Shown piece after piece: positions 1 to 42,842 of a DNA stretch of 42,842 bases. Source of the stretch: Actinomycetota bacterium (lineage in GTDB: Bacteria > Actinomycetota > Acidimicrobiia > Acidimicrobiales > Ilumatobacteraceae); assembly GCA_017856115.1 (NCBI GenBank), contig JAFMFM010000014.1, positions 1 to 42,842 of the forward strand, read 5' to 3'. The position numbers and the translations under genes were made by a program. Numbering within the stretch: position 1 is the stretch's first letter; each line of letters begins with the position of its first letter. The notes under the pieces are model-generated. The model did no database searches, was not told the origin of the DNA, and was given only the letters and a program-made list of their open reading frames with translations.

Positions 1-55
1 GCGAACGATCGACCTCGACCTCTTCAACGACGTGGCCGCCGCCTTCTTCGGCTGA
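1..55 (+). CDS. C-terminal end of an unknown protein (5' end outside window)
   Basis: An open frame enters from the left edge (codons from position 2) and stops at TGA 53-55. It gives the C-terminal residues RTIDLDLFNDVAAAFFG. Sixteen or so residues are too few to assign a family. It converges with upp on the opposite strand; the 40 bp between the two stops hold no clear T-tract terminator. Confidence 0.6.
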   Translation, partial: RTIDLDLFNDVAAAFFG

Positions 56-95
56 TTCCGAGCCGAAGCGCGGGAAGCCCACGAGGGCGGGAACG

Positions 96-731
96 TCAGT
101 TCGGGGGACCGAACTGGCGGTCGCCTGCGTCGCCCAGACCAGGCACGATGAACGCGTGCTCATTGAGGTGACTGTCGATCGATGCAGTGACGATGTGCAG
201 GTCCATCCCGGTTGACTCCAGGTGCTTGATGCCCTCCGGCGCAGCCAGCACGCACGCGACGAAGATCGTCGCGCTCGCACCCCGGTCGACGAGGATCTTG
301 CAGCCATGGGCGAGTGAGCCGCCGGTTGCGAGCATCGGATCGAGCACCACACAAGTACGACCACTCAGATTCGTGGGCAGTTTGGCCACATACTCACTCG
401 GTTCGTGGGTTTGCTCGTCGCGTTGTACCCCCACCACGGCAATGTCGGCATCGGGGAGCAACTCCATGGCAGCGGGCAACATGCCGAGCCCTGCGCGAAG
501 AATCGGCACCAAGACCGGACGACTCACGAGCTGGACCCCGTCGGTTGTGGCAAGGGGTGTCGTCACCTTGCGAGAGACCGTCGGAATCCGACGGGTTGCT
601 TCTGCCACTACGACGAGTGACAACCTCCTCATCTCGGCTCTGAACATCTGGTTGGAGGTGTTTTGGTCGCGCAGATGGGTGAGGGCCTCCTGCGCAACGG
701 GGTGGTCGACCACGGTGACTTGAAGTGCCAT
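96..731 (-). CDS. upp: uracil phosphoribosyltransferase
   Basis: Pyrimidine-salvage enzyme that joins uracil and PRPP to give UMP and pyrophosphate in the cytoplasm. The 211-aa length is normal for Upp. The PRPP-binding loop reads VVLDPMLATGGS, and the uracil-binding C-terminus has the family's FIVPGLGDAGDRQFG ending. The N-terminal region with VPILRAGLGM is also diagnostic. The ATG at 731 is the only reasonable start. The gene is transcribed alone, divergently from the GNAT gene at 810. The 78-bp gap between them must hold the upp promoter, which I could not pin down. Its stop codon lies inside a perfect 8-bp hairpin (97-116). Confidence 0.95.
   Translation of the reverse strand: MALQVTVVDHPVAQEALTHLRDQNTSNQMFRAEMRRLSLVVVAEATRRIPTVSRKVTTPLATTDGVQLVSRPVLVPILRAGLGMLPAAMELLPDADIAVVGVQRDEQTHEPSEYVAKLPTNLSGRTCVVLDPMLATGGSLAHGCKILVDRGASATIFVACVLAAPEGIKHLESTGMDLHIVTASIDSHLNEHAFIVPGLGDAGDRQFGPPN
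97..116. terminator. hairpin over the upp stop codon
   Basis: Perfect 8-bp inverted repeat CAGTTCGG / CCGAACTG around a 4-nt loop. It spans the last codons and stop of upp, between two convergent genes. No T-run follows on either strand, so it is not a classic intrinsic terminator. It could stabilise the mRNA 3' end or assist termination. Confidence 0.35.
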
Positions 732-796
732 GGATACATACTTGCGCAGTCACGCGCTCGGGGGCGAACTCCAGTGGGTCGTCGTCGGGGGCGAAC

Positions 797-802
797 TAGC
801 GT
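797..802 (+). promoter_or_regulatory. -10 box TAGCGT, putative leaderless promoter of the GNAT gene
   Basis: TAGCGT fits the actinobacterial TANNNT -10 consensus. It ends 7 nt before the GTG at 810, so transcription would begin at or next to the start codon. No Shine-Dalgarno sequence lies in front of this GTG. No convincing -35 box is visible. Confidence 0.5.
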
Positions 803-809
803 TTCGCAC

Positions 810-1517
810 GTGCGAATCGTCACCGCGCACACCACGCATGACTGCGAAGTCGCGTGCGAGGTGTTCGACCGGGTCTGGGGTATGTCGGGGATGGTGTCCC
901 ACGAGGTCATCATTGCAACGGTGCACGCGGGTGGCTATGCATCCCTGGCGTGGGTGGGTGACCACGTCGTCGGCGCAAGCTGGGGATTTCTCGGTGCCGG
1001 CCGAACCCTCCACTCGCACGTCACCGGTGTGGTCGCCTCCCACAACTCCGTAGGTATTGGTGAAGCCCTCAAACGGCACCAATGGCACTGGGCCCGCGAA
1101 CGCTCGCTCGAGGCCATCACCTGGACGTTCGATCCGCTGGTTCGCCGCAATGCCTATTTCAATCTCATCAAACTCGGCGCGGTGGTCACCGAGTATCACG
1201 AAGACTTCTACGGAACGATCGATGACGGCATCAATCGCGGCGAGCACACCGATCGATTGATGGTTCGGTGGCAGGTTGCAGGATGCGACGGTGCGCAGCC
1301 AACTGGAGCGGTCGTGCGGATGCATCACGACACGCCGAGTCGTGACGGGTGGGCGATCGCGACCCCCGAAAACATCGAGGCGCTGCGCATCACCGACCCC
1401 GATGCAGCGCAAGCATGGAGAACCCGACAGCGGGCAGAATGGCGAAGGGCATTCTCGGACGAATGGAAGGTGGCAGGGCTGATGGCTGACGGTGGCTACG
1501 CCGTGGTTCGCGCGTGA
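810..1517 (+). CDS. GNAT-superfamily acyltransferase of the NSAR/MenC-linked type
   Basis: A 235-aa protein resembling the predicted GNAT acyltransferases (COG3375-like) often encoded beside enolase-superfamily MenC/NSAR genes. The N-terminal half has the GNAT-type core with VVGASWGFLG and, after it, SVGIGEALKRHQWHWARE, an acyl-CoA-binding-like loop and helix. GTG 810 is chosen because the conserved sequence begins there and a -10 box sits 7 nt upstream. Longer versions from 663 would read through the upp promoter region. The stop overlaps the next start (GTGA, 1514-1517), so the two are translationally coupled. Known for related pairs: the GNAT enzyme succinylates D-amino acids and the racemase converts them to the L form. 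Applying that here is inference. Confidence 0.75.
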   Translation: MRIVTAHTTHDCEVACEVFDRVWGMSGMVSHEVIIATVHAGGYASLAWVGDHVVGASWGFLGAGRTLHSHVTGVVASHNSVGIGEALKRHQWHWARERSLEAITWTFDPLVRRNAYFNLIKLGAVVTEYHEDFYGTIDDGINRGEHTDRLMVRWQVAGCDGAQPTGAVVRMHHDTPSRDGWAIATPENIEALRITDPDAAQAWRTRQRAEWRRAFSDEWKVAGLMADGGYAVVRA

Positions 1518-2620
1518 TCGAGGGCATCCGATTGCGCCGAGCGCATATCGATCTCGTGTCGCCGTTTCGAACCAGTTTCGGGGTGGAAACCACGCGCGAC
1601 CTGCTCTATCTCGAGGTGTTCGGTGGCGGAACCGCCGGTTGGGGTGAGTGCGTCGCGATGAGCGCACCGATGTATTCCAGTGAATATGTCGACGGGTGCG
1701 AGGACGTACTGCGTCGATTTCTGCTACCCGAGGTCGGGTCGGATACGACTGCGCAGTCGTTCAACGCAGCGGTCGAGGGCATTCGTGGTCACTACATGGC
1801 CAAGGCCGTGCTGGAAACCGCGCTATTGGACTTCTGGTTGCGTTGCGACCAAGTGAGCCTTGCAACGTTCCTCGGTGCCACACAGCCTCGCGTTCGATCC
1901 GGAGTGTCGGTGGGAATCCAGCCGAGCATCGACGACCTGGTTCGCGTGGTGCAGGGCTATCTCGACGATGGCTATCTGCGCATCAAATTGAAGATCGAGC
2001 CCGGTTTCGATATCGAGCCGGTTCGGGCCGTGCGATCCACGTTTGGTGACGGCCTGCTCTTGCAGGTGGATGCAAACTCTGCATACCACGTGTCCGATGC
2101 AGAACACCTGGCCAAGCTCGACGACTTCGATCTCCTGCTCATCGAGCAACCGCTGCCCGAAGAACAGGTTGCATCACACGCTCAACTTGCCAAGGTGGTG
2201 CGAACTCCAATTTGTCTCGACGAGTCGATTCTCTCTGCGGAGGTGGCACGCGAGGCAATCGACATCGGTGCGTGCAGCATCATCAACATCAAGCCGGCGC
2301 GCGTTGGCGGGTATCTCGAGGCCAAGAAGATCCACGATCTCTGCTTCGACAGGGGTATTGCGGTGTGGTGTGGGGGAATGCTGGAAACCGGCATTGGTCG
2401 TGCGGCCAATTTGGCGCTCGCAGCACTGCCTGGTTTCACGTTGCCGGGTGACACTTCGGCGTCGGCTCGCTACTTTCAGCGGGACGTCACGACACCGTTC
2501 GTGTTGCGTGATGGTCACCTCGATGTGCCGACGGGTCCTGGCATCGGCATAGATCCGGATCTCGATTACCTCGACTCCATCACCGACCGTATGGAGACCA
2601 TCGCTATCGCCCGCGGGTAG
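1514..2620 (+). CDS. menC: o-succinylbenzoate synthase / N-succinylamino-acid racemase family enzyme
   Basis: Enolase-superfamily (beta/alpha)8 barrel enzyme, 368 aa, of the NSAR/OSBS subfamily. All catalytic positions are visible: the KxK motif at K158/K160, metal ligands D186 (DAN), E211 (IEQP) and D236 (LDES), and the second lysine K260 in NIKPARVGG. The arginine three residues after that lysine (R263) is the position associated in this subfamily with racemase activity. Such enzymes make o-succinylbenzoate in menaquinone synthesis, racemise N-succinyl amino acids, or do both. The coupled GNAT gene favours the racemase role. No other men gene and no M20 hydrolase lies in the window, so the substrate is unresolved. 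The GTG start overlaps the GNAT stop. Confidence 0.85.
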   Translation: MIEGIRLRRAHIDLVSPFRTSFGVETTRDLLYLEVFGGGTAGWGECVAMSAPMYSSEYVDGCEDVLRRFLLPEVGSDTTAQSFNAAVEGIRGHYMAKAVLETALLDFWLRCDQVSLATFLGATQPRVRSGVSVGIQPSIDDLVRVVQGYLDDGYLRIKLKIEPGFDIEPVRAVRSTFGDGLLLQVDANSAYHVSDAEHLAKLDDFDLLLIEQPLPEEQVASHAQLAKVVRTPICLDESILSAEVAREAIDIGACSIINIKPARVGGYLEAKKIHDLCFDRGIAVWCGGMLETGIGRAANLALAALPGFTLPGDTSASARYFQRDVTTPFVLRDGHLDVPTGPGIGIDPDLDYLDSITDRMETIAIARG

Positions 2621-2639
2621 GGCACGCGAAGACCTGCGG

Positions 2640-3056
2640 TCAGCACGAGGCCGTCAGGCGAAAAAGAATGGCGGTTTCGGGATCGTGCTTGTCCCGACCG
2701 CGAAGTCGCGCCCACAACGTGGTGACCGTCCAATACACGCTGAAGGCCACGTAGACGGGACCGTACTTCTTGCCCACCGCCTTGCGCACGCGAACCGCCT
2801 CGTCGCCGGTTACCAGGCGAGCCGTTGCCGACAACACCGGCGCATCGTTCGATACCTTGCCGCTCATGTCGCACACTTGCACGGTCACCCGCGGGTTGCT
2901 TCGGATGCGCTTGACCTTGCCGACGTTGGTTTCGGTGATTACTCCGAACTCGTCGCCCATCGCAGCGAACCACACGGGCGTGGGAACGGGGCTGCCATCA
3001 CGTCGAAATGTCACGAGAGAGACGTACTTTTCGCGATTGCTGAGTGTGTTCGACAT
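2640..3056 (-). CDS. PPOX-class (probably F420-dependent) oxidoreductase
   Basis: A 138-aa split-barrel flavin/deazaflavin-binding protein of the pyridoxamine-5'-phosphate-oxidase-like superfamily. The N-terminal part has YVSLVTFRRDGSPVPTPVWF and ITETNVGKVKRIRSNPRVTV, typical of the actinobacterial Rv2061-like PPOX group that uses F420. The substrate is unknown. It lies about 50 bp downstream of tRNA-Pro on the same strand and converges with menC across a 19-bp gap. The ATG start is clear but lacks a strong ribosome-binding site. F420 rather than FMN dependence is inferred from the family and host group. Confidence 0.8.
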   Translation of the reverse strand: MSNTLSNREKYVSLVTFRRDGSPVPTPVWFAAMGDEFGVITETNVGKVKRIRSNPRVTVQVCDMSGKVSNDAPVLSATARLVTGDEAVRVRKAVGKKYGPVYVAFSVYWTVTTLWARLRGRDKHDPETAILFRLTASC

Positions 3057-3105
3057 CTATGCATCACTCCCGGCTGCAATGGGGTCTACAACTAGTGAAA
3101 ATCCG

Positions 3106-3180
3106 TCGGGATGGCAGGATTTGAACCTGCGACCTCCTGGTCCCAAACCAGGCGCACTAGCCAAGCTGTGCTACATCCCG
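3106..3180 (-). tRNA. tRNA-Pro(UGG)
   Basis: On the minus strand the 7-bp acceptor stem CGGGATG/CATCCCG closes. The anticodon stem CCTGG/CCAGG carries the 7-nt loop TTTGGGA with anticodon TGG, and the T-arm contains GGTTCAAATCC. Discriminator base is A; no 3' CCA is encoded. The first 10 nt of the tRNA overlap the end of the upstream PLP-enzyme gene, whose TAG stop is tRNA bases 8-10. Confidence 0.95.
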
Positions 3181-4358
3181 CTTCGTCTCAGGCTAACGCT
3201 GTCGAGTGCCGCAACAGCGGCGAGCAAACGTTGCACGTCATCAGACGTCACGTAACGCACCACGCCTGCACGCACCACGCCACCGGATTCTTCGAGACCG
3301 AGGTGTTTCACCAATTCGACTGCGTACGAACTTCCGGCCCATACGGCGATCTTCTTCGCGGCCAGCGACTCCGCCACACGATCCGGTGACATGCCCGACA
3401 CCGTGAATGCCACCGTCGGGGTTCGTGACTCCAGCGTCGGTGGACCCCAAACCGTCACATGCGGCATCGCCAGCAGTCCATTGAGTAGTGGCGCGAACAC
3501 GTCGCGCTCGTAACGCGCAACGTTCCGCATGTCTTCCTCGAGCAGGTGGCGTGCTGCGGCCTCGATGGCAGCGATGTTCTCGAGGTTGGGGGTACCGGTT
3601 TCGAATCGTCGCGGGCCGACGTCGTCGGCGGGCCGAACCTTGGCAACCGGTAGGGAATTGAGCAAGTCCGGCTCGATGCAGAGTACACCGGCGTGTGGGC
3701 CGTACCACTTGTAGGGGCTGGTGGCGAGTACGTCGCAGCCGATATCGCGGACACTCACCGGCATGTGTGGCACGAGATGCACGGCGTCAACGAAGACGCG
3801 TGCACCAACACTGCGTGCCAGTGCCACCACGGCTTTCACATCGGGCATCGTGCCGATGAGATTCGACGCTCCGGTCACTGCCACCCACTTGGTGTTCGGC
3901 GTGATCAGTTGCGCCAAAGCGTCCATGTCAAGTCGGCCGTTACTGGGGGAGAAGGGTGCAAGCACGTGTTCGGCCCCCGAGTCCTCGCATGCGATCCTCC
4001 ACGGCGACACGTTCGCGTCGTGGTCCAAACGTGTTCCCACCACACGATCCCCGGGTTTCAGCGTGTGGGCAACGGCTCGTGTGAAGGCGAACGTCATCGT
4101 GGTCATGTTCGCACCGAAGACCACGCCGTTTGGATCGGCATCAAGTAGACGTCCGACGACGTCGCGCGATCGCTCGAGCAGCGCGTCGGTGGCATGGGCT
4201 GCCGCGAACGCGCCATGCGTGTTGGCGTTGTTGCCGCTCGACGACCAATCGCTCGAGGCGCGAATCGCAACATCGACCATCTGTGTTCCGGCAGGACCGT
4301 CAAATCGGGCCCACTCGCCCCGTGCCCCCGGGAAGCGTTCTCGAACGGTGTCGGTCAC
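3171..4358 (-). CDS. cysteine desulfurase-like class V aminotransferase
   Basis: A 395-aa fold-type I PLP enzyme of the 'cysteine desulfurase-like' group (SufS/CsdA relatives). The N-terminus reads RFDGPAGTQ, the PLP-phosphate region lies around GANMTTMTFAFTRA, the cofactor aspartate is in VDAVHLVPH, and the Schiff-base lysine is in LATSPYKWYGPH. The loop where true group II desulfurases have RxGxHC reads WAGSSYAVELVKHLG and contains no cysteine, so persulfide transfer of the SufS type is doubtful. The GTG start at 4358 overlaps the upstream stop (GTGA), which fixes the start. The 3' end runs 10 nt into tRNA-Pro. Confidence 0.8.
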   Translation of the reverse strand: MTDTVRERFPGARGEWARFDGPAGTQMVDVAIRASSDWSSSGNNANTHGAFAAAHATDALLERSRDVVGRLLDADPNGVVFGANMTTMTFAFTRAVAHTLKPGDRVVGTRLDHDANVSPWRIACEDSGAEHVLAPFSPSNGRLDMDALAQLITPNTKWVAVTGASNLIGTMPDVKAVVALARSVGARVFVDAVHLVPHMPVSVRDIGCDVLATSPYKWYGPHAGVLCIEPDLLNSLPVAKVRPADDVGPRRFETGTPNLENIAAIEAAARHLLEEDMRNVARYERDVFAPLLNGLLAMPHVTVWGPPTLESRTPTVAFTVSGMSPDRVAESLAAKKIAVWAGSSYAVELVKHLGLEESGGVVRAGVVRYVTSDDVQRLLAAVAALDSVSLRRSGM

Positions 4359-4624
4359 TTGGCGCGTTTGGCAAGTTTGGCGAGACGCTTCTTTGCGCGT
4401 CCTACCGGAGCGAGATGGCGATGATCCAAATCGCTTACTTCGGTGCCGTCGGCGAATCGAACCCAATAGCGCTGCCACTGGAAACCGTTGGCCAGGATCA
4501 CACGCCCCTCGCTGCCGGCCGGCACGTCGGGAAGATCGACCGTGGTCACCACTTTGTCGCCGATTCGCAAATCAATCTGACCCTCGTGGGGCTTGGCAAG
4601 GGAATGTGGCTTCCAAAAAGGCAT
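4355..4624 (-). CDS. small basic SH3-like hypothetical protein
   Basis: An 89-aa protein beginning MPFWKPHS. It has a central beta-rich segment (GDKVVTTVDLPDVPAGSEGRV, then GFQWQRYWVRFADG) that looks like a small SH3/KOW-type barrel, and a very basic tail RAKKRLAKLAKRAK that could bind nucleic acid. The start at 4624 is preceded by GAGG only 2 nt away, so the adjacent GTG at 4627 is possible. A longer version from 4705 would run into the divergent tig promoter and is unlikely. Its stop overlaps the start of the PLP enzyme, so the two form an operon. The function is unknown. Confidence 0.65.
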   Translation of the reverse strand: MPFWKPHSLAKPHEGQIDLRIGDKVVTTVDLPDVPAGSEGRVILANGFQWQRYWVRFADGTEVSDLDHRHLAPVGRAKKRLAKLAKRAK

Positions 4625-4643
4625 CACCTCAGTATGGCACTTG

Positions 4644-4649
4644 TAGCCT
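4644..4649 (+). promoter_or_regulatory. -10 box TAGCCT, putative (near-)leaderless promoter of tig
   Basis: TAGCCT ends 9 nt before the tig ATG at 4659 and no ribosome-binding site intervenes. The same hexamer stands in the same place before ndk, def and hisG. Confidence 0.5.
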
Positions 4650-4658
4650 TCTTCACTC

Positions 4659-6098
4659 ATGCAAAGCACGGTCGAACAGCTCGAGGGCAACAAAGTCAAG
4701 GTCAACGTTTCCGTGGACGAGGTGGCGTTCGATCAGGACATCGAAGTTGCCTACCGCAAGCTCGCCCGACAGGTTCGCATCCCTGGATTCCGCCCAGGCA
4801 AGGCGCCACGTCGCATCATCGAGGCCCACCTCGGCGAGGACGGCAAGCGCGCCGCACGCGCACAAGCGATCGAGGATGCGGTACCCAAGTACCTCGCCGA
4901 AGTGGTCAAGCAGCATGACATCGACATCATCGCCACGCCGAAGGTCGACCACGTGCACGGTGCGGAGGACGTCAGCGGACCGATCTCGTTTCATTGCGAA
5001 CTCGAAATCCGTCCAGTGGTGTCGGTGGCCGGCTACGCGGGCTTGCGCGTGGAGCTGTCGAGCATCACGTCGACCGAGAAGGAGATCGACGAGGTCGTCG
5101 ACAACGAGCGCAAGCGTCACGGCACCCTCGTGGATGCGACGCGTCCGATCGCCACCGGCGATCAGGTGACGCTCGACCTCTCGGCATCCCGAAACGGCGA
5201 GTCGGTTCCGGGTCTCAACGTCGAGGCGTGGTTGTACGAGGTGGGTCGTGGCTGGGTGGCCAAGGGTTTCGACGACGAGCTCGTCGGTCTCTCTGCCGGC
5301 GACGAAAAGACGTTCACCGCCGTTCCCAACGGCAACGAAGACGAAGCGGATTTTTCGCTCAAGGTGGTGAAGGTGCAGGAATTGCAGCTACCAGAGACCA
5401 CCGACCAGTGGGTGTCCGATACGTTCGGCGAATTCGACACGGTTGCCCAGTGGCGCAGTTCCATCGGCGATCGCATGAACGAATCGCGTCTCAACCAGGC
5501 GCGCAACTCGGTGGTGGATCGCGTCACCGACGAACTTGCGAAGTTGGTCGACATCGACCTGCCCGAGGCGATGGTCGACGGAGACCTGCGGTCGCGAGTG
5601 CGCAACACCGTCGACACCTTTCAGCGTCAGGGAATTGCTATCGCCCAGTTCCTCCAGATCACCGGACAAACCGAGGAACAGTTCATCGAGCAACTGCGGG
5701 AGCAGTCTCGAAAGGCGGTCAGGGTCGACCTTGCGTTGCGAGCCATCGCAAGCGACGAGCAGATGGAAGCCGACGACGCGGACGTCAACGTGGAACTTGA
5801 GCGCATCGCCGTGCGCGCGAACGTGAAGGTCAAGCGCGTACGTTCCCTCTACGAAAAGAACGATGCGATCGGCGACCTCAAGGCGCAGATTCGAAAATCG
5901 AAGGCCCTCGAGTGGCTCGTGCGTCAGGTCACATACGTGGATACCGAGGGCAAGCCGATAGCGACGGACCTGTTGTTGGATGCGGGCGTGGACATCGATC
6001 CCACGGCCGATACGGGTGCTTCCGTGAACTTGGGTGGTGAATCCAACACGAATGAAGAGGCGACCAGTACGGTGGACGACGATTCCCCCGACGAATGA
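4659..6098 (+). CDS. tig: trigger factor (ribosome-associated chaperone)
   Basis: A 479-aa chaperone that binds ribosomal protein L23 at the exit tunnel and shields nascent chains. The N-terminal ribosome-binding domain carries the signature [16 protein letters not shown] at about residues 39-54. A PPIase (FKBP-like) domain follows around 150-245, where [12 protein letters not shown] is seen, then the helical C-terminal domain. It ends in an acidic tail ([11 protein letters not shown]), common in actinobacterial homologues. The ATG has no Shine-Dalgarno sequence but a TAGCCT box 9 nt upstream. clpP follows after 7 nt and clpX after that, the classical folding and proteolysis operon. Confidence 0.96.
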
Positions 6099-6105
6099 TC
6101 AGGTC

Positions 6106-6732
6106 ATGAACTTTTCGAACTATTACGTTCCCAACGTCACCGAGACCACCAGCCGTGGCGAGCGCGTGTACGACCTCTACAGCCGACTGCTGAAAGAGAA
6201 CATCATCTTCCTCGGCACGCCGATCGACGACACCATCGCCAACCTCATCTGCGCCCAGCTCATCCACCTGGAGAGCGAGAACCCGGACAAGGACATCAAC
6301 ATCTACATCAACAGCCCCGGCGGCGACATCACGGCGCTGTTCGCCATCTACGACACGATGCAGTTCATCAAGAACGACATCGCCACGATTTGTCTCGGTC
6401 AGGCTGCGTCGGCTGCGGCGGTGCTGTTGGCCGCCGGCACGAAGGGGAAGCGCCTTGCGTTGCCGCACGCCCGCATCCTGTTGCACCAGCCGTACGGCCA
6501 GGTTGGGTACGGGCAAGTAACCGATCTGGAGATTGCCGCTCGCGAGATCCTGCGCATGCGCGACCTGCTGGAGATCATCCTGGCCAACCACACGGGGCAG
6601 AGCATCGAGCGGGTGCATGCCGATACCGATCGCGATTTCGTCATGGAGGCAAAAGAGGCGCAGGAGTACGGCGTGATCGACGAGGTCATCACCACCCGTC
6701 AACTCGCCGACCGCAGCGGACCCATTCGATAA
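6106..6732 (+). CDS. clpP: ATP-dependent Clp protease proteolytic subunit
   Basis: A 208-aa serine peptidase that forms the tetradecameric chamber fed by ClpX. The catalytic triad is visible: S102 in GQAASAAA, H127 in ILLHQP and D177 in DRDFVM. The oxyanion/substrate strand INSPGGD is intact. ATG 6106 is chosen because the mature-like [11 protein letters not shown] sequence begins there; upstream extension reads into tig. The stop TAA runs straight into the clpX ribosome-binding site (TAAGGAGG). Only one clpP is present here, whereas many actinobacteria carry clpP1 and clpP2 in tandem at this place. Confidence 0.96.
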
Positions 6733-6744
6733 GGAGGGGAGACC

Positions 6745-8022
6745 ATGGCCAAGTTCGGTGACACCGCGGAACTCGTGAAGTGCACGTTCTGCAACAAAAC
6801 GCAGAAGCAAGTGAAGAAACTTATCGCCGGTCCTTCCGTCTACATCTGCAACGAGTGCATCGACCTCTGCAACGAGATCATCGACGACGAAGTTGCAGAC
6901 GCCAAGAGTCTCGGGCTCGAGAACGTTCCGACACCGCGCGAGATTCGCGCATTCCTCGACGACTTCGTCATCGGTCAGGATGCCGCCAAGAAAGTGTTGG
7001 CGGTTGCCGTGTTCAACCATTATCGGCGCATCAAGTATTCGCAGAGCAAGAAGCTGCGTCGCGACGAGGTGGAGTTGCAGAAGAGCAACATTCTGTTGCT
7101 CGGGCCCACCGGCTGCGGAAAAACGCACATGGCACAGACGCTGGCGCGCCTGTTGAACGTGCCGTTCGCCATCGCGGATGCAACTGCCCTGACCGAAGCC
7201 GGTTACGTGGGCGAGGACGTGGAGAACATCCTGCTGAAACTGTTGCAGGCCGCCGATTTCGACGTGAAGCGAGCCGAGATGGGCATCGTCTACATCGACG
7301 AAATAGACAAGGTGGCGCGCAAGAGCGAGAATCCATCCATCACCCGCGACGTCTCGGGCGAGGGTGTCCAACAGGCACTTCTCAAGATCCTGGAGGGAAC
7401 CGTGGCCTCGGTACCCCCGCAGGGTGGACGCAAGCATCCTCACCAAGAGTTCATCCAGATCGACACCACCAACGTGCTCTTCATCGTGGGCGGGGCATTC
7501 GCCGGGCTCGACCAGATCATCGGATCGCGACTCGGAGACAAGGGTGTGGGATTCCACGCGACGGTGAAGTCGAAGAAGGATCGCGACCCCGGGGATCTCT
7601 TTGCCCAGGTACTTCCCGAAGACCTGCTCAAGTTCGGCATGATTCCGGAGTTCGTCGGACGTTTGCCGATGATCGGTGCGGTACATGCACTGAAGAAGGA
7701 TGCGCTGGTGCAAATCCTCACCGAGCCGAAGAACGCCCTGGTGAAGCAGTACCAAAAGTTCTTCGAGTTCGAGGACGTCGAGCTCGTCGTGACCGACGAG
7801 GCTCTGGCGGCGATCGCCGACGCTGCACTCTCGCGCGGTACGGGAGCTCGCGGACTTCGGGCCATCCTCGAAGAGGTGCTTCTCGACACCATGTACGACC
7901 TACCCGGTCGAACCGATGTGGCCAAGGTGGTCATCGACGCCGACTGCGTCACCGAGCGAGCCGCGCCGAAGATCACCACGCGGTCGCCTCGAGTCAACAA
8001 GCCCAAGCGCGCCGCTTCCTAA
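6745..8022 (+). CDS. clpX: ATP-dependent Clp protease ATP-binding subunit ClpX
   Basis: A 425-aa AAA+ unfoldase that delivers substrates to ClpP. The N-terminal zinc-binding domain has C13-x2-C16 and C35-x2-C38. Walker A is GPTGCGKT at 120-127 and Walker B is VYIDEIDKV. The sensor/arginine-finger region and the C-terminal small domain [15 protein letters not shown] are present. AAGGAGGGG lies 6 nt before the ATG, one of the strongest ribosome-binding sites in the window. In many actinobacteria valS follows clpX; here folC comes directly after 42 nt. Confidence 0.97.
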
Positions 8023-8051
8023 GCGCGCGTCGCAGGCGCACGGGTTCCAAC

Positions 8052-8057
8052 TACCGT
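8052..8057 (+). promoter_or_regulatory. -10 box TACCGT, putative leaderless promoter of folC
   Basis: TACCGT fits TANNNT and ends 7 nt before the folC ATG at 8065. No ribosome-binding site precedes that start. Confidence 0.45.
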
Positions 8058-8064
8058 TCAGGTC

Positions 8065-9423
8065 ATGTCCAAGTCGCCAGCGGCGGTGCGGCGCCAGGTG
8101 GCTCCACCGGAAACGTCGGAGACTTCGTCAGCGCTGGCGCGTGCCACCGCGTTCCTCGAGTCGCACTCCGTGTACGAAAAGACGGGACGTATCGAGTCCC
8201 CGAGTACCGCGAACATCGAACGCTTGGTGCAACTGCTGGGAGACCCGCACCTTGCCTACCGCACCATCCACGTCACCGGCACCAACGGCAAGGGTTCCAC
8301 CACCCAAGTGATCTCGCGGTTACTCACGGCCCACGGTCTGAAGGTAGGTACGTACACAAGTCCGCACCTGGAGCGTGTGAACGAACGAATGTGCATCAAT
8401 GGTGAGCCGATCGGAGACGACCAACTGGCCGAGAACGTGCTGGCGATTGCCGATTTGGAGCAGTTGGTTGGCACGCGACTGAGTTACTTCGAGGTGATGA
8501 CTGCCGTTGCGTTCCGTTGGTTCGCCGACAGCGCGATCGATGTAGGCGTGATCGAGGTTGGTCTACTCGGACGCTGGGATGCCACCAACGTGGTTCGAAG
8601 CGACGTTGCCGTCGTCACGAACGTGTCGCTCGATCACACGGAGTTCGCGGGTCCGACGCACGCCCACATCGCGCGCGAGAAGGTGGGAATCGTGAAGCCC
8701 GACAGCGTTTTTTTGCAGGGAGAGACCCGCGAGGACCTCCAGCCGATCTTTGCGGCCGCCGCGTGTTCGCGTCGCGTGGTTCGAAACCAGCACTTCGAGT
8801 TGTCGAGCAACGAATTGGCGGTGGGAGGCCGACTCCTCTCCGTTCGCACCACGCGTGCAAGGTACGACGACGTGTTCGTTCCGCTGCACGGAAGCCACCA
8901 GGGTGACAACACCGCAGTAGCAATCGCAGCGGTGGAGGAGTTCTTCGACCAGCCACTGTCGCGCGACGTGTTGGAGGAGGGCATGGCGGCGGTGACGATG
9001 CCGGGACGATTCGAGGTTCTGGGCCGACAGCCGCTCGTGGTCGTGGACGGTGCGCACAACGTCGGCGGCGCCGAGAAGTGTGCAGAGGTGTTCTTCGACG
9101 ACTTCCAGGTGGACGGGCGACGTGTCCTGGTGATTGGAATGCTGAAGAGTCGCGACGCCGCCGAACTACTCGGTGCCTTGCGCGCCGATGAGTTCGACCT
9201 CGTGGTGTGTTGCACGGCACCGACACCTCGCGGTACTTCGGCGACCGACGTAGCAACTGCGGCTCGTGCAATCGGGTGCGACACGGTGCACGTTGACGAT
9301 GGTGTCAGCGAGGCGCTCGCATACGCGTACCGGCAACTTCGAGCAGAGGACGCGCTATTGGTCGCCGGATCGCTGTACGTGGTGGGTGCCGCGCGACCCG
9401 TGCTCCACGAGCTGATGCCGTAA
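8065..9423 (+). CDS. folC: dihydrofolate synthase / folylpolyglutamate synthase
   Basis: A 452-aa Mur-ligase-superfamily enzyme that adds glutamate to dihydropteroate and to tetrahydrofolates using ATP. The P-loop is HVTGTNGKGSTTQ. TYTSPHLERVNERM and EVGLLGRWDATNV are diagnostic of FolC, and the C-terminal Mur-type domain has VVVDGAHNVGGAEK. The ATG start gives an N-terminal extension of about 25 residues before the first conserved helix, common in actinobacteria. Gene order folC-ndk-mre matches other actinobacteria. Confidence 0.95.
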   Translation: MSKSPAAVRRQVAPPETSETSSALARATAFLESHSVYEKTGRIESPSTANIERLVQLLGDPHLAYRTIHVTGTNGKGSTTQVISRLLTAHGLKVGTYTSPHLERVNERMCINGEPIGDDQLAENVLAIADLEQLVGTRLSYFEVMTAVAFRWFADSAIDVGVIEVGLLGRWDATNVVRSDVAVVTNVSLDHTEFAGPTHAHIAREKVGIVKPDSVFLQGETREDLQPIFAAAACSRRVVRNQHFELSSNELAVGGRLLSVRTTRARYDDVFVPLHGSHQGDNTAVAIAAVEEFFDQPLSRDVLEEGMAAVTMPGRFEVLGRQPLVVVDGAHNVGGAEKCAEVFFDDFQVDGRRVLVIGMLKSRDAAELLGALRADEFDLVVCCTAPTPRGTSATDVATAARAIGCDTVHVDDGVSEALAYAYRQLRAEDALLVAGSLYVVGAARPVLHELMP

Positions 9424-9426
9424 CGG

Positions 9427-9432
9427 TAGCCT
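9427..9432 (+). promoter_or_regulatory. -10 box TAGCCT, putative leaderless promoter of ndk
   Basis: TAGCCT ends 6 nt before the ndk GTG at 9439. It sits just after the folC stop and no ribosome-binding site is seen, so ndk may be transcribed as a leaderless message. Confidence 0.5.
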
Positions 9433-9438
9433 TGGCCC

Positions 9439-9864
9439 GTGCCCCAAGCCACTGAAAACACGCGAACCCTCGTCCTGCTCAAACCCGATGCCGTCGAGCG
9501 TCATTTGGTGGGGGAGATCGTCTCCCGATTCGAGCGAAAGGGCCTTCGTATCGCGGCCATGCAGCTGCGAACGTTGGACTCCGACACGCTCGCCAATCAC
9601 TACGCCGAGCATCAGGGCAAAGGTTTCTATGCGGATCTGGTGGCGTTCATGTCGCGTGGACCCGTCGTGGCAATGGTGGTGGAGGGTCCCGAGGACACGT
9701 GGGAGATCGTTCGCGCAATGATGGGTGCCACGAATCCGCGCGCGGCTGCACCGGGCACCATTCGCGGTGATCTCGGCACGATCTTCACCGAAAACCTCGT
9801 ACATGGAAGCGACTCGGCGGCGTCAGCCGAGAGGGAAATTCAGATCTTCTTTCCGGGGCTCTAA
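9439..9864 (+). CDS. ndk: nucleoside diphosphate kinase
   Basis: A 141-aa enzyme that balances nucleoside triphosphate pools by phosphate transfer through a phosphohistidine. TLVLLKPDAVERHLVGEI opens the fold, and the catalytic histidine is H122 in ENLVHGSDS. Length and all core motifs are normal. The GTG start is supported by the alignment of the N-terminus and the TAGCCT box 6 nt before it. mreB begins 9 nt after the stop. Confidence 0.97.
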   Translation: MPQATENTRTLVLLKPDAVERHLVGEIVSRFERKGLRIAAMQLRTLDSDTLANHYAEHQGKGFYADLVAFMSRGPVVAMVVEGPEDTWEIVRAMMGATNPRAAAPGTIRGDLGTIFTENLVHGSDSAASAEREIQIFFPGL

Positions 9865-9873
9865 GGCACCAGC

Positions 9874-10908
9874 GTGGCCGGCACCAATCCGATCTCGCTG
9901 ACGCGTGACATCGCGATCGACCTTGGCACCGCCAACACGCTCATCTACATCAAGGGTGAGGGCATCGTGCTCGACGAACCCAGTACCGTCGCACTCGACA
10001 CCGTTACCGGTCAGGTGGTGGCGGTTGGTCACGACGCCAAGCGCATGTGGGGGCGGGCACCCCGGAACATTCGCGTGGTACGACCGCTGAAGGACGGTGT
10101 CATCGCCGATTTCGACCTGTGCGAGCAGATGTTGCGGGAATTCATTCGTCAAGTGCACACGAGTCGATTCAGCAAACCTCGCATGATTGTGTGCGTCCCG
10201 TCGGAGATCACGGGGGTGGAGCGTCGCGCAGTGCAGGACGCAGCGGAATTCGCCGGCGCTCGTCGGCCGGTGTACGTGATCGAGGAACCGATGGCCGCGG
10301 CCATCGGGGCGGGCCTACCGGTCAGTGAGCCGAGCGCGAATCTCATCGTCGACATCGGTGGAGGAACCACGGAGGTGGCCGTCATCTCGCTCGGGGGCAT
10401 CGTTACCGCCAGTTCATGTCGTGTCGCCGGTGACGAGATCAACGATTCCATCGTGTCGATGTTCAAGAAGGAGTTCAATCTCGACATCGGCGACAACACC
10501 GCCGAGGACGTGAAGATTCAGTTGGGTTCGGCGTGGCCGTTGGAGCAGGAACTCACCGCTGACGTCGGTGGGCGAGACGTAACCACAGGTTTACCCCGCA
10601 CGCAGGAGGTCACGACCACGGAAATTCGCGCCGCGATCGACGTGCCGATAACCACCATCGTCGATGTCATCAAGAACACGCTCGAGCGGACGCCGCCGGA
10701 ACTTGCAGCGGACGTGATCGGCAATGGCATCACCCTGTCGGGTGGGGGTGCGCTCTTGACGGGTTTGACCGAGCGGATCATCCACGAGACGGGCATCAAC
10801 ACTTTGGTGGCGCCGGACCCGTTGTTGTCGGTGGTGCTCGGTGGCGGATTGACGCTGGAGAACCTGGATGCGATGAAGGGTCTTACGGCGCAATCGGACG
10901 ACGAGTAA
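9874..10908 (+). CDS. mreB: rod shape-determining protein MreB
   Basis: A 344-aa bacterial actin that forms membrane-associated filaments and guides lateral wall synthesis. Actin-fold motifs are clear: phosphate 1 loop IDLGTANTLIY, phosphate 2 loop LIVDIGGGTTEVAVISLGG, and GNGITLSGGGALLTGL near the adenosine site. The GTG start begins at a normal MreB N-terminus, MAGTNPISLTRDIAIDLG. It is the first gene of the elongasome block mreB-mreC-mreD-mrdA-rodA, all co-directional with tiny gaps. Confidence 0.97.
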   Translation: MAGTNPISLTRDIAIDLGTANTLIYIKGEGIVLDEPSTVALDTVTGQVVAVGHDAKRMWGRAPRNIRVVRPLKDGVIADFDLCEQMLREFIRQVHTSRFSKPRMIVCVPSEITGVERRAVQDAAEFAGARRPVYVIEEPMAAAIGAGLPVSEPSANLIVDIGGGTTEVAVISLGGIVTASSCRVAGDEINDSIVSMFKKEFNLDIGDNTAEDVKIQLGSAWPLEQELTADVGGRDVTTGLPRTQEVTTTEIRAAIDVPITTIVDVIKNTLERTPPELAADVIGNGITLSGGGALLTGLTERIIHETGINTLVAPDPLLSVVLGGGLTLENLDAMKGLTAQSDDE

Positions 10909-10926
10909 TTCGGCGGTTGTCGAAGC

Positions 10927-11991
10927 GTGGCACAAGGCAAAACCAATCTCACCAGGGCGGTGCTGTTGTTGGCATTGGCATCGGTGTTCCTCATCACGCT
11001 CGATCTCGGTGACTCCAACTCAACGTCCAGAGTGCGCCGGCTATTCGACACGGTGTTCGCTCCGGTGGAGAACGTGTCCCGAGTGGTCACGCGCCCGTTG
11101 AGTGACGCCTGGAACTCGTTTCGCGCGTACGACGACGTCGTCGCGGAGAACAACCGTTTGAAGGAGCAGGTGGCACTGCAGGAAGGGGCCGCGGTTGCTG
11201 CCGCGGCATCCGTTCGTCTTTCGCAGGAGTTGCTGGCACTCAACGGCCTGCCAACCTTGGCGGGCATCAACTCCGTGACCGCCCAGGTGATCGGTGAAAC
11301 TCCATCGAATTTCTCGCAGACGGTGGAGATCAATCAGGGAAGCAATTCGGGCATCAAGGTGGGCATGCCGGTGTTGAACGCCGCCGGTCTCATCGGCAAG
11401 GTGACGGAGGTGTTCGCCGATCGTGCCCTGGTCATGCTCCTGTCCGACCCGGATTATGCACTCTCGGTGAAAGTGGTGACGAAATCGAGCCGGACTCCCG
11501 TCACGCTTCCACCACTGCCGACGGAGGATGCGCCAACAGTGGACTCGGTGCTCGATTCGAGCCAAACCAGTACCACGTCATCGACGACGACGACCACCAC
11601 GACCATCCTCGGTTTCACTCCAACGGTCACCACCATTCCGGCGGAAATCATTTCCGGTGGAGGGTCCAACATCACCGTGCCGATCGCCAGTCAGTTGTCG
11701 GTTCGCGAGACGGGAATTCTGGAAGGTCGAGGACCCGGATCTCAGCCAATCGTGCGATTCCTTGATGCCACCACTCGTGCCGAGGCCATCGAGGTGGGTG
11801 CCCCCATCGTGTCGGCGGGTGGTTCGCGCAGCTTGGCGCCACCCGACATCGTCATCGGTGTCGTGTCGCGCGTGGTGGAACGGCTGGGTACCGCCGGACC
11901 GGTATTGGAGGTGGAACTGGTGGCGGATTTGTCCAATCTCTCGTTCCTTCGGGTGCTGCTGTACCAGCCGATTACGGAAACGGGGAGGTAG
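10927..11991 (+). CDS. mreC: rod shape-determining protein MreC
   Basis: A 354-aa bitopic membrane protein that links MreB to the periplasmic PBP2/RodA machinery. One N-terminal transmembrane helix lies at about residues 9-27 (VLLLALASVFLITLDLG). A coiled coil follows at about 70-105, then the MreC beta domain with INQGSNSGIKVGMPVLNAAGLIGKV. A low-complexity Thr/Ser stretch (about 200-226, with seven threonines in a row) is inserted in the beta domain, which ordinary MreC lacks. The start is GTG. Confidence 0.92.
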   Translation: MAQGKTNLTRAVLLLALASVFLITLDLGDSNSTSRVRRLFDTVFAPVENVSRVVTRPLSDAWNSFRAYDDVVAENNRLKEQVALQEGAAVAAAASVRLSQELLALNGLPTLAGINSVTAQVIGETPSNFSQTVEINQGSNSGIKVGMPVLNAAGLIGKVTEVFADRALVMLLSDPDYALSVKVVTKSSRTPVTLPPLPTEDAPTVDSVLDSSQTSTTSSTTTTTTTILGFTPTVTTIPAEIISGGGSNITVPIASQLSVRETGILEGRGPGSQPIVRFLDATTRAEAIEVGAPIVSAGGSRSLAPPDIVIGVVSRVVERLGTAGPVLEVELVADLSNLSFLRVLLYQPITETGR

Positions 11992-11993
11992 CC

Positions 11994-12521
11994 GTGCTGG
12001 GGCGATTGTTGCAGGTGGTTGCCAGCCGGTGGTTCAGGTTGGTCCTTGTGACGCTGTTGGTATTGTCGCTGCAAACGACCTTGTTCAGCGAGATTCGCCC
12101 CTTCGGATATTCCGTGCAGCTGATCGCCATCTACGTTGCGGTGGCCGGTGCAGTTCACGATGCACGCGTCGGTGCCATCGTGGGTCTGGTGAGTGGGCTC
12201 ATGTATGACGCCGTTCTGGCGACGCCGCTCGGAATATCCGGGTTGGTGCTCGGTGCGGTCGGCTCGGGTGCGGCCCTGTTGCTGCAGCCGTTTCGTGATC
12301 CGACGTGGTGGCTGCGAATCTTGGCCGTGAGTGTCGCTGCGGCGCTGGGTGAGGTGTTGTTGCCGTTGGCGAAGGCCGTGGTGGGACTGGGCGGTTGGCT
12401 CACGGCCCGGGTAGCCGTGGTAGCGCTGGTGACCTTCGTGGGCGGACTGGTGTTCTGTACGCCGCTCATTCCAGTGACTCGCTGGACCTTGCGTGAAAGG
12501 GTGTCAATTGGCCGGCGATAG
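11994..12521 (+). CDS. mreD: rod shape-determining protein MreD
   Basis: A 175-aa, highly hydrophobic polytopic membrane protein with about five predicted helices. It has the MreD-like pattern of an N-terminal helix (LVLVTLLVLSLQTTLF) and later GLVSGLMYDAVLATPLGISGL. MreD sequences are weakly conserved, so the assignment rests on hydrophobicity, this motif and position between mreC and mrdA. GTG start 2 nt after the mreC stop; its end overlaps the PBP2 start by 14 nt. Confidence 0.85.
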   Translation: MLGRLLQVVASRWFRLVLVTLLVLSLQTTLFSEIRPFGYSVQLIAIYVAVAGAVHDARVGAIVGLVSGLMYDAVLATPLGISGLVLGAVGSGAALLLQPFRDPTWWLRILAVSVAAALGEVLLPLAKAVVGLGGWLTARVAVVALVTFVGGLVFCTPLIPVTRWTLRERVSIGRR

Positions 12522-14673
12522 TCAACAGCGTCGCTGGACCGCGCTCGGCGGCTTTGCCATCGTGCTCTTGGCCTTGTTGTTGACGCGGGTGTGGTTCCTG
12601 CAGGCGGTCACCAAGGAGGAGACCGAGCGCATCATCCTGCGGGTTCAGTCCCGCGTGGTGAAGCTGATCCCTGAGCGTGGACGTATCTTTGACGTGAACG
12701 GTCGCGTGGTTGCCGACAACAAACGGGTGCTCGTTGCCACCATCGACAGGCGCGTCATCGCCGATCCGCAGGATCGATTGGAGATGTTCCAGCGGTTGTC
12801 CGGGCCGCTCAACACACCGGTCGAACGTTTGTACACGCGCGCCGACGACAAGCGGTACGACCAACTCACGGAGATGCCGTTGGCCTTCGACATCTCCGAG
12901 GAGCAGGCGGCGTTCATCATGGAGCGCATCGAGGATTACCCCGGTGTGGTCGTAAAGGAGGATTGGCGACGGATCTATCCGTATGGTGCCATCGGCAGTC
13001 ATGTACTGGGGTTTCTCGGTGCGATCCAGAAGGATTCTGCTGCTTATTACAAGTCGCTGGGGTACGACCCCAATGAACGGGTCGGCTTGTACGGGGTGGA
13101 GCTCACGTACGAGGTGGATCTTCGGGGTGTGCCTGGCTACATCCGCTACGAAGTGGATGCCGTCGGAAGAATCAAACGTGTCCTGGAGCGCGTCGAATCC
13201 CAGCCCGGACGCGATCTACAACTGAGTATCGATTGGAAGGTGCAACAGTTCGCAGAGCAAGCCTTGGAAACCCAGCTGCTGGTTCGTCAACGAAACGAAG
13301 CACCACAGGTGTTCTCGCCCGACGGGCTTCCCGATCCCCAGTACGACGAGGTGAACTACTACAAGGCTCCGGCCGGCTCCGTCGTGGTGATGAACCACAA
13401 CACCGGTGAGATAGCGGCGATGGCGTCGTACCCGCGATTCGATGGGAGATGGTTCACCGCCAACGTCGATGCCGAGAAGTTCGCGCAGGTGTTTCCGCAA
13501 ACCGACGATCCCGACCTCTCGATCCTGGTGAATCGCGCGGTGTCGGGTAGGTACAACCTGGGCTCCAGCTTCAAGCCCTTCGTGGCGTATGCGGCACTGC
13601 ACTCCGGGCAACTGCCCGGGGGAGTCGACTATCAATTCGACGATCGTGGTACCTACAAACTCGACAGCATCCCCAAGGAGCGGTGCGACCAGGGAGTGAA
13701 ATGCGTGTTTCGAAATGCCGTGTGTCGAGCAACCGGGGCGCCCTGTCGCTACGGAAAGGTCAATGTCGAGGCAGCCCTGGCGGTGTCGAGCGATGCATTC
13801 TTCTACAAGATCGGCGAGCAGATCCTCACCGAACGTGGATATCGCGCGGTCCTGGAGGAGGAGGTACGGCGATTCGGGTTCGGTTCACCAACCAACGTGG
13901 ATCTTCCGTTCGAATATGCGGGCACCATTCCGAATGCCGCCTACAAGCGCTACCTGGCCGACCGCGGTGTGATTGCCGAGGATGCCGGTCGCGCCTACTA
14001 CGTGGGTGACAACGTGTTGTTCGCGATCGGACAAGGGTTGTTGTCGGCAACGCCGCTGCAGGTGGCGAACGCGTACGCAACGCTGGCCAACGGTGGCACA
14101 TTGCGCGAACCCCGGGTGGTGCGCTCGGTACTACAACCAGGTACGCGCAACAAGACCTCGGGTCTGGCGGACTTGCAGACCGCCTCGGTGAGTCAGCGTG
14201 TGAGTGCCCAGTCGGCAAAGACGAAGGTTCCGCTTCCGCCGGACGTGCGCGAACCCATCGTGAACGGTCTGCGGCGCGTGATCACCGGGCCGGGCGTTAC
14301 GTTCGACTACTACCACAAGACCACGGGCGAGAACCTGTTTCGCAACTACACCGGTGTTCCGATCGCCGGCAAGACGGGTACCGCCCAAGGTTTCAACAAC
14401 CTGCCGTGGAACGACTCGTCGGCGTTCGGTGCCTTCAGCCTCGATGCCACCAAGCCGTACAGTGCCTTTGCATACCTCGAAAAATCGGGATACGGAGCCA
14501 CGGCCGCGGCCCCGGTCGTCAAGTGCATCTTCCTTGCACTGAGCGGCAAATGGCGGGTGGACGACGTGGTGCCAGCCGATCCGCTCGACACGGCGTCGAA
14601 CCTTGCCGCCTCGTCGACCCGATTGCGAAACCCTATGTGCCTGGTGAGCAGCGCACTGGATGCGAGGGACTGA
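12508..14673 (+). CDS. mrdA: penicillin-binding protein 2 (peptidoglycan DD-transpeptidase)
   Basis: A 721-aa class B PBP that cross-links lateral wall peptidoglycan with RodA. A membrane anchor lies at about residues 12-32. The dimerisation/pedestal domain contains IPERGRIFDVNG. The transpeptidase motifs are S353-SFK, S427-S-D429 (SxD, as in E. coli PBP2) and K622-TG. A cysteine-rich insert (RCDQGVKCVFRNAVC...) lies between the first two motifs. I prefer the TTG at 12508, which has GAAAGG 7 nt upstream; GTG 12493 would add five residues and is the alternative. Confidence 0.94.
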   Translation: MAGDSQQRRWTALGGFAIVLLALLLTRVWFLQAVTKEETERIILRVQSRVVKLIPERGRIFDVNGRVVADNKRVLVATIDRRVIADPQDRLEMFQRLSGPLNTPVERLYTRADDKRYDQLTEMPLAFDISEEQAAFIMERIEDYPGVVVKEDWRRIYPYGAIGSHVLGFLGAIQKDSAAYYKSLGYDPNERVGLYGVELTYEVDLRGVPGYIRYEVDAVGRIKRVLERVESQPGRDLQLSIDWKVQQFAEQALETQLLVRQRNEAPQVFSPDGLPDPQYDEVNYYKAPAGSVVVMNHNTGEIAAMASYPRFDGRWFTANVDAEKFAQVFPQTDDPDLSILVNRAVSGRYNLGSSFKPFVAYAALHSGQLPGGVDYQFDDRGTYKLDSIPKERCDQGVKCVFRNAVCRATGAPCRYGKVNVEAALAVSSDAFFYKIGEQILTERGYRAVLEEEVRRFGFGSPTNVDLPFEYAGTIPNAAYKRYLADRGVIAEDAGRAYYVGDNVLFAIGQGLLSATPLQVANAYATLANGGTLREPRVVRSVLQPGTRNKTSGLADLQTASVSQRVSAQSAKTKVPLPPDVREPIVNGLRRVITGPGVTFDYYHKTTGENLFRNYTGVPIAGKTGTAQGFNNLPWNDSSAFGAFSLDATKPYSAFAYLEKSGYGATAAAPVVKCIFLALSGKWRVDDVVPADPLDTASNLAASSTRLRNPMCLVSSALDARD

Positions 14674-14674
14674 C

Positions 14675-15847
14675 GTGTCGATTGCCTTTCGTGTACGCCC
14701 TCGCCCGTCGGATCCGCGTGGTTCTGCCAGCGTGCTCGATCCTTGGAGGAACGTCGACTGGATGATGATCACCGCCACGGCGATGCTCACCGTCATTGGA
14801 ATCTTCAACATCTACTCGACCACCAGTCCGAGGCTGGTGCTGCGTGCCGCCGATCCGTTCTATTTCACACAACGTCAGGCGCTGTTCGTCATCGTGGCGG
14901 CTATCTCGATGTTTGCCGTCATGTTCTTCGGGCACGATTGGCTGCGCAGCAAGGCGCTCTGGCTGTACTCCATCACGACGTTCTCGCTGGTCATCCTCTT
15001 GCTGTGGGGTAGGGCCAGTGGTGAAACGAAACTGTCGTTCGATCTGGGTCCGATTGCCGTGCAGCCGGCGGAGGTGATGAAGCCCGTGCTCGTGTTGGTG
15101 CTCGCTGCGTGGTTCGCCGATGCCGGACTACGAACCCTCCCGTACGACGAATTCGTGAGGGCGTTGCTGATCGCGGGGTTGCCGTTCTTGTTGATTGCAC
15201 TCCAGCCGGACCTCGGTTCTGCAATGACGATTGCAGCGGGGGTGTTCGGTGTCATGCTCATCGCCGGAACCCAACAAAAGCACTTCGTGGCCATCACCGT
15301 GCTGGCGGTCGGAAGTTTCATTGCCAGCATCTGGTCGGGCGTGGTTCGCGACTATCAGCTGGAGCGTTTCACCGCGTTGTGGAACCAGAACAACACCACC
15401 AACGAAAGCCTGCAGAACCTCGTCCTTCAGGTGCGATACGCAAAGCGTGCCGTTGCGGCGGGGGGATACTTCGGCAAGGGTTACCTGCAGGGTGAATTGA
15501 CGAACGGACGGTTCATCCCGGTGCAGTCGACGGATTTTCCGTTCTCGGCAATCGGGGAGCAGTTCGGCTTGGTCGGCGCCATCGTGGTGGTGTCGCTCTT
15601 TGCCTTCATCCTCCTTCGAGTGTGGATCATCGGCCGCAACGCCAATACTCCGTTCGGACGTTTTCTCGCAGCCGGCGTGTTCGCCACGTTGGCGTGGCAG
15701 GTGTTCCAGAACATCGGGATGACGATCGGCATCACGCCCGTGTCCGGTTTGCCGTTGCCGTTCGTCTCCTACGGTGGCTCCCACCTGGTGGCGTGGGCCA
15801 TCATGATCGGACTGGTGCAAAGCGTCGAAATGCGTCGCTCGGCCTGA
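14675..15847 (+). CDS. rodA: RodA/FtsW-family peptidoglycan glycosyltransferase
   Basis: A 390-aa SEDS polymerase of lipid II with about ten transmembrane helices. Family motifs include FDLGPIAVQPAEVMKPVLVL (catalytic-side loop), LIALQPDLGSAMT, QSTDFPFSAIGEQFGLVGA and GLPLPFVSYGGSHL. The operon with mreBCD and PBP2 points to RodA rather than FtsW. GTG 14675 follows the mrdA stop by one base; an in-frame ATG at 14660, inside mrdA, is the alternative start. Confidence 0.95.
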   Translation: MSIAFRVRPRPSDPRGSASVLDPWRNVDWMMITATAMLTVIGIFNIYSTTSPRLVLRAADPFYFTQRQALFVIVAAISMFAVMFFGHDWLRSKALWLYSITTFSLVILLLWGRASGETKLSFDLGPIAVQPAEVMKPVLVLVLAAWFADAGLRTLPYDEFVRALLIAGLPFLLIALQPDLGSAMTIAAGVFGVMLIAGTQQKHFVAITVLAVGSFIASIWSGVVRDYQLERFTALWNQNNTTNESLQNLVLQVRYAKRAVAAGGYFGKGYLQGELTNGRFIPVQSTDFPFSAIGEQFGLVGAIVVVSLFAFILLRVWIIGRNANTPFGRFLAAGVFATLAWQVFQNIGMTIGITPVSGLPLPFVSYGGSHLVAWAIMIGLVQSVEMRRSA

Positions 15848-16055
15848 GCGATTGGGGCGGGGCCGGGCCATCTTGAGGGTGCGCCAGGCGTGGCTCGGGA
15901 CTCGGTAGACTGCTCTCGGAGTTGGGAGCACCCAACACAAGGTTTCGATATACGCACGAGCGTGCGAGCGCAACGGGAGCAGTGCGCACCGCGCAAGTGC
16001 ACGGCAAATCCGGCGCATACGGCGTGGGCTTGCCGCCACAGGAAAGGTTTTTGAC
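15848..16055 (+). promoter_or_regulatory. rne promoter region and structured 5' leader
   Basis: A 208-bp non-coding gap before rne. TAGACT at 15906-15911 is a possible -10 box; no good -35 lies 17 bp upstream. It would place the transcript start a few bases before a perfect hairpin, GTTGGG-AGCA-CCCAAC (15921-15936). A second hairpin, GCACG-AG-CGTGC, follows at 15954-15965. The message would then carry a leader of about 140 nt. RNase E genes are known to be autoregulated through structured leaders in proteobacteria; the same here is inference. Confidence 0.4.
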
Positions 16056-17843
16056 ATGACGAATGAATTCGGCGAGGGCGATCGTTTGCCCGTTGAGTTG
16101 CCCGACCACCCGCGTGAGGGTCGGCCATCCATCCCACCGCCTCCGGGTCGCGCTTTCGCAACCCCGCGTGGAGACGATGACGGGTCCGATGATGCACGTA
16201 GGGGCGCCGAGAATGGCCGTGGGGACGACACTGCCGCGCGCAGCCAGCAACGAGAAGTGCGCGGGCGCGAACCTCGGGACCGTGATGATCGCGGTGCTGA
16301 CACCGGCGGTGGCGGCGGAGGCGGCGGTGGACGTTCGCGTAACCGTCGTCGGCGCCGAGGTGGCCGCAATCGGTCGCGCGGCGAAGGTCGGGGCGAGGGT
16401 CGCGGCGAAGGTCGTAACGACGGGCGCGGAAATGGCCGTCGTCAATCGCGCGCTGCCCGTGACCACGTCGATACCGAAGCAGACCTGATCGCGCGTCGCA
16501 AGGGCAAGGAGCGCGACGGACGTCCACTCGGGCGCTATCTCATGTGCGTGCACGTTCGTAACGACTTGACCCAGGTGGCATTGCTCGAAGGGCGCAGCCT
16601 GACCGAGCACTACGTGAGTCGTCCGGCCGACGATGTAACGCAGATCCACGGCAACATCTACCTCGGCAAGGTGCAGAACGTGCTTCCCGGCATGGAAGCC
16701 GCCTTCGTTGACATCGCCACACCGAAGAACGCCGTGCTCTACCGCGGCGACGTGCAGTTCGACAAAGAAGACGTGGTCGAACAGGGCCCGGAACCACGAA
16801 TCGAACAGGTGCTCAAGCGCGGTCAGTTGATTCTTTGTCAGGTCACCAAGAATCCCATCGGCGAAAAAGGAGCGCGCCTCACCCAGGAAGTGTCGCTACC
16901 GGGACGATTCGTGGTGTTGATACCCGACTCCAAGACCTACGGCATCTCCAAACGCCTGCCCGAGAACGAGCGTCGTCGTCTGCGCAGCGTGCTCGATCGA
17001 ATCAAACCCGAGGAACACGGTCTCATCGTTCGCACGGCGGCCGAAAATGCCACCGAGCACGAATTGGCGACCGACATGAAGCAATTGGTCGAGCGCTGGG
17101 ACCGCATCAAGGAGAAGGCAACCAAGGCCAACTCGCCGACCTTGCTGTATCGCGAACCGTCGCTCGCCGTTCGTGTCATTCGCGAGGAATTCAGTAGCGA
17201 CTACCGCGGTATCGTCATCGACGATCGACCGCTCTTCGAGGAAGTTCGAGACTACATCGGGGCGTTCAATCCGGAATTCGTCGACCGCGTGGAGTTCTGG
17301 GATGAAAAGCAGGAGGGCTTCCCGCTCTTCGAGCAGTACCGAGTGGTGGAACAACTGCGAAAGGGTCTCGATCCAAAGGTGTGGTTGCCGTCCGGTGGCT
17401 CGCTGGTCATCGAACACACCGAGGCACTCACCGTCATCGACGTGAATACGGGCAAGAACGTGGGAAAGACCAATCTCGAAGAAACGGTGCTCGGAAACAA
17501 TCTCGAGGCCGCGGAGGAGATTGCCCGCCAACTTCGGCTACGCGACATCGGCGGCATCATCGTGATCGACTTCATCGACATGGAAGTGAAGGAGAACCGC
17601 CGGAAGGTGGTGGAAGCCTTCCGCAGGGCATTGGCCCGCGACAAGACGCGCACCCAGGTGTTCGACATCTCGGAGCTTGGACTCGTGCAAATGACCCGCA
17701 AACGCATCGGAGAGGGTTTGCTCACGGCGTTTGCCGATACGTGTCAGACCTGTCACGGCCGAGGGGTCATCGTGGATACCGATCTGCTGGAGGACGACGC
17801 CGCCGTGGTGGCGGGATCCGACCTGCCGGAGAGCTCCCGATAG
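16056..17843 (+). CDS. rne: ribonuclease E/G family endoribonuclease
   Basis: A 595-aa single-strand endoribonuclease for mRNA decay and rRNA/tRNA processing. Residues 1 to about 155 are disordered and Arg/Gly-rich, with nine glycines in a row and GEGR repeats. The S1 domain follows (NIYLGKVQNVLPGMEAAFVDI). The DNase I-like catalytic core has its metal-binding aspartates in TVIDVNTG and IVIDFIDME. The zinc-link cysteines are in CQTCHGRG near the end. There is no long C-terminal scaffold, so the accessory region is N-terminal, as in some actinobacterial RNase E/G proteins. Position ahead of rplU-rpmA is conserved in actinobacteria. The ATG has only a weak GGAAAGG upstream. Confidence 0.95.
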   Translation: MTNEFGEGDRLPVELPDHPREGRPSIPPPPGRAFATPRGDDDGSDDARRGAENGRGDDTAARSQQREVRGREPRDRDDRGADTGGGGGGGGGRSRNRRRRRGGRNRSRGEGRGEGRGEGRNDGRGNGRRQSRAARDHVDTEADLIARRKGKERDGRPLGRYLMCVHVRNDLTQVALLEGRSLTEHYVSRPADDVTQIHGNIYLGKVQNVLPGMEAAFVDIATPKNAVLYRGDVQFDKEDVVEQGPEPRIEQVLKRGQLILCQVTKNPIGEKGARLTQEVSLPGRFVVLIPDSKTYGISKRLPENERRRLRSVLDRIKPEEHGLIVRTAAENATEHELATDMKQLVERWDRIKEKATKANSPTLLYREPSLAVRVIREEFSSDYRGIVIDDRPLFEEVRDYIGAFNPEFVDRVEFWDEKQEGFPLFEQYRVVEQLRKGLDPKVWLPSGGSLVIEHTEALTVIDVNTGKNVGKTNLEETVLGNNLEAAEEIARQLRLRDIGGIIVIDFIDMEVKENRRKVVEAFRRALARDKTRTQVFDISELGLVQMTRKRIGEGLLTAFADTCQTCHGRGVIVDTDLLEDDAAVVAGSDLPESSR

Positions 17844-17857
17844 GGTAGGAGTCCGTT

Positions 17858-18169
17858 ATGTACGCAGTGATCGCCACGGGTGGCAAACAAGAAAAAGTAA
17901 CCAACGGACAGACGTTGCGCGTGGAGTTGCTCGACGGCGCTGCCGGAAGTGAAGTGTCGTTCCGCCCGGTATTGGTCGTCGACGGATCCAGTGTGTTGTC
18001 AACACCAACCGAACTTGCCAAGGCGTCGGTGAAGGGCACCATCGTTGGTGAGGAACTGGGCGACAAGATCGACGGATTCACCTACAAGCGTCGTACGAAC
18101 CAACGTCGTCGCTACGGACATCGTCAGCAGTACAGCGTCGTCAAGATCACCAGCATCGCGAAAGGCTGA
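17858..18169 (+). CDS. rplU: 50S ribosomal protein L21
   Basis: A 103-aa ribosomal protein beginning MYAVIATGGKQ and containing the C-terminal signature YKRRTNQRRRYGHRQQY. AGGAG lies 6 nt before the ATG, and a TAGGGT box overlaps the end of rne, so it may have its own promoter as well. rpmA follows after 3 nt. Confidence 0.97.
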   Translation: MYAVIATGGKQEKVTNGQTLRVELLDGAAGSEVSFRPVLVVDGSSVLSTPTELAKASVKGTIVGEELGDKIDGFTYKRRTNQRRRYGHRQQYSVVKITSIAKG

Positions 18170-18172
18170 ATC

Positions 18173-18427
18173 ATGTCAAAGACAAAGGGTGGCGGCTCAA
18201 CAAAGAACGGGCGTGATTCCAACGCGCAACGGCTCGGCGTAAAGGTGTTCGACGGAACAAAGATCACTGCCGGCACCATCATCATTCGTCAACGGGGCAC
18301 CAAGGTGCACCCCGGCAAGAACGTGCGTCGTGCCAGCGACGACAGTTTGTTCTCCTTGGTCGATGGTTCGGTGAAGTTCGCCGAGCGTCGCGGGCGTCGA
18401 GTCGTCGACGTTCTACCCGTCGCCTAG
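18173..18427 (+). CDS. rpmA: 50S ribosomal protein L27
   Basis: An 84-aa ribosomal protein whose N-terminal tail reaches the peptidyl-transferase centre. The L27 signature is present ([19 protein letters not shown] and [12 protein letters not shown]). The GTPase gene obg usually follows rpmA; here the next gene is a convergent nucleoside hydrolase whose stop codon directly abuts the rpmA stop with no intergenic base. Confidence 0.97.
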
Positions 18428-19357
18428 TTAGGGTCGCAGCGCCTGGCGCAACATTGCATGAAACTTGGTCTGATCGGCGCGTAGCACCACCCGCGTGTTG
18501 GCCGGTTTGCGGGTGACTCCCAACCAATCCACCATGGTTTGACCGCGGGCAGGGCCCTCACCAAGGACGATCTCGACGTACCGGGAATCCTCCTTGGTGA
18601 TGATCGATTCGTCGATCGCCGCGCACATGGCGATTGGGTCGGGAAAATCGAAGCCCGGCACCTTGGTGACTTCCTCGCAGAAAGCGCGAACATTGCGCTG
18701 GATGTCCATCGCAAACTCGGCAAGCGGGCTGATCGAGCGCAGATCGGCGGCCAGCGCATCGTTGATGGCTGCATCCTGCCAGCTCACGTCCCAGCCCACC
18801 ATCTCGATGTACATGCCGGAAGCGAACACCATGTGTGCCGCCTCCGGGTCGGCCCACACGTTGAATTCCGAGAGGGGTGTCACGTTGCCGGGCAAGACAC
18901 CCGTGCCCGCCATGCTCACGCATCGTTTTACCCACGAGGTGAATCGAGCCTCACTGCGAATCGCCACGGCCACGTTGGTGAGCGGTCCGAGAGTTACCAG
19001 TTCGATCTGGCCGGGATTGTTGCGAAAGGCTTCGATCATCGCATGGATGCCGTCACTGGATGCGGGAACGCGACCCGTGAGATCGAGGCCGATGTCGCCC
19101 ATGCCGTCGTGCCCGTGGACGTTTTGTGCCGATTCGAGCGGTCGGGAGAGCGGTCGATCGGCGCCGGCGTGAACCGGAACGGTGCTACCGCATTTCTCCA
19201 ACGTGATGAGGGCATTTTGCACACCCATCTCGAGAGGTACGTTGCCGGCAACGACGGAAATCCCGACGACGTCCACGTCCGGATGCCGTAAGGCGATGAT
19301 GAGTGCTACCACGTCATCGCTTGCAGTGTCGGTGTCGATCCAGATGCGCCGCTTCAC
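18428..19357 (-). CDS. inosine-uridine preferring nucleoside hydrolase family protein
   Basis: A 309-aa N-ribohydrolase that splits ribonucleosides into base and ribose in purine/pyrimidine salvage. The calcium-binding N-terminal cluster is IDTDTASDDV, a variant of the usual DTDPGxDD that keeps all the aspartates. NVHGHDGMGD, LVTLGPLTNVA and EFNVWADPEAAHMVF are further family motifs. The GTG start has a TAGCGT box 8 nt upstream. Base specificity cannot be read from the sequence. It ends directly against rpmA. Confidence 0.9.
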   Translation of the reverse strand: MKRRIWIDTDTASDDVVALIIALRHPDVDVVGISVVAGNVPLEMGVQNALITLEKCGSTVPVHAGADRPLSRPLESAQNVHGHDGMGDIGLDLTGRVPASSDGIHAMIEAFRNNPGQIELVTLGPLTNVAVAIRSEARFTSWVKRCVSMAGTGVLPGNVTPLSEFNVWADPEAAHMVFASGMYIEMVGWDVSWQDAAINDALAADLRSISPLAEFAMDIQRNVRAFCEEVTKVPGFDFPDPIAMCAAIDESIITKEDSRYVEIVLGEGPARGQTMVDWLGVTRKPANTRVVLRADQTKFHAMLRQALRP

Positions 19358-19365
19358 GCGGGCTC

Positions 19366-19371
19366 ACGCTA
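19366..19371 (-). promoter_or_regulatory. -10 box TAGCGT, putative leaderless promoter of the nucleoside hydrolase
   Basis: On the minus strand TAGCGT ends 8 nt before the GTG at 19357. The gap to the next gene upstream is only 29 bp and no ribosome-binding site is seen. Confidence 0.45.
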
Positions 19372-19386
19372 GACGATGCGGTCTGG

Positions 19387-19983
19387 CTATCGGTTGACGT
19401 GCAGTATCCGGTAGCCCTGCTTGCTCGTGCGGCGCTGCACTCGGTAGCCAACCGAACCAAGCCATGTGGCGAGGGAGTCGGATCCGAGGTTCTTGTGAAC
19501 CACGAGATCCGCAGAACCATTCGGGGCAAGTCGAGCCAACCAGTGCTCGAGAAGGAGATGAAGCTCCGACTTGCCGATGCGAATCGGTGGATTCGACCAG
19601 ATGGCATCGAAGCGCACATCCTCGGGAACTTCGTCCGGCGAAGCAATCCGCACGTTGGTAATGCCGTTCAGGATCATGGTTCGTCGGGCCACCTCGCGGG
19701 CACGTTCGTTGACGTCGATCGCCCAGACGTCGGCATCTGGGCGCAACATTGCGAGTGCCGCCGCGATCGCACCACCGCCGCAACCGAGATCCAACAGCAC
19801 ACCGCCCGTCGGGACGTCGGCATTCTCGATGAGTACCCGCGTACCCCAGTCGAGGTCGCCGTGGTTGAAGACGCCACGATCGCCGGCGAGCATCAGATTC
19901 ATCTTGCGAACCTTCACCGGGTGCGTGGTCGGGGCGGTGTTGGATGCCGGTTGTTCGGCGAAGTAGTGATCCGACGACGACAT
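19387..19983 (-). CDS. RsmC/RlmG-like class I SAM-dependent methyltransferase
   Basis: A protein of about 198 aa. It starts SSDHYFAEQPAS, a typical RsmC-family opening. The SAM-binding motif I is VLLDLGCGGGAIA. The catalytic NPPY-like motif reads SNPPIRIGK, characteristic of the N2-guanine rRNA methyltransferase (RsmC/RlmG, MTS domain) group. It has only the catalytic domain and lacks the pseudo-methyltransferase half of E. coli RsmC. The rRNA target is inferred. ATG 19983 is preferred; ATG 19989 adds two residues. It is divergent from def, and the 23-bp gap forces its promoter into the def region. Confidence 0.8.
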   Translation of the reverse strand: MSSSDHYFAEQPASNTAPTTHPVKVRKMNLMLAGDRGVFNHGDLDWGTRVLIENADVPTGGVLLDLGCGGGAIAAALAMLRPDADVWAIDVNERAREVARRTMILNGITNVRIASPDEVPEDVRFDAIWSNPPIRIGKSELHLLLEHWLARLAPNGSADLVVHKNLGSDSLATWLGSVGYRVQRRTSKQGYRILHVNR

Positions 19984-19992
19984 GCCCATCGG

Positions 19993-19998
19993 TAGCCT
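19993..19998 (+). promoter_or_regulatory. -10 box TAGCCT, putative leaderless promoter of def
   Basis: TAGCCT ends 8 nt before the def GTG at 20007. The ten bases around it (GGTAGCCTTG) are identical to those before ndk. Confidence 0.5.
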
Positions 19999-20006
19999 TG
20001 CACAGT

Positions 20007-20528
20007 GTGACGTACGAGATTCGCACCTTCGGCGACCCCGTATTGAAGGCGATCGCCGAGCCCGTCACCAACATCGATGAGCGATTGGTTCGACTCACCG
20101 ACGAGATGTTCGACGTGATGTACAAAGCACCGGGGATCGGCCTTGCCGCCACGCAAATCGGTGTACAAAAACAGGTCTTCGTGTACGACATCGACGAAGA
20201 ACGCAAGGTCATCCTCAACCCACAGATCGCCGAATCGAACGGCGAGTGGGTGTATGACGAAGGGTGTCTGTCGATTCCGGGCTTGTACGTGGAGATGTTG
20301 CGTCCCAAAACCGTGCTCGTGCGCGGCATCAATCTGGATGGAAATCCGGTGGAATTCGAAGCCGACGAGCTACTGGCGCGACTGTTTCAGCACGAAGTCG
20401 ATCATCTCAACGGCGTGCTCATGTTCGACCGCATGACCCCCGATCAACGCAAGAAGGCCGTCACCCTGTATCGGGCCCGAGAGCATCAACCCAAGGACGC
20501 CGAGCCGTTCCACTTGAAGCTGGACTAA
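20007..20528 (+). CDS. def: peptide deformylase
   Basis: A 173-aa metalloprotease that removes the formyl group from new proteins. All three motifs are present: GIGLAATQIG, EGCLSIPG and HEVDHL (the metal ligands are the Cys and the two His). The GTG at 20007 gives the standard VTYEIRTFGDPVLK start and has a TAGCCT box just upstream. Earlier in-frame codons would extend into the divergent gene. fmt follows after 16 nt, so the formylation cycle is encoded in one unit. Confidence 0.96.
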   Translation: MTYEIRTFGDPVLKAIAEPVTNIDERLVRLTDEMFDVMYKAPGIGLAATQIGVQKQVFVYDIDEERKVILNPQIAESNGEWVYDEGCLSIPGLYVEMLRPKTVLVRGINLDGNPVEFEADELLARLFQHEVDHLNGVLMFDRMTPDQRKKAVTLYRAREHQPKDAEPFHLKLD

Positions 20529-20544
20529 CCCAGATACGCACGAC

Positions 20545-21483
20545 GTGACCACTCTCGCCGCATTGCCCACGGGCGCTGCGAGGCGCATCGTGTTTCTGGG
20601 AACGCCCGAGGTGGCAGTGTCTCCACTGCGCGCATTGGTGGCAGCCGGTGTGGACGTTGCGTTGGTGATCACCCGGGTGGACAAGCGGCGCGGACGTGGT
20701 GGGGAGCTCTCGCCCAGTCCCGTGAAGCGCGCGGCTACGGATTTGGGCATCCCGGTGTCGCACCGGCTGGAGGACGCGCTCACCGTTGGTGCCGATCTTG
20801 GAGTGGTGGTCGCCTACGGACGGATCATCCCGGCCGCGGTGCTGGAGCGGCTGGCGATGATCAACGTGCACTTCTCCCTGCTGCCTCGCTGGCGTGGCGC
20901 GGCCCCCGTGGAGCGAGCGCTCTTGGCAGGTGACCAAGAAACCGGTATCTGCATCATGCGTGTGGAGGAGGGTCTCGATACCGGAGTGGTGTACGCCCGC
21001 GTCGTGGTGCCGATTCGACCGGACCATACGCTCACCTCGCTGCGAGAGGAACTCGTCGAGGCATCACTGCCGCCGTTGATCCAGGCGGTAACACGAGGAT
21101 GCGGCACGGGTGAGCCGCAGGTCGGCGAACCAATCCACGCGGCAAAGGTGTTGCCGGGCGAACTGGAGTTTCGCTTCACCGAGCGTGCGGGCGAGATCGT
21201 GGCAAAGACGAAACTCGAAACCGCGTGGTTCATGTTCAACGGGAAGCGCGTACGAGTGCTGCGCGCCGAGTTGATCACCGAACGAAACACCGACACCGCG
21301 ACCGGCCGTGCGACGGCCGAGCAGATCGTTGCAGGCACGGTCGTGAAGGTGTCGCGCGAGGGGGTGGAGGTGCAGTGCCATGATGCCGCCATACGTCTCC
21401 TCGTGGTACAGCCCGAGGGCAGGGCGGCCATGAAGGCGTCGGAATGGGCGAACGGTGCCCGTCTTGCGTCATCGTTAGCCTGA
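20545..21483 (+). CDS. fmt: methionyl-tRNA formyltransferase
   Basis: A 312-aa enzyme that formylates initiator Met-tRNA with 10-formyl-THF. The N-terminal formyltransferase domain contains RIVFLGTPEVAVSPL and the catalytic segment INVHFSLLPRWRGAAPVERALLAGD. The C-terminal OB-like tRNA-binding domain is recognisable (PGELEFRFTERAGEIVAKT). GTG start. Its final codons contain the TAGCCT box that probably serves hisG. Confidence 0.95.
   Translation: MTTLAALPTGAARRIVFLGTPEVAVSPLRALVAAGVDVALVITRVDKRRGRGGELSPSPVKRAATDLGIPVSHRLEDALTVGADLGVVVAYGRIIPAAVLERLAMINVHFSLLPRWRGAAPVERALLAGDQETGICIMRVEEGLDTGVVYARVVVPIRPDHTLTSLREELVEASLPPLIQAVTRGCGTGEPQVGEPIHAAKVLPGELEFRFTERAGEIVAKTKLETAWFMFNGKRVRVLRAELITERNTDTATGRATAEQIVAGTVVKVSREGVEVQCHDAAIRLLVVQPEGRAAMKASEWANGARLASSLA
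21476..21481 (+). promoter_or_regulatory. -10 box TAGCCT, putative (near-)leaderless promoter of hisG
   Basis: TAGCCT overlaps the fmt stop and ends 9 nt before the hisG ATG at 21491. No ribosome-binding site is seen. Confidence 0.45.
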
Positions 21484-21490
21484 CGTCATC

Positions 21491-22363
21491 ATGTTGCGAC
21501 TCGTACTCCCAAAGGGGTCACTGGAAAAAGCGACGTTCGAGTTGTTCGATGCGGCCGACCTGACGGTGAAGCGGTCATCGCAGGTGGACTACCGGGCCTC
21601 GATCCTCGATCCACGTATCGGCGAGGTGCGAATCCTGCGACCGCAGGAGATACCCACCTACGTTGCCGAGGGCCTCTTTGACATAGGAATCACCGGACGC
21701 GACTGGATCGAGGAAACGTCCAGCACCGTGCAGTCGCTCGGCAAATTGAACTACTCAAAGGCCACGAATGACCCCGTCCGCATCGTGGTGGCGGTTGCGC
21801 AGGACTCGACGTTCCAGAAAGTGGAGGATCTTCCCAAGGGTGTTCGAGTAACGAGCGAATACCCACGTTTGGCGAAGTCGTTCTTTGCATCACGCGGTAT
21901 CGATGCGGACGTGCGGCTCTCGTATGGCGCCAGCGAGGCGAAGATTCCGGACATCGCCGATTGCGTGGTGGACCTCACCGAGACGGGTCGCGCCTTGCGG
22001 GCGGCGGGCCTTCGCATCATCGACACCATCCTCACGAGCCATACCGAGTTGATTGCCAATCCGTCGTCCTATGCCGATCCGGCAAAACGCCATGCCATGA
22101 TGCAGCTGCTCACCCTCCTCGAGGGTTCGCTCGAGGCGCGCGGCAAGGTGTTGGTAAAGCTCAACGTCAGCGATGCTTGTTATCAGGCGGTGTTGAAGGT
22201 GTTGCCAGCGGCCAAGTCACCGACGGTATCCAAACTGGCGTCGGGCGATTGGGCGGTCGAGTCCGTGGTGGAGAAGCGAACCGTCAACACGGTGATTCCG
22301 GCGTTGAAGGATGCCGGGGCCACCGACATCCTCGAGCTGCCGATTTCCAAGATCATCCACTGA
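21491..22363 (+). CDS. hisG: ATP phosphoribosyltransferase (long form)
   Basis: A 290-aa first enzyme of histidine biosynthesis, condensing ATP and PRPP. MLRLVLPKGSLEKAT opens the protein, and LFDIGITGRDWIEE and CVVDLTETGRALRAAGL are diagnostic. The length and the C-terminal segment (residues about 215-290, LVKLNVSDACYQAVLKVLPAAKSPTV) show the long form with an ACT-like regulatory domain that binds histidine. No other his gene is nearby. Confidence 0.96.
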   Translation: MLRLVLPKGSLEKATFELFDAADLTVKRSSQVDYRASILDPRIGEVRILRPQEIPTYVAEGLFDIGITGRDWIEETSSTVQSLGKLNYSKATNDPVRIVVAVAQDSTFQKVEDLPKGVRVTSEYPRLAKSFFASRGIDADVRLSYGASEAKIPDIADCVVDLTETGRALRAAGLRIIDTILTSHTELIANPSSYADPAKRHAMMQLLTLLEGSLEARGKVLVKLNVSDACYQAVLKVLPAAKSPTVSKLASGDWAVESVVEKRTVNTVIPALKDAGATDILELPISKIIH

Positions 22364-22399
22364 ACACATCGTGTCGAGTGGGTCGGATCGCTACGAACC

Positions 22400-23485
22400 A
22401 TGGTGAGTGAAACCATCCGGTCCGCGTTCGTCGCGGTACCCAAATCGCTCCTGCACGACCATTTGGATGGCGGACTTCGGGTGGCAACCATCCTGGAGAT
22501 CTCCGACGAGATCGGGCGGCTTGCCAGCCTGCCGTCAACGGATCCGAAGGCGTTGCAGGCGTGGTTCACCGCGGGTGCGGAATCGCGGGACCTGTTGAAG
22601 TATCTCGCAACGTTCGAGCACACCATCGAATGCATGCAGTCCGCCGTGCACCTCGAGCGCGTGGCCTACGAAGCGGTGATCGATCTTGCCCGCGATGGCG
22701 TGGTGTACGCCGAGATTCGGTACGCGCCCGAGCTCCACAACATGGCATTTGCGGAGAGCGCGGAGGCGATTACGGCAGGCTTTCGGCGAGCCGAGCGCGC
22801 GGCCATGGAAGAGGGACGGTTCATCTCGGCACACCTCATCGTGTGCGCGATGCGTACCGAACGACGTTCGCTGGAAGTTGTCGAATTCGTGGTGCGGCAA
22901 CGCAATGTCGACGACAAGATCGTGGCGTTCGACCTTGCGGGTGCCGAGACCGGTTGGCCACCACGCCTTCATGCCGAGGCGCTCGAGGTTGCACGCCGCG
23001 AGCATCTGAACGTGACCATTCATGCCAGTGAGCCACCGGATCTGGAATTGATCGCCGATGCCGTCACCCACGGTGCACATCGAATCGGCCACGGTGTGCG
23101 ACTGAATCGTGATACCACGAAGCGGGGCGATGGATCACTCGCGTTGGGGCGTCTGGCACAACACGTGCTTGATCGACAGATACACCTGGAGATGGCGCCG
23201 ACCTGCAATACCCAGATCGGTGCCGTCAACTCCCTGCGCGAACATCCAATCGGGTCGTTCCTGCGGCAGGGCTTCAACGTGAGTGTGAACACCGACAATC
23301 GACTGATGAGTCACGTATCGCCCAGCAGTGAGATGCACGCGGTTGCCACGGCCTTCGATCTGTCGTGGGGGGAGGTTCGCCAACTCGTGGTGAACGCGAT
23401 CGACTCCGGTTTCGCGCCGTACTCGATTCGGCGAAACATCGTGGATTCGGTCGTGAATCCCGCATTCGCCGCCCTCGGCACCTAA
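22400..23485 (+). CDS. add: adenosine deaminase
   Basis: A 361-aa zinc enzyme that converts adenosine to inosine. The zinc site HDH is H19/H21 in LLHDHLDGG. The catalytic Glu lies in TIHASEPP (HAGE in the archetype), followed by HRIGHGVRL. The aspartate segment is SVNTDNRLMS, as in other actinobacterial Add proteins. ATG 22400 or the next codon (GTG 22403) could be the start. Together with the nucleoside hydrolase 3 kb away it supports purine salvage. Confidence 0.92.
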   Translation: MVSETIRSAFVAVPKSLLHDHLDGGLRVATILEISDEIGRLASLPSTDPKALQAWFTAGAESRDLLKYLATFEHTIECMQSAVHLERVAYEAVIDLARDGVVYAEIRYAPELHNMAFAESAEAITAGFRRAERAAMEEGRFISAHLIVCAMRTERRSLEVVEFVVRQRNVDDKIVAFDLAGAETGWPPRLHAEALEVARREHLNVTIHASEPPDLELIADAVTHGAHRIGHGVRLNRDTTKRGDGSLALGRLAQHVLDRQIHLEMAPTCNTQIGAVNSLREHPIGSFLRQGFNVSVNTDNRLMSHVSPSSEMHAVATAFDLSWGEVRQLVVNAIDSGFAPYSIRRNIVDSVVNPAFAALGT

Positions 23486-24786
23486 CGCGGCAGACGCACC
23501 TCCACGGCGATGCCCGGGAATTGCAGCGACATCTCGCCGAAGAGCAGCTCGTTGGCGTGCGTTATCGGTGCCCTCGATGCCACGATGGTGAGTGCGGCGG
23601 TGGTCTGGAGGGTGTCGGAACCTGCTCGGCGGGCGGTTTCCACCCGGTAGACGTGCGGAGCCACTTCGAATACGTCGACCCATTCGGTGTCGGGCCGGGT
23701 TCGTACCCCGAGAAAACCGTACGACGACATGAAGGTGAATGGTGCGTACTGGTCGAGGGCGAATCGACCTCGCCGTCCATGCTCGAAGCCGACGATCACG
23801 CCCGGCTCGACCAGCGATGTGGCCCGGATGTCGCCGAACGTCTGAACGTGACGTCGTGCGGTATCGACGACCTGCGGTGTGAAGTTGCGACGTACACGGC
23901 CACACAGCCGGCGAAAAAGCGGCAGAAAGTACACATCGTGTACGTGCGTCGTTTCGTCGTTGAGTGTGGTCGGACCGGCGGCCGGTACGCCGATGGCGGT
24001 CATCAGCACGGACATGAGCGATACGTAGAGTTTGGGGTCGAGTCCGTACGACCGTGAGTATGGGCCGGCCTGCATCGCAAAATTCGGATGCCACACGTTC
24101 TGCAGACGTGAACAAACCCGATCGATGACGTCGATTCCCAGTTGGCGACCATCCGGTGACGGCGAGAAGTCGGCGAGCAGGCATGCGGCGAACAATGAAA
24201 TGGCGTCGTAGGTGGGGGAGTTGTATTCGGCAAGGTCGCCGTCGCGGTCGAGTTGCCCCGACACCGGGGCGACGAGCCCCGTGGATTGCCCCGTCACGTC
24301 GGCCAGCCAGGAGTGCATCAGCGCCACGTTGGAGTACTCCGGTGCGATGCGGCCGACGTGTTCACCCGCGGCGGCGGCCACGACGGCGCGCTGCATCTCG
24401 GCGCGAAGGTCTTCGTGGAGCACGTGCCCGTACAACCGCTCGGTCAGCCACAGGATGACTCCGAGGAATTGTCGCCAGTTGGGGTCGTAGTCGCGCCACT
24501 GCTCGGTGCGCGTTCGGCCCTCGGCGTCGATGGTTCCGGCGTCCGGTTGATTGGCATGCGTCTTGAACGTGCCCGCCCAGCGAGGGTCGGCGTCGGGCGG
24601 ATACTGCTGCTTCAGCACCTCCCGCAATGCGCGTTCTGCTCGGGATACGTTGCCGGCTTCCAAGTCGAGGAATGCACCGAGGGCGGTCTCGCGCACGAGG
24701 TGCAGCCCGTACAACCGAACCATGCCGCGAGCGTCGTCCCATAGTTGTTCGTGCATCGTCGCGAGCGCGTCGTCGAGTGCCGTCAC
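23482..24786 (-). CDS. unrecognised 434-aa protein, possibly an alpha/alpha-toroid carbohydrate-active protein
   Basis: I do not recognise the family. The N-terminal two thirds are helical with repeated Trp/Tyr-rich segments (NWRQFLGVILWLTERLYG, YSNVALMHSWLADVTGQ, DLAEYNSPTYDAISLFAACLLADF). The last third looks beta-rich. EYNSPTYDA and regularly spaced helices recall the (alpha/alpha)6 toroids of heparinase-type lyases and glycosidases, but this is a fold-level guess. There is no signal peptide or membrane helix. GTG 24786 is chosen because GGAGG lies 6 nt upstream; a longer reading from 24987 would overlap the LOG gene. It starts 2 nt after the LOG stop, so the two share an operon, and it overlaps the add stop by 4 nt convergently. 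Confidence 0.75.
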   Translation of the reverse strand: MTALDDALATMHEQLWDDARGMVRLYGLHLVRETALGAFLDLEAGNVSRAERALREVLKQQYPPDADPRWAGTFKTHANQPDAGTIDAEGRTRTEQWRDYDPNWRQFLGVILWLTERLYGHVLHEDLRAEMQRAVVAAAAGEHVGRIAPEYSNVALMHSWLADVTGQSTGLVAPVSGQLDRDGDLAEYNSPTYDAISLFAACLLADFSPSPDGRQLGIDVIDRVCSRLQNVWHPNFAMQAGPYSRSYGLDPKLYVSLMSVLMTAIGVPAAGPTTLNDETTHVHDVYFLPLFRRLCGRVRRNFTPQVVDTARRHVQTFGDIRATSLVEPGVIVGFEHGRRGRFALDQYAPFTFMSSYGFLGVRTRPDTEWVDVFEVAPHVYRVETARRAGSDTLQTTAALTIVASRAPITHANELLFGEMSLQFPGIAVEVRLPR

Positions 24787-24788
24787 GA

Positions 24789-25541
24789 TCAACCTCCACG
24801 ACCACGTTCGCCCAACACCCGCAATCCTCGAATGCGGCGTCGCGGTTTTGCACTGCGCTGTGCGAACCTCAGAACGTGCTTCATTGCAATCTCGGGGTCG
24901 TCGGTGAATACGAGCAGGTCGAGATCGCGAGCGGAGATCATTCCGGCGTCCCGCATGGCATCCAGTTGCGCCCGCAACGGCTGCCAAAAGGTTTCGCCCA
25001 TGACCACCACGGGAAAGTCGTGCATCTTGCCGGTTTGGATGAGTGTGAGTGCCTCGAACAGTTCGTCGGCGGTGCCGAATCCACCCGGAAACACGATGAA
25101 GCCGAGTGAATACTTGGTGAGCATGTACTTACGGGCGAAGAAGTAGTGGAAGTCGACGCGAATATCCAGGTAGGGATTTGGCGCTTCTTCGTGTGGTAGT
25201 CGAATGGTGCACCCAACGCTCGGCGCACCGACGTCACGTGCACCGCGGTTGGCGGCCTGCATGATTCCTGGGCCACCACCGGTGATGACGGTGAAGCCCG
25301 CCTTCCCGAGCAAGCGACCCACGTCGCGAGCGATGGCGTAGTCCGACGATGTCTCGGGAGTCCGCGCCGAGCCGAAGACCGTGATTGCTGGCCCCACGAA
25401 ATGGAGTCGGCGCATGCCGCGAAGCATTTCCGTGGCGATCCGGTTCAGGATGGCCAGGTTGCGAAGGCGACTGCGTGGATTCGCGAGAAACTCGGCATCC
25501 AGCGACGATTCCAATCGATCGGGCGACGGATTCATCGGCAC
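24789..25541 (-). CDS. LOG-family protein (TIGR00730-like nucleotide hydrolase)
   Basis: A 250-aa Rossmann-fold protein with both LOG-family signatures, VITGGGPGIMQAANRGA and the active-site motif FPGGFGTADELFE. Characterised family members cleave ribose-5-phosphate from cytokinin nucleotides or hydrolyse purine nucleoside monophosphates (PpnN). The target here is unknown. GTG 25541 is supported by a TAGGTT box 6 nt upstream; ATG 25535 is the alternative. It is followed by the 434-aa unknown gene after 2 nt. Confidence 0.88.
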   Translation of the reverse strand: MPMNPSPDRLESSLDAEFLANPRSRLRNLAILNRIATEMLRGMRRLHFVGPAITVFGSARTPETSSDYAIARDVGRLLGKAGFTVITGGGPGIMQAANRGARDVGAPSVGCTIRLPHEEAPNPYLDIRVDFHYFFARKYMLTKYSLGFIVFPGGFGTADELFEALTLIQTGKMHDFPVVVMGETFWQPLRAQLDAMRDAGMISARDLDLLVFTDDPEIAMKHVLRFAQRSAKPRRRIRGLRVLGERGRGG

Positions 25542-25547
25542 GATGTC

Positions 25548-25553
25548 AACCTA
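25548..25553 (-). promoter_or_regulatory. -10 box TAGGTT, putative leaderless promoter of the LOG gene
   Basis: On the minus strand TAGGTT ends 6 nt before the GTG at 25541. It lies in the 32-bp gap after the preceding gene. Confidence 0.45.
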
Positions 25554-25573
25554 TGCCGTGCATGGTGCGTTGG

Positions 25574-26101
25574 CTACATCTTCGATAACGGTTGGAATCG
25601 GCGCAGCGTTTCGGCTTTGATGTCGCGCTTGCGCGACGACACCATCCACTCCAAACGCCAATGCGAGACCGCCGCGTGGAAGCACGTGGTGGTGTCGAAG
25701 AAATTCACCCCGAACAGCCAGAGCGAGTCCACCAGGAGTTGTGCGACGGAGTCGGGCTGACATCCTTCGGCCTCACGGAAGATGGTCCAGTTGCAGAACT
25801 CTTCTCCGAGTTCGAATGGTGGCCGGTATCCCAGACGATGCAACATTCGTCGTTGCGGGTCGCTGTAGGGCTGCCCGCGATAGTGGTCTCCTTGTACCTC
25901 GATTTGCAGCCGGAGATCCTCCCGCCAGGCGAATTGCACGTACGGGGGATTGTCGGATGGTTCGGAGCCGTCGAATCGGTTCTCGTGGGCGAGAACCACG
26001 ACGTAGTCACGTCCTTCGCGCACGTATGTTGCCAGGCGGGTCATGCACACCTGTCGGCGACGCTGAGCATCCCGGTGTTGGTTGAGGTCGAGGTCGGACA
26101 T
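25574..26101 (-). CDS. hypothetical protein, possibly TY-Chap/YbjN-like
   Basis: A 175-aa soluble protein. The segment from PYVQFAWREDLRLQIEVQGDHYRG through RMLHRLGYRPP to PDSVAQLLVDSLWLFGV resembles the peptide-binding chaperone-like domains described as TY-Chap (related to YbjN and type III secretion chaperones). That recognition is from memory of sequence pattern and is tentative. A Trp- and Cys-containing tail follows. It begins 2 nt after the stop of the HD-domain gene, so they are cotranscribed. Those domains are often found in actinobacterial conflict-type loci, which gives the cluster some interest. Confidence 0.6.
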   Translation of the reverse strand: MSDLDLNQHRDAQRRRQVCMTRLATYVREGRDYVVVLAHENRFDGSEPSDNPPYVQFAWREDLRLQIEVQGDHYRGQPYSDPQRRMLHRLGYRPPFELGEEFCNWTIFREAEGCQPDSVAQLLVDSLWLFGVNFFDTTTCFHAAVSHWRLEWMVSSRKRDIKAETLRRFQPLSKM

Positions 26102-26103
26102 TG

Positions 26104-26790
26104 CTAACCGAACGCCTCCCGGGTACGTGGGGAGCCGGCGCCGTCAGGGTCCGGAAAGATGTCTTCCACTGCAGCCGTCAGTCGGTGCACGAGTGGCCGC
26201 GCCGCATCGACATGGCCGAGCTTGGTGGTGAACACCTCGGCCAACCTGGTGTAGTACCACTGTTGATCCGGTGCCTTGGCATTGAATTGCGAGTTGTCGA
26301 ACATCTCGCGGGCCGAGGTGCCGCCACGAACGAGGGCAGCGGTTGCCTCCGCATTGTGCACCTTGTCGGCCAGCGACACCAAGAGTGCCGGATCGTCGGA
26401 TGGTTTTCCCTCGAGGGCATCGATGTAGTTCTGTTTGCGACGCTTCCAGTCGGCAGGGACGCGCTTGTCTTCGGGTGTTCCGTCGGTGGTGGCTTGGACC
26501 ATCTGCGTGACGCGGGTGGCGGCACCTGGTTCGACGCCCCGGGTAACGAGTAGGTCGACCAGCTCACCGGGCGATACGTCACAATCTTCGATGACGTCAT
26601 GGAGCAGTGCGGCAGCCGCTTGTTCTTCGCTTCCGCCGTGTTCCATGACGAGTGCCGAAACTGCCAGCAGATGCGACAGATACGGCGTGTCGCTGCCTTT
26701 ACGTGCAATGTGGGCGAATTTGTCAACAGCCACGTTCAGCGCGGCAGTGGTGAGCACGCCCGAGGTCCAGCGCGGAGTTCGTGTTGTCAC
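26104..26790 (-). CDS. stand-alone RelA/SpoT-type HD hydrolase (possible small alarmone hydrolase)
   Basis: A 228-aa protein of the HD superfamily closest to the ppGpp-hydrolase domain of RelA/SpoT (HD_4-like). Metal-binding positions are H40 (TPYLSHLLAV), H64-D65 (ALLHDVIED) and D142 (SLADKVHNA), with the family's spacing. No synthetase, TGS or ACT domain follows, so it would be a small alarmone hydrolase or a related nucleotide hydrolase. GTG 26790 is chosen because the conserved domain starts just after it; ORF extension to 26868 adds low-complexity sequence. It leads a two-gene unit with the 175-aa protein. Confidence 0.8.
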   Translation of the reverse strand: MTTRTPRWTSGVLTTAALNVAVDKFAHIARKGSDTPYLSHLLAVSALVMEHGGSEEQAAAALLHDVIEDCDVSPGELVDLLVTRGVEPGAATRVTQMVQATTDGTPEDKRVPADWKRRKQNYIDALEGKPSDDPALLVSLADKVHNAEATAALVRGGTSAREMFDNSQFNAKAPDQQWYYTRLAEVFTTKLGHVDAARPLVHRLTAAVEDIFPDPDGAGSPRTREAFG

Positions 26791-26860
26791 CCGACCCAAG
26801 TGTGTCACAGGGGTATTACGTACGCGCGTGTTCACGGAGTGCGTAGGTGTTGACGACGGC

Positions 26861-27340
26861 TCAATCAAAGAACACCTTGCCCGCTAAATCGACTGGTCGC
26901 GGTGCTCGCCTCGCCTTGATGATTCGGCCCGCTTTCGGGCCCTCACCACCTGGCCCCACAAATGTGCCGTTCATTCCTGAGTGGGTAAAGACGGTGTCGT
27001 ATTCAAGGGTGCGATCCCACACCACGTGATATTTGGTGTCATCGCTGAAGTAAAACGCCACTACCTGCCAGTGGCAGCGCCCGCCGTGCGGTGCGCCAGC
27101 TGCACCGTTCAACTCCTCGGGCGTGATGCGTATGCCTGCTCTATCGAACAGTCGAATCAGACCACCGAGTGTCCAGCTCGGGTAGTACTTAGCAAGCATC
27201 TGTTCGGTAAAGCCACGCCCGACGGGAATCCAGTGGGTGTAGTGCAGCACATGGTCGACATGTGCCCGAGTGAGCTGCCAGAGGTACTGGTGCGGGTCAA
27301 CATCGCCGTGGGCGGGGGATTGCGGTGGATTAGTGGCCAT
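26861..27340 (-). CDS. orphan hypothetical protein (159 aa)
   Basis: Not recognised. It is a compact soluble protein with many aromatic and His residues (HVDHVLHYTHWIPVGRGFTEQMLAKYYPSW). There follow GRCHWQVVAFYFSDDTKYHVVWDRTLEYDTVF, a probable antiparallel beta sheet, and a basic Pro-rich tail. ATG 27340 is set by GAGGAG 6 nt upstream. It is divergent from the DUF2779 nuclease, with 220 bp between them that contain two dyads. Confidence 0.7.
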   Translation of the reverse strand: MATNPPQSPAHGDVDPHQYLWQLTRAHVDHVLHYTHWIPVGRGFTEQMLAKYYPSWTLGGLIRLFDRAGIRITPEELNGAAGAPHGGRCHWQVVAFYFSDDTKYHVVWDRTLEYDTVFTHSGMNGTFVGPGGEGPKAGRIIKARRAPRPVDLAGKVFFD

Positions 27341-27453
27341 TGATGTCTCCTCATCGTTCCCGGCGTTACCACCGACTCGAGATCGGTTGGTGACCGTCAA
27401 CGGGCCGGGGCCCTCGGGTCGTCTGGATGAAGTTCATGCCCGTGTGGGGCACG

Positions 27454-27484
27454 GTGGCATGGTGCCACAGGGACACCATGCCAC
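27454..27484. promoter_or_regulatory. perfect 11-bp dyad upstream of the DUF2779 nuclease gene
   Basis: Arms GTGGCATGGTG and CACCATGCCAC match perfectly around a 9-nt spacer. No T-run follows and it lies between divergent genes, so a protein-binding operator or a leader hairpin is more likely than a terminator. The partner protein is unknown. Confidence 0.55.
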
Positions 27485-27492
27485 GGGGGTGT

Positions 27493-27521
27493 TACGCACA
27501 AATTGGGCATCGGTGTGCGTA
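27493..27521. promoter_or_regulatory. second perfect dyad (8-bp arms) upstream of the DUF2779 nuclease gene
   Basis: Arms TACGCACA and TGTGCGTA match perfectly around a 13-nt spacer. It begins 9 bp after the first dyad and ends 39 bp before the GTG start at 27561. It would overlap a promoter core. The two dyads are unrelated in sequence. Confidence 0.45.
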
Positions 27522-27560
27522 TGACCTGGCTACACCACACCCATCAAGGAGAATGATGCA

Positions 27561-29372
27561 GTGACCACTCACCACCTCACGAAGTCCAACTTCAAGCTGG
27601 GAGTGGAGTGCAAGCAGAAGCTCGCTTACTACAAGGCCAAGTACCCGAGCACCCTCACGGACAACGACATGCTCGAGTTTTTCGCCGAGGGTGGTTTCAT
27701 GGTGGAAGCCATCGCCCATGCCGTGATGCTGCATGCCAATCCATCCGCCGAGTTCGAAATAACGCTGCAACACGACCGGTTCCAGGCTCGCGTCGACGGT
27801 TGGGAGCAATTTCCTACGCATGCAGTGCTCACGGAAATAAAGGCCACCAGCGTGGAATCCGCGGATCCGTCGCAGTTCCTCACCAAGGCCGGAGAGGTGA
27901 ACGGTGGGTGGCGACCGTACCTTCTGGATGTCACGTTTCAGGTAATGGTGGCACGCCTCGCGCATCCACAACTGGAAATCCGCCCGCGACTCTGCGTGGT
28001 GAACAAGACCAAACCCACGAACCTCGAGGGAATTTACGCAAACATCGACGTGTTGGACGACAAGGATGCCGATCGCGACAAACCTCGTGCCGTGTTCACC
28101 GGCGACCGTGCCTCGTTGGCGGCGGATCACTTCCTCGAGTTCATCGACGTGTCCGACATCGTCGAACAACTGATGGATGAGGTAGTGGAGGCCTCGACAG
28201 ACTTGCTGGACCACCTCGATGGCAAACACACCGGATACGTGCCCGAACGTACTGCGAGCTTGTGTCGCTCGTGCGAGTTTCGAGGTGATGCCCTCTCTCC
28301 GAACGGATTCGCGGCATGTTGGGGGCCGTCGCCTACCGACTCGCCCCACTTCCTCGACATCCACCAGGGGTACCGATCAAAGGAGCAGAAATCGGTCTTT
28401 CAGCAGATGTTGATGAACGGCAACTATCGCCTCGTGGATCTTCCCGACCACGTGGTGGATGCCGGCGGGTCGTGGGGTCCGCCACGGCGTAATCAAGTGC
28501 GTGTGGCACGCGAGGGCAGGGAGTTCCAGGATCCGCAATTGGTTGTCGAACTCGCCAACGTGACGTATCCGATCCACTTCATCGATTTCGAGGCATCGCG
28601 AATTCCCGTTCCGTACCTGGCTGGAATGAAGCCGTACGAACAGGTGGCATTTCAGTTCAGTTGTCACACCCTGCAATCGGCGGATTCGACCGAACTTCGC
28701 CATTCGCAATGGCTGAACCTGCACGATGTGTATCCCAACGACGAATTCGTTCGAGAGTTGCGCAACGTTGTTGGGGAAACAGGAACGGTGTTGGTGTGGA
28801 GTCACTACGAAAAGTCCACCCTGAAGGGTGTTCGACGCCAGTTGCGGGAGCGCGGAGTGCTCGATGCGTCACTCTCTCGATGGTTCGACGGTCTCGTTGG
28901 ACGAGAGTCGGTGGATGGCGAGGAAGTGCCGCCATCGGAAGGTTCCCGTCTGCTCGACATGCTGCAACTGTCGAAGCGGTACTACTGCCATCCTGGGATG
29001 AACGGCAGCCACTCGATCAAGCGCGTGCTCGATTGCGTGTGGGCGTCTGGAAATTTCTTGTGGAGTGATCCATGGTTTGCCGAGTATTACCGCGTCGGAG
29101 ATGATGGTCGTCCAATGGATCCGTACAAGACACTTGCCGCATCGACGGACGTGCGGCTGGACGACACCTTCGAGGGCGACAATGGTGCAGATGCAGTGAC
29201 CGATGGTGTCGGCGCAATGCGCGCGTATCAGGAACTCATCTATGGGCGTCGGCGTGGCGACGAGCTGTATCGGCGACGATTGGCCGAGTCCTTGTATCGA
29301 TACTGCGGTCTCGACACCGCAGCCATGGTGATGATCTGGCGCTACTGGCTCACCGAGCGTGTCACACCCTGA
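27561..29372 (+). CDS. DUF2779 nuclease: Cas4/RecB-like Fe-S nuclease fused to a DEDD-type exonuclease domain
   Basis: A 603-aa two-domain protein. Residues 1-255 form a PD-(D/E)XK nuclease: D79 (ARVDGW), E92xK94 (TEIKATS) and a RecB-like YLLDVTFQ motif at 120-127. Cysteines C17, C235, C238 and C253 are spaced as in the Fe-S cluster of Cas4/AddB. Residues about 335-600 form the DUF2779 RNase H-like 3'-5' exonuclease region with D342/E344 (HFIDFEAS), D466 (LLDML) and D585 (YCGLDTAAMV). The GTG start has AAGGAG 9 nt upstream. No cas genes or CRISPR are present. Biological role is unknown; DNA repair or defence is inference. Confidence 0.85.
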   Translation: MTTHHLTKSNFKLGVECKQKLAYYKAKYPSTLTDNDMLEFFAEGGFMVEAIAHAVMLHANPSAEFEITLQHDRFQARVDGWEQFPTHAVLTEIKATSVESADPSQFLTKAGEVNGGWRPYLLDVTFQVMVARLAHPQLEIRPRLCVVNKTKPTNLEGIYANIDVLDDKDADRDKPRAVFTGDRASLAADHFLEFIDVSDIVEQLMDEVVEASTDLLDHLDGKHTGYVPERTASLCRSCEFRGDALSPNGFAACWGPSPTDSPHFLDIHQGYRSKEQKSVFQQMLMNGNYRLVDLPDHVVDAGGSWGPPRRNQVRVAREGREFQDPQLVVELANVTYPIHFIDFEASRIPVPYLAGMKPYEQVAFQFSCHTLQSADSTELRHSQWLNLHDVYPNDEFVRELRNVVGETGTVLVWSHYEKSTLKGVRRQLRERGVLDASLSRWFDGLVGRESVDGEEVPPSEGSRLLDMLQLSKRYYCHPGMNGSHSIKRVLDCVWASGNFLWSDPWFAEYYRVGDDGRPMDPYKTLAASTDVRLDDTFEGDNGADAVTDGVGAMRAYQELIYGRRRGDELYRRRLAESLYRYCGLDTAAMVMIWRYWLTERVTP

Positions 29373-29439
29373 TGCCACACTTGCGTAGTCATATGTTGAA
29401 CCAGCAGTCTCATCCCCGCAAGCACAAGGAGTTCTAACC

Positions 29440-30618
29440 ATGGAAACCTTCATCGGTCTCGCCATAGGCCTCGTCGTCGCCGTTGTCGCCGTCCTGGTGG
29501 TATTGCAGCGAACGTCCGTCGCACCAGCCGCACCTTCGAACGTTGCGGTAACACCCACGTTGACCGCCGCTGAAATCCGTGACGTCATTCGTGAGATTCA
29601 TGGCGAAACCCTGCGCGACCTGGCTGACCAGGCCAAGGACGATCGACAGGATGCCATCAGCACCGCGGCCACAAAGGTCGGCGAGGCCATCGATCTGACC
29701 AAGAAGCAAATCGACGAGAAGATGGGACGGCTGGAGACCGAAATCCGTCAATTACGCGAGATCAACTCCGAAAAATTCGGAAGCGTCGATACCGCCGTTG
29801 CCGGTTTGGCTCAGCAAACCCAGGCACTCAACAAGGTGTTGTCCAGTTCCCAGGGTCGCGGCAATTGGGGAGAAAAGATGTTGGTCGACATCCTCATGCA
29901 GGCGGGATTCGAACGCGGCATCAATTACGAGATGCAGGAGAAGTTGGAGGCAGGCGGGAAGCCCGACTTTACGTTCTTTCTGCCGCCGGATCGGGTCTTG
30001 TATCTCGACTCCAAGTTTCCGATGGAGAACTACCTCAAGTACTTCGAAGCCCAGGACGACAACACTCGCAAGATCATGAAGGACGCGTTCATCAAGAACG
30101 TCGAAGAGCGTGTGAAGGAGTTGGAGAAGCGCGACTACGTGCAGCAGTCGGGTTCGAACGCCATCGACTACGTACTGCTCTTCATTCCGAACGAGAGCGT
30201 GCTTGGCTTCATCCAACAGCACAAACCCACCCTCATCGACGACGCGGTTGCCAAACGGGTCGTTCTGTGCTCGCCACTCACGTTGTACGCGTTCCTCGGT
30301 GTGGTGCGTCAGGCGACTGCCAGCTTCGCCATGGAGCAGAACGCCAACGAGGTACTTCGATTGCTCACCAGTTTTGGCAAGGCGTGGGGCAGCTACGTGA
30401 AGAATCTGAAGGACATCGCGCGCCACTTCGAGGCCATGCAGAAGAAGCTGAAAGCCGTTACCACCGGCCGCGTCTTCTCGACGGTCAACAAGCCACTACG
30501 CGAAATCGACGAGCTCGCGCACAATCGCGGAATCTCCGCCGACAACTCCGCCCTGAAAGAACTCGATGCAGCGCTTGCGGAGGCCGACTCCGCCGAAGCG
30601 GACGACGACGAGGACTAG
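29440..30618 (+). CDS. rmuC: DNA recombination protein RmuC
   Basis: A 392-aa protein of the RmuC family, thought to limit DNA inversions and related to PD-(D/E)XK nucleases. An N-terminal transmembrane helix (FIGLAIGLVVAVVAVLVVLQR, residues 4-24) is followed by a long coiled coil (about 40-130). The RmuC core begins near SSQGRGNWGEKMLVDILMQAGFERGINYE and continues with YLDSKFPMENY and DYVLLFIPNESVLGFI. AAGGAG lies 8 nt before the ATG. It sits 67 bp after the DUF2779 nuclease, on the same strand. Its stop shares CTAG with the convergent DUF1844 stop. Confidence 0.93.
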   Translation: METFIGLAIGLVVAVVAVLVVLQRTSVAPAAPSNVAVTPTLTAAEIRDVIREIHGETLRDLADQAKDDRQDAISTAATKVGEAIDLTKKQIDEKMGRLETEIRQLREINSEKFGSVDTAVAGLAQQTQALNKVLSSSQGRGNWGEKMLVDILMQAGFERGINYEMQEKLEAGGKPDFTFFLPPDRVLYLDSKFPMENYLKYFEAQDDNTRKIMKDAFIKNVEERVKELEKRDYVQQSGSNAIDYVLLFIPNESVLGFIQQHKPTLIDDAVAKRVVLCSPLTLYAFLGVVRQATASFAMEQNANEVLRLLTSFGKAWGSYVKNLKDIARHFEAMQKKLKAVTTGRVFSTVNKPLREIDELAHNRGISADNSALKELDAALAEADSAEADDDED

Positions 30619-30950
30619 GCCTTCGACTTCATCTGCACGTACACCATCTGAATGTTGCTCAATGCATCACGCATGGTGCTGATGTCGTCGCCGAGACGAT
30701 CACCGAGTTTTTCGACGAGAGCCGCGAGCGCATCGATGGCGAGTGAGGCATCATCCAGTTTTGGAGGAACCGACGACAGGTGGATGGCGGCCAGTTCGTA
30801 GAAGCCCATGAGATGGTTCACGACCACCACCTGGGCGGGTGCTTCCGCGATGCGCTGGCGTGCGGCCTCGAGCGCGTCCTGAGCGTCGGACAGGGCCGTG
30901 GCATCGTCGGGTACGGCGTCGCGGGGGCTGGTGGAGTCGTCGCTCGTCAT
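30615..30950 (-). CDS. DUF1844 protein
   Basis: A 111-aa small acidic protein. An N-terminal flexible part is followed by AQVVVVNHLMGFYELAAIHLS and ASLAIDALAALVEKLGDRLGDDISTMRDALSNIQMVYVQM, the DUF1844 pattern. DUF1844 genes lie next to infC in many actinobacteria, divergent or upstream, as here. Function is unknown. ATG 30950 is preferred; an in-frame GTG/ATG start further upstream would run into the infC leader. Confidence 0.75.
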   Translation of the reverse strand: MTSDDSTSPRDAVPDDATALSDAQDALEAARQRIAEAPAQVVVVNHLMGFYELAAIHLSSVPPKLDDASLAIDALAALVEKLGDRLGDDISTMRDALSNIQMVYVQMKSKA

Positions 30951-31216
30951 CGCCGCTACGCTATTGGAGGCGTCGTACCGCTTCGGTGGTCGATGCCACG
31001 GCAAAGTGATCGGCAACTTCGGTTGCCAGTCCACCTCGCCACGACATTCCAACGGATGTTCGACTCGAACGACGGTTGGTGAGTGAGTGCGGGTCGAGCG
31101 CCAGCGGTGCGATGCGCCGCGTCTCGCCCCTCCTCGCACCTGCGTCGGTCAGGTCGGAGATCCTTCGTATCCCATCTCTATAGGAGGCACAGCCGCTTGA
31201 ACAGCAGTGACCAGTC
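30951..31216 (+). promoter_or_regulatory. infC operon leader region
   Basis: A 266-bp gap between the divergent DUF1844 and infC. GGTGCGA (31106-31112) and TCGCACC (31134-31140) form a perfect 7-bp stem. A strong Shine-Dalgarno sequence, AGGAGG, follows at 31182-31187, but no ATG or GTG lies behind it: it serves a TTG at 31197. Leaders of infC-rpmI-rplT operons are autoregulated by L20 or IF3 in other bacteria. Whether this stem takes part is unknown. No clear -35/-10 pair was found. Confidence 0.45.
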
Positions 31217-31220
31217 ATAG
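31197..31220 (+). CDS. possible 7-codon leader peptide overlapping the infC start
   Basis: TTG at 31197, 9 nt after AGGAGG, opens a frame of seven codons (M-N-S-S-D-Q-S) that ends at TAG 31218-31220. That stop overlaps the ATA proposed as the infC start (ATAG, 31217-31220), the same 4-nt geometry as the GTGA/ATGA couplings elsewhere in the window. The ORF is tiny and could be chance; the good ribosome-binding site is what supports it. Confidence 0.35.
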   Translation: MNSSDQS

Positions 31221-31801
31221 CACCGCCGAGCAATGAGCCGCGGTTCAATGAGCGAATCAGGGTTCCCAGAGTTCGTCTCGTTGACGCGGATGGTTCGCAA
31301 GTCGGAATCGTGCCCACCGAAGACGCACTCGCCAGAGCGCGTGCCGCAGAACTCGACCTGGTCGAGGTCGCAGCTCAGGCCGATCCGCCGGTGTGTCGAA
31401 TCATGGACTACGGCAAGTTCCGTTACGAGGAAGCACAGCGCGTAAAGGAATCCCGCAAGAAGACCATCCAAATCACGACGAAAGAAGTGAAATTCCGACC
31501 CAAGATCGGAAAGGGTGACTTCGATACCAAGGTTCGACACATGCTCGAGTTCCTCGAAGAGGGGCACAAGGTGAAGGTGTCGCTTCAATTCCGAGGTCGA
31601 GAAATGGCCCATCCCGAACTGGGGAAGAAGGTGCTCGACGAGGTGTTGGAGCAATTGGGTCCGATCGCTCGGGTCGATACCGAACCTCGCCTCGATGGTC
31701 GCAGCATGACGATGGTGCTCTCGCCGGACAAGAAAGCCGCAGCCAACGCCAAGAAGCCAACCTCTACAGCCACGAGTTCGAACTCAACGAAATCCGCATA
31801 A
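31217..31801 (+). CDS. infC: translation initiation factor IF-3, probably with an AUA start codon
   Basis: Keeps ribosomal subunits apart and checks initiator tRNA and start codon. The N-domain contains EPRFNERIRVPRVRLVDADG and LVEVAAQADPPVCRIMDYGKFRYE. The C-domain has KIGKGDFDTKVRHMLEFLEEGHKVKVSLQFRGREM. The conserved N-terminus is open in this frame only back to the stop at 31208. Between there and GTG 31310, which lies inside the N-domain, there is no ATG, GTG or TTG. The ATA at 31217 gives a normal 194-aa protein (MAPPSNEPRFNERIR). Unusual infC start codons are known in other bacteria and underlie IF3 autoregulation. Followed by rpmI and rplT. Confidence 0.85.
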   Translation: MAPPSNEPRFNERIRVPRVRLVDADGSQVGIVPTEDALARARAAELDLVEVAAQADPPVCRIMDYGKFRYEEAQRVKESRKKTIQITTKEVKFRPKIGKGDFDTKVRHMLEFLEEGHKVKVSLQFRGREMAHPELGKKVLDEVLEQLGPIARVDTEPRLDGRSMTMVLSPDKKAAANAKKPTSTATSSNSTKSA

Positions 31802-31825
31802 CGAATCCAACGACAGGAGACAGCA

Positions 31826-32023
31826 ATGCCGAAAATGAAGACATCCAAGACCGCCAAGAAGCGCTTTCGCAAGACCGGGAAGGGCAAATTGCGCCGTCAG
31901 CAGGCGATGCGCCAGCACTTGTTCGAGGCCAAGCCGTCCACTCGTACCCGCCGTCTCGACGGCACTGTCGATGTGCACTCCGGCGATGCCCGCAAGATCA
32001 AGCGTTTGCTGTGCGAGCGCTAG
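31826..32023 (+). CDS. rpmI: 50S ribosomal protein L35
   Basis: A 65-aa basic protein beginning MPKMKTSKTAKKRFRKTGKGKLRR, the L35 signature, and ending with DARKIKRLLCER. A weak AGGAGA site precedes the ATG. It lies between infC and rplT as in nearly all bacteria. Confidence 0.96.
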   Translation: MPKMKTSKTAKKRFRKTGKGKLRRQQAMRQHLFEAKPSTRTRRLDGTVDVHSGDARKIKRLLCER

Positions 32024-32096
32024 AGATTAATTTTCAACGACGACATCACGTAACCATCCAGTAACGACAAGCCACCGAGGATAAGGAGCACACACC

Positions 32097-32453
32097 ATGG
32101 CACGCGTCAAGCGCGGCGTACACGCCAAGAAGAAGCACAAGGCAATCATGAAGAAGGCGAAGGGGTACTTCGGCGATCGCAGCCGTACGTTCCGCGCCGC
32201 CAACGAGGCAGTTCTGCATGCGGGTCAGTACGCATTCCGTGACCGTCGTGCCAAGAAGGGTGAGTTCCGTAGTTTGTGGATCCAGCGCATCAACGCTGGT
32301 TGCCGCCAGCACGACCTGTCCTACAGCCGCTTCATCGACGGTTTGAACAAAGCCGGTGTTGAAGTCGACCGCAAGGTGCTCGCCGACATCGCCGTGAGTG
32401 ATGCCGACACGTTCAAGAAGCTCGTCGACACCGCCAAGGCGGCGCTCGCCTGA
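32097..32453 (+). CDS. rplT: 50S ribosomal protein L20
   Basis: A 118-aa assembly-critical protein: [26 protein letters not shown] at the start and [34 protein letters not shown] later. AAGGAG lies 8-9 nt before the ATG. The 73-bp gap after rpmI is AT-rich near its beginning and shows no gene. The rplT stop overlaps a CTG that is the probable start of the next gene. Confidence 0.97.
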
Positions 32454-33271
32454 ACGAGACGCTGGGGTTTTCACACCAGCGCGTTCAACAACTGAGGCGC
32501 TTGCTTGCGCGTCGGTCCGCTCGTATTGAAGAGGGGCTGTTCGTCGTCGAAGGTTCGTTGCTCATCTCGGAAGCGATGATTGGCGGCTGGGACGTCCTTG
32601 CTCAATATCGCAGTGTCGACGCTGCGCCGATCGCCGGGTGCGACGCGGTCGACTTCGTGCTCGGGGAGGGTGTGCTCGAGCGAGTGGCGTCCACCGAGTC
32701 ACCACAGCCCAACATGGCGCTGGTGTCGCGTCGAACGGCTTCGCTTGCGCGACTTGAACTCGACGTGGCAGATGCCCGCAGCGGCTTCGGTGCGGCTGCG
32801 CCGGCCGTGGCCACATCGTTTGCACCGTGGATTCTTTTCCTCGATGCCGTGAGTGATCCCGGCAATCTCGGCACCATCCTGCGTAGCGCCGAAGCCATGG
32901 GTGCGGCCGGTGTCGTGCTCGGTTCGGGCTGCGTCGACGCCTTCAATCCGAAGGTGGTACGCGCTTCGGCGGGTGCGCTGTTTCACGTGCCGGTGGTGGA
33001 GGGCAGTACGTTGGGTGAAGTGAAGGCACTGGGGTACCGAATTTTGGCCACGTCATCGCACGAACAGTCGGGGTCATCGTCGCTTGGTGAAGCGGACCTT
33101 GATGGTGCGGTGTGCGTGGTGCTGGGCAGTGAAGCCCATGGCGTTGGCGAGGCCAGCAAATCCGATGTCGACGGGTGGATCCGCATCGATCATTCGGGGC
33201 GCGCGGAGAGCCTGAACGTGGCGATGGCAGCAACCATCATCAACTACGAAATTGCACGGAGGCGCCAGTGA
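32450..33271 (+). CDS. TrmH/SpoU-family RNA 2'-O-methyltransferase, probably with a CUG start
   Basis: A 273-aa SPOUT methyltransferase. The N-terminal substrate-binding domain has [19 protein letters not shown]. The knot domain carries motif 1 [18 protein letters not shown], motif 2 [12 protein letters not shown] and motif 3 [15 protein letters not shown]. The frame is open upstream of TTG 32501 through [14 protein letters not shown], which matches the usual start of this family. The only sensible initiation codon for it is CTG 32450, overlapping the rplT TGA (CTGA). TTG 32501 is the conventional alternative but removes conserved sequence. The rRNA/tRNA target is unknown. msrA overlaps its stop (GTGA). 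Confidence 0.85.
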
Positions 33272-33885
33272 GGTTCCGATCGGACGTTCCGGTCAACCCT
33301 TCCACCACGCACTTCGTCAACGGGGTTCCAATCATGGGGCCATTTCCCGTGGGATGTGAGTCGTTGGTGGTGGGAATGGGGTGTTTTTGGGGAGCGGAGC
33401 GAAAGTTCTGGCAAGCGCCGGGAGTGGTCACCACCTCGGTGGGCTACGCAGGCGGGCACACGTCGAACCCCTCGTACGAGGAAGTGTGCAGCGGGCGCAC
33501 CGGCCACACCGAAGTGGTGATGGTGGTGTTCGATACCGCCCAAACGTCGCTCGACGACATACTGCGGGTGTTCTGGGAGAACCATGACCCCACGCAAGGC
33601 GACCGCCAGGGCAACGACATCGGCACGCAGTATCGCAGTGCGATTTACTTCGCCAACGATGCCCAGCGACTGGCCGCCGAAGCTTCGAGGGCGGTGTTCC
33701 AACTCGAGCTGTCGGCCGCAGGTTACGGTCCCATCACTACGGAGATCGCGCCATTGAGGGAGTACTTCTACGCCGAGGACTACCACCAGCAGTATCTCGG
33801 AAAGAACCCGAACGGATACTGCGGCATCGGCGGCACCGGTGTCTCGTGTCCCATCGGGATTCGGGGAGGGGTGATTCCGTCATGA
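33268..33885 (+). CDS. msrA: peptide-methionine (S)-S-oxide reductase
   Basis: A 205-aa enzyme that repairs oxidised methionine. The catalytic motif is [13 protein letters not shown], with [21 protein letters not shown] and the recycling-cysteine region [13 protein letters not shown]. The GTG at 33268, with GGAGG 5 nt upstream and a 4-nt overlap with trmH, is the best start. It gives an N-terminal extension of about 40 residues before the catalytic Cys. ATG 33334 is an alternative. It is cotranscribed with the rhodanese gene. Confidence 0.92.
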
Positions 33886-34271
33886 CCTCCGTCAAGCGTC
33901 GTTTCGTTTCGATGGTGGTCCTCGGGAGTCTTTCGTTCCTCGGCTTAGGTTGCGCATCCACGAGCACGGGATCGCAGACTGCGACGGCTGCCGTCAGTGC
34001 CGAGACAATCATCATCGACGTTCGAACGCCCGAGGAATTCGCAGCAGGCCATCTCGATGGCGCGCTGTTGTACGACATACAGGATCCGAATTTCGATGCA
34101 CTCATCGCCGAGCTCGATCGTTCGTTGTCGTATGTGGTGTATTGCCGGTCCGGCAATCGGTCGGCGCGAGCGGTGGAGCGCATGGCAGCCGCAGGGTTCA
34201 CCAACCTCGTCGACCTTGGTTCGCTGGAGAACGCTTCTGCCGTTACGGGCATCGCCATAGTCCAGAACTGA
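33882..34271 (+). CDS. exported single-domain rhodanese (possible lipoprotein)
   Basis: A 129-aa protein. A signal-peptide-like N-terminus (KRR, then [16 protein letters not shown]) ends in a cysteine that could be a lipid-attachment site, though the lipobox is imperfect (Gly at -3). A Ser/Thr-rich linker follows, then one rhodanese domain with [15 protein letters not shown] and the active-site loop [12 protein letters not shown] (Cys nucleophile). Such domains transfer sulfane sulfur or act as redox/sulfur carriers. The ATG overlaps the msrA stop (ATGA), suggesting a linked role in sulfur or thiol oxidation repair outside the membrane, which is inference. Confidence 0.82.
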
Positions 34272-34294
34272 CCACCGTGCAACGAAAACTCAAG

Positions 34295-34300
34295 TAATCT
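34295..34300 (+). promoter_or_regulatory. -10 box TAATCT, putative leaderless promoter of pheS
   Basis: TAATCT ends 7 nt before the ATG at 34308 in the 36-bp gap after the rhodanese gene. It is the closest of the set to the TATAAT consensus. No ribosome-binding site is present. Confidence 0.5.
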
Positions 34301-34307
34301 CGATGTG

Positions 34308-35327
34308 ATGTCCGCGTCGGGTGATCTTGCTTCACGGATCGCCGATGCACTCACGAATGCGAGCACCGACGTAGGAGTTGCCCCCGACGTGGATGCTCTG
34401 CGACGGGTCGCCAACGCACATACCGGCAAAGGGAGTGTCTTGGTAGGACTGAAGTCCTCGTTGGGGTCAATCACCGATGTCGAAGCGCGAAAGGCCGCCG
34501 GACGGGCGATCAACGAGGCGCTGCAGACGCTGGAAGCCCTGGTGGCAGAACGCTTGACCGGACTGGAAGTTGCGGCAGCCAGTGCAGCAGCTGCGGGCGA
34601 GGCGATGGACCTCACCGAGCATCTCGCGCGACGTTCGCGCGGTCATGCCCACATCGTGACGCAGGCGTGGGAGCGGCTCGAAGACGTGTTCGTTGGAATG
34701 GGCTTCAAGGTCGCCGAGGGCCCCGAGGTGGAGACCGACTTCCACAATTTCACGGCACTGAACATGCCGCCGAATCATCCGGCGAGAAGCGGATTCGACA
34801 CGCTGTTCGTGAAGTACGGTTCGCCCGGCTCGACGCTCCTGCGAACCCACACGTCGCCGGTGCAAATCCGAGTGATGCAGGAGTGGGATTTGCCGATTTA
34901 TGCCGTGATGCCCGGACGGGTGTTTCGGCGTGATACCCCGGACGCCACACACATGCCGGTGTTCCACCAGATCGAGGGATTGGTCATCGACAAGGGCATC
35001 ACCTTCGCACATTTGGCGGGCACGATCGAAGCATTCACGAAGGCGTTCTTCGGTAGTGAATTCAGCAGTCGTCTGCGACCCAACTACTTTCCATTCACGG
35101 AACCAAGCGCGGAGTTCGACGTTCGCAGCTCGAGTGGCAAATGGATTGAACTCGGTGGCTGCGGGATGGTGCACCCCAACGTTCTCAAGGCGGGGGGTGT
35201 TGATCCCGAGGTGTACACGGGATTTGCGTTCGGGTTCGGTATCGATCGAATGGCCAAGGAGCGGCACAACGTTGCCGATCTGCGCGACATGTATGCCAAT
35301 GATCTGCGATTCATGAGGCAGTTCTGA
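34308..35327 (+). CDS. pheS: phenylalanyl-tRNA synthetase alpha subunit
   Basis: A 339-aa catalytic subunit of the alpha2beta2 enzyme. The N-terminal coiled coil includes KGSVLVGLKSSLGS. Class II motif 2 is around TLLRTHTSPVQIRVM and GRVFRRDTPDATHMPVFHQIEGL, and motif 3 is FAFGFGIDRMAKERH. ATG 34308 is preferred over GTG 34305 because of the TAATCT box 7 nt before it. pheT follows after 22 nt. Confidence 0.96.
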   Translation: MSASGDLASRIADALTNASTDVGVAPDVDALRRVANAHTGKGSVLVGLKSSLGSITDVEARKAAGRAINEALQTLEALVAERLTGLEVAAASAAAAGEAMDLTEHLARRSRGHAHIVTQAWERLEDVFVGMGFKVAEGPEVETDFHNFTALNMPPNHPARSGFDTLFVKYGSPGSTLLRTHTSPVQIRVMQEWDLPIYAVMPGRVFRRDTPDATHMPVFHQIEGLVIDKGITFAHLAGTIEAFTKAFFGSEFSSRLRPNYFPFTEPSAEFDVRSSSGKWIELGGCGMVHPNVLKAGGVDPEVYTGFAFGFGIDRMAKERHNVADLRDMYANDLRFMRQF

Positions 35328-35349
35328 TGCCTCGCGAGGCGGTGTAGTC

Positions 35350-37779
35350 ATGCGCATTCTTCGATCCTGGTTGGCGGAGTACTGCGACCTGAAGCGATTG
35401 AACGACGACCAATTGGGCGATGTCATGACGGCCCTCGGCATGCAGGTGGAATCGGCGGAGGTGATTGGCACACCCGTGGCCGGCGTGGTGGTGGCACGGG
35501 TGTTGCGCACCGAGCGTCATCCTGACGCCGCCAAAGTACATCGAGTGTGGGTGGATGCAGGTGATGGCGTCGAGCACCATGTGTGGTGTGGGGCGTTCAA
35601 CATGAAACCAGGCGACCTCGTTCCATTGGCGACCCTCGGTACCGCGATGCCCGATGGTCGCGAGATCCTTCGTCGCGGAATCCTCGGCATCGATTCCGAG
35701 GGAATGCTTTGTTCTGCTGCCGAACTCGGACTGTCGAGCGACGCCGCGGGCATCATGATCATGCCCGAAGGCTCGTCGCTCGGTCGCAACGTCTTCGACG
35801 CACTCGGCGTGAAGAGGGACGTGGTGTACGACCTCGACATCACCCGCAACCGTCCGGATGCCACTGGGCACCTCGGGGTTGCGCGCGACGTTGCAGCCAA
35901 GTTGGGCGTGAAGTTCCTGCCGCCGAAGGGCGACGCAAACAAAAAGGGTCCGGCGCGTCGCGTACCAGTGGACATCGTCGCAAAAGAGGCCTGTGCACGA
36001 TTCAACGTCACGGTGATGAGCGGTATCACCGTTGGCCCGTCGCCCGACCACCTTTCTCGTCGTGTTCTCGCGGCTGGCATGCGGCCGATCAACAACGTGG
36101 TAGATGCGTCCAACCTGGTGATGCTCGAGTGCAACCAGCCGAACCACGCCTACGACGCCGAGAAAGTTGCGTCGGGATTCCGGATCCGTTTGGCCACCGT
36201 GGGGGAGACGCTCACAACGCTGGACGGCGTGGTGCGCACGCTCGACACGAAGGATCTGCTCATCTGCGATGGCGACGACCGTGCCATCGGTATTGCCGGT
36301 GTGATGGGCGGGGCAACCACGGAAATCAGCGACACCACCACCGAGATTGCACTCGAAACCGCATGGTTCGAACCGAACGGGGTGCGGCTCACGAGCCAGC
36401 GCCTTGCGTTGCGCACGGAGGCATCGGCGCGGTTCGAGCGCGGGGTGGATGCGCTCGGCGTCGACTATTCCATCGCTCGATTTGCGTCACTGCTTCGGGA
36501 GTCGTGTCCGAAACTGGTTGTCCACTCAGGTGCAACAGACGCACGAACTCGCCACCTACCGAAACCCGCCAACGTTTCGTTGCGGGTTGCTCGGGTGAAC
36601 CAGGTGCTTGGCACCAGCCTTCATGCCAGGGAGATTTCGTCGTTGCTCACGCGTATCGGATTCGTGTGCACACCAAAGAAGATTCTCGCAAAGAAGAGTT
36701 CAAACGTGCCGAGCGGCCCCGGCTTTAGCGTGAAGGTGCCGTCCTGGCGTCCTGACTGCGTCGACGAGGTCGATCTCGTGGAGGAGGTGGCGCGTCACGT
36801 CGGCTACGAGACGCTCGGAAAACGGGTATCGCAGTCCACGCAGCCGGGTGGATTGTCGCCACTTCAACAGCGTCGCCGCGCACTTCGCGACGTGGTGTTG
36901 TCACTCGGCGCCAGCGAAGCCATGCCGAGTCCGTTCCTGGCACCGGGTGATCATGAGCGTGCCGGAGTGGTATTGGAGTCCGCCGCACTCGAGTTGGAGA
37001 ATCCGTTGGTGGTGGAAGAAAGTCTCCTCCGCACCTCGCTACGACCGGGGCTCTTGAAGGCGATTGCATTCAACGTGTCGCATCGTGCGAACGGCATCGC
37101 GCTCTACGAACTCGGACATGTGTACCGAGCTCAAACCGTGTCCGGCGGTAGGTCACCTGCTGGCAATGAAGTGGCGCACGACCTCCCGGACGAGACCGAA
37201 CGGTTGTGCATCATGGCCGTGGGAGTCGACGCATCCGCGGCGGTTGGTTGGTGGTCGGAGATCACGGCAGTGTTCGGGGTGGGGGCGCAGGTGGACCAAT
37301 CGCGGGTTCCGGCCGGGTACCACCCCACGCGGAGCGCAACGTTGGCACGGGGCAAACAGGTAGTGGGCTACGTGGGGGAGATCGATCGCACAGTGCTGGC
37401 GCGATACGGCGTCGACGAACGTGTTGCATGTTTGGAAGTTGATGCTTCGATACTTCTGGGCGAAACCCCGAAGGCGTCCATTGCCAAACCGGTCAGTCGG
37501 TTCCCGTCGAGTGATTTCGATGTTGCTTTTTCCGTACCGGCGAACGTTACTGCAGCAACGCTGCACCGTGCGCTTCGGCAAGCGGTCGGAACGCTCGGCG
37601 AAGAGGTGACGCTGTTCGACGTGTTCCGCAAAGCGCCGACCGACCAGACGCGGAGTCTGGCGTATCGGGTACGTCTACGGGCGTCGGATCGCACGCTCAC
37701 CGACGCGGAGGTCTCCACGGCTCGCACCGCTGCAATCTCGGCCGGAGAGAAACTCGGTTGCAGTCTGCGCGGCACGTGA
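35350..37779 (+). CDS. pheT: phenylalanyl-tRNA synthetase beta subunit
   Basis: An 809-aa subunit. In order: EMAP/OB tRNA-binding domain (about residues 40-150, VVVARVLRTERHPDAAKVHRVWVDAG), the B3/B4 editing region (about 215-385), B5 domain (about 405-480), the synthetase-like core (about 490-690), and the C-terminal FDX-ACB anticodon-binding domain (SRFPSSDFDVAFSVP to LAYRVRLRASDRTLTD). All domains are present and unbroken. ATG 35350 gives the usual MRILRSWLAEYCDL start. Confidence 0.96.
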   Translation: MRILRSWLAEYCDLKRLNDDQLGDVMTALGMQVESAEVIGTPVAGVVVARVLRTERHPDAAKVHRVWVDAGDGVEHHVWCGAFNMKPGDLVPLATLGTAMPDGREILRRGILGIDSEGMLCSAAELGLSSDAAGIMIMPEGSSLGRNVFDALGVKRDVVYDLDITRNRPDATGHLGVARDVAAKLGVKFLPPKGDANKKGPARRVPVDIVAKEACARFNVTVMSGITVGPSPDHLSRRVLAAGMRPINNVVDASNLVMLECNQPNHAYDAEKVASGFRIRLATVGETLTTLDGVVRTLDTKDLLICDGDDRAIGIAGVMGGATTEISDTTTEIALETAWFEPNGVRLTSQRLALRTEASARFERGVDALGVDYSIARFASLLRESCPKLVVHSGATDARTRHLPKPANVSLRVARVNQVLGTSLHAREISSLLTRIGFVCTPKKILAKKSSNVPSGPGFSVKVPSWRPDCVDEVDLVEEVARHVGYETLGKRVSQSTQPGGLSPLQQRRRALRDVVLSLGASEAMPSPFLAPGDHERAGVVLESAALELENPLVVEESLLRTSLRPGLLKAIAFNVSHRANGIALYELGHVYRAQTVSGGRSPAGNEVAHDLPDETERLCIMAVGVDASAAVGWWSEITAVFGVGAQVDQSRVPAGYHPTRSATLARGKQVVGYVGEIDRTVLARYGVDERVACLEVDASILLGETPKASIAKPVSRFPSSDFDVAFSVPANVTAATLHRALRQAVGTLGEEVTLFDVFRKAPTDQTRSLAYRVRLRASDRTLTDAEVSTARTAAISAGEKLGCSLRGT

Positions 37780-37789
37780 CCGACGGGAG

Positions 37790-38188
37790 ATGGATGTGAC
37801 CACATTGTTCGTCGCGTTCTTCGGTGCCGTCGGGGTGGTGCTTCGCTTCCGGATCGGTCTGCTCGTGACGGGTGGAGGAACAGGCATCGCGAGTTCGGCG
37901 TCGACGTATCAATTTCCTTATGCCACGCTCGGAATCAACGTCAGCGGAACGTTTCTCCTTTCGCTGCTGGCGTCGTGGTCGGGTACTGGTCGACTCGACC
38001 CCGCACTGTCGGTTGGGTTGACCGTGGGTCTCCTTGGCGGATACACCACGTTCTCGACCTTCGGCTGGGAGAGCCTGTCACTCTTGCGTGATGGCAGGGT
38101 GATGTTGGCGATCCTCTACGTCGGTTCGTCGGTGGGTCTCAGTCTGGGCGCGGCTTGGCTTGCGTGGTCGGTCGTCGGAAGTGGTTGA
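37790..38188 (+). CDS. crcB: Fluc/CrcB-family fluoride channel
   Basis: A 132-aa membrane protein with four helices that exports fluoride as a dual-topology dimer. Diagnostic are the asparagine in TLGINVSGTFLLSLLASW and the pore motif GLLGGYTTFSTFGWE. Only one copy is seen; many bacteria carry two adjacent copies. No fluoride riboswitch fits in the 10-bp gap after pheT. Confidence 0.93.
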   Translation: MDVTTLFVAFFGAVGVVLRFRIGLLVTGGGTGIASSASTYQFPYATLGINVSGTFLLSLLASWSGTGRLDPALSVGLTVGLLGGYTTFSTFGWESLSLLRDGRVMLAILYVGSSVGLSLGAAWLAWSVVGSG

Positions 38189-38254
38189 ATGAGAGTTGGT
38201 GGCGCTACGCCGCCGAAGCGTTTTCCTAGCCGTACCCCAACAAGGAGTATTCAA

Positions 38255-38785
38255 GTGTCAACCCAAGCACCGGTGCGACTGCACCACACCGCATATCTGT
38301 CGAAGGATCTGGAAGCCACCCGGAAGTTCTACGAGGATCTCGTTGGCCTCCCGTTGGTCGCAACATGGTCCGAGACCGATGAGCTCTTCGGAGCCCTGCG
38401 CGTGTATTGCCATTGCTTTTTCGGAATGCCCGATGGCAGTGCACTTGCTTTCTTCCAGTTCGCCAAGAAGGAAGACCAGGATCAGTTCGACCCACCCCTC
38501 ACACCGTCGCCGTTCCGGCATATTGCGCTGAACGTCACGAAGGAGGCGCAGGACGAGATCTTCAAGCGCCTGCAGGCCGCCAACTGGAAACCGGATGGCA
38601 CCTACGTATTGGAGCACGGTTATTGCCGTTCGCTCTACACCGAGGATCCCAACGGAATGCTCTTGGAGTTCACGGCGGATGCGCCGGGTGCGGAAAAGAT
38701 CAACGCTGATCGCCGCAAGGACGCCCACGAAACACTCAAGCGTTGGCTTGCCGGCGACCACACCAGCAACAACACCTACCGCTAG
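38255..38785 (+). CDS. VOC (glyoxalase/dioxygenase fold) protein
   Basis: A 176-aa metal-dependent VOC-superfamily protein with two beta-alpha-beta-beta-beta modules: LHHTAYLSKDLEATRKFYEDLVGLPLV and FRHIALNVTKEAQDEIFKRLQAANW, ending with YTEDPNGMLLEFTAD. His and Glu positions typical of the metal site (LHHTAY, FRHIAL, LLEFT) are visible. GTG 38255 is chosen because AAGGAG lies 7 nt upstream; ATG 38189 would add 22 unlikely residues. The substrate is unknown. It precedes the CoA-transferase pair by about 60 bp and may share its pathway. Confidence 0.82.
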   Translation: MSTQAPVRLHHTAYLSKDLEATRKFYEDLVGLPLVATWSETDELFGALRVYCHCFFGMPDGSALAFFQFAKKEDQDQFDPPLTPSPFRHIALNVTKEAQDEIFKRLQAANWKPDGTYVLEHGYCRSLYTEDPNGMLLEFTADAPGAEKINADRRKDAHETLKRWLAGDHTSNNTYR

Positions 38786-38846
38786 TACGAAACGTCGCGC
38801 GATTTTGCGCGGAACTCGGCCGAGCGCAGGAATGATGGGAGCCAAC

Positions 38847-40001
38847 ATGTCCACCGACCGCCGTCCCTTGGACGGACTGATCGTTGCCGATTACTCACGC
38901 GTGCTTGCGGGGCCGTACTGCTCGATGCTCCTGGCCGACATGGGAGCGACCGTGATCAAGGTGGAGGGTCCCGGTGGAGACGACACGCGAACGTGGGTAC
39001 CGCCGGTGAAGGACGGTGTTGCCACGTATTACATGTCCATCAATCGGAACAAGCGTTCGATCGTCCTCGACTATGGCAAGCCCGACGACCGTGCGCTGGC
39101 GGTGGAGCTGGCACGCCGCGCCGATATTGCACTCGAGAACATGAAACCCGGTGGAATGAAGAAATTCGGACTCGACTACGAGTCGTTGTCCAAGGTGAAT
39201 CCACGACTCATTTATTTGTCCATCAGCGGCTTCGGAACCAAGGAAGGCGCCTGGCTTCCCGGCTACGACCTCGTCGTGCAAGCGGTCTCCGGACTGATGA
39301 GTCTGACGGGGGAGCCCGATGGCCCGCCGTTTCGGGCCGGCATCTCGGTCTTTGACGTAATGACCGGGTTGCACGGCACCATCGGTATCTTGGCTGCACT
39401 CAACCAGCGGCAATCGACTGGTCGAGGGCAACACGTGGAGGTCAATCTCCTCTCGTCTGCGATGTCGGGCCTCGTGAACCAGACGGGTGCGTACTCAGCC
39501 GCAGGGGTGGTGCCGTTCCGCATGGGTAATGCCCACCCGTCACTGTTTCCCTACGAGGCGATGCCGACGAAGGACAAGGACCTCATCATTGCCGCTGGAA
39601 ACGACAAACAATTCCGGTCGCTCTGCGAGGTGCTCGGCATCGAGCATCTTGCGGATGACCCACGCTTCACAATCAACGCCGACCGGACCAAGAATCGCGA
39701 ACAGTTGCGCCCGCACCTGTTGGAAAAACTTCGTCAATGGAATGCGGACGATCTGTTCGTGGCCCTCAACAAAGTTGGAGTGCCATGCGGACCAATCAAT
39801 TCGATTGGTGACGGTGTGGAGTTGGCGGAGAAACTCGGGCTCGCGCCACGCGTCACCGTGGGGGACGGGGATCGCGCCGTGGACCTCATCCGAAATCCGA
39901 TCGATTTCAGCGACGCCACGATCCGATACGACCTTCCACCACCGAAACTCGGCGAACACAATGACGAGATTCGCGAGTGGCTGGCGAACCCGTCGAACTG
40001 A
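38847..40001 (+). CDS. CaiB/BaiF-family (class III) CoA-transferase
   Basis: A 384-aa enzyme that moves CoA between carboxylic acids through an aspartyl thioester. LDGLIVADYSRVLAGPYCSMLLADMGATVIKVE and SINRNKRSIVLD are family signatures. The catalytic aspartate is in LPGYDLVVQAVSG. The C-terminus ends PPPKLGEHNDEI, a typical closing motif. ATG 38847 is preferred with GGGAG 5 nt upstream; ATG 38832 and 38835 are in frame. The stop lies 10 nt before the citryl-CoA-lyase-like gene. Substrate specificity cannot be read from sequence. Confidence 0.92.
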   Translation: MSTDRRPLDGLIVADYSRVLAGPYCSMLLADMGATVIKVEGPGGDDTRTWVPPVKDGVATYYMSINRNKRSIVLDYGKPDDRALAVELARRADIALENMKPGGMKKFGLDYESLSKVNPRLIYLSISGFGTKEGAWLPGYDLVVQAVSGLMSLTGEPDGPPFRAGISVFDVMTGLHGTIGILAALNQRQSTGRGQHVEVNLLSSAMSGLVNQTGAYSAAGVVPFRMGNAHPSLFPYEAMPTKDKDLIIAAGNDKQFRSLCEVLGIEHLADDPRFTINADRTKNREQLRPHLLEKLRQWNADDLFVALNKVGVPCGPINSIGDGVELAEKLGLAPRVTVGDGDRAVDLIRNPIDFSDATIRYDLPPPKLGEHNDEIREWLANPSN

Positions 40002-40011
40002 AAGGCCTGTC

Positions 40012-40839
40012 ATGACGAAAGACACCTACCGCACCGGTCTCGGAACCTCCAACGCCGACAGCATCACCCTGTTGGGTCACGATCTCGCGAGCGAACTGCT
40101 CGGCAAGACGTCGTTCGGCGAATTGGCGTTTTGGTTGATCACCAAGCGGCGACCAACCAAATCGGAGTTGGTGATGTTCGAAGCCGTGCTCACCGCATTG
40201 GCGGATCACGGTTTCACACCAACTGCAATTGCCGCGCGTCTCACGTACACGAGTGCTCCGGATTCACTCCAGGGCGCATTGGCGGCCGGCCTTCTGGGTG
40301 GAGGATCACGGTTTCTCGGAGTAACCGAAGATTGCGCGAATTTCCTCTCGGCAACGTTGCACACCCACCTCGGTGTTCCGTTGTCGTCGGCACTTCCGAA
40401 GGAAGGAGCGGGTCTACCGTCGACGGAACCCGAATGGGATGCTCTCGCAACCACGGTCATGGCGACGCGCAAGGCCGAGGGCAGATTCGTTCCGGGGTTG
40501 GGTCATCCCGTACACAAGGTGCAGGATCCCCGTACTCCCGTGCTCTTCTCCCTGGCGCGGCAGCACGGCACGTACGGGCCGCATCTGGCACTGTTCGAGG
40601 CACTCGGACGCGTGGCACCCACGGTGCTCGGAAAAGCCTTGCCGCTCAATGGGGCGGGGGTGTGTGGCGCCGTTCTTGCCGACCTTGCACTGCCGATGGG
40701 CGTGCTGCGTGGTGTTGCACTCTTGGCGCGTTGTGCGGGGATCTTGGGTCATTTGGTGGAAGAACAGACGGATCCGATCGGTATCGACGTGTACATGAAC
40801 GTGGATCGCAACATCGACTACCAACCGCCACCACGCTGA
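40012..40839 (+). CDS. citryl-CoA lyase / citrate-synthase-like protein
   Basis: A 275-aa short member of the citrate synthase fold, about two thirds of the length of real citrate synthase. The C-terminal CoA/citrate region is clear: FVPGLGHPVHKVQDPRT with the catalytic His, followed by PLNGAGVCGAVLADLALP. LLGGGSRFLGVTEDCANFL corresponds to the earlier active-site segment. Such short proteins include citryl-CoA lyases, which split an acyl-CoA into acetyl-CoA and an oxo acid. The CoA-transferase 10 nt upstream could supply the CoA ester; that pathway is inference. The stop codon lies within a 24-bp tandem repeat. Confidence 0.82.
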   Translation: MTKDTYRTGLGTSNADSITLLGHDLASELLGKTSFGELAFWLITKRRPTKSELVMFEAVLTALADHGFTPTAIAARLTYTSAPDSLQGALAAGLLGGGSRFLGVTEDCANFLSATLHTHLGVPLSSALPKEGAGLPSTEPEWDALATTVMATRKAEGRFVPGLGHPVHKVQDPRTPVLFSLARQHGTYGPHLALFEALGRVAPTVLGKALPLNGAGVCGAVLADLALPMGVLRGVALLARCAGILGHLVEEQTDPIGIDVYMNVDRNIDYQPPPR

Positions 40840-40883
40840 ACCCTCGCCGGACAAGGGTGCTGAACCCTTACTGGACAAGGGTT
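40836..40883. repeat. 24-bp tandem repeat (two copies), each with a hairpin
   Basis: Two directly adjacent 24-bp units (40836-40859 and 40860-40883) match at 20 of 24 positions and share CTGAACCCT and GGACAAGGGT. The first contains the TGA stop of the lyase gene. The second holds a perfect 7-bp inverted repeat, AACCCTT/AAGGGTT; the first holds a 5-bp version, ACCCT/AGGGT. No T-run follows, so a role in termination is uncertain. Confidence 0.7.
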
Positions 40884-40922
40884 TCGTGCGTCCGTGTTCG
40901 CCGGTTACACCGTATGTCAATT

Positions 40923-40940
40923 GCGTGACAATCATCACGC
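40923..40940. promoter_or_regulatory. CRP/FNR-type palindrome GCGTGA-N6-TCACGC
   Basis: Perfect 6-bp half-sites with a 6-bp spacer. The core GTGA-N6-TCAC matches the arrangement of CRP-family operators (TGTGA-N6-TCACA), with C/G instead of T/A at the outer position. It lies 78 bp before the membrane-protein ATG. TACTGT at 40958-40963 could be a -10 box. The regulator is not in the window. Confidence 0.5.
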
Positions 40941-41017
40941 TACGGAGACATAGTGGTTACTGTCGTGAGTGAGGCGCCGTTCGGCGTTTCATCAACTCAC
41001 ACAAGGGGTAACACCAC

Positions 41018-41578
41018 ATGGCATCACTTGCACCCAGCGCATCACAGCGCTGGCACAACTGGGTTGCTGCACATCCGGTCGGCGGTCTCGCCGTCATCGG
41101 TGTGATTGCAACCCAACTTGGCACGTACTTTGGGTACGTCTTCCCGGCAGTCGGTCTTCCGACCTTGCCGTGGCCGATGTACAACGGCGCACTGGCTCTC
41201 GGCATCAACGGCCCGAGCTGGGGCAGCTACTTCAATCCGGACTTCACGATCGCCGGCACCAATGCCGGATGGCTGTTCTTCTCGGGTCAGGCGTTGCACT
41301 TCGTCAACGGCATCGTCTTTGCGATGCTCTTTGGCATCTTCGCCCACCACGCAATTCCGGTGAAGGGGCACGTCGCCAAGGGTCTGGTCTACGGCGTCAT
41401 CATGACCATCATCAGTGCGGGTCTGTTGGTCCCGTACGCCTACGTTGCGGAACAGGGCTACGGCCTGTTCCTCTTTGATGGTCCCGATGGATGGAAGCTC
41501 CCCGCGGGCATCCTCATCTGGCACTTGATCTACGGATGGTTCATCGGCATGTTGTACCAGCCCAAGGACAACGCCTAA
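41018..41578 (+). CDS. four-helix integral membrane protein of unknown function
   Basis: A 186-aa protein with hydrophobic stretches at about residues 24-45 (GLAVIGVIATQLGTYFGYVF), 83-108 (AGWLFFSGQALHFVNGIVFAMLFGIFAHH), 120-140 (GLVYGVIMTIISAGLLVPYAYV) and 163-180 (GILIWHLIYGWFIGMLY). Many His, Tyr and Trp lie near the membrane faces. There is no signal peptide and no known catalytic motif; the family was not recognised. It stands alone between a CRP-like dyad and a strong terminator. Confidence 0.75.
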   Translation: MASLAPSASQRWHNWVAAHPVGGLAVIGVIATQLGTYFGYVFPAVGLPTLPWPMYNGALALGINGPSWGSYFNPDFTIAGTNAGWLFFSGQALHFVNGIVFAMLFGIFAHHAIPVKGHVAKGLVYGVIMTIISAGLLVPYAYVAEQGYGLFLFDGPDGWKLPAGILIWHLIYGWFIGMLYQPKDNA

Positions 41579-41589
41579 CGGCACATCCT

Positions 41590-41605
41590 CGGGTCGCTTG
41601 ACCCG
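41590..41605 (+). terminator. short hairpin downstream of the membrane protein gene
   Basis: CGGGTC-GCTT-GACCCG, a perfect 6-bp stem with a 4-nt loop, 12 nt after the stop. No T-run follows. It may protect the transcript end ahead of the stronger terminator at 41641. Confidence 0.35.
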
Positions 41606-41640
41606 CTGCATTACGCGCGACGACAACGTCACGCGACGAG

Positions 41641-41679
41641 GACCCTGGTTCCACTCCGGTGGGCCAGGGTCTTTCGTTT
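41641..41679 (+). terminator. intrinsic terminator after the membrane protein gene
   Basis: GACCCTGG and CCAGGGTC form a perfect 8-bp outer stem. CCAC-TCCG-GTGG forms an inner stem, and TTTCGTTT follows directly. This is the clearest rho-independent terminator in the window. It acts on the plus strand, 63 nt after the stop at 41578. The convergent MetE-like gene ends at 41724. Confidence 0.8.
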
Positions 41680-41723
41680 CTCCGAAGCGTTCGACGCGGG
41701 TCTGTCCGTGCGCGGGTTTGCGA

Positions 41724-42842
41724 CTAGCGGAAGAGCCGGGCTCCGGCGCGCTCGCACCCTTCGGCGAGCGAGGCGAGCTTGGAAAATACGACGTCGGGAT
41801 CGATGTTCTTGATGCCGACGTGCACGGAGAATCCGCAATCCACACCTGCCATGAGACGCTCGGGGTCGACGACCTCGCCCCATTGCACGAGACGTTGTGC
41901 GATGAGCTCTGGGTGCTCGATGTAGTTCGACTGCGGCTCGATGACACCAGGGCAGATGGTTTTGTTTTTCGGCACGCCGAGTTCTTTCAGCACGTGCCAC
42001 TCATGGGCGTGCCGCGGATTCGCCCCTTCGAACAGCACGGTCGGTGGCTTGGCCTTCCACACGATGTCGATGATGTCCTTGACCGGCACGTCGTGATTGT
42101 GCGGGCCGGGATAGTTGCCCCAGCACAAGTGCATGCGCAACTGCTGTTCCGGAATGTTGCGCACCGCGTGATTGAGTGCCTCGATGTTCAGCGCGATCGT
42201 CTTGCGAAATTCTTCCAGCGAAAGTGACGCATACGCGGAGTGGCGACCCATCGCCAGGTCGGGGCAGTCGAGTTGCACGACCGCGCCGGAGTTGGCGATG
42301 GCTTCGTATTCGAAACGCATCGCCTCGGCGATGGCGAACACGTACTCTTCCTGCGTTTTGTAGTACTGGTTGGCAAAGAAAATCGAGATCACTCCCGGCG
42401 ATGCCGCGCTGGTGAAAATGCGGTCGTGCCCGTGCTTCTTTGCCGCCCCCGCCAGCCATTCCATATCGCGAACCGCAGAGTGCTTGTCGATGACTTCGAT
42501 TAGTCCCGTGCAGGCTGGCGCGTTGCGCTTCTGACGGCCCGGGTTCTCGTTGACGGCCTCGGCACTTCGCGGGTAGTCGACGAGATCCTGAAAGTGGTAA
42601 TTACGAACGCTCTCGCCGTTGAAGCCAGACAGGCGGTCTTTCACGTAGGTGGCATACGACGGTTTCGTCATTTCGCCATCGTTGATCACCGTGACGCCAG
42701 CATCGATCTGCTTCTTTACGATTTCGTCGATTGCGGTGTGAAATCGCGCCTCGAGCTTGGCCGGGTCGACGGGTACCCCGTCGCCGAGCGCCCACATCGT
42801 CTTAATCAGGTCATCAGGGCGGGGGAGGCTGCCGGTGTGGGT
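41724..42842 (-). CDS. MetE-like cobalamin-independent methionine synthase family protein (5' end outside window)
   Basis: At least 372 aa of a (beta/alpha)8 zinc methyltransferase related to the C-terminal half of MetE and to epoxyalkane:CoM transferase. The frame continues upstream of ATG 42797 to the window edge (THTGSLPRPDDLIKT, the family's N-terminal motif), so the true start lies outside. Zinc ligands appear as MHLCWGNYPG (His and Cys), FEGANPRH (Glu) and GVDCGFSVH (Cys). VINDGEMTKPSY and VQLDCPDLAMG are further motifs. Single-domain members act on varied thiols and methyl donors, so methionine synthesis is not certain. Confidence 0.88.
   Translation of the reverse strand, partial: THTGSLPRPDDLIKTMWALGDGVPVDPAKLEARFHTAIDEIVKKQIDAGVTVINDGEMTKPSYATYVKDRLSGFNGESVRNYHFQDLVDYPRSAEAVNENPGRQKRNAPACTGLIEVIDKHSAVRDMEWLAGAAKKHGHDRIFTSAASPGVISIFFANQYYKTQEEYVFAIAEAMRFEYEAIANSGAVVQLDCPDLAMGRHSAYASLSLEEFRKTIALNIEALNHAVRNIPEQQLRMHLCWGNYPGPHNHDVPVKDIIDIVWKAKPPTVLFEGANPRHAHEWHVLKELGVPKNKTICPGVIEPQSNYIEHPELIAQRLVQWGEVVDPERLMAGVDCGFSVHVGIKNIDPDVVFSKLASLAEGCERAGARLFR

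What the first reader, a model, noticed from the sequence alone, without database searches (positions are those of the whole stretch)
3171..3180. Stop codon of a PLP-enzyme gene lies inside tRNA-Pro
The co-directional gene ends AGC GGG ATG TAG, where GGGATGTAG is tRNA-Pro from base 2 to base 10. If both are on one transcript, RNase P cleavage at the tRNA 5' end removes the stop codon and yields a non-stop mRNA, so tRNA maturation would silence or destabilise the mRNA. Alternatively the tRNA has its own promoter inside the gene.
Basis: partly seen in the sequence, partly recalled or inferred. Interest (0 to 1): 0.5.

Follow-up and report, generated by a model that had tools for sequence, protein, structure and literature searches.

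The report
Lost stop codon, tRNA supplies one
In this bacterium one gene lacks the stop codon that its relatives have before the neighbouring tRNA gene and now ends ten bases inside that tRNA, which seems to have its own promoter; this looks like a minor, species-level accident rather than a new control mechanism.

Summary
The minus-strand gene (cysteine desulfurase-like PLP enzyme) ends AGC GGG ATG TAG; its TAG is bases 8-10 of tRNA-Pro(TGG), 5' end at 3180. The overlap is particular to this species. In 47 loci with this gene-tRNA order (window included), 46 stop before the tRNA, 2 to 325 nt upstream; only the window overlaps. The closest relative (93% identical) has TGA where the window has CGA (3183-3185). 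The next in-frame stop is the tRNA's U8-A9-G10, TAG in 21 of 36 tRNAs of this genome. The tRNA probably has its own promoter inside the gene: TAGCCT at 3190-3195, 9 nt upstream, matches a -10-like box before 25 of 34 other tRNAs, and is in 11 of 11 genus-level junctions although the reading frame through it differs. In 32 of 47 loci the enzyme's stop overlaps this box. The enzyme is under strong purifying selection (dN/dS 0.059), so it does not look silenced. Read-through transcripts cut by RNase P would be non-stop, but nothing found suggests regulation, and that model is already published for selB-selC.

The parts
3171..4358 (-). Cysteine desulfurase-like PLP enzyme gene (aminotransferase class V, TIGR01976); probable GTG start at 4358 (a guess; the longest frame starts at 4478); stop TAG at 3171-3173
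   Evidence: start inferred because many distant relatives align only from about residue 41-46 of P0001 (some start earlier) and because of the upstream sequence
3105..3180 (-). tRNA-Pro(TGG); mature 5' end C1 at 3180; CCA not encoded
   Evidence: ARAGORN; Rfam RF00005 69.3 bits; sequence
3171..3173 (-). TAG stop codon of the enzyme = tRNA bases U8-A9-G10
3183..3185 (-). CGA codon where the closest relative (L092) has the stop TGA, 2 nt before the tRNA; the differing base is at 3185
   Evidence: one search list of junctions
3190..3195 (-). TAGCCT, probable -10 box of the tRNA-Pro promoter, inside the coding sequence, 9 nt before the tRNA
2640..3056 (-). Co-directional downstream gene, PPOX-class F420-dependent oxidoreductase
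   Evidence: same order in many relatives
4355..4705 (-). Open frame of a possible small protein whose TGA overlaps the enzyme's probable GTG start (GTGA), suggesting an upstream partner in one transcript
   Evidence: not tested for homologues
4659..6098 (+). tig (trigger factor), divergent neighbour

Best explanation
A conserved gene order puts this PLP-enzyme gene directly before tRNA-Pro(TGG), so tightly that the tRNA's promoter lies within or against the end of the gene. The enzyme's extreme C-terminus is free to drift, so its stop codon moves among whatever stops lie there: an upstream stop, the TAG or TGA of the tRNA's -10 box, or a TGA just before the tRNA. In the window species none of these is in frame (CGA stands where the sister species has TGA), so translation runs four codons further and stops at the TAG that the tRNA carries as bases 8-10. 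Shown: the overlap, the one-base difference, the recurring order, the presence of the box in different frames. Inferred: that the box is a working promoter that makes most of the tRNA, and that the overlap has little effect on enzyme expression.
For: Of 81 loci examined (80 plus the window's own), 47 have the gene followed by tRNA-Pro(TGG) on the same strand; 1 of 47 overlaps, the window (two gaps corrected). Window and L092 differ by CGA against TGA. TAGNNT lies 5-30 nt before 20 of 34 other tRNAs of this genome against 1.6 in shuffles; TANNNT before 25 of 34 against 5.5. The tRNA-Pro box scores 10.2 bits, reached by 0.17% of 20,000 random 60-mers. TAGCCT is in 11 of 11 genus-level junctions. 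The enzyme's stop overlaps the box in 32 of 47 loci. dN/dS window-L092 is 0.059 over 375 codons; assigned amino-acid changes 4 (window) and 5 (L092).
Against: No transcript data. No common -35 element was seen by eye in the aligned list, and the sigma-70 scans found no promoter on either strand. 9 of 34 other tRNAs lack TANNNT and 14 lack TAGNNT in the range; one linked locus, L144, has none and in L145 it is 29 nt away. The loci are related, so counts are not independent; in the ungapped genus list no column is invariant, because L096 and L137 are shifted by one base. The direction of the change cannot be fixed: at the critical base, read by eye without gaps, L093 has C like the window, L092, L094 and L095 have T, L097-L100 have G; the ancestor may have had the overlap and L092 lost it. 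The C at 3185 could be an assembly error; no reads or second assembly of the species were seen.
Confidence: 0.85

Rival explanations
1. Enzyme and tRNA share one transcript, and RNase P cleavage at the tRNA 5' end removes the stop codon. The mRNA is left ending ...CGA AG without a stop, ribosomes stall and are rescued by tmRNA, and enzyme output falls as tRNA matures.
For: The geometry is right: the cut falls 7 nt before the TAG. No terminator-like site on this strand around the junction. RNase P RNA and tmRNA are in the genome. Precedent as a hypothesis: selB-selC.
Against: Overlap in 1 of 47 linked loci, so it is not a kept feature. Probable tRNA promoter inside the gene. Strong purifying selection on the enzyme, no excess of changes on the window side.
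Confidence: 0.06
2. Sequencing or assembly error: the species really has TGA at 3183-3185, like its closest relative, and there is no overlap.
For: Rests on one base in one assembly of 77 contigs; the closest relative has TGA.
Against: The base is C also in L093; the frame is otherwise open throughout.
Confidence: 0.07

Closest known systems
selB-selC overlap in Alpha- and Gammaproteobacteria (Mukai 2021, PMC8124441; abstract, found passages, sections 2.6 and 3 read)
   Same: Co-directional tRNA overlapping the 3' end of a protein gene; in Dyella/Luteibacter the stop lies inside the tRNA while close relatives stop before it; the same non-stop mRNA model was proposed there.
   Different: There the overlap is reported in diverse lineages and in many spans the whole tRNA, and the protein carries that very tRNA. 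Here it is 10 bases in one species, with no functional link known.
Same-strand overlapping genes formed by stop-codon loss (Fonseca et al. 2013, PMC3887535; abstract, outline and opening lines seen)
   Same: An upstream gene loses its stop and runs to the next stop inside its neighbour.
   Different: The neighbour here is a tRNA gene and the replacement stop is a common tRNA feature.
Mitochondrial tRNA punctuation and non-stop mRNAs (PMC9674279; passages read)
   Same: tRNA at the end of a coding sequence; RNase P cut decides the mRNA end; a tRNA fragment can supply a stop (MT-ND1).
   Different: There stops are completed by polyadenylation and transcription is polycistronic; here the tRNA seems to have its own promoter.

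Membership tests
Stop-loss same-strand overlap | Relatives have a stop before the neighbouring gene | tested here: met
   46 of 47 linked loci
Stop-loss same-strand overlap | Upstream frame extends to the next in-frame stop in the neighbour | tested here: met
   CGA for TGA, then AGC GGG ATG TAG
Stop-loss same-strand overlap | Loss of the stop is the derived state | tested here: inconclusive
   critical base is C in L093, T in L092, L094, L095, G in L097-L100 (by eye)
selB-selC type tRNA/ORF overlap with non-stop regulation | tRNA overlaps the 3' end of a co-directional ORF | tested here: met
selB-selC type tRNA/ORF overlap with non-stop regulation | Overlap kept across lineages | tested here: not met
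   1 of 47 loci
selB-selC type tRNA/ORF overlap with non-stop regulation | Processing yields non-stop mRNA that lowers protein | not testable with these tools
   needs RNA 3'-end mapping and tmRNA-tag assay
Independent tRNA promoter | -10 box at the position usual for tRNAs of this genome | tested here: met
Independent tRNA promoter | -35 element | tested here: not met
   none in sigma-70 scans; none evident by eye before other tRNAs of this genome either
Independent tRNA promoter | Transcription start just upstream of the tRNA | not testable with these tools
   needs 5'-end mapping
Mitochondrial tRNA punctuation | Stop codon completed by polyadenylation after the RNase P cut | not tested
   not expected in a bacterium; no RNA data

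The most novel reading that the evidence does not exclude
In this species maturation of a tRNA-Pro isoacceptor found once in the assembly feeds back on a PLP enzyme: each read-through transcript either gives a tRNA and a non-stop enzyme mRNA, or enzyme and no tRNA, because a ribosome at the stop would unfold the tRNA's acceptor and D arms.
Probability: 0.05. Interest if true: 0.5.

Novelty: new member of a known kind. Interest (0 to 1): 0.17.

Why it matters
It shows how a protein gene packed against a tRNA gene can borrow its stop codon from the tRNA's probable promoter or from the tRNA itself. U8-A9-G10 can act as a ready-made stop in one frame for genes that run into a tRNA. It is also a caution for gene callers that forbid CDS-tRNA overlap (from general knowledge). 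As a regulatory claim it carries little weight.

Tried and rejected
Non-stop silencing as the main reading: set aside because relatives stop before the tRNA and the enzyme is under purifying selection. Other tRNA-ending open frames in this genome as further examples (L015, L172): set aside as spurious. A sigma-70 -35/-10 promoter: none found, so only a -10 box is claimed. Polarity of the T/C change: tried by eye, undecided. Base rate of CDS-tRNA overlap in other bacteria: not measured.

Script errors mended: one search read minus-strand loci in the wrong orientation. One search mended that but began too far downstream in L032 and so showed an overlap of 10 there; one search finds the in-frame TAG, gap 44. 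In one search the stops of L137 (and its apparent copies L067, L069) and L168 were read in a wrong frame because the alignment is broken in those loci; one search shows the frames, gaps 8 and 12.

Full report
Observation. tRNA-Pro(TGG) lies on the minus strand with its 5' base at 3180 (ARAGORN 3105-3180; Rfam 3106-3180, 69.3 bits). The minus-strand open frame ends at 3171 with AGC GGG ATG TAG, the TAG being tRNA bases 8-10. The protein is an aminotransferase class V enzyme (Pfam E=9.7e-65) of the cysteine desulfurase-like group TIGR01976 (E=4.5e-110). The likely start is GTG at 4358: many distant relatives align only from about residue 41-46 of the long frame (some start earlier), and this GTG overlaps the TGA of an upstream open frame, 4355-4705. 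The start is a guess and does not bear on the junction.

Organism. The window is contig 32 of a 1.67 Mb unnamed assembly of 77 contigs. The nearest named relatives are metagenome assemblies labelled Ilumatobacteraceae or Actinomycetota, several with lake names, so a freshwater member of that family is likely (inference).

Junction in relatives. In the genus, 12 of 13 genomes have a match to the enzyme. A scan of named genomes gave 119 relatives, of which the best 80 were kept. The count rests on these 80 plus the window's own locus, 81 in all. In 47 of 81 loci tRNA-Pro(TGG) follows the enzyme on the same strand within 700 bases. In the other 34 none was found; two of these reach no stop (L107, L134) and some end soon after it (e.g. 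L108). The stop precedes the tRNA in 46 of 47, by 2 to 325 nt; L137 and L168 were first misread and have gaps of 8 and 12. In the genus, gaps are 2 (L092), 44 (L093), 20 (L094), 6 (L096), 7 (L095, L097-L100) and 8 (L137). Only the window overlaps.

One base. L092, 93% identical, reads AGA TGA AG before the tRNA where the window reads AGA CGA AG. In the window the frame therefore goes on through CGA AGC GGG ATG to the tRNA's TAG. Read by eye without gaps, L093 also has C at this base, L094 and L095 have T, L097-L100 have G. So the direction of change is open: the window may have lost a stop, or L092 may have gained one. Among the ten genus proteins aligned, the tail beyond the conserved core varies in length.

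Why the stop falls there. In this genome 21 of 36 tRNAs have TAG at bases 8-10. A frame entering a tRNA in this phase will often end exactly 10 bases in. Two other frames open for at least 100 codons do so (L015 and L172) but have no Pfam match at E up to 0.1 and codon-position G+C unlike that of the enzyme gene.

Promoter. TAGCCT lies at 3190-3195, 9 nt before the tRNA. Of 36 tRNAs, I left out tRNA-Pro(TGG) itself and one at a contig end; among the other 34, TANNNT occurs 5-30 nt upstream in 25 (300 shuffles: mean 5.5, maximum 11) and TAGNNT in 20 (mean 1.6, maximum 6); 9 and 14 lack them. A weight matrix trained on 24 of these sites, without tRNA-Pro, scores the tRNA-Pro box at 10.2 bits; 0.17% of 20,000 random 60-mers from the window do as well, and among 52 long open-frame ends in the window only 1 does, which by construction is the enzyme's own. 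The training sites were chosen to hold TANNNT, so the matrix leans to that motif. Across the 47 linked loci TANNNT is found within 5-30 nt in 46: at 8-13 nt in 45, at 29 nt in L145; L144 has none. In the genus TAGCCT is in 11 of 11 junctions though the enzyme's frame through it differs or has already ended, which points to a constraint on DNA and not on protein (my reading of frames). In the ungapped list no single column is invariant, since L096 and L137 are shifted by one base. In 32 of 47 loci the enzyme's stop overlaps the box plus two bases; in 12 it lies upstream, in L092 between box and tRNA, in the window inside the tRNA; L144 has no box. The sigma-70 scans saw no promoter on either strand, so the claim rests on the -10 box alone. 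TANNNT as an actinobacterial -10 form is recalled; only listed papers, none opened.

Is the enzyme silenced? Over 375 codons, dN/dS between window and L092 is 0.059 (dN 0.022, dS 0.372), and amino-acid changes that can be assigned are 4 on the window side and 5 on the L092 side. This is what a normally used gene shows; a very recent change would not yet show.

No terminator-like site was found on this strand, and the order tig, enzyme, tRNA-Pro, PPOX gene, menC-like gene recurs in the genus and in many further relatives; in some the PPOX gene lies further off, and in the more distant loci parts are missing. Read-through transcripts are therefore plausible, and RNase P (RNA found) would cut them 7 nt before the TAG, leaving non-stop mRNA for tmRNA (found, tag ANKQFALAA). 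That would be a cost of the arrangement, not evidence of control. In L092 the same cut would leave the stop followed by only 2 nt.

Known precedents. Mukai 2021 (PMC8124441; abstract, passages, sections 2.6 and 3 read) reports selC inside or partly overlapping selB, with relatives that stop before the tRNA, and proposes that processing makes a non-stop selB mRNA. Fonseca et al. 2013 (PMC3887535; abstract, outline and opening lines) explain same-strand overlaps by stop loss. Mitochondrial non-stop mRNAs at tRNA borders are described in PMC9674279 (passages). In the listings (15 of 23 papers shown; 11 of 11; 15 of 187; 1 of 1; 8 of 15; 12 of 128) I saw no bacterial paper on a stop at tRNA bases 8-10; apart from the three named papers only titles and abstract starts were seen, in an open-licence library, so this is a weak absence.

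Verdict. True observation, ordinary cause: a drifting gene end packed against a tRNA gene with, most probably, its own promoter. Interest 0.17.

Noticed in passing
window 4355-4358, minus strand: The enzyme's probable GTG start overlaps the TGA of an upstream open frame (4355-4705) as GTGA, suggesting translational coupling to a small protein.
   Followed up: no
L095-L100, L109, L111-L130, L135, L137, L138, L143, L168 (junctions): In 32 of 47 linked loci the enzyme's stop codon overlaps the tRNA's TANNNT(GA) box, so one sequence serves as stop codon and probable -10 element.
   Followed up: partly
G000, 36 tRNA genes: 20 of 34 other tRNAs have a TAGNNT box 5-30 nt upstream, without a -35 element evident by eye.
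   Followed up: partly
window 1514-6098: Order tig, PLP enzyme, tRNA-Pro, PPOX oxidoreductase, menC-like gene recurs in many relatives.
   Followed up: partly
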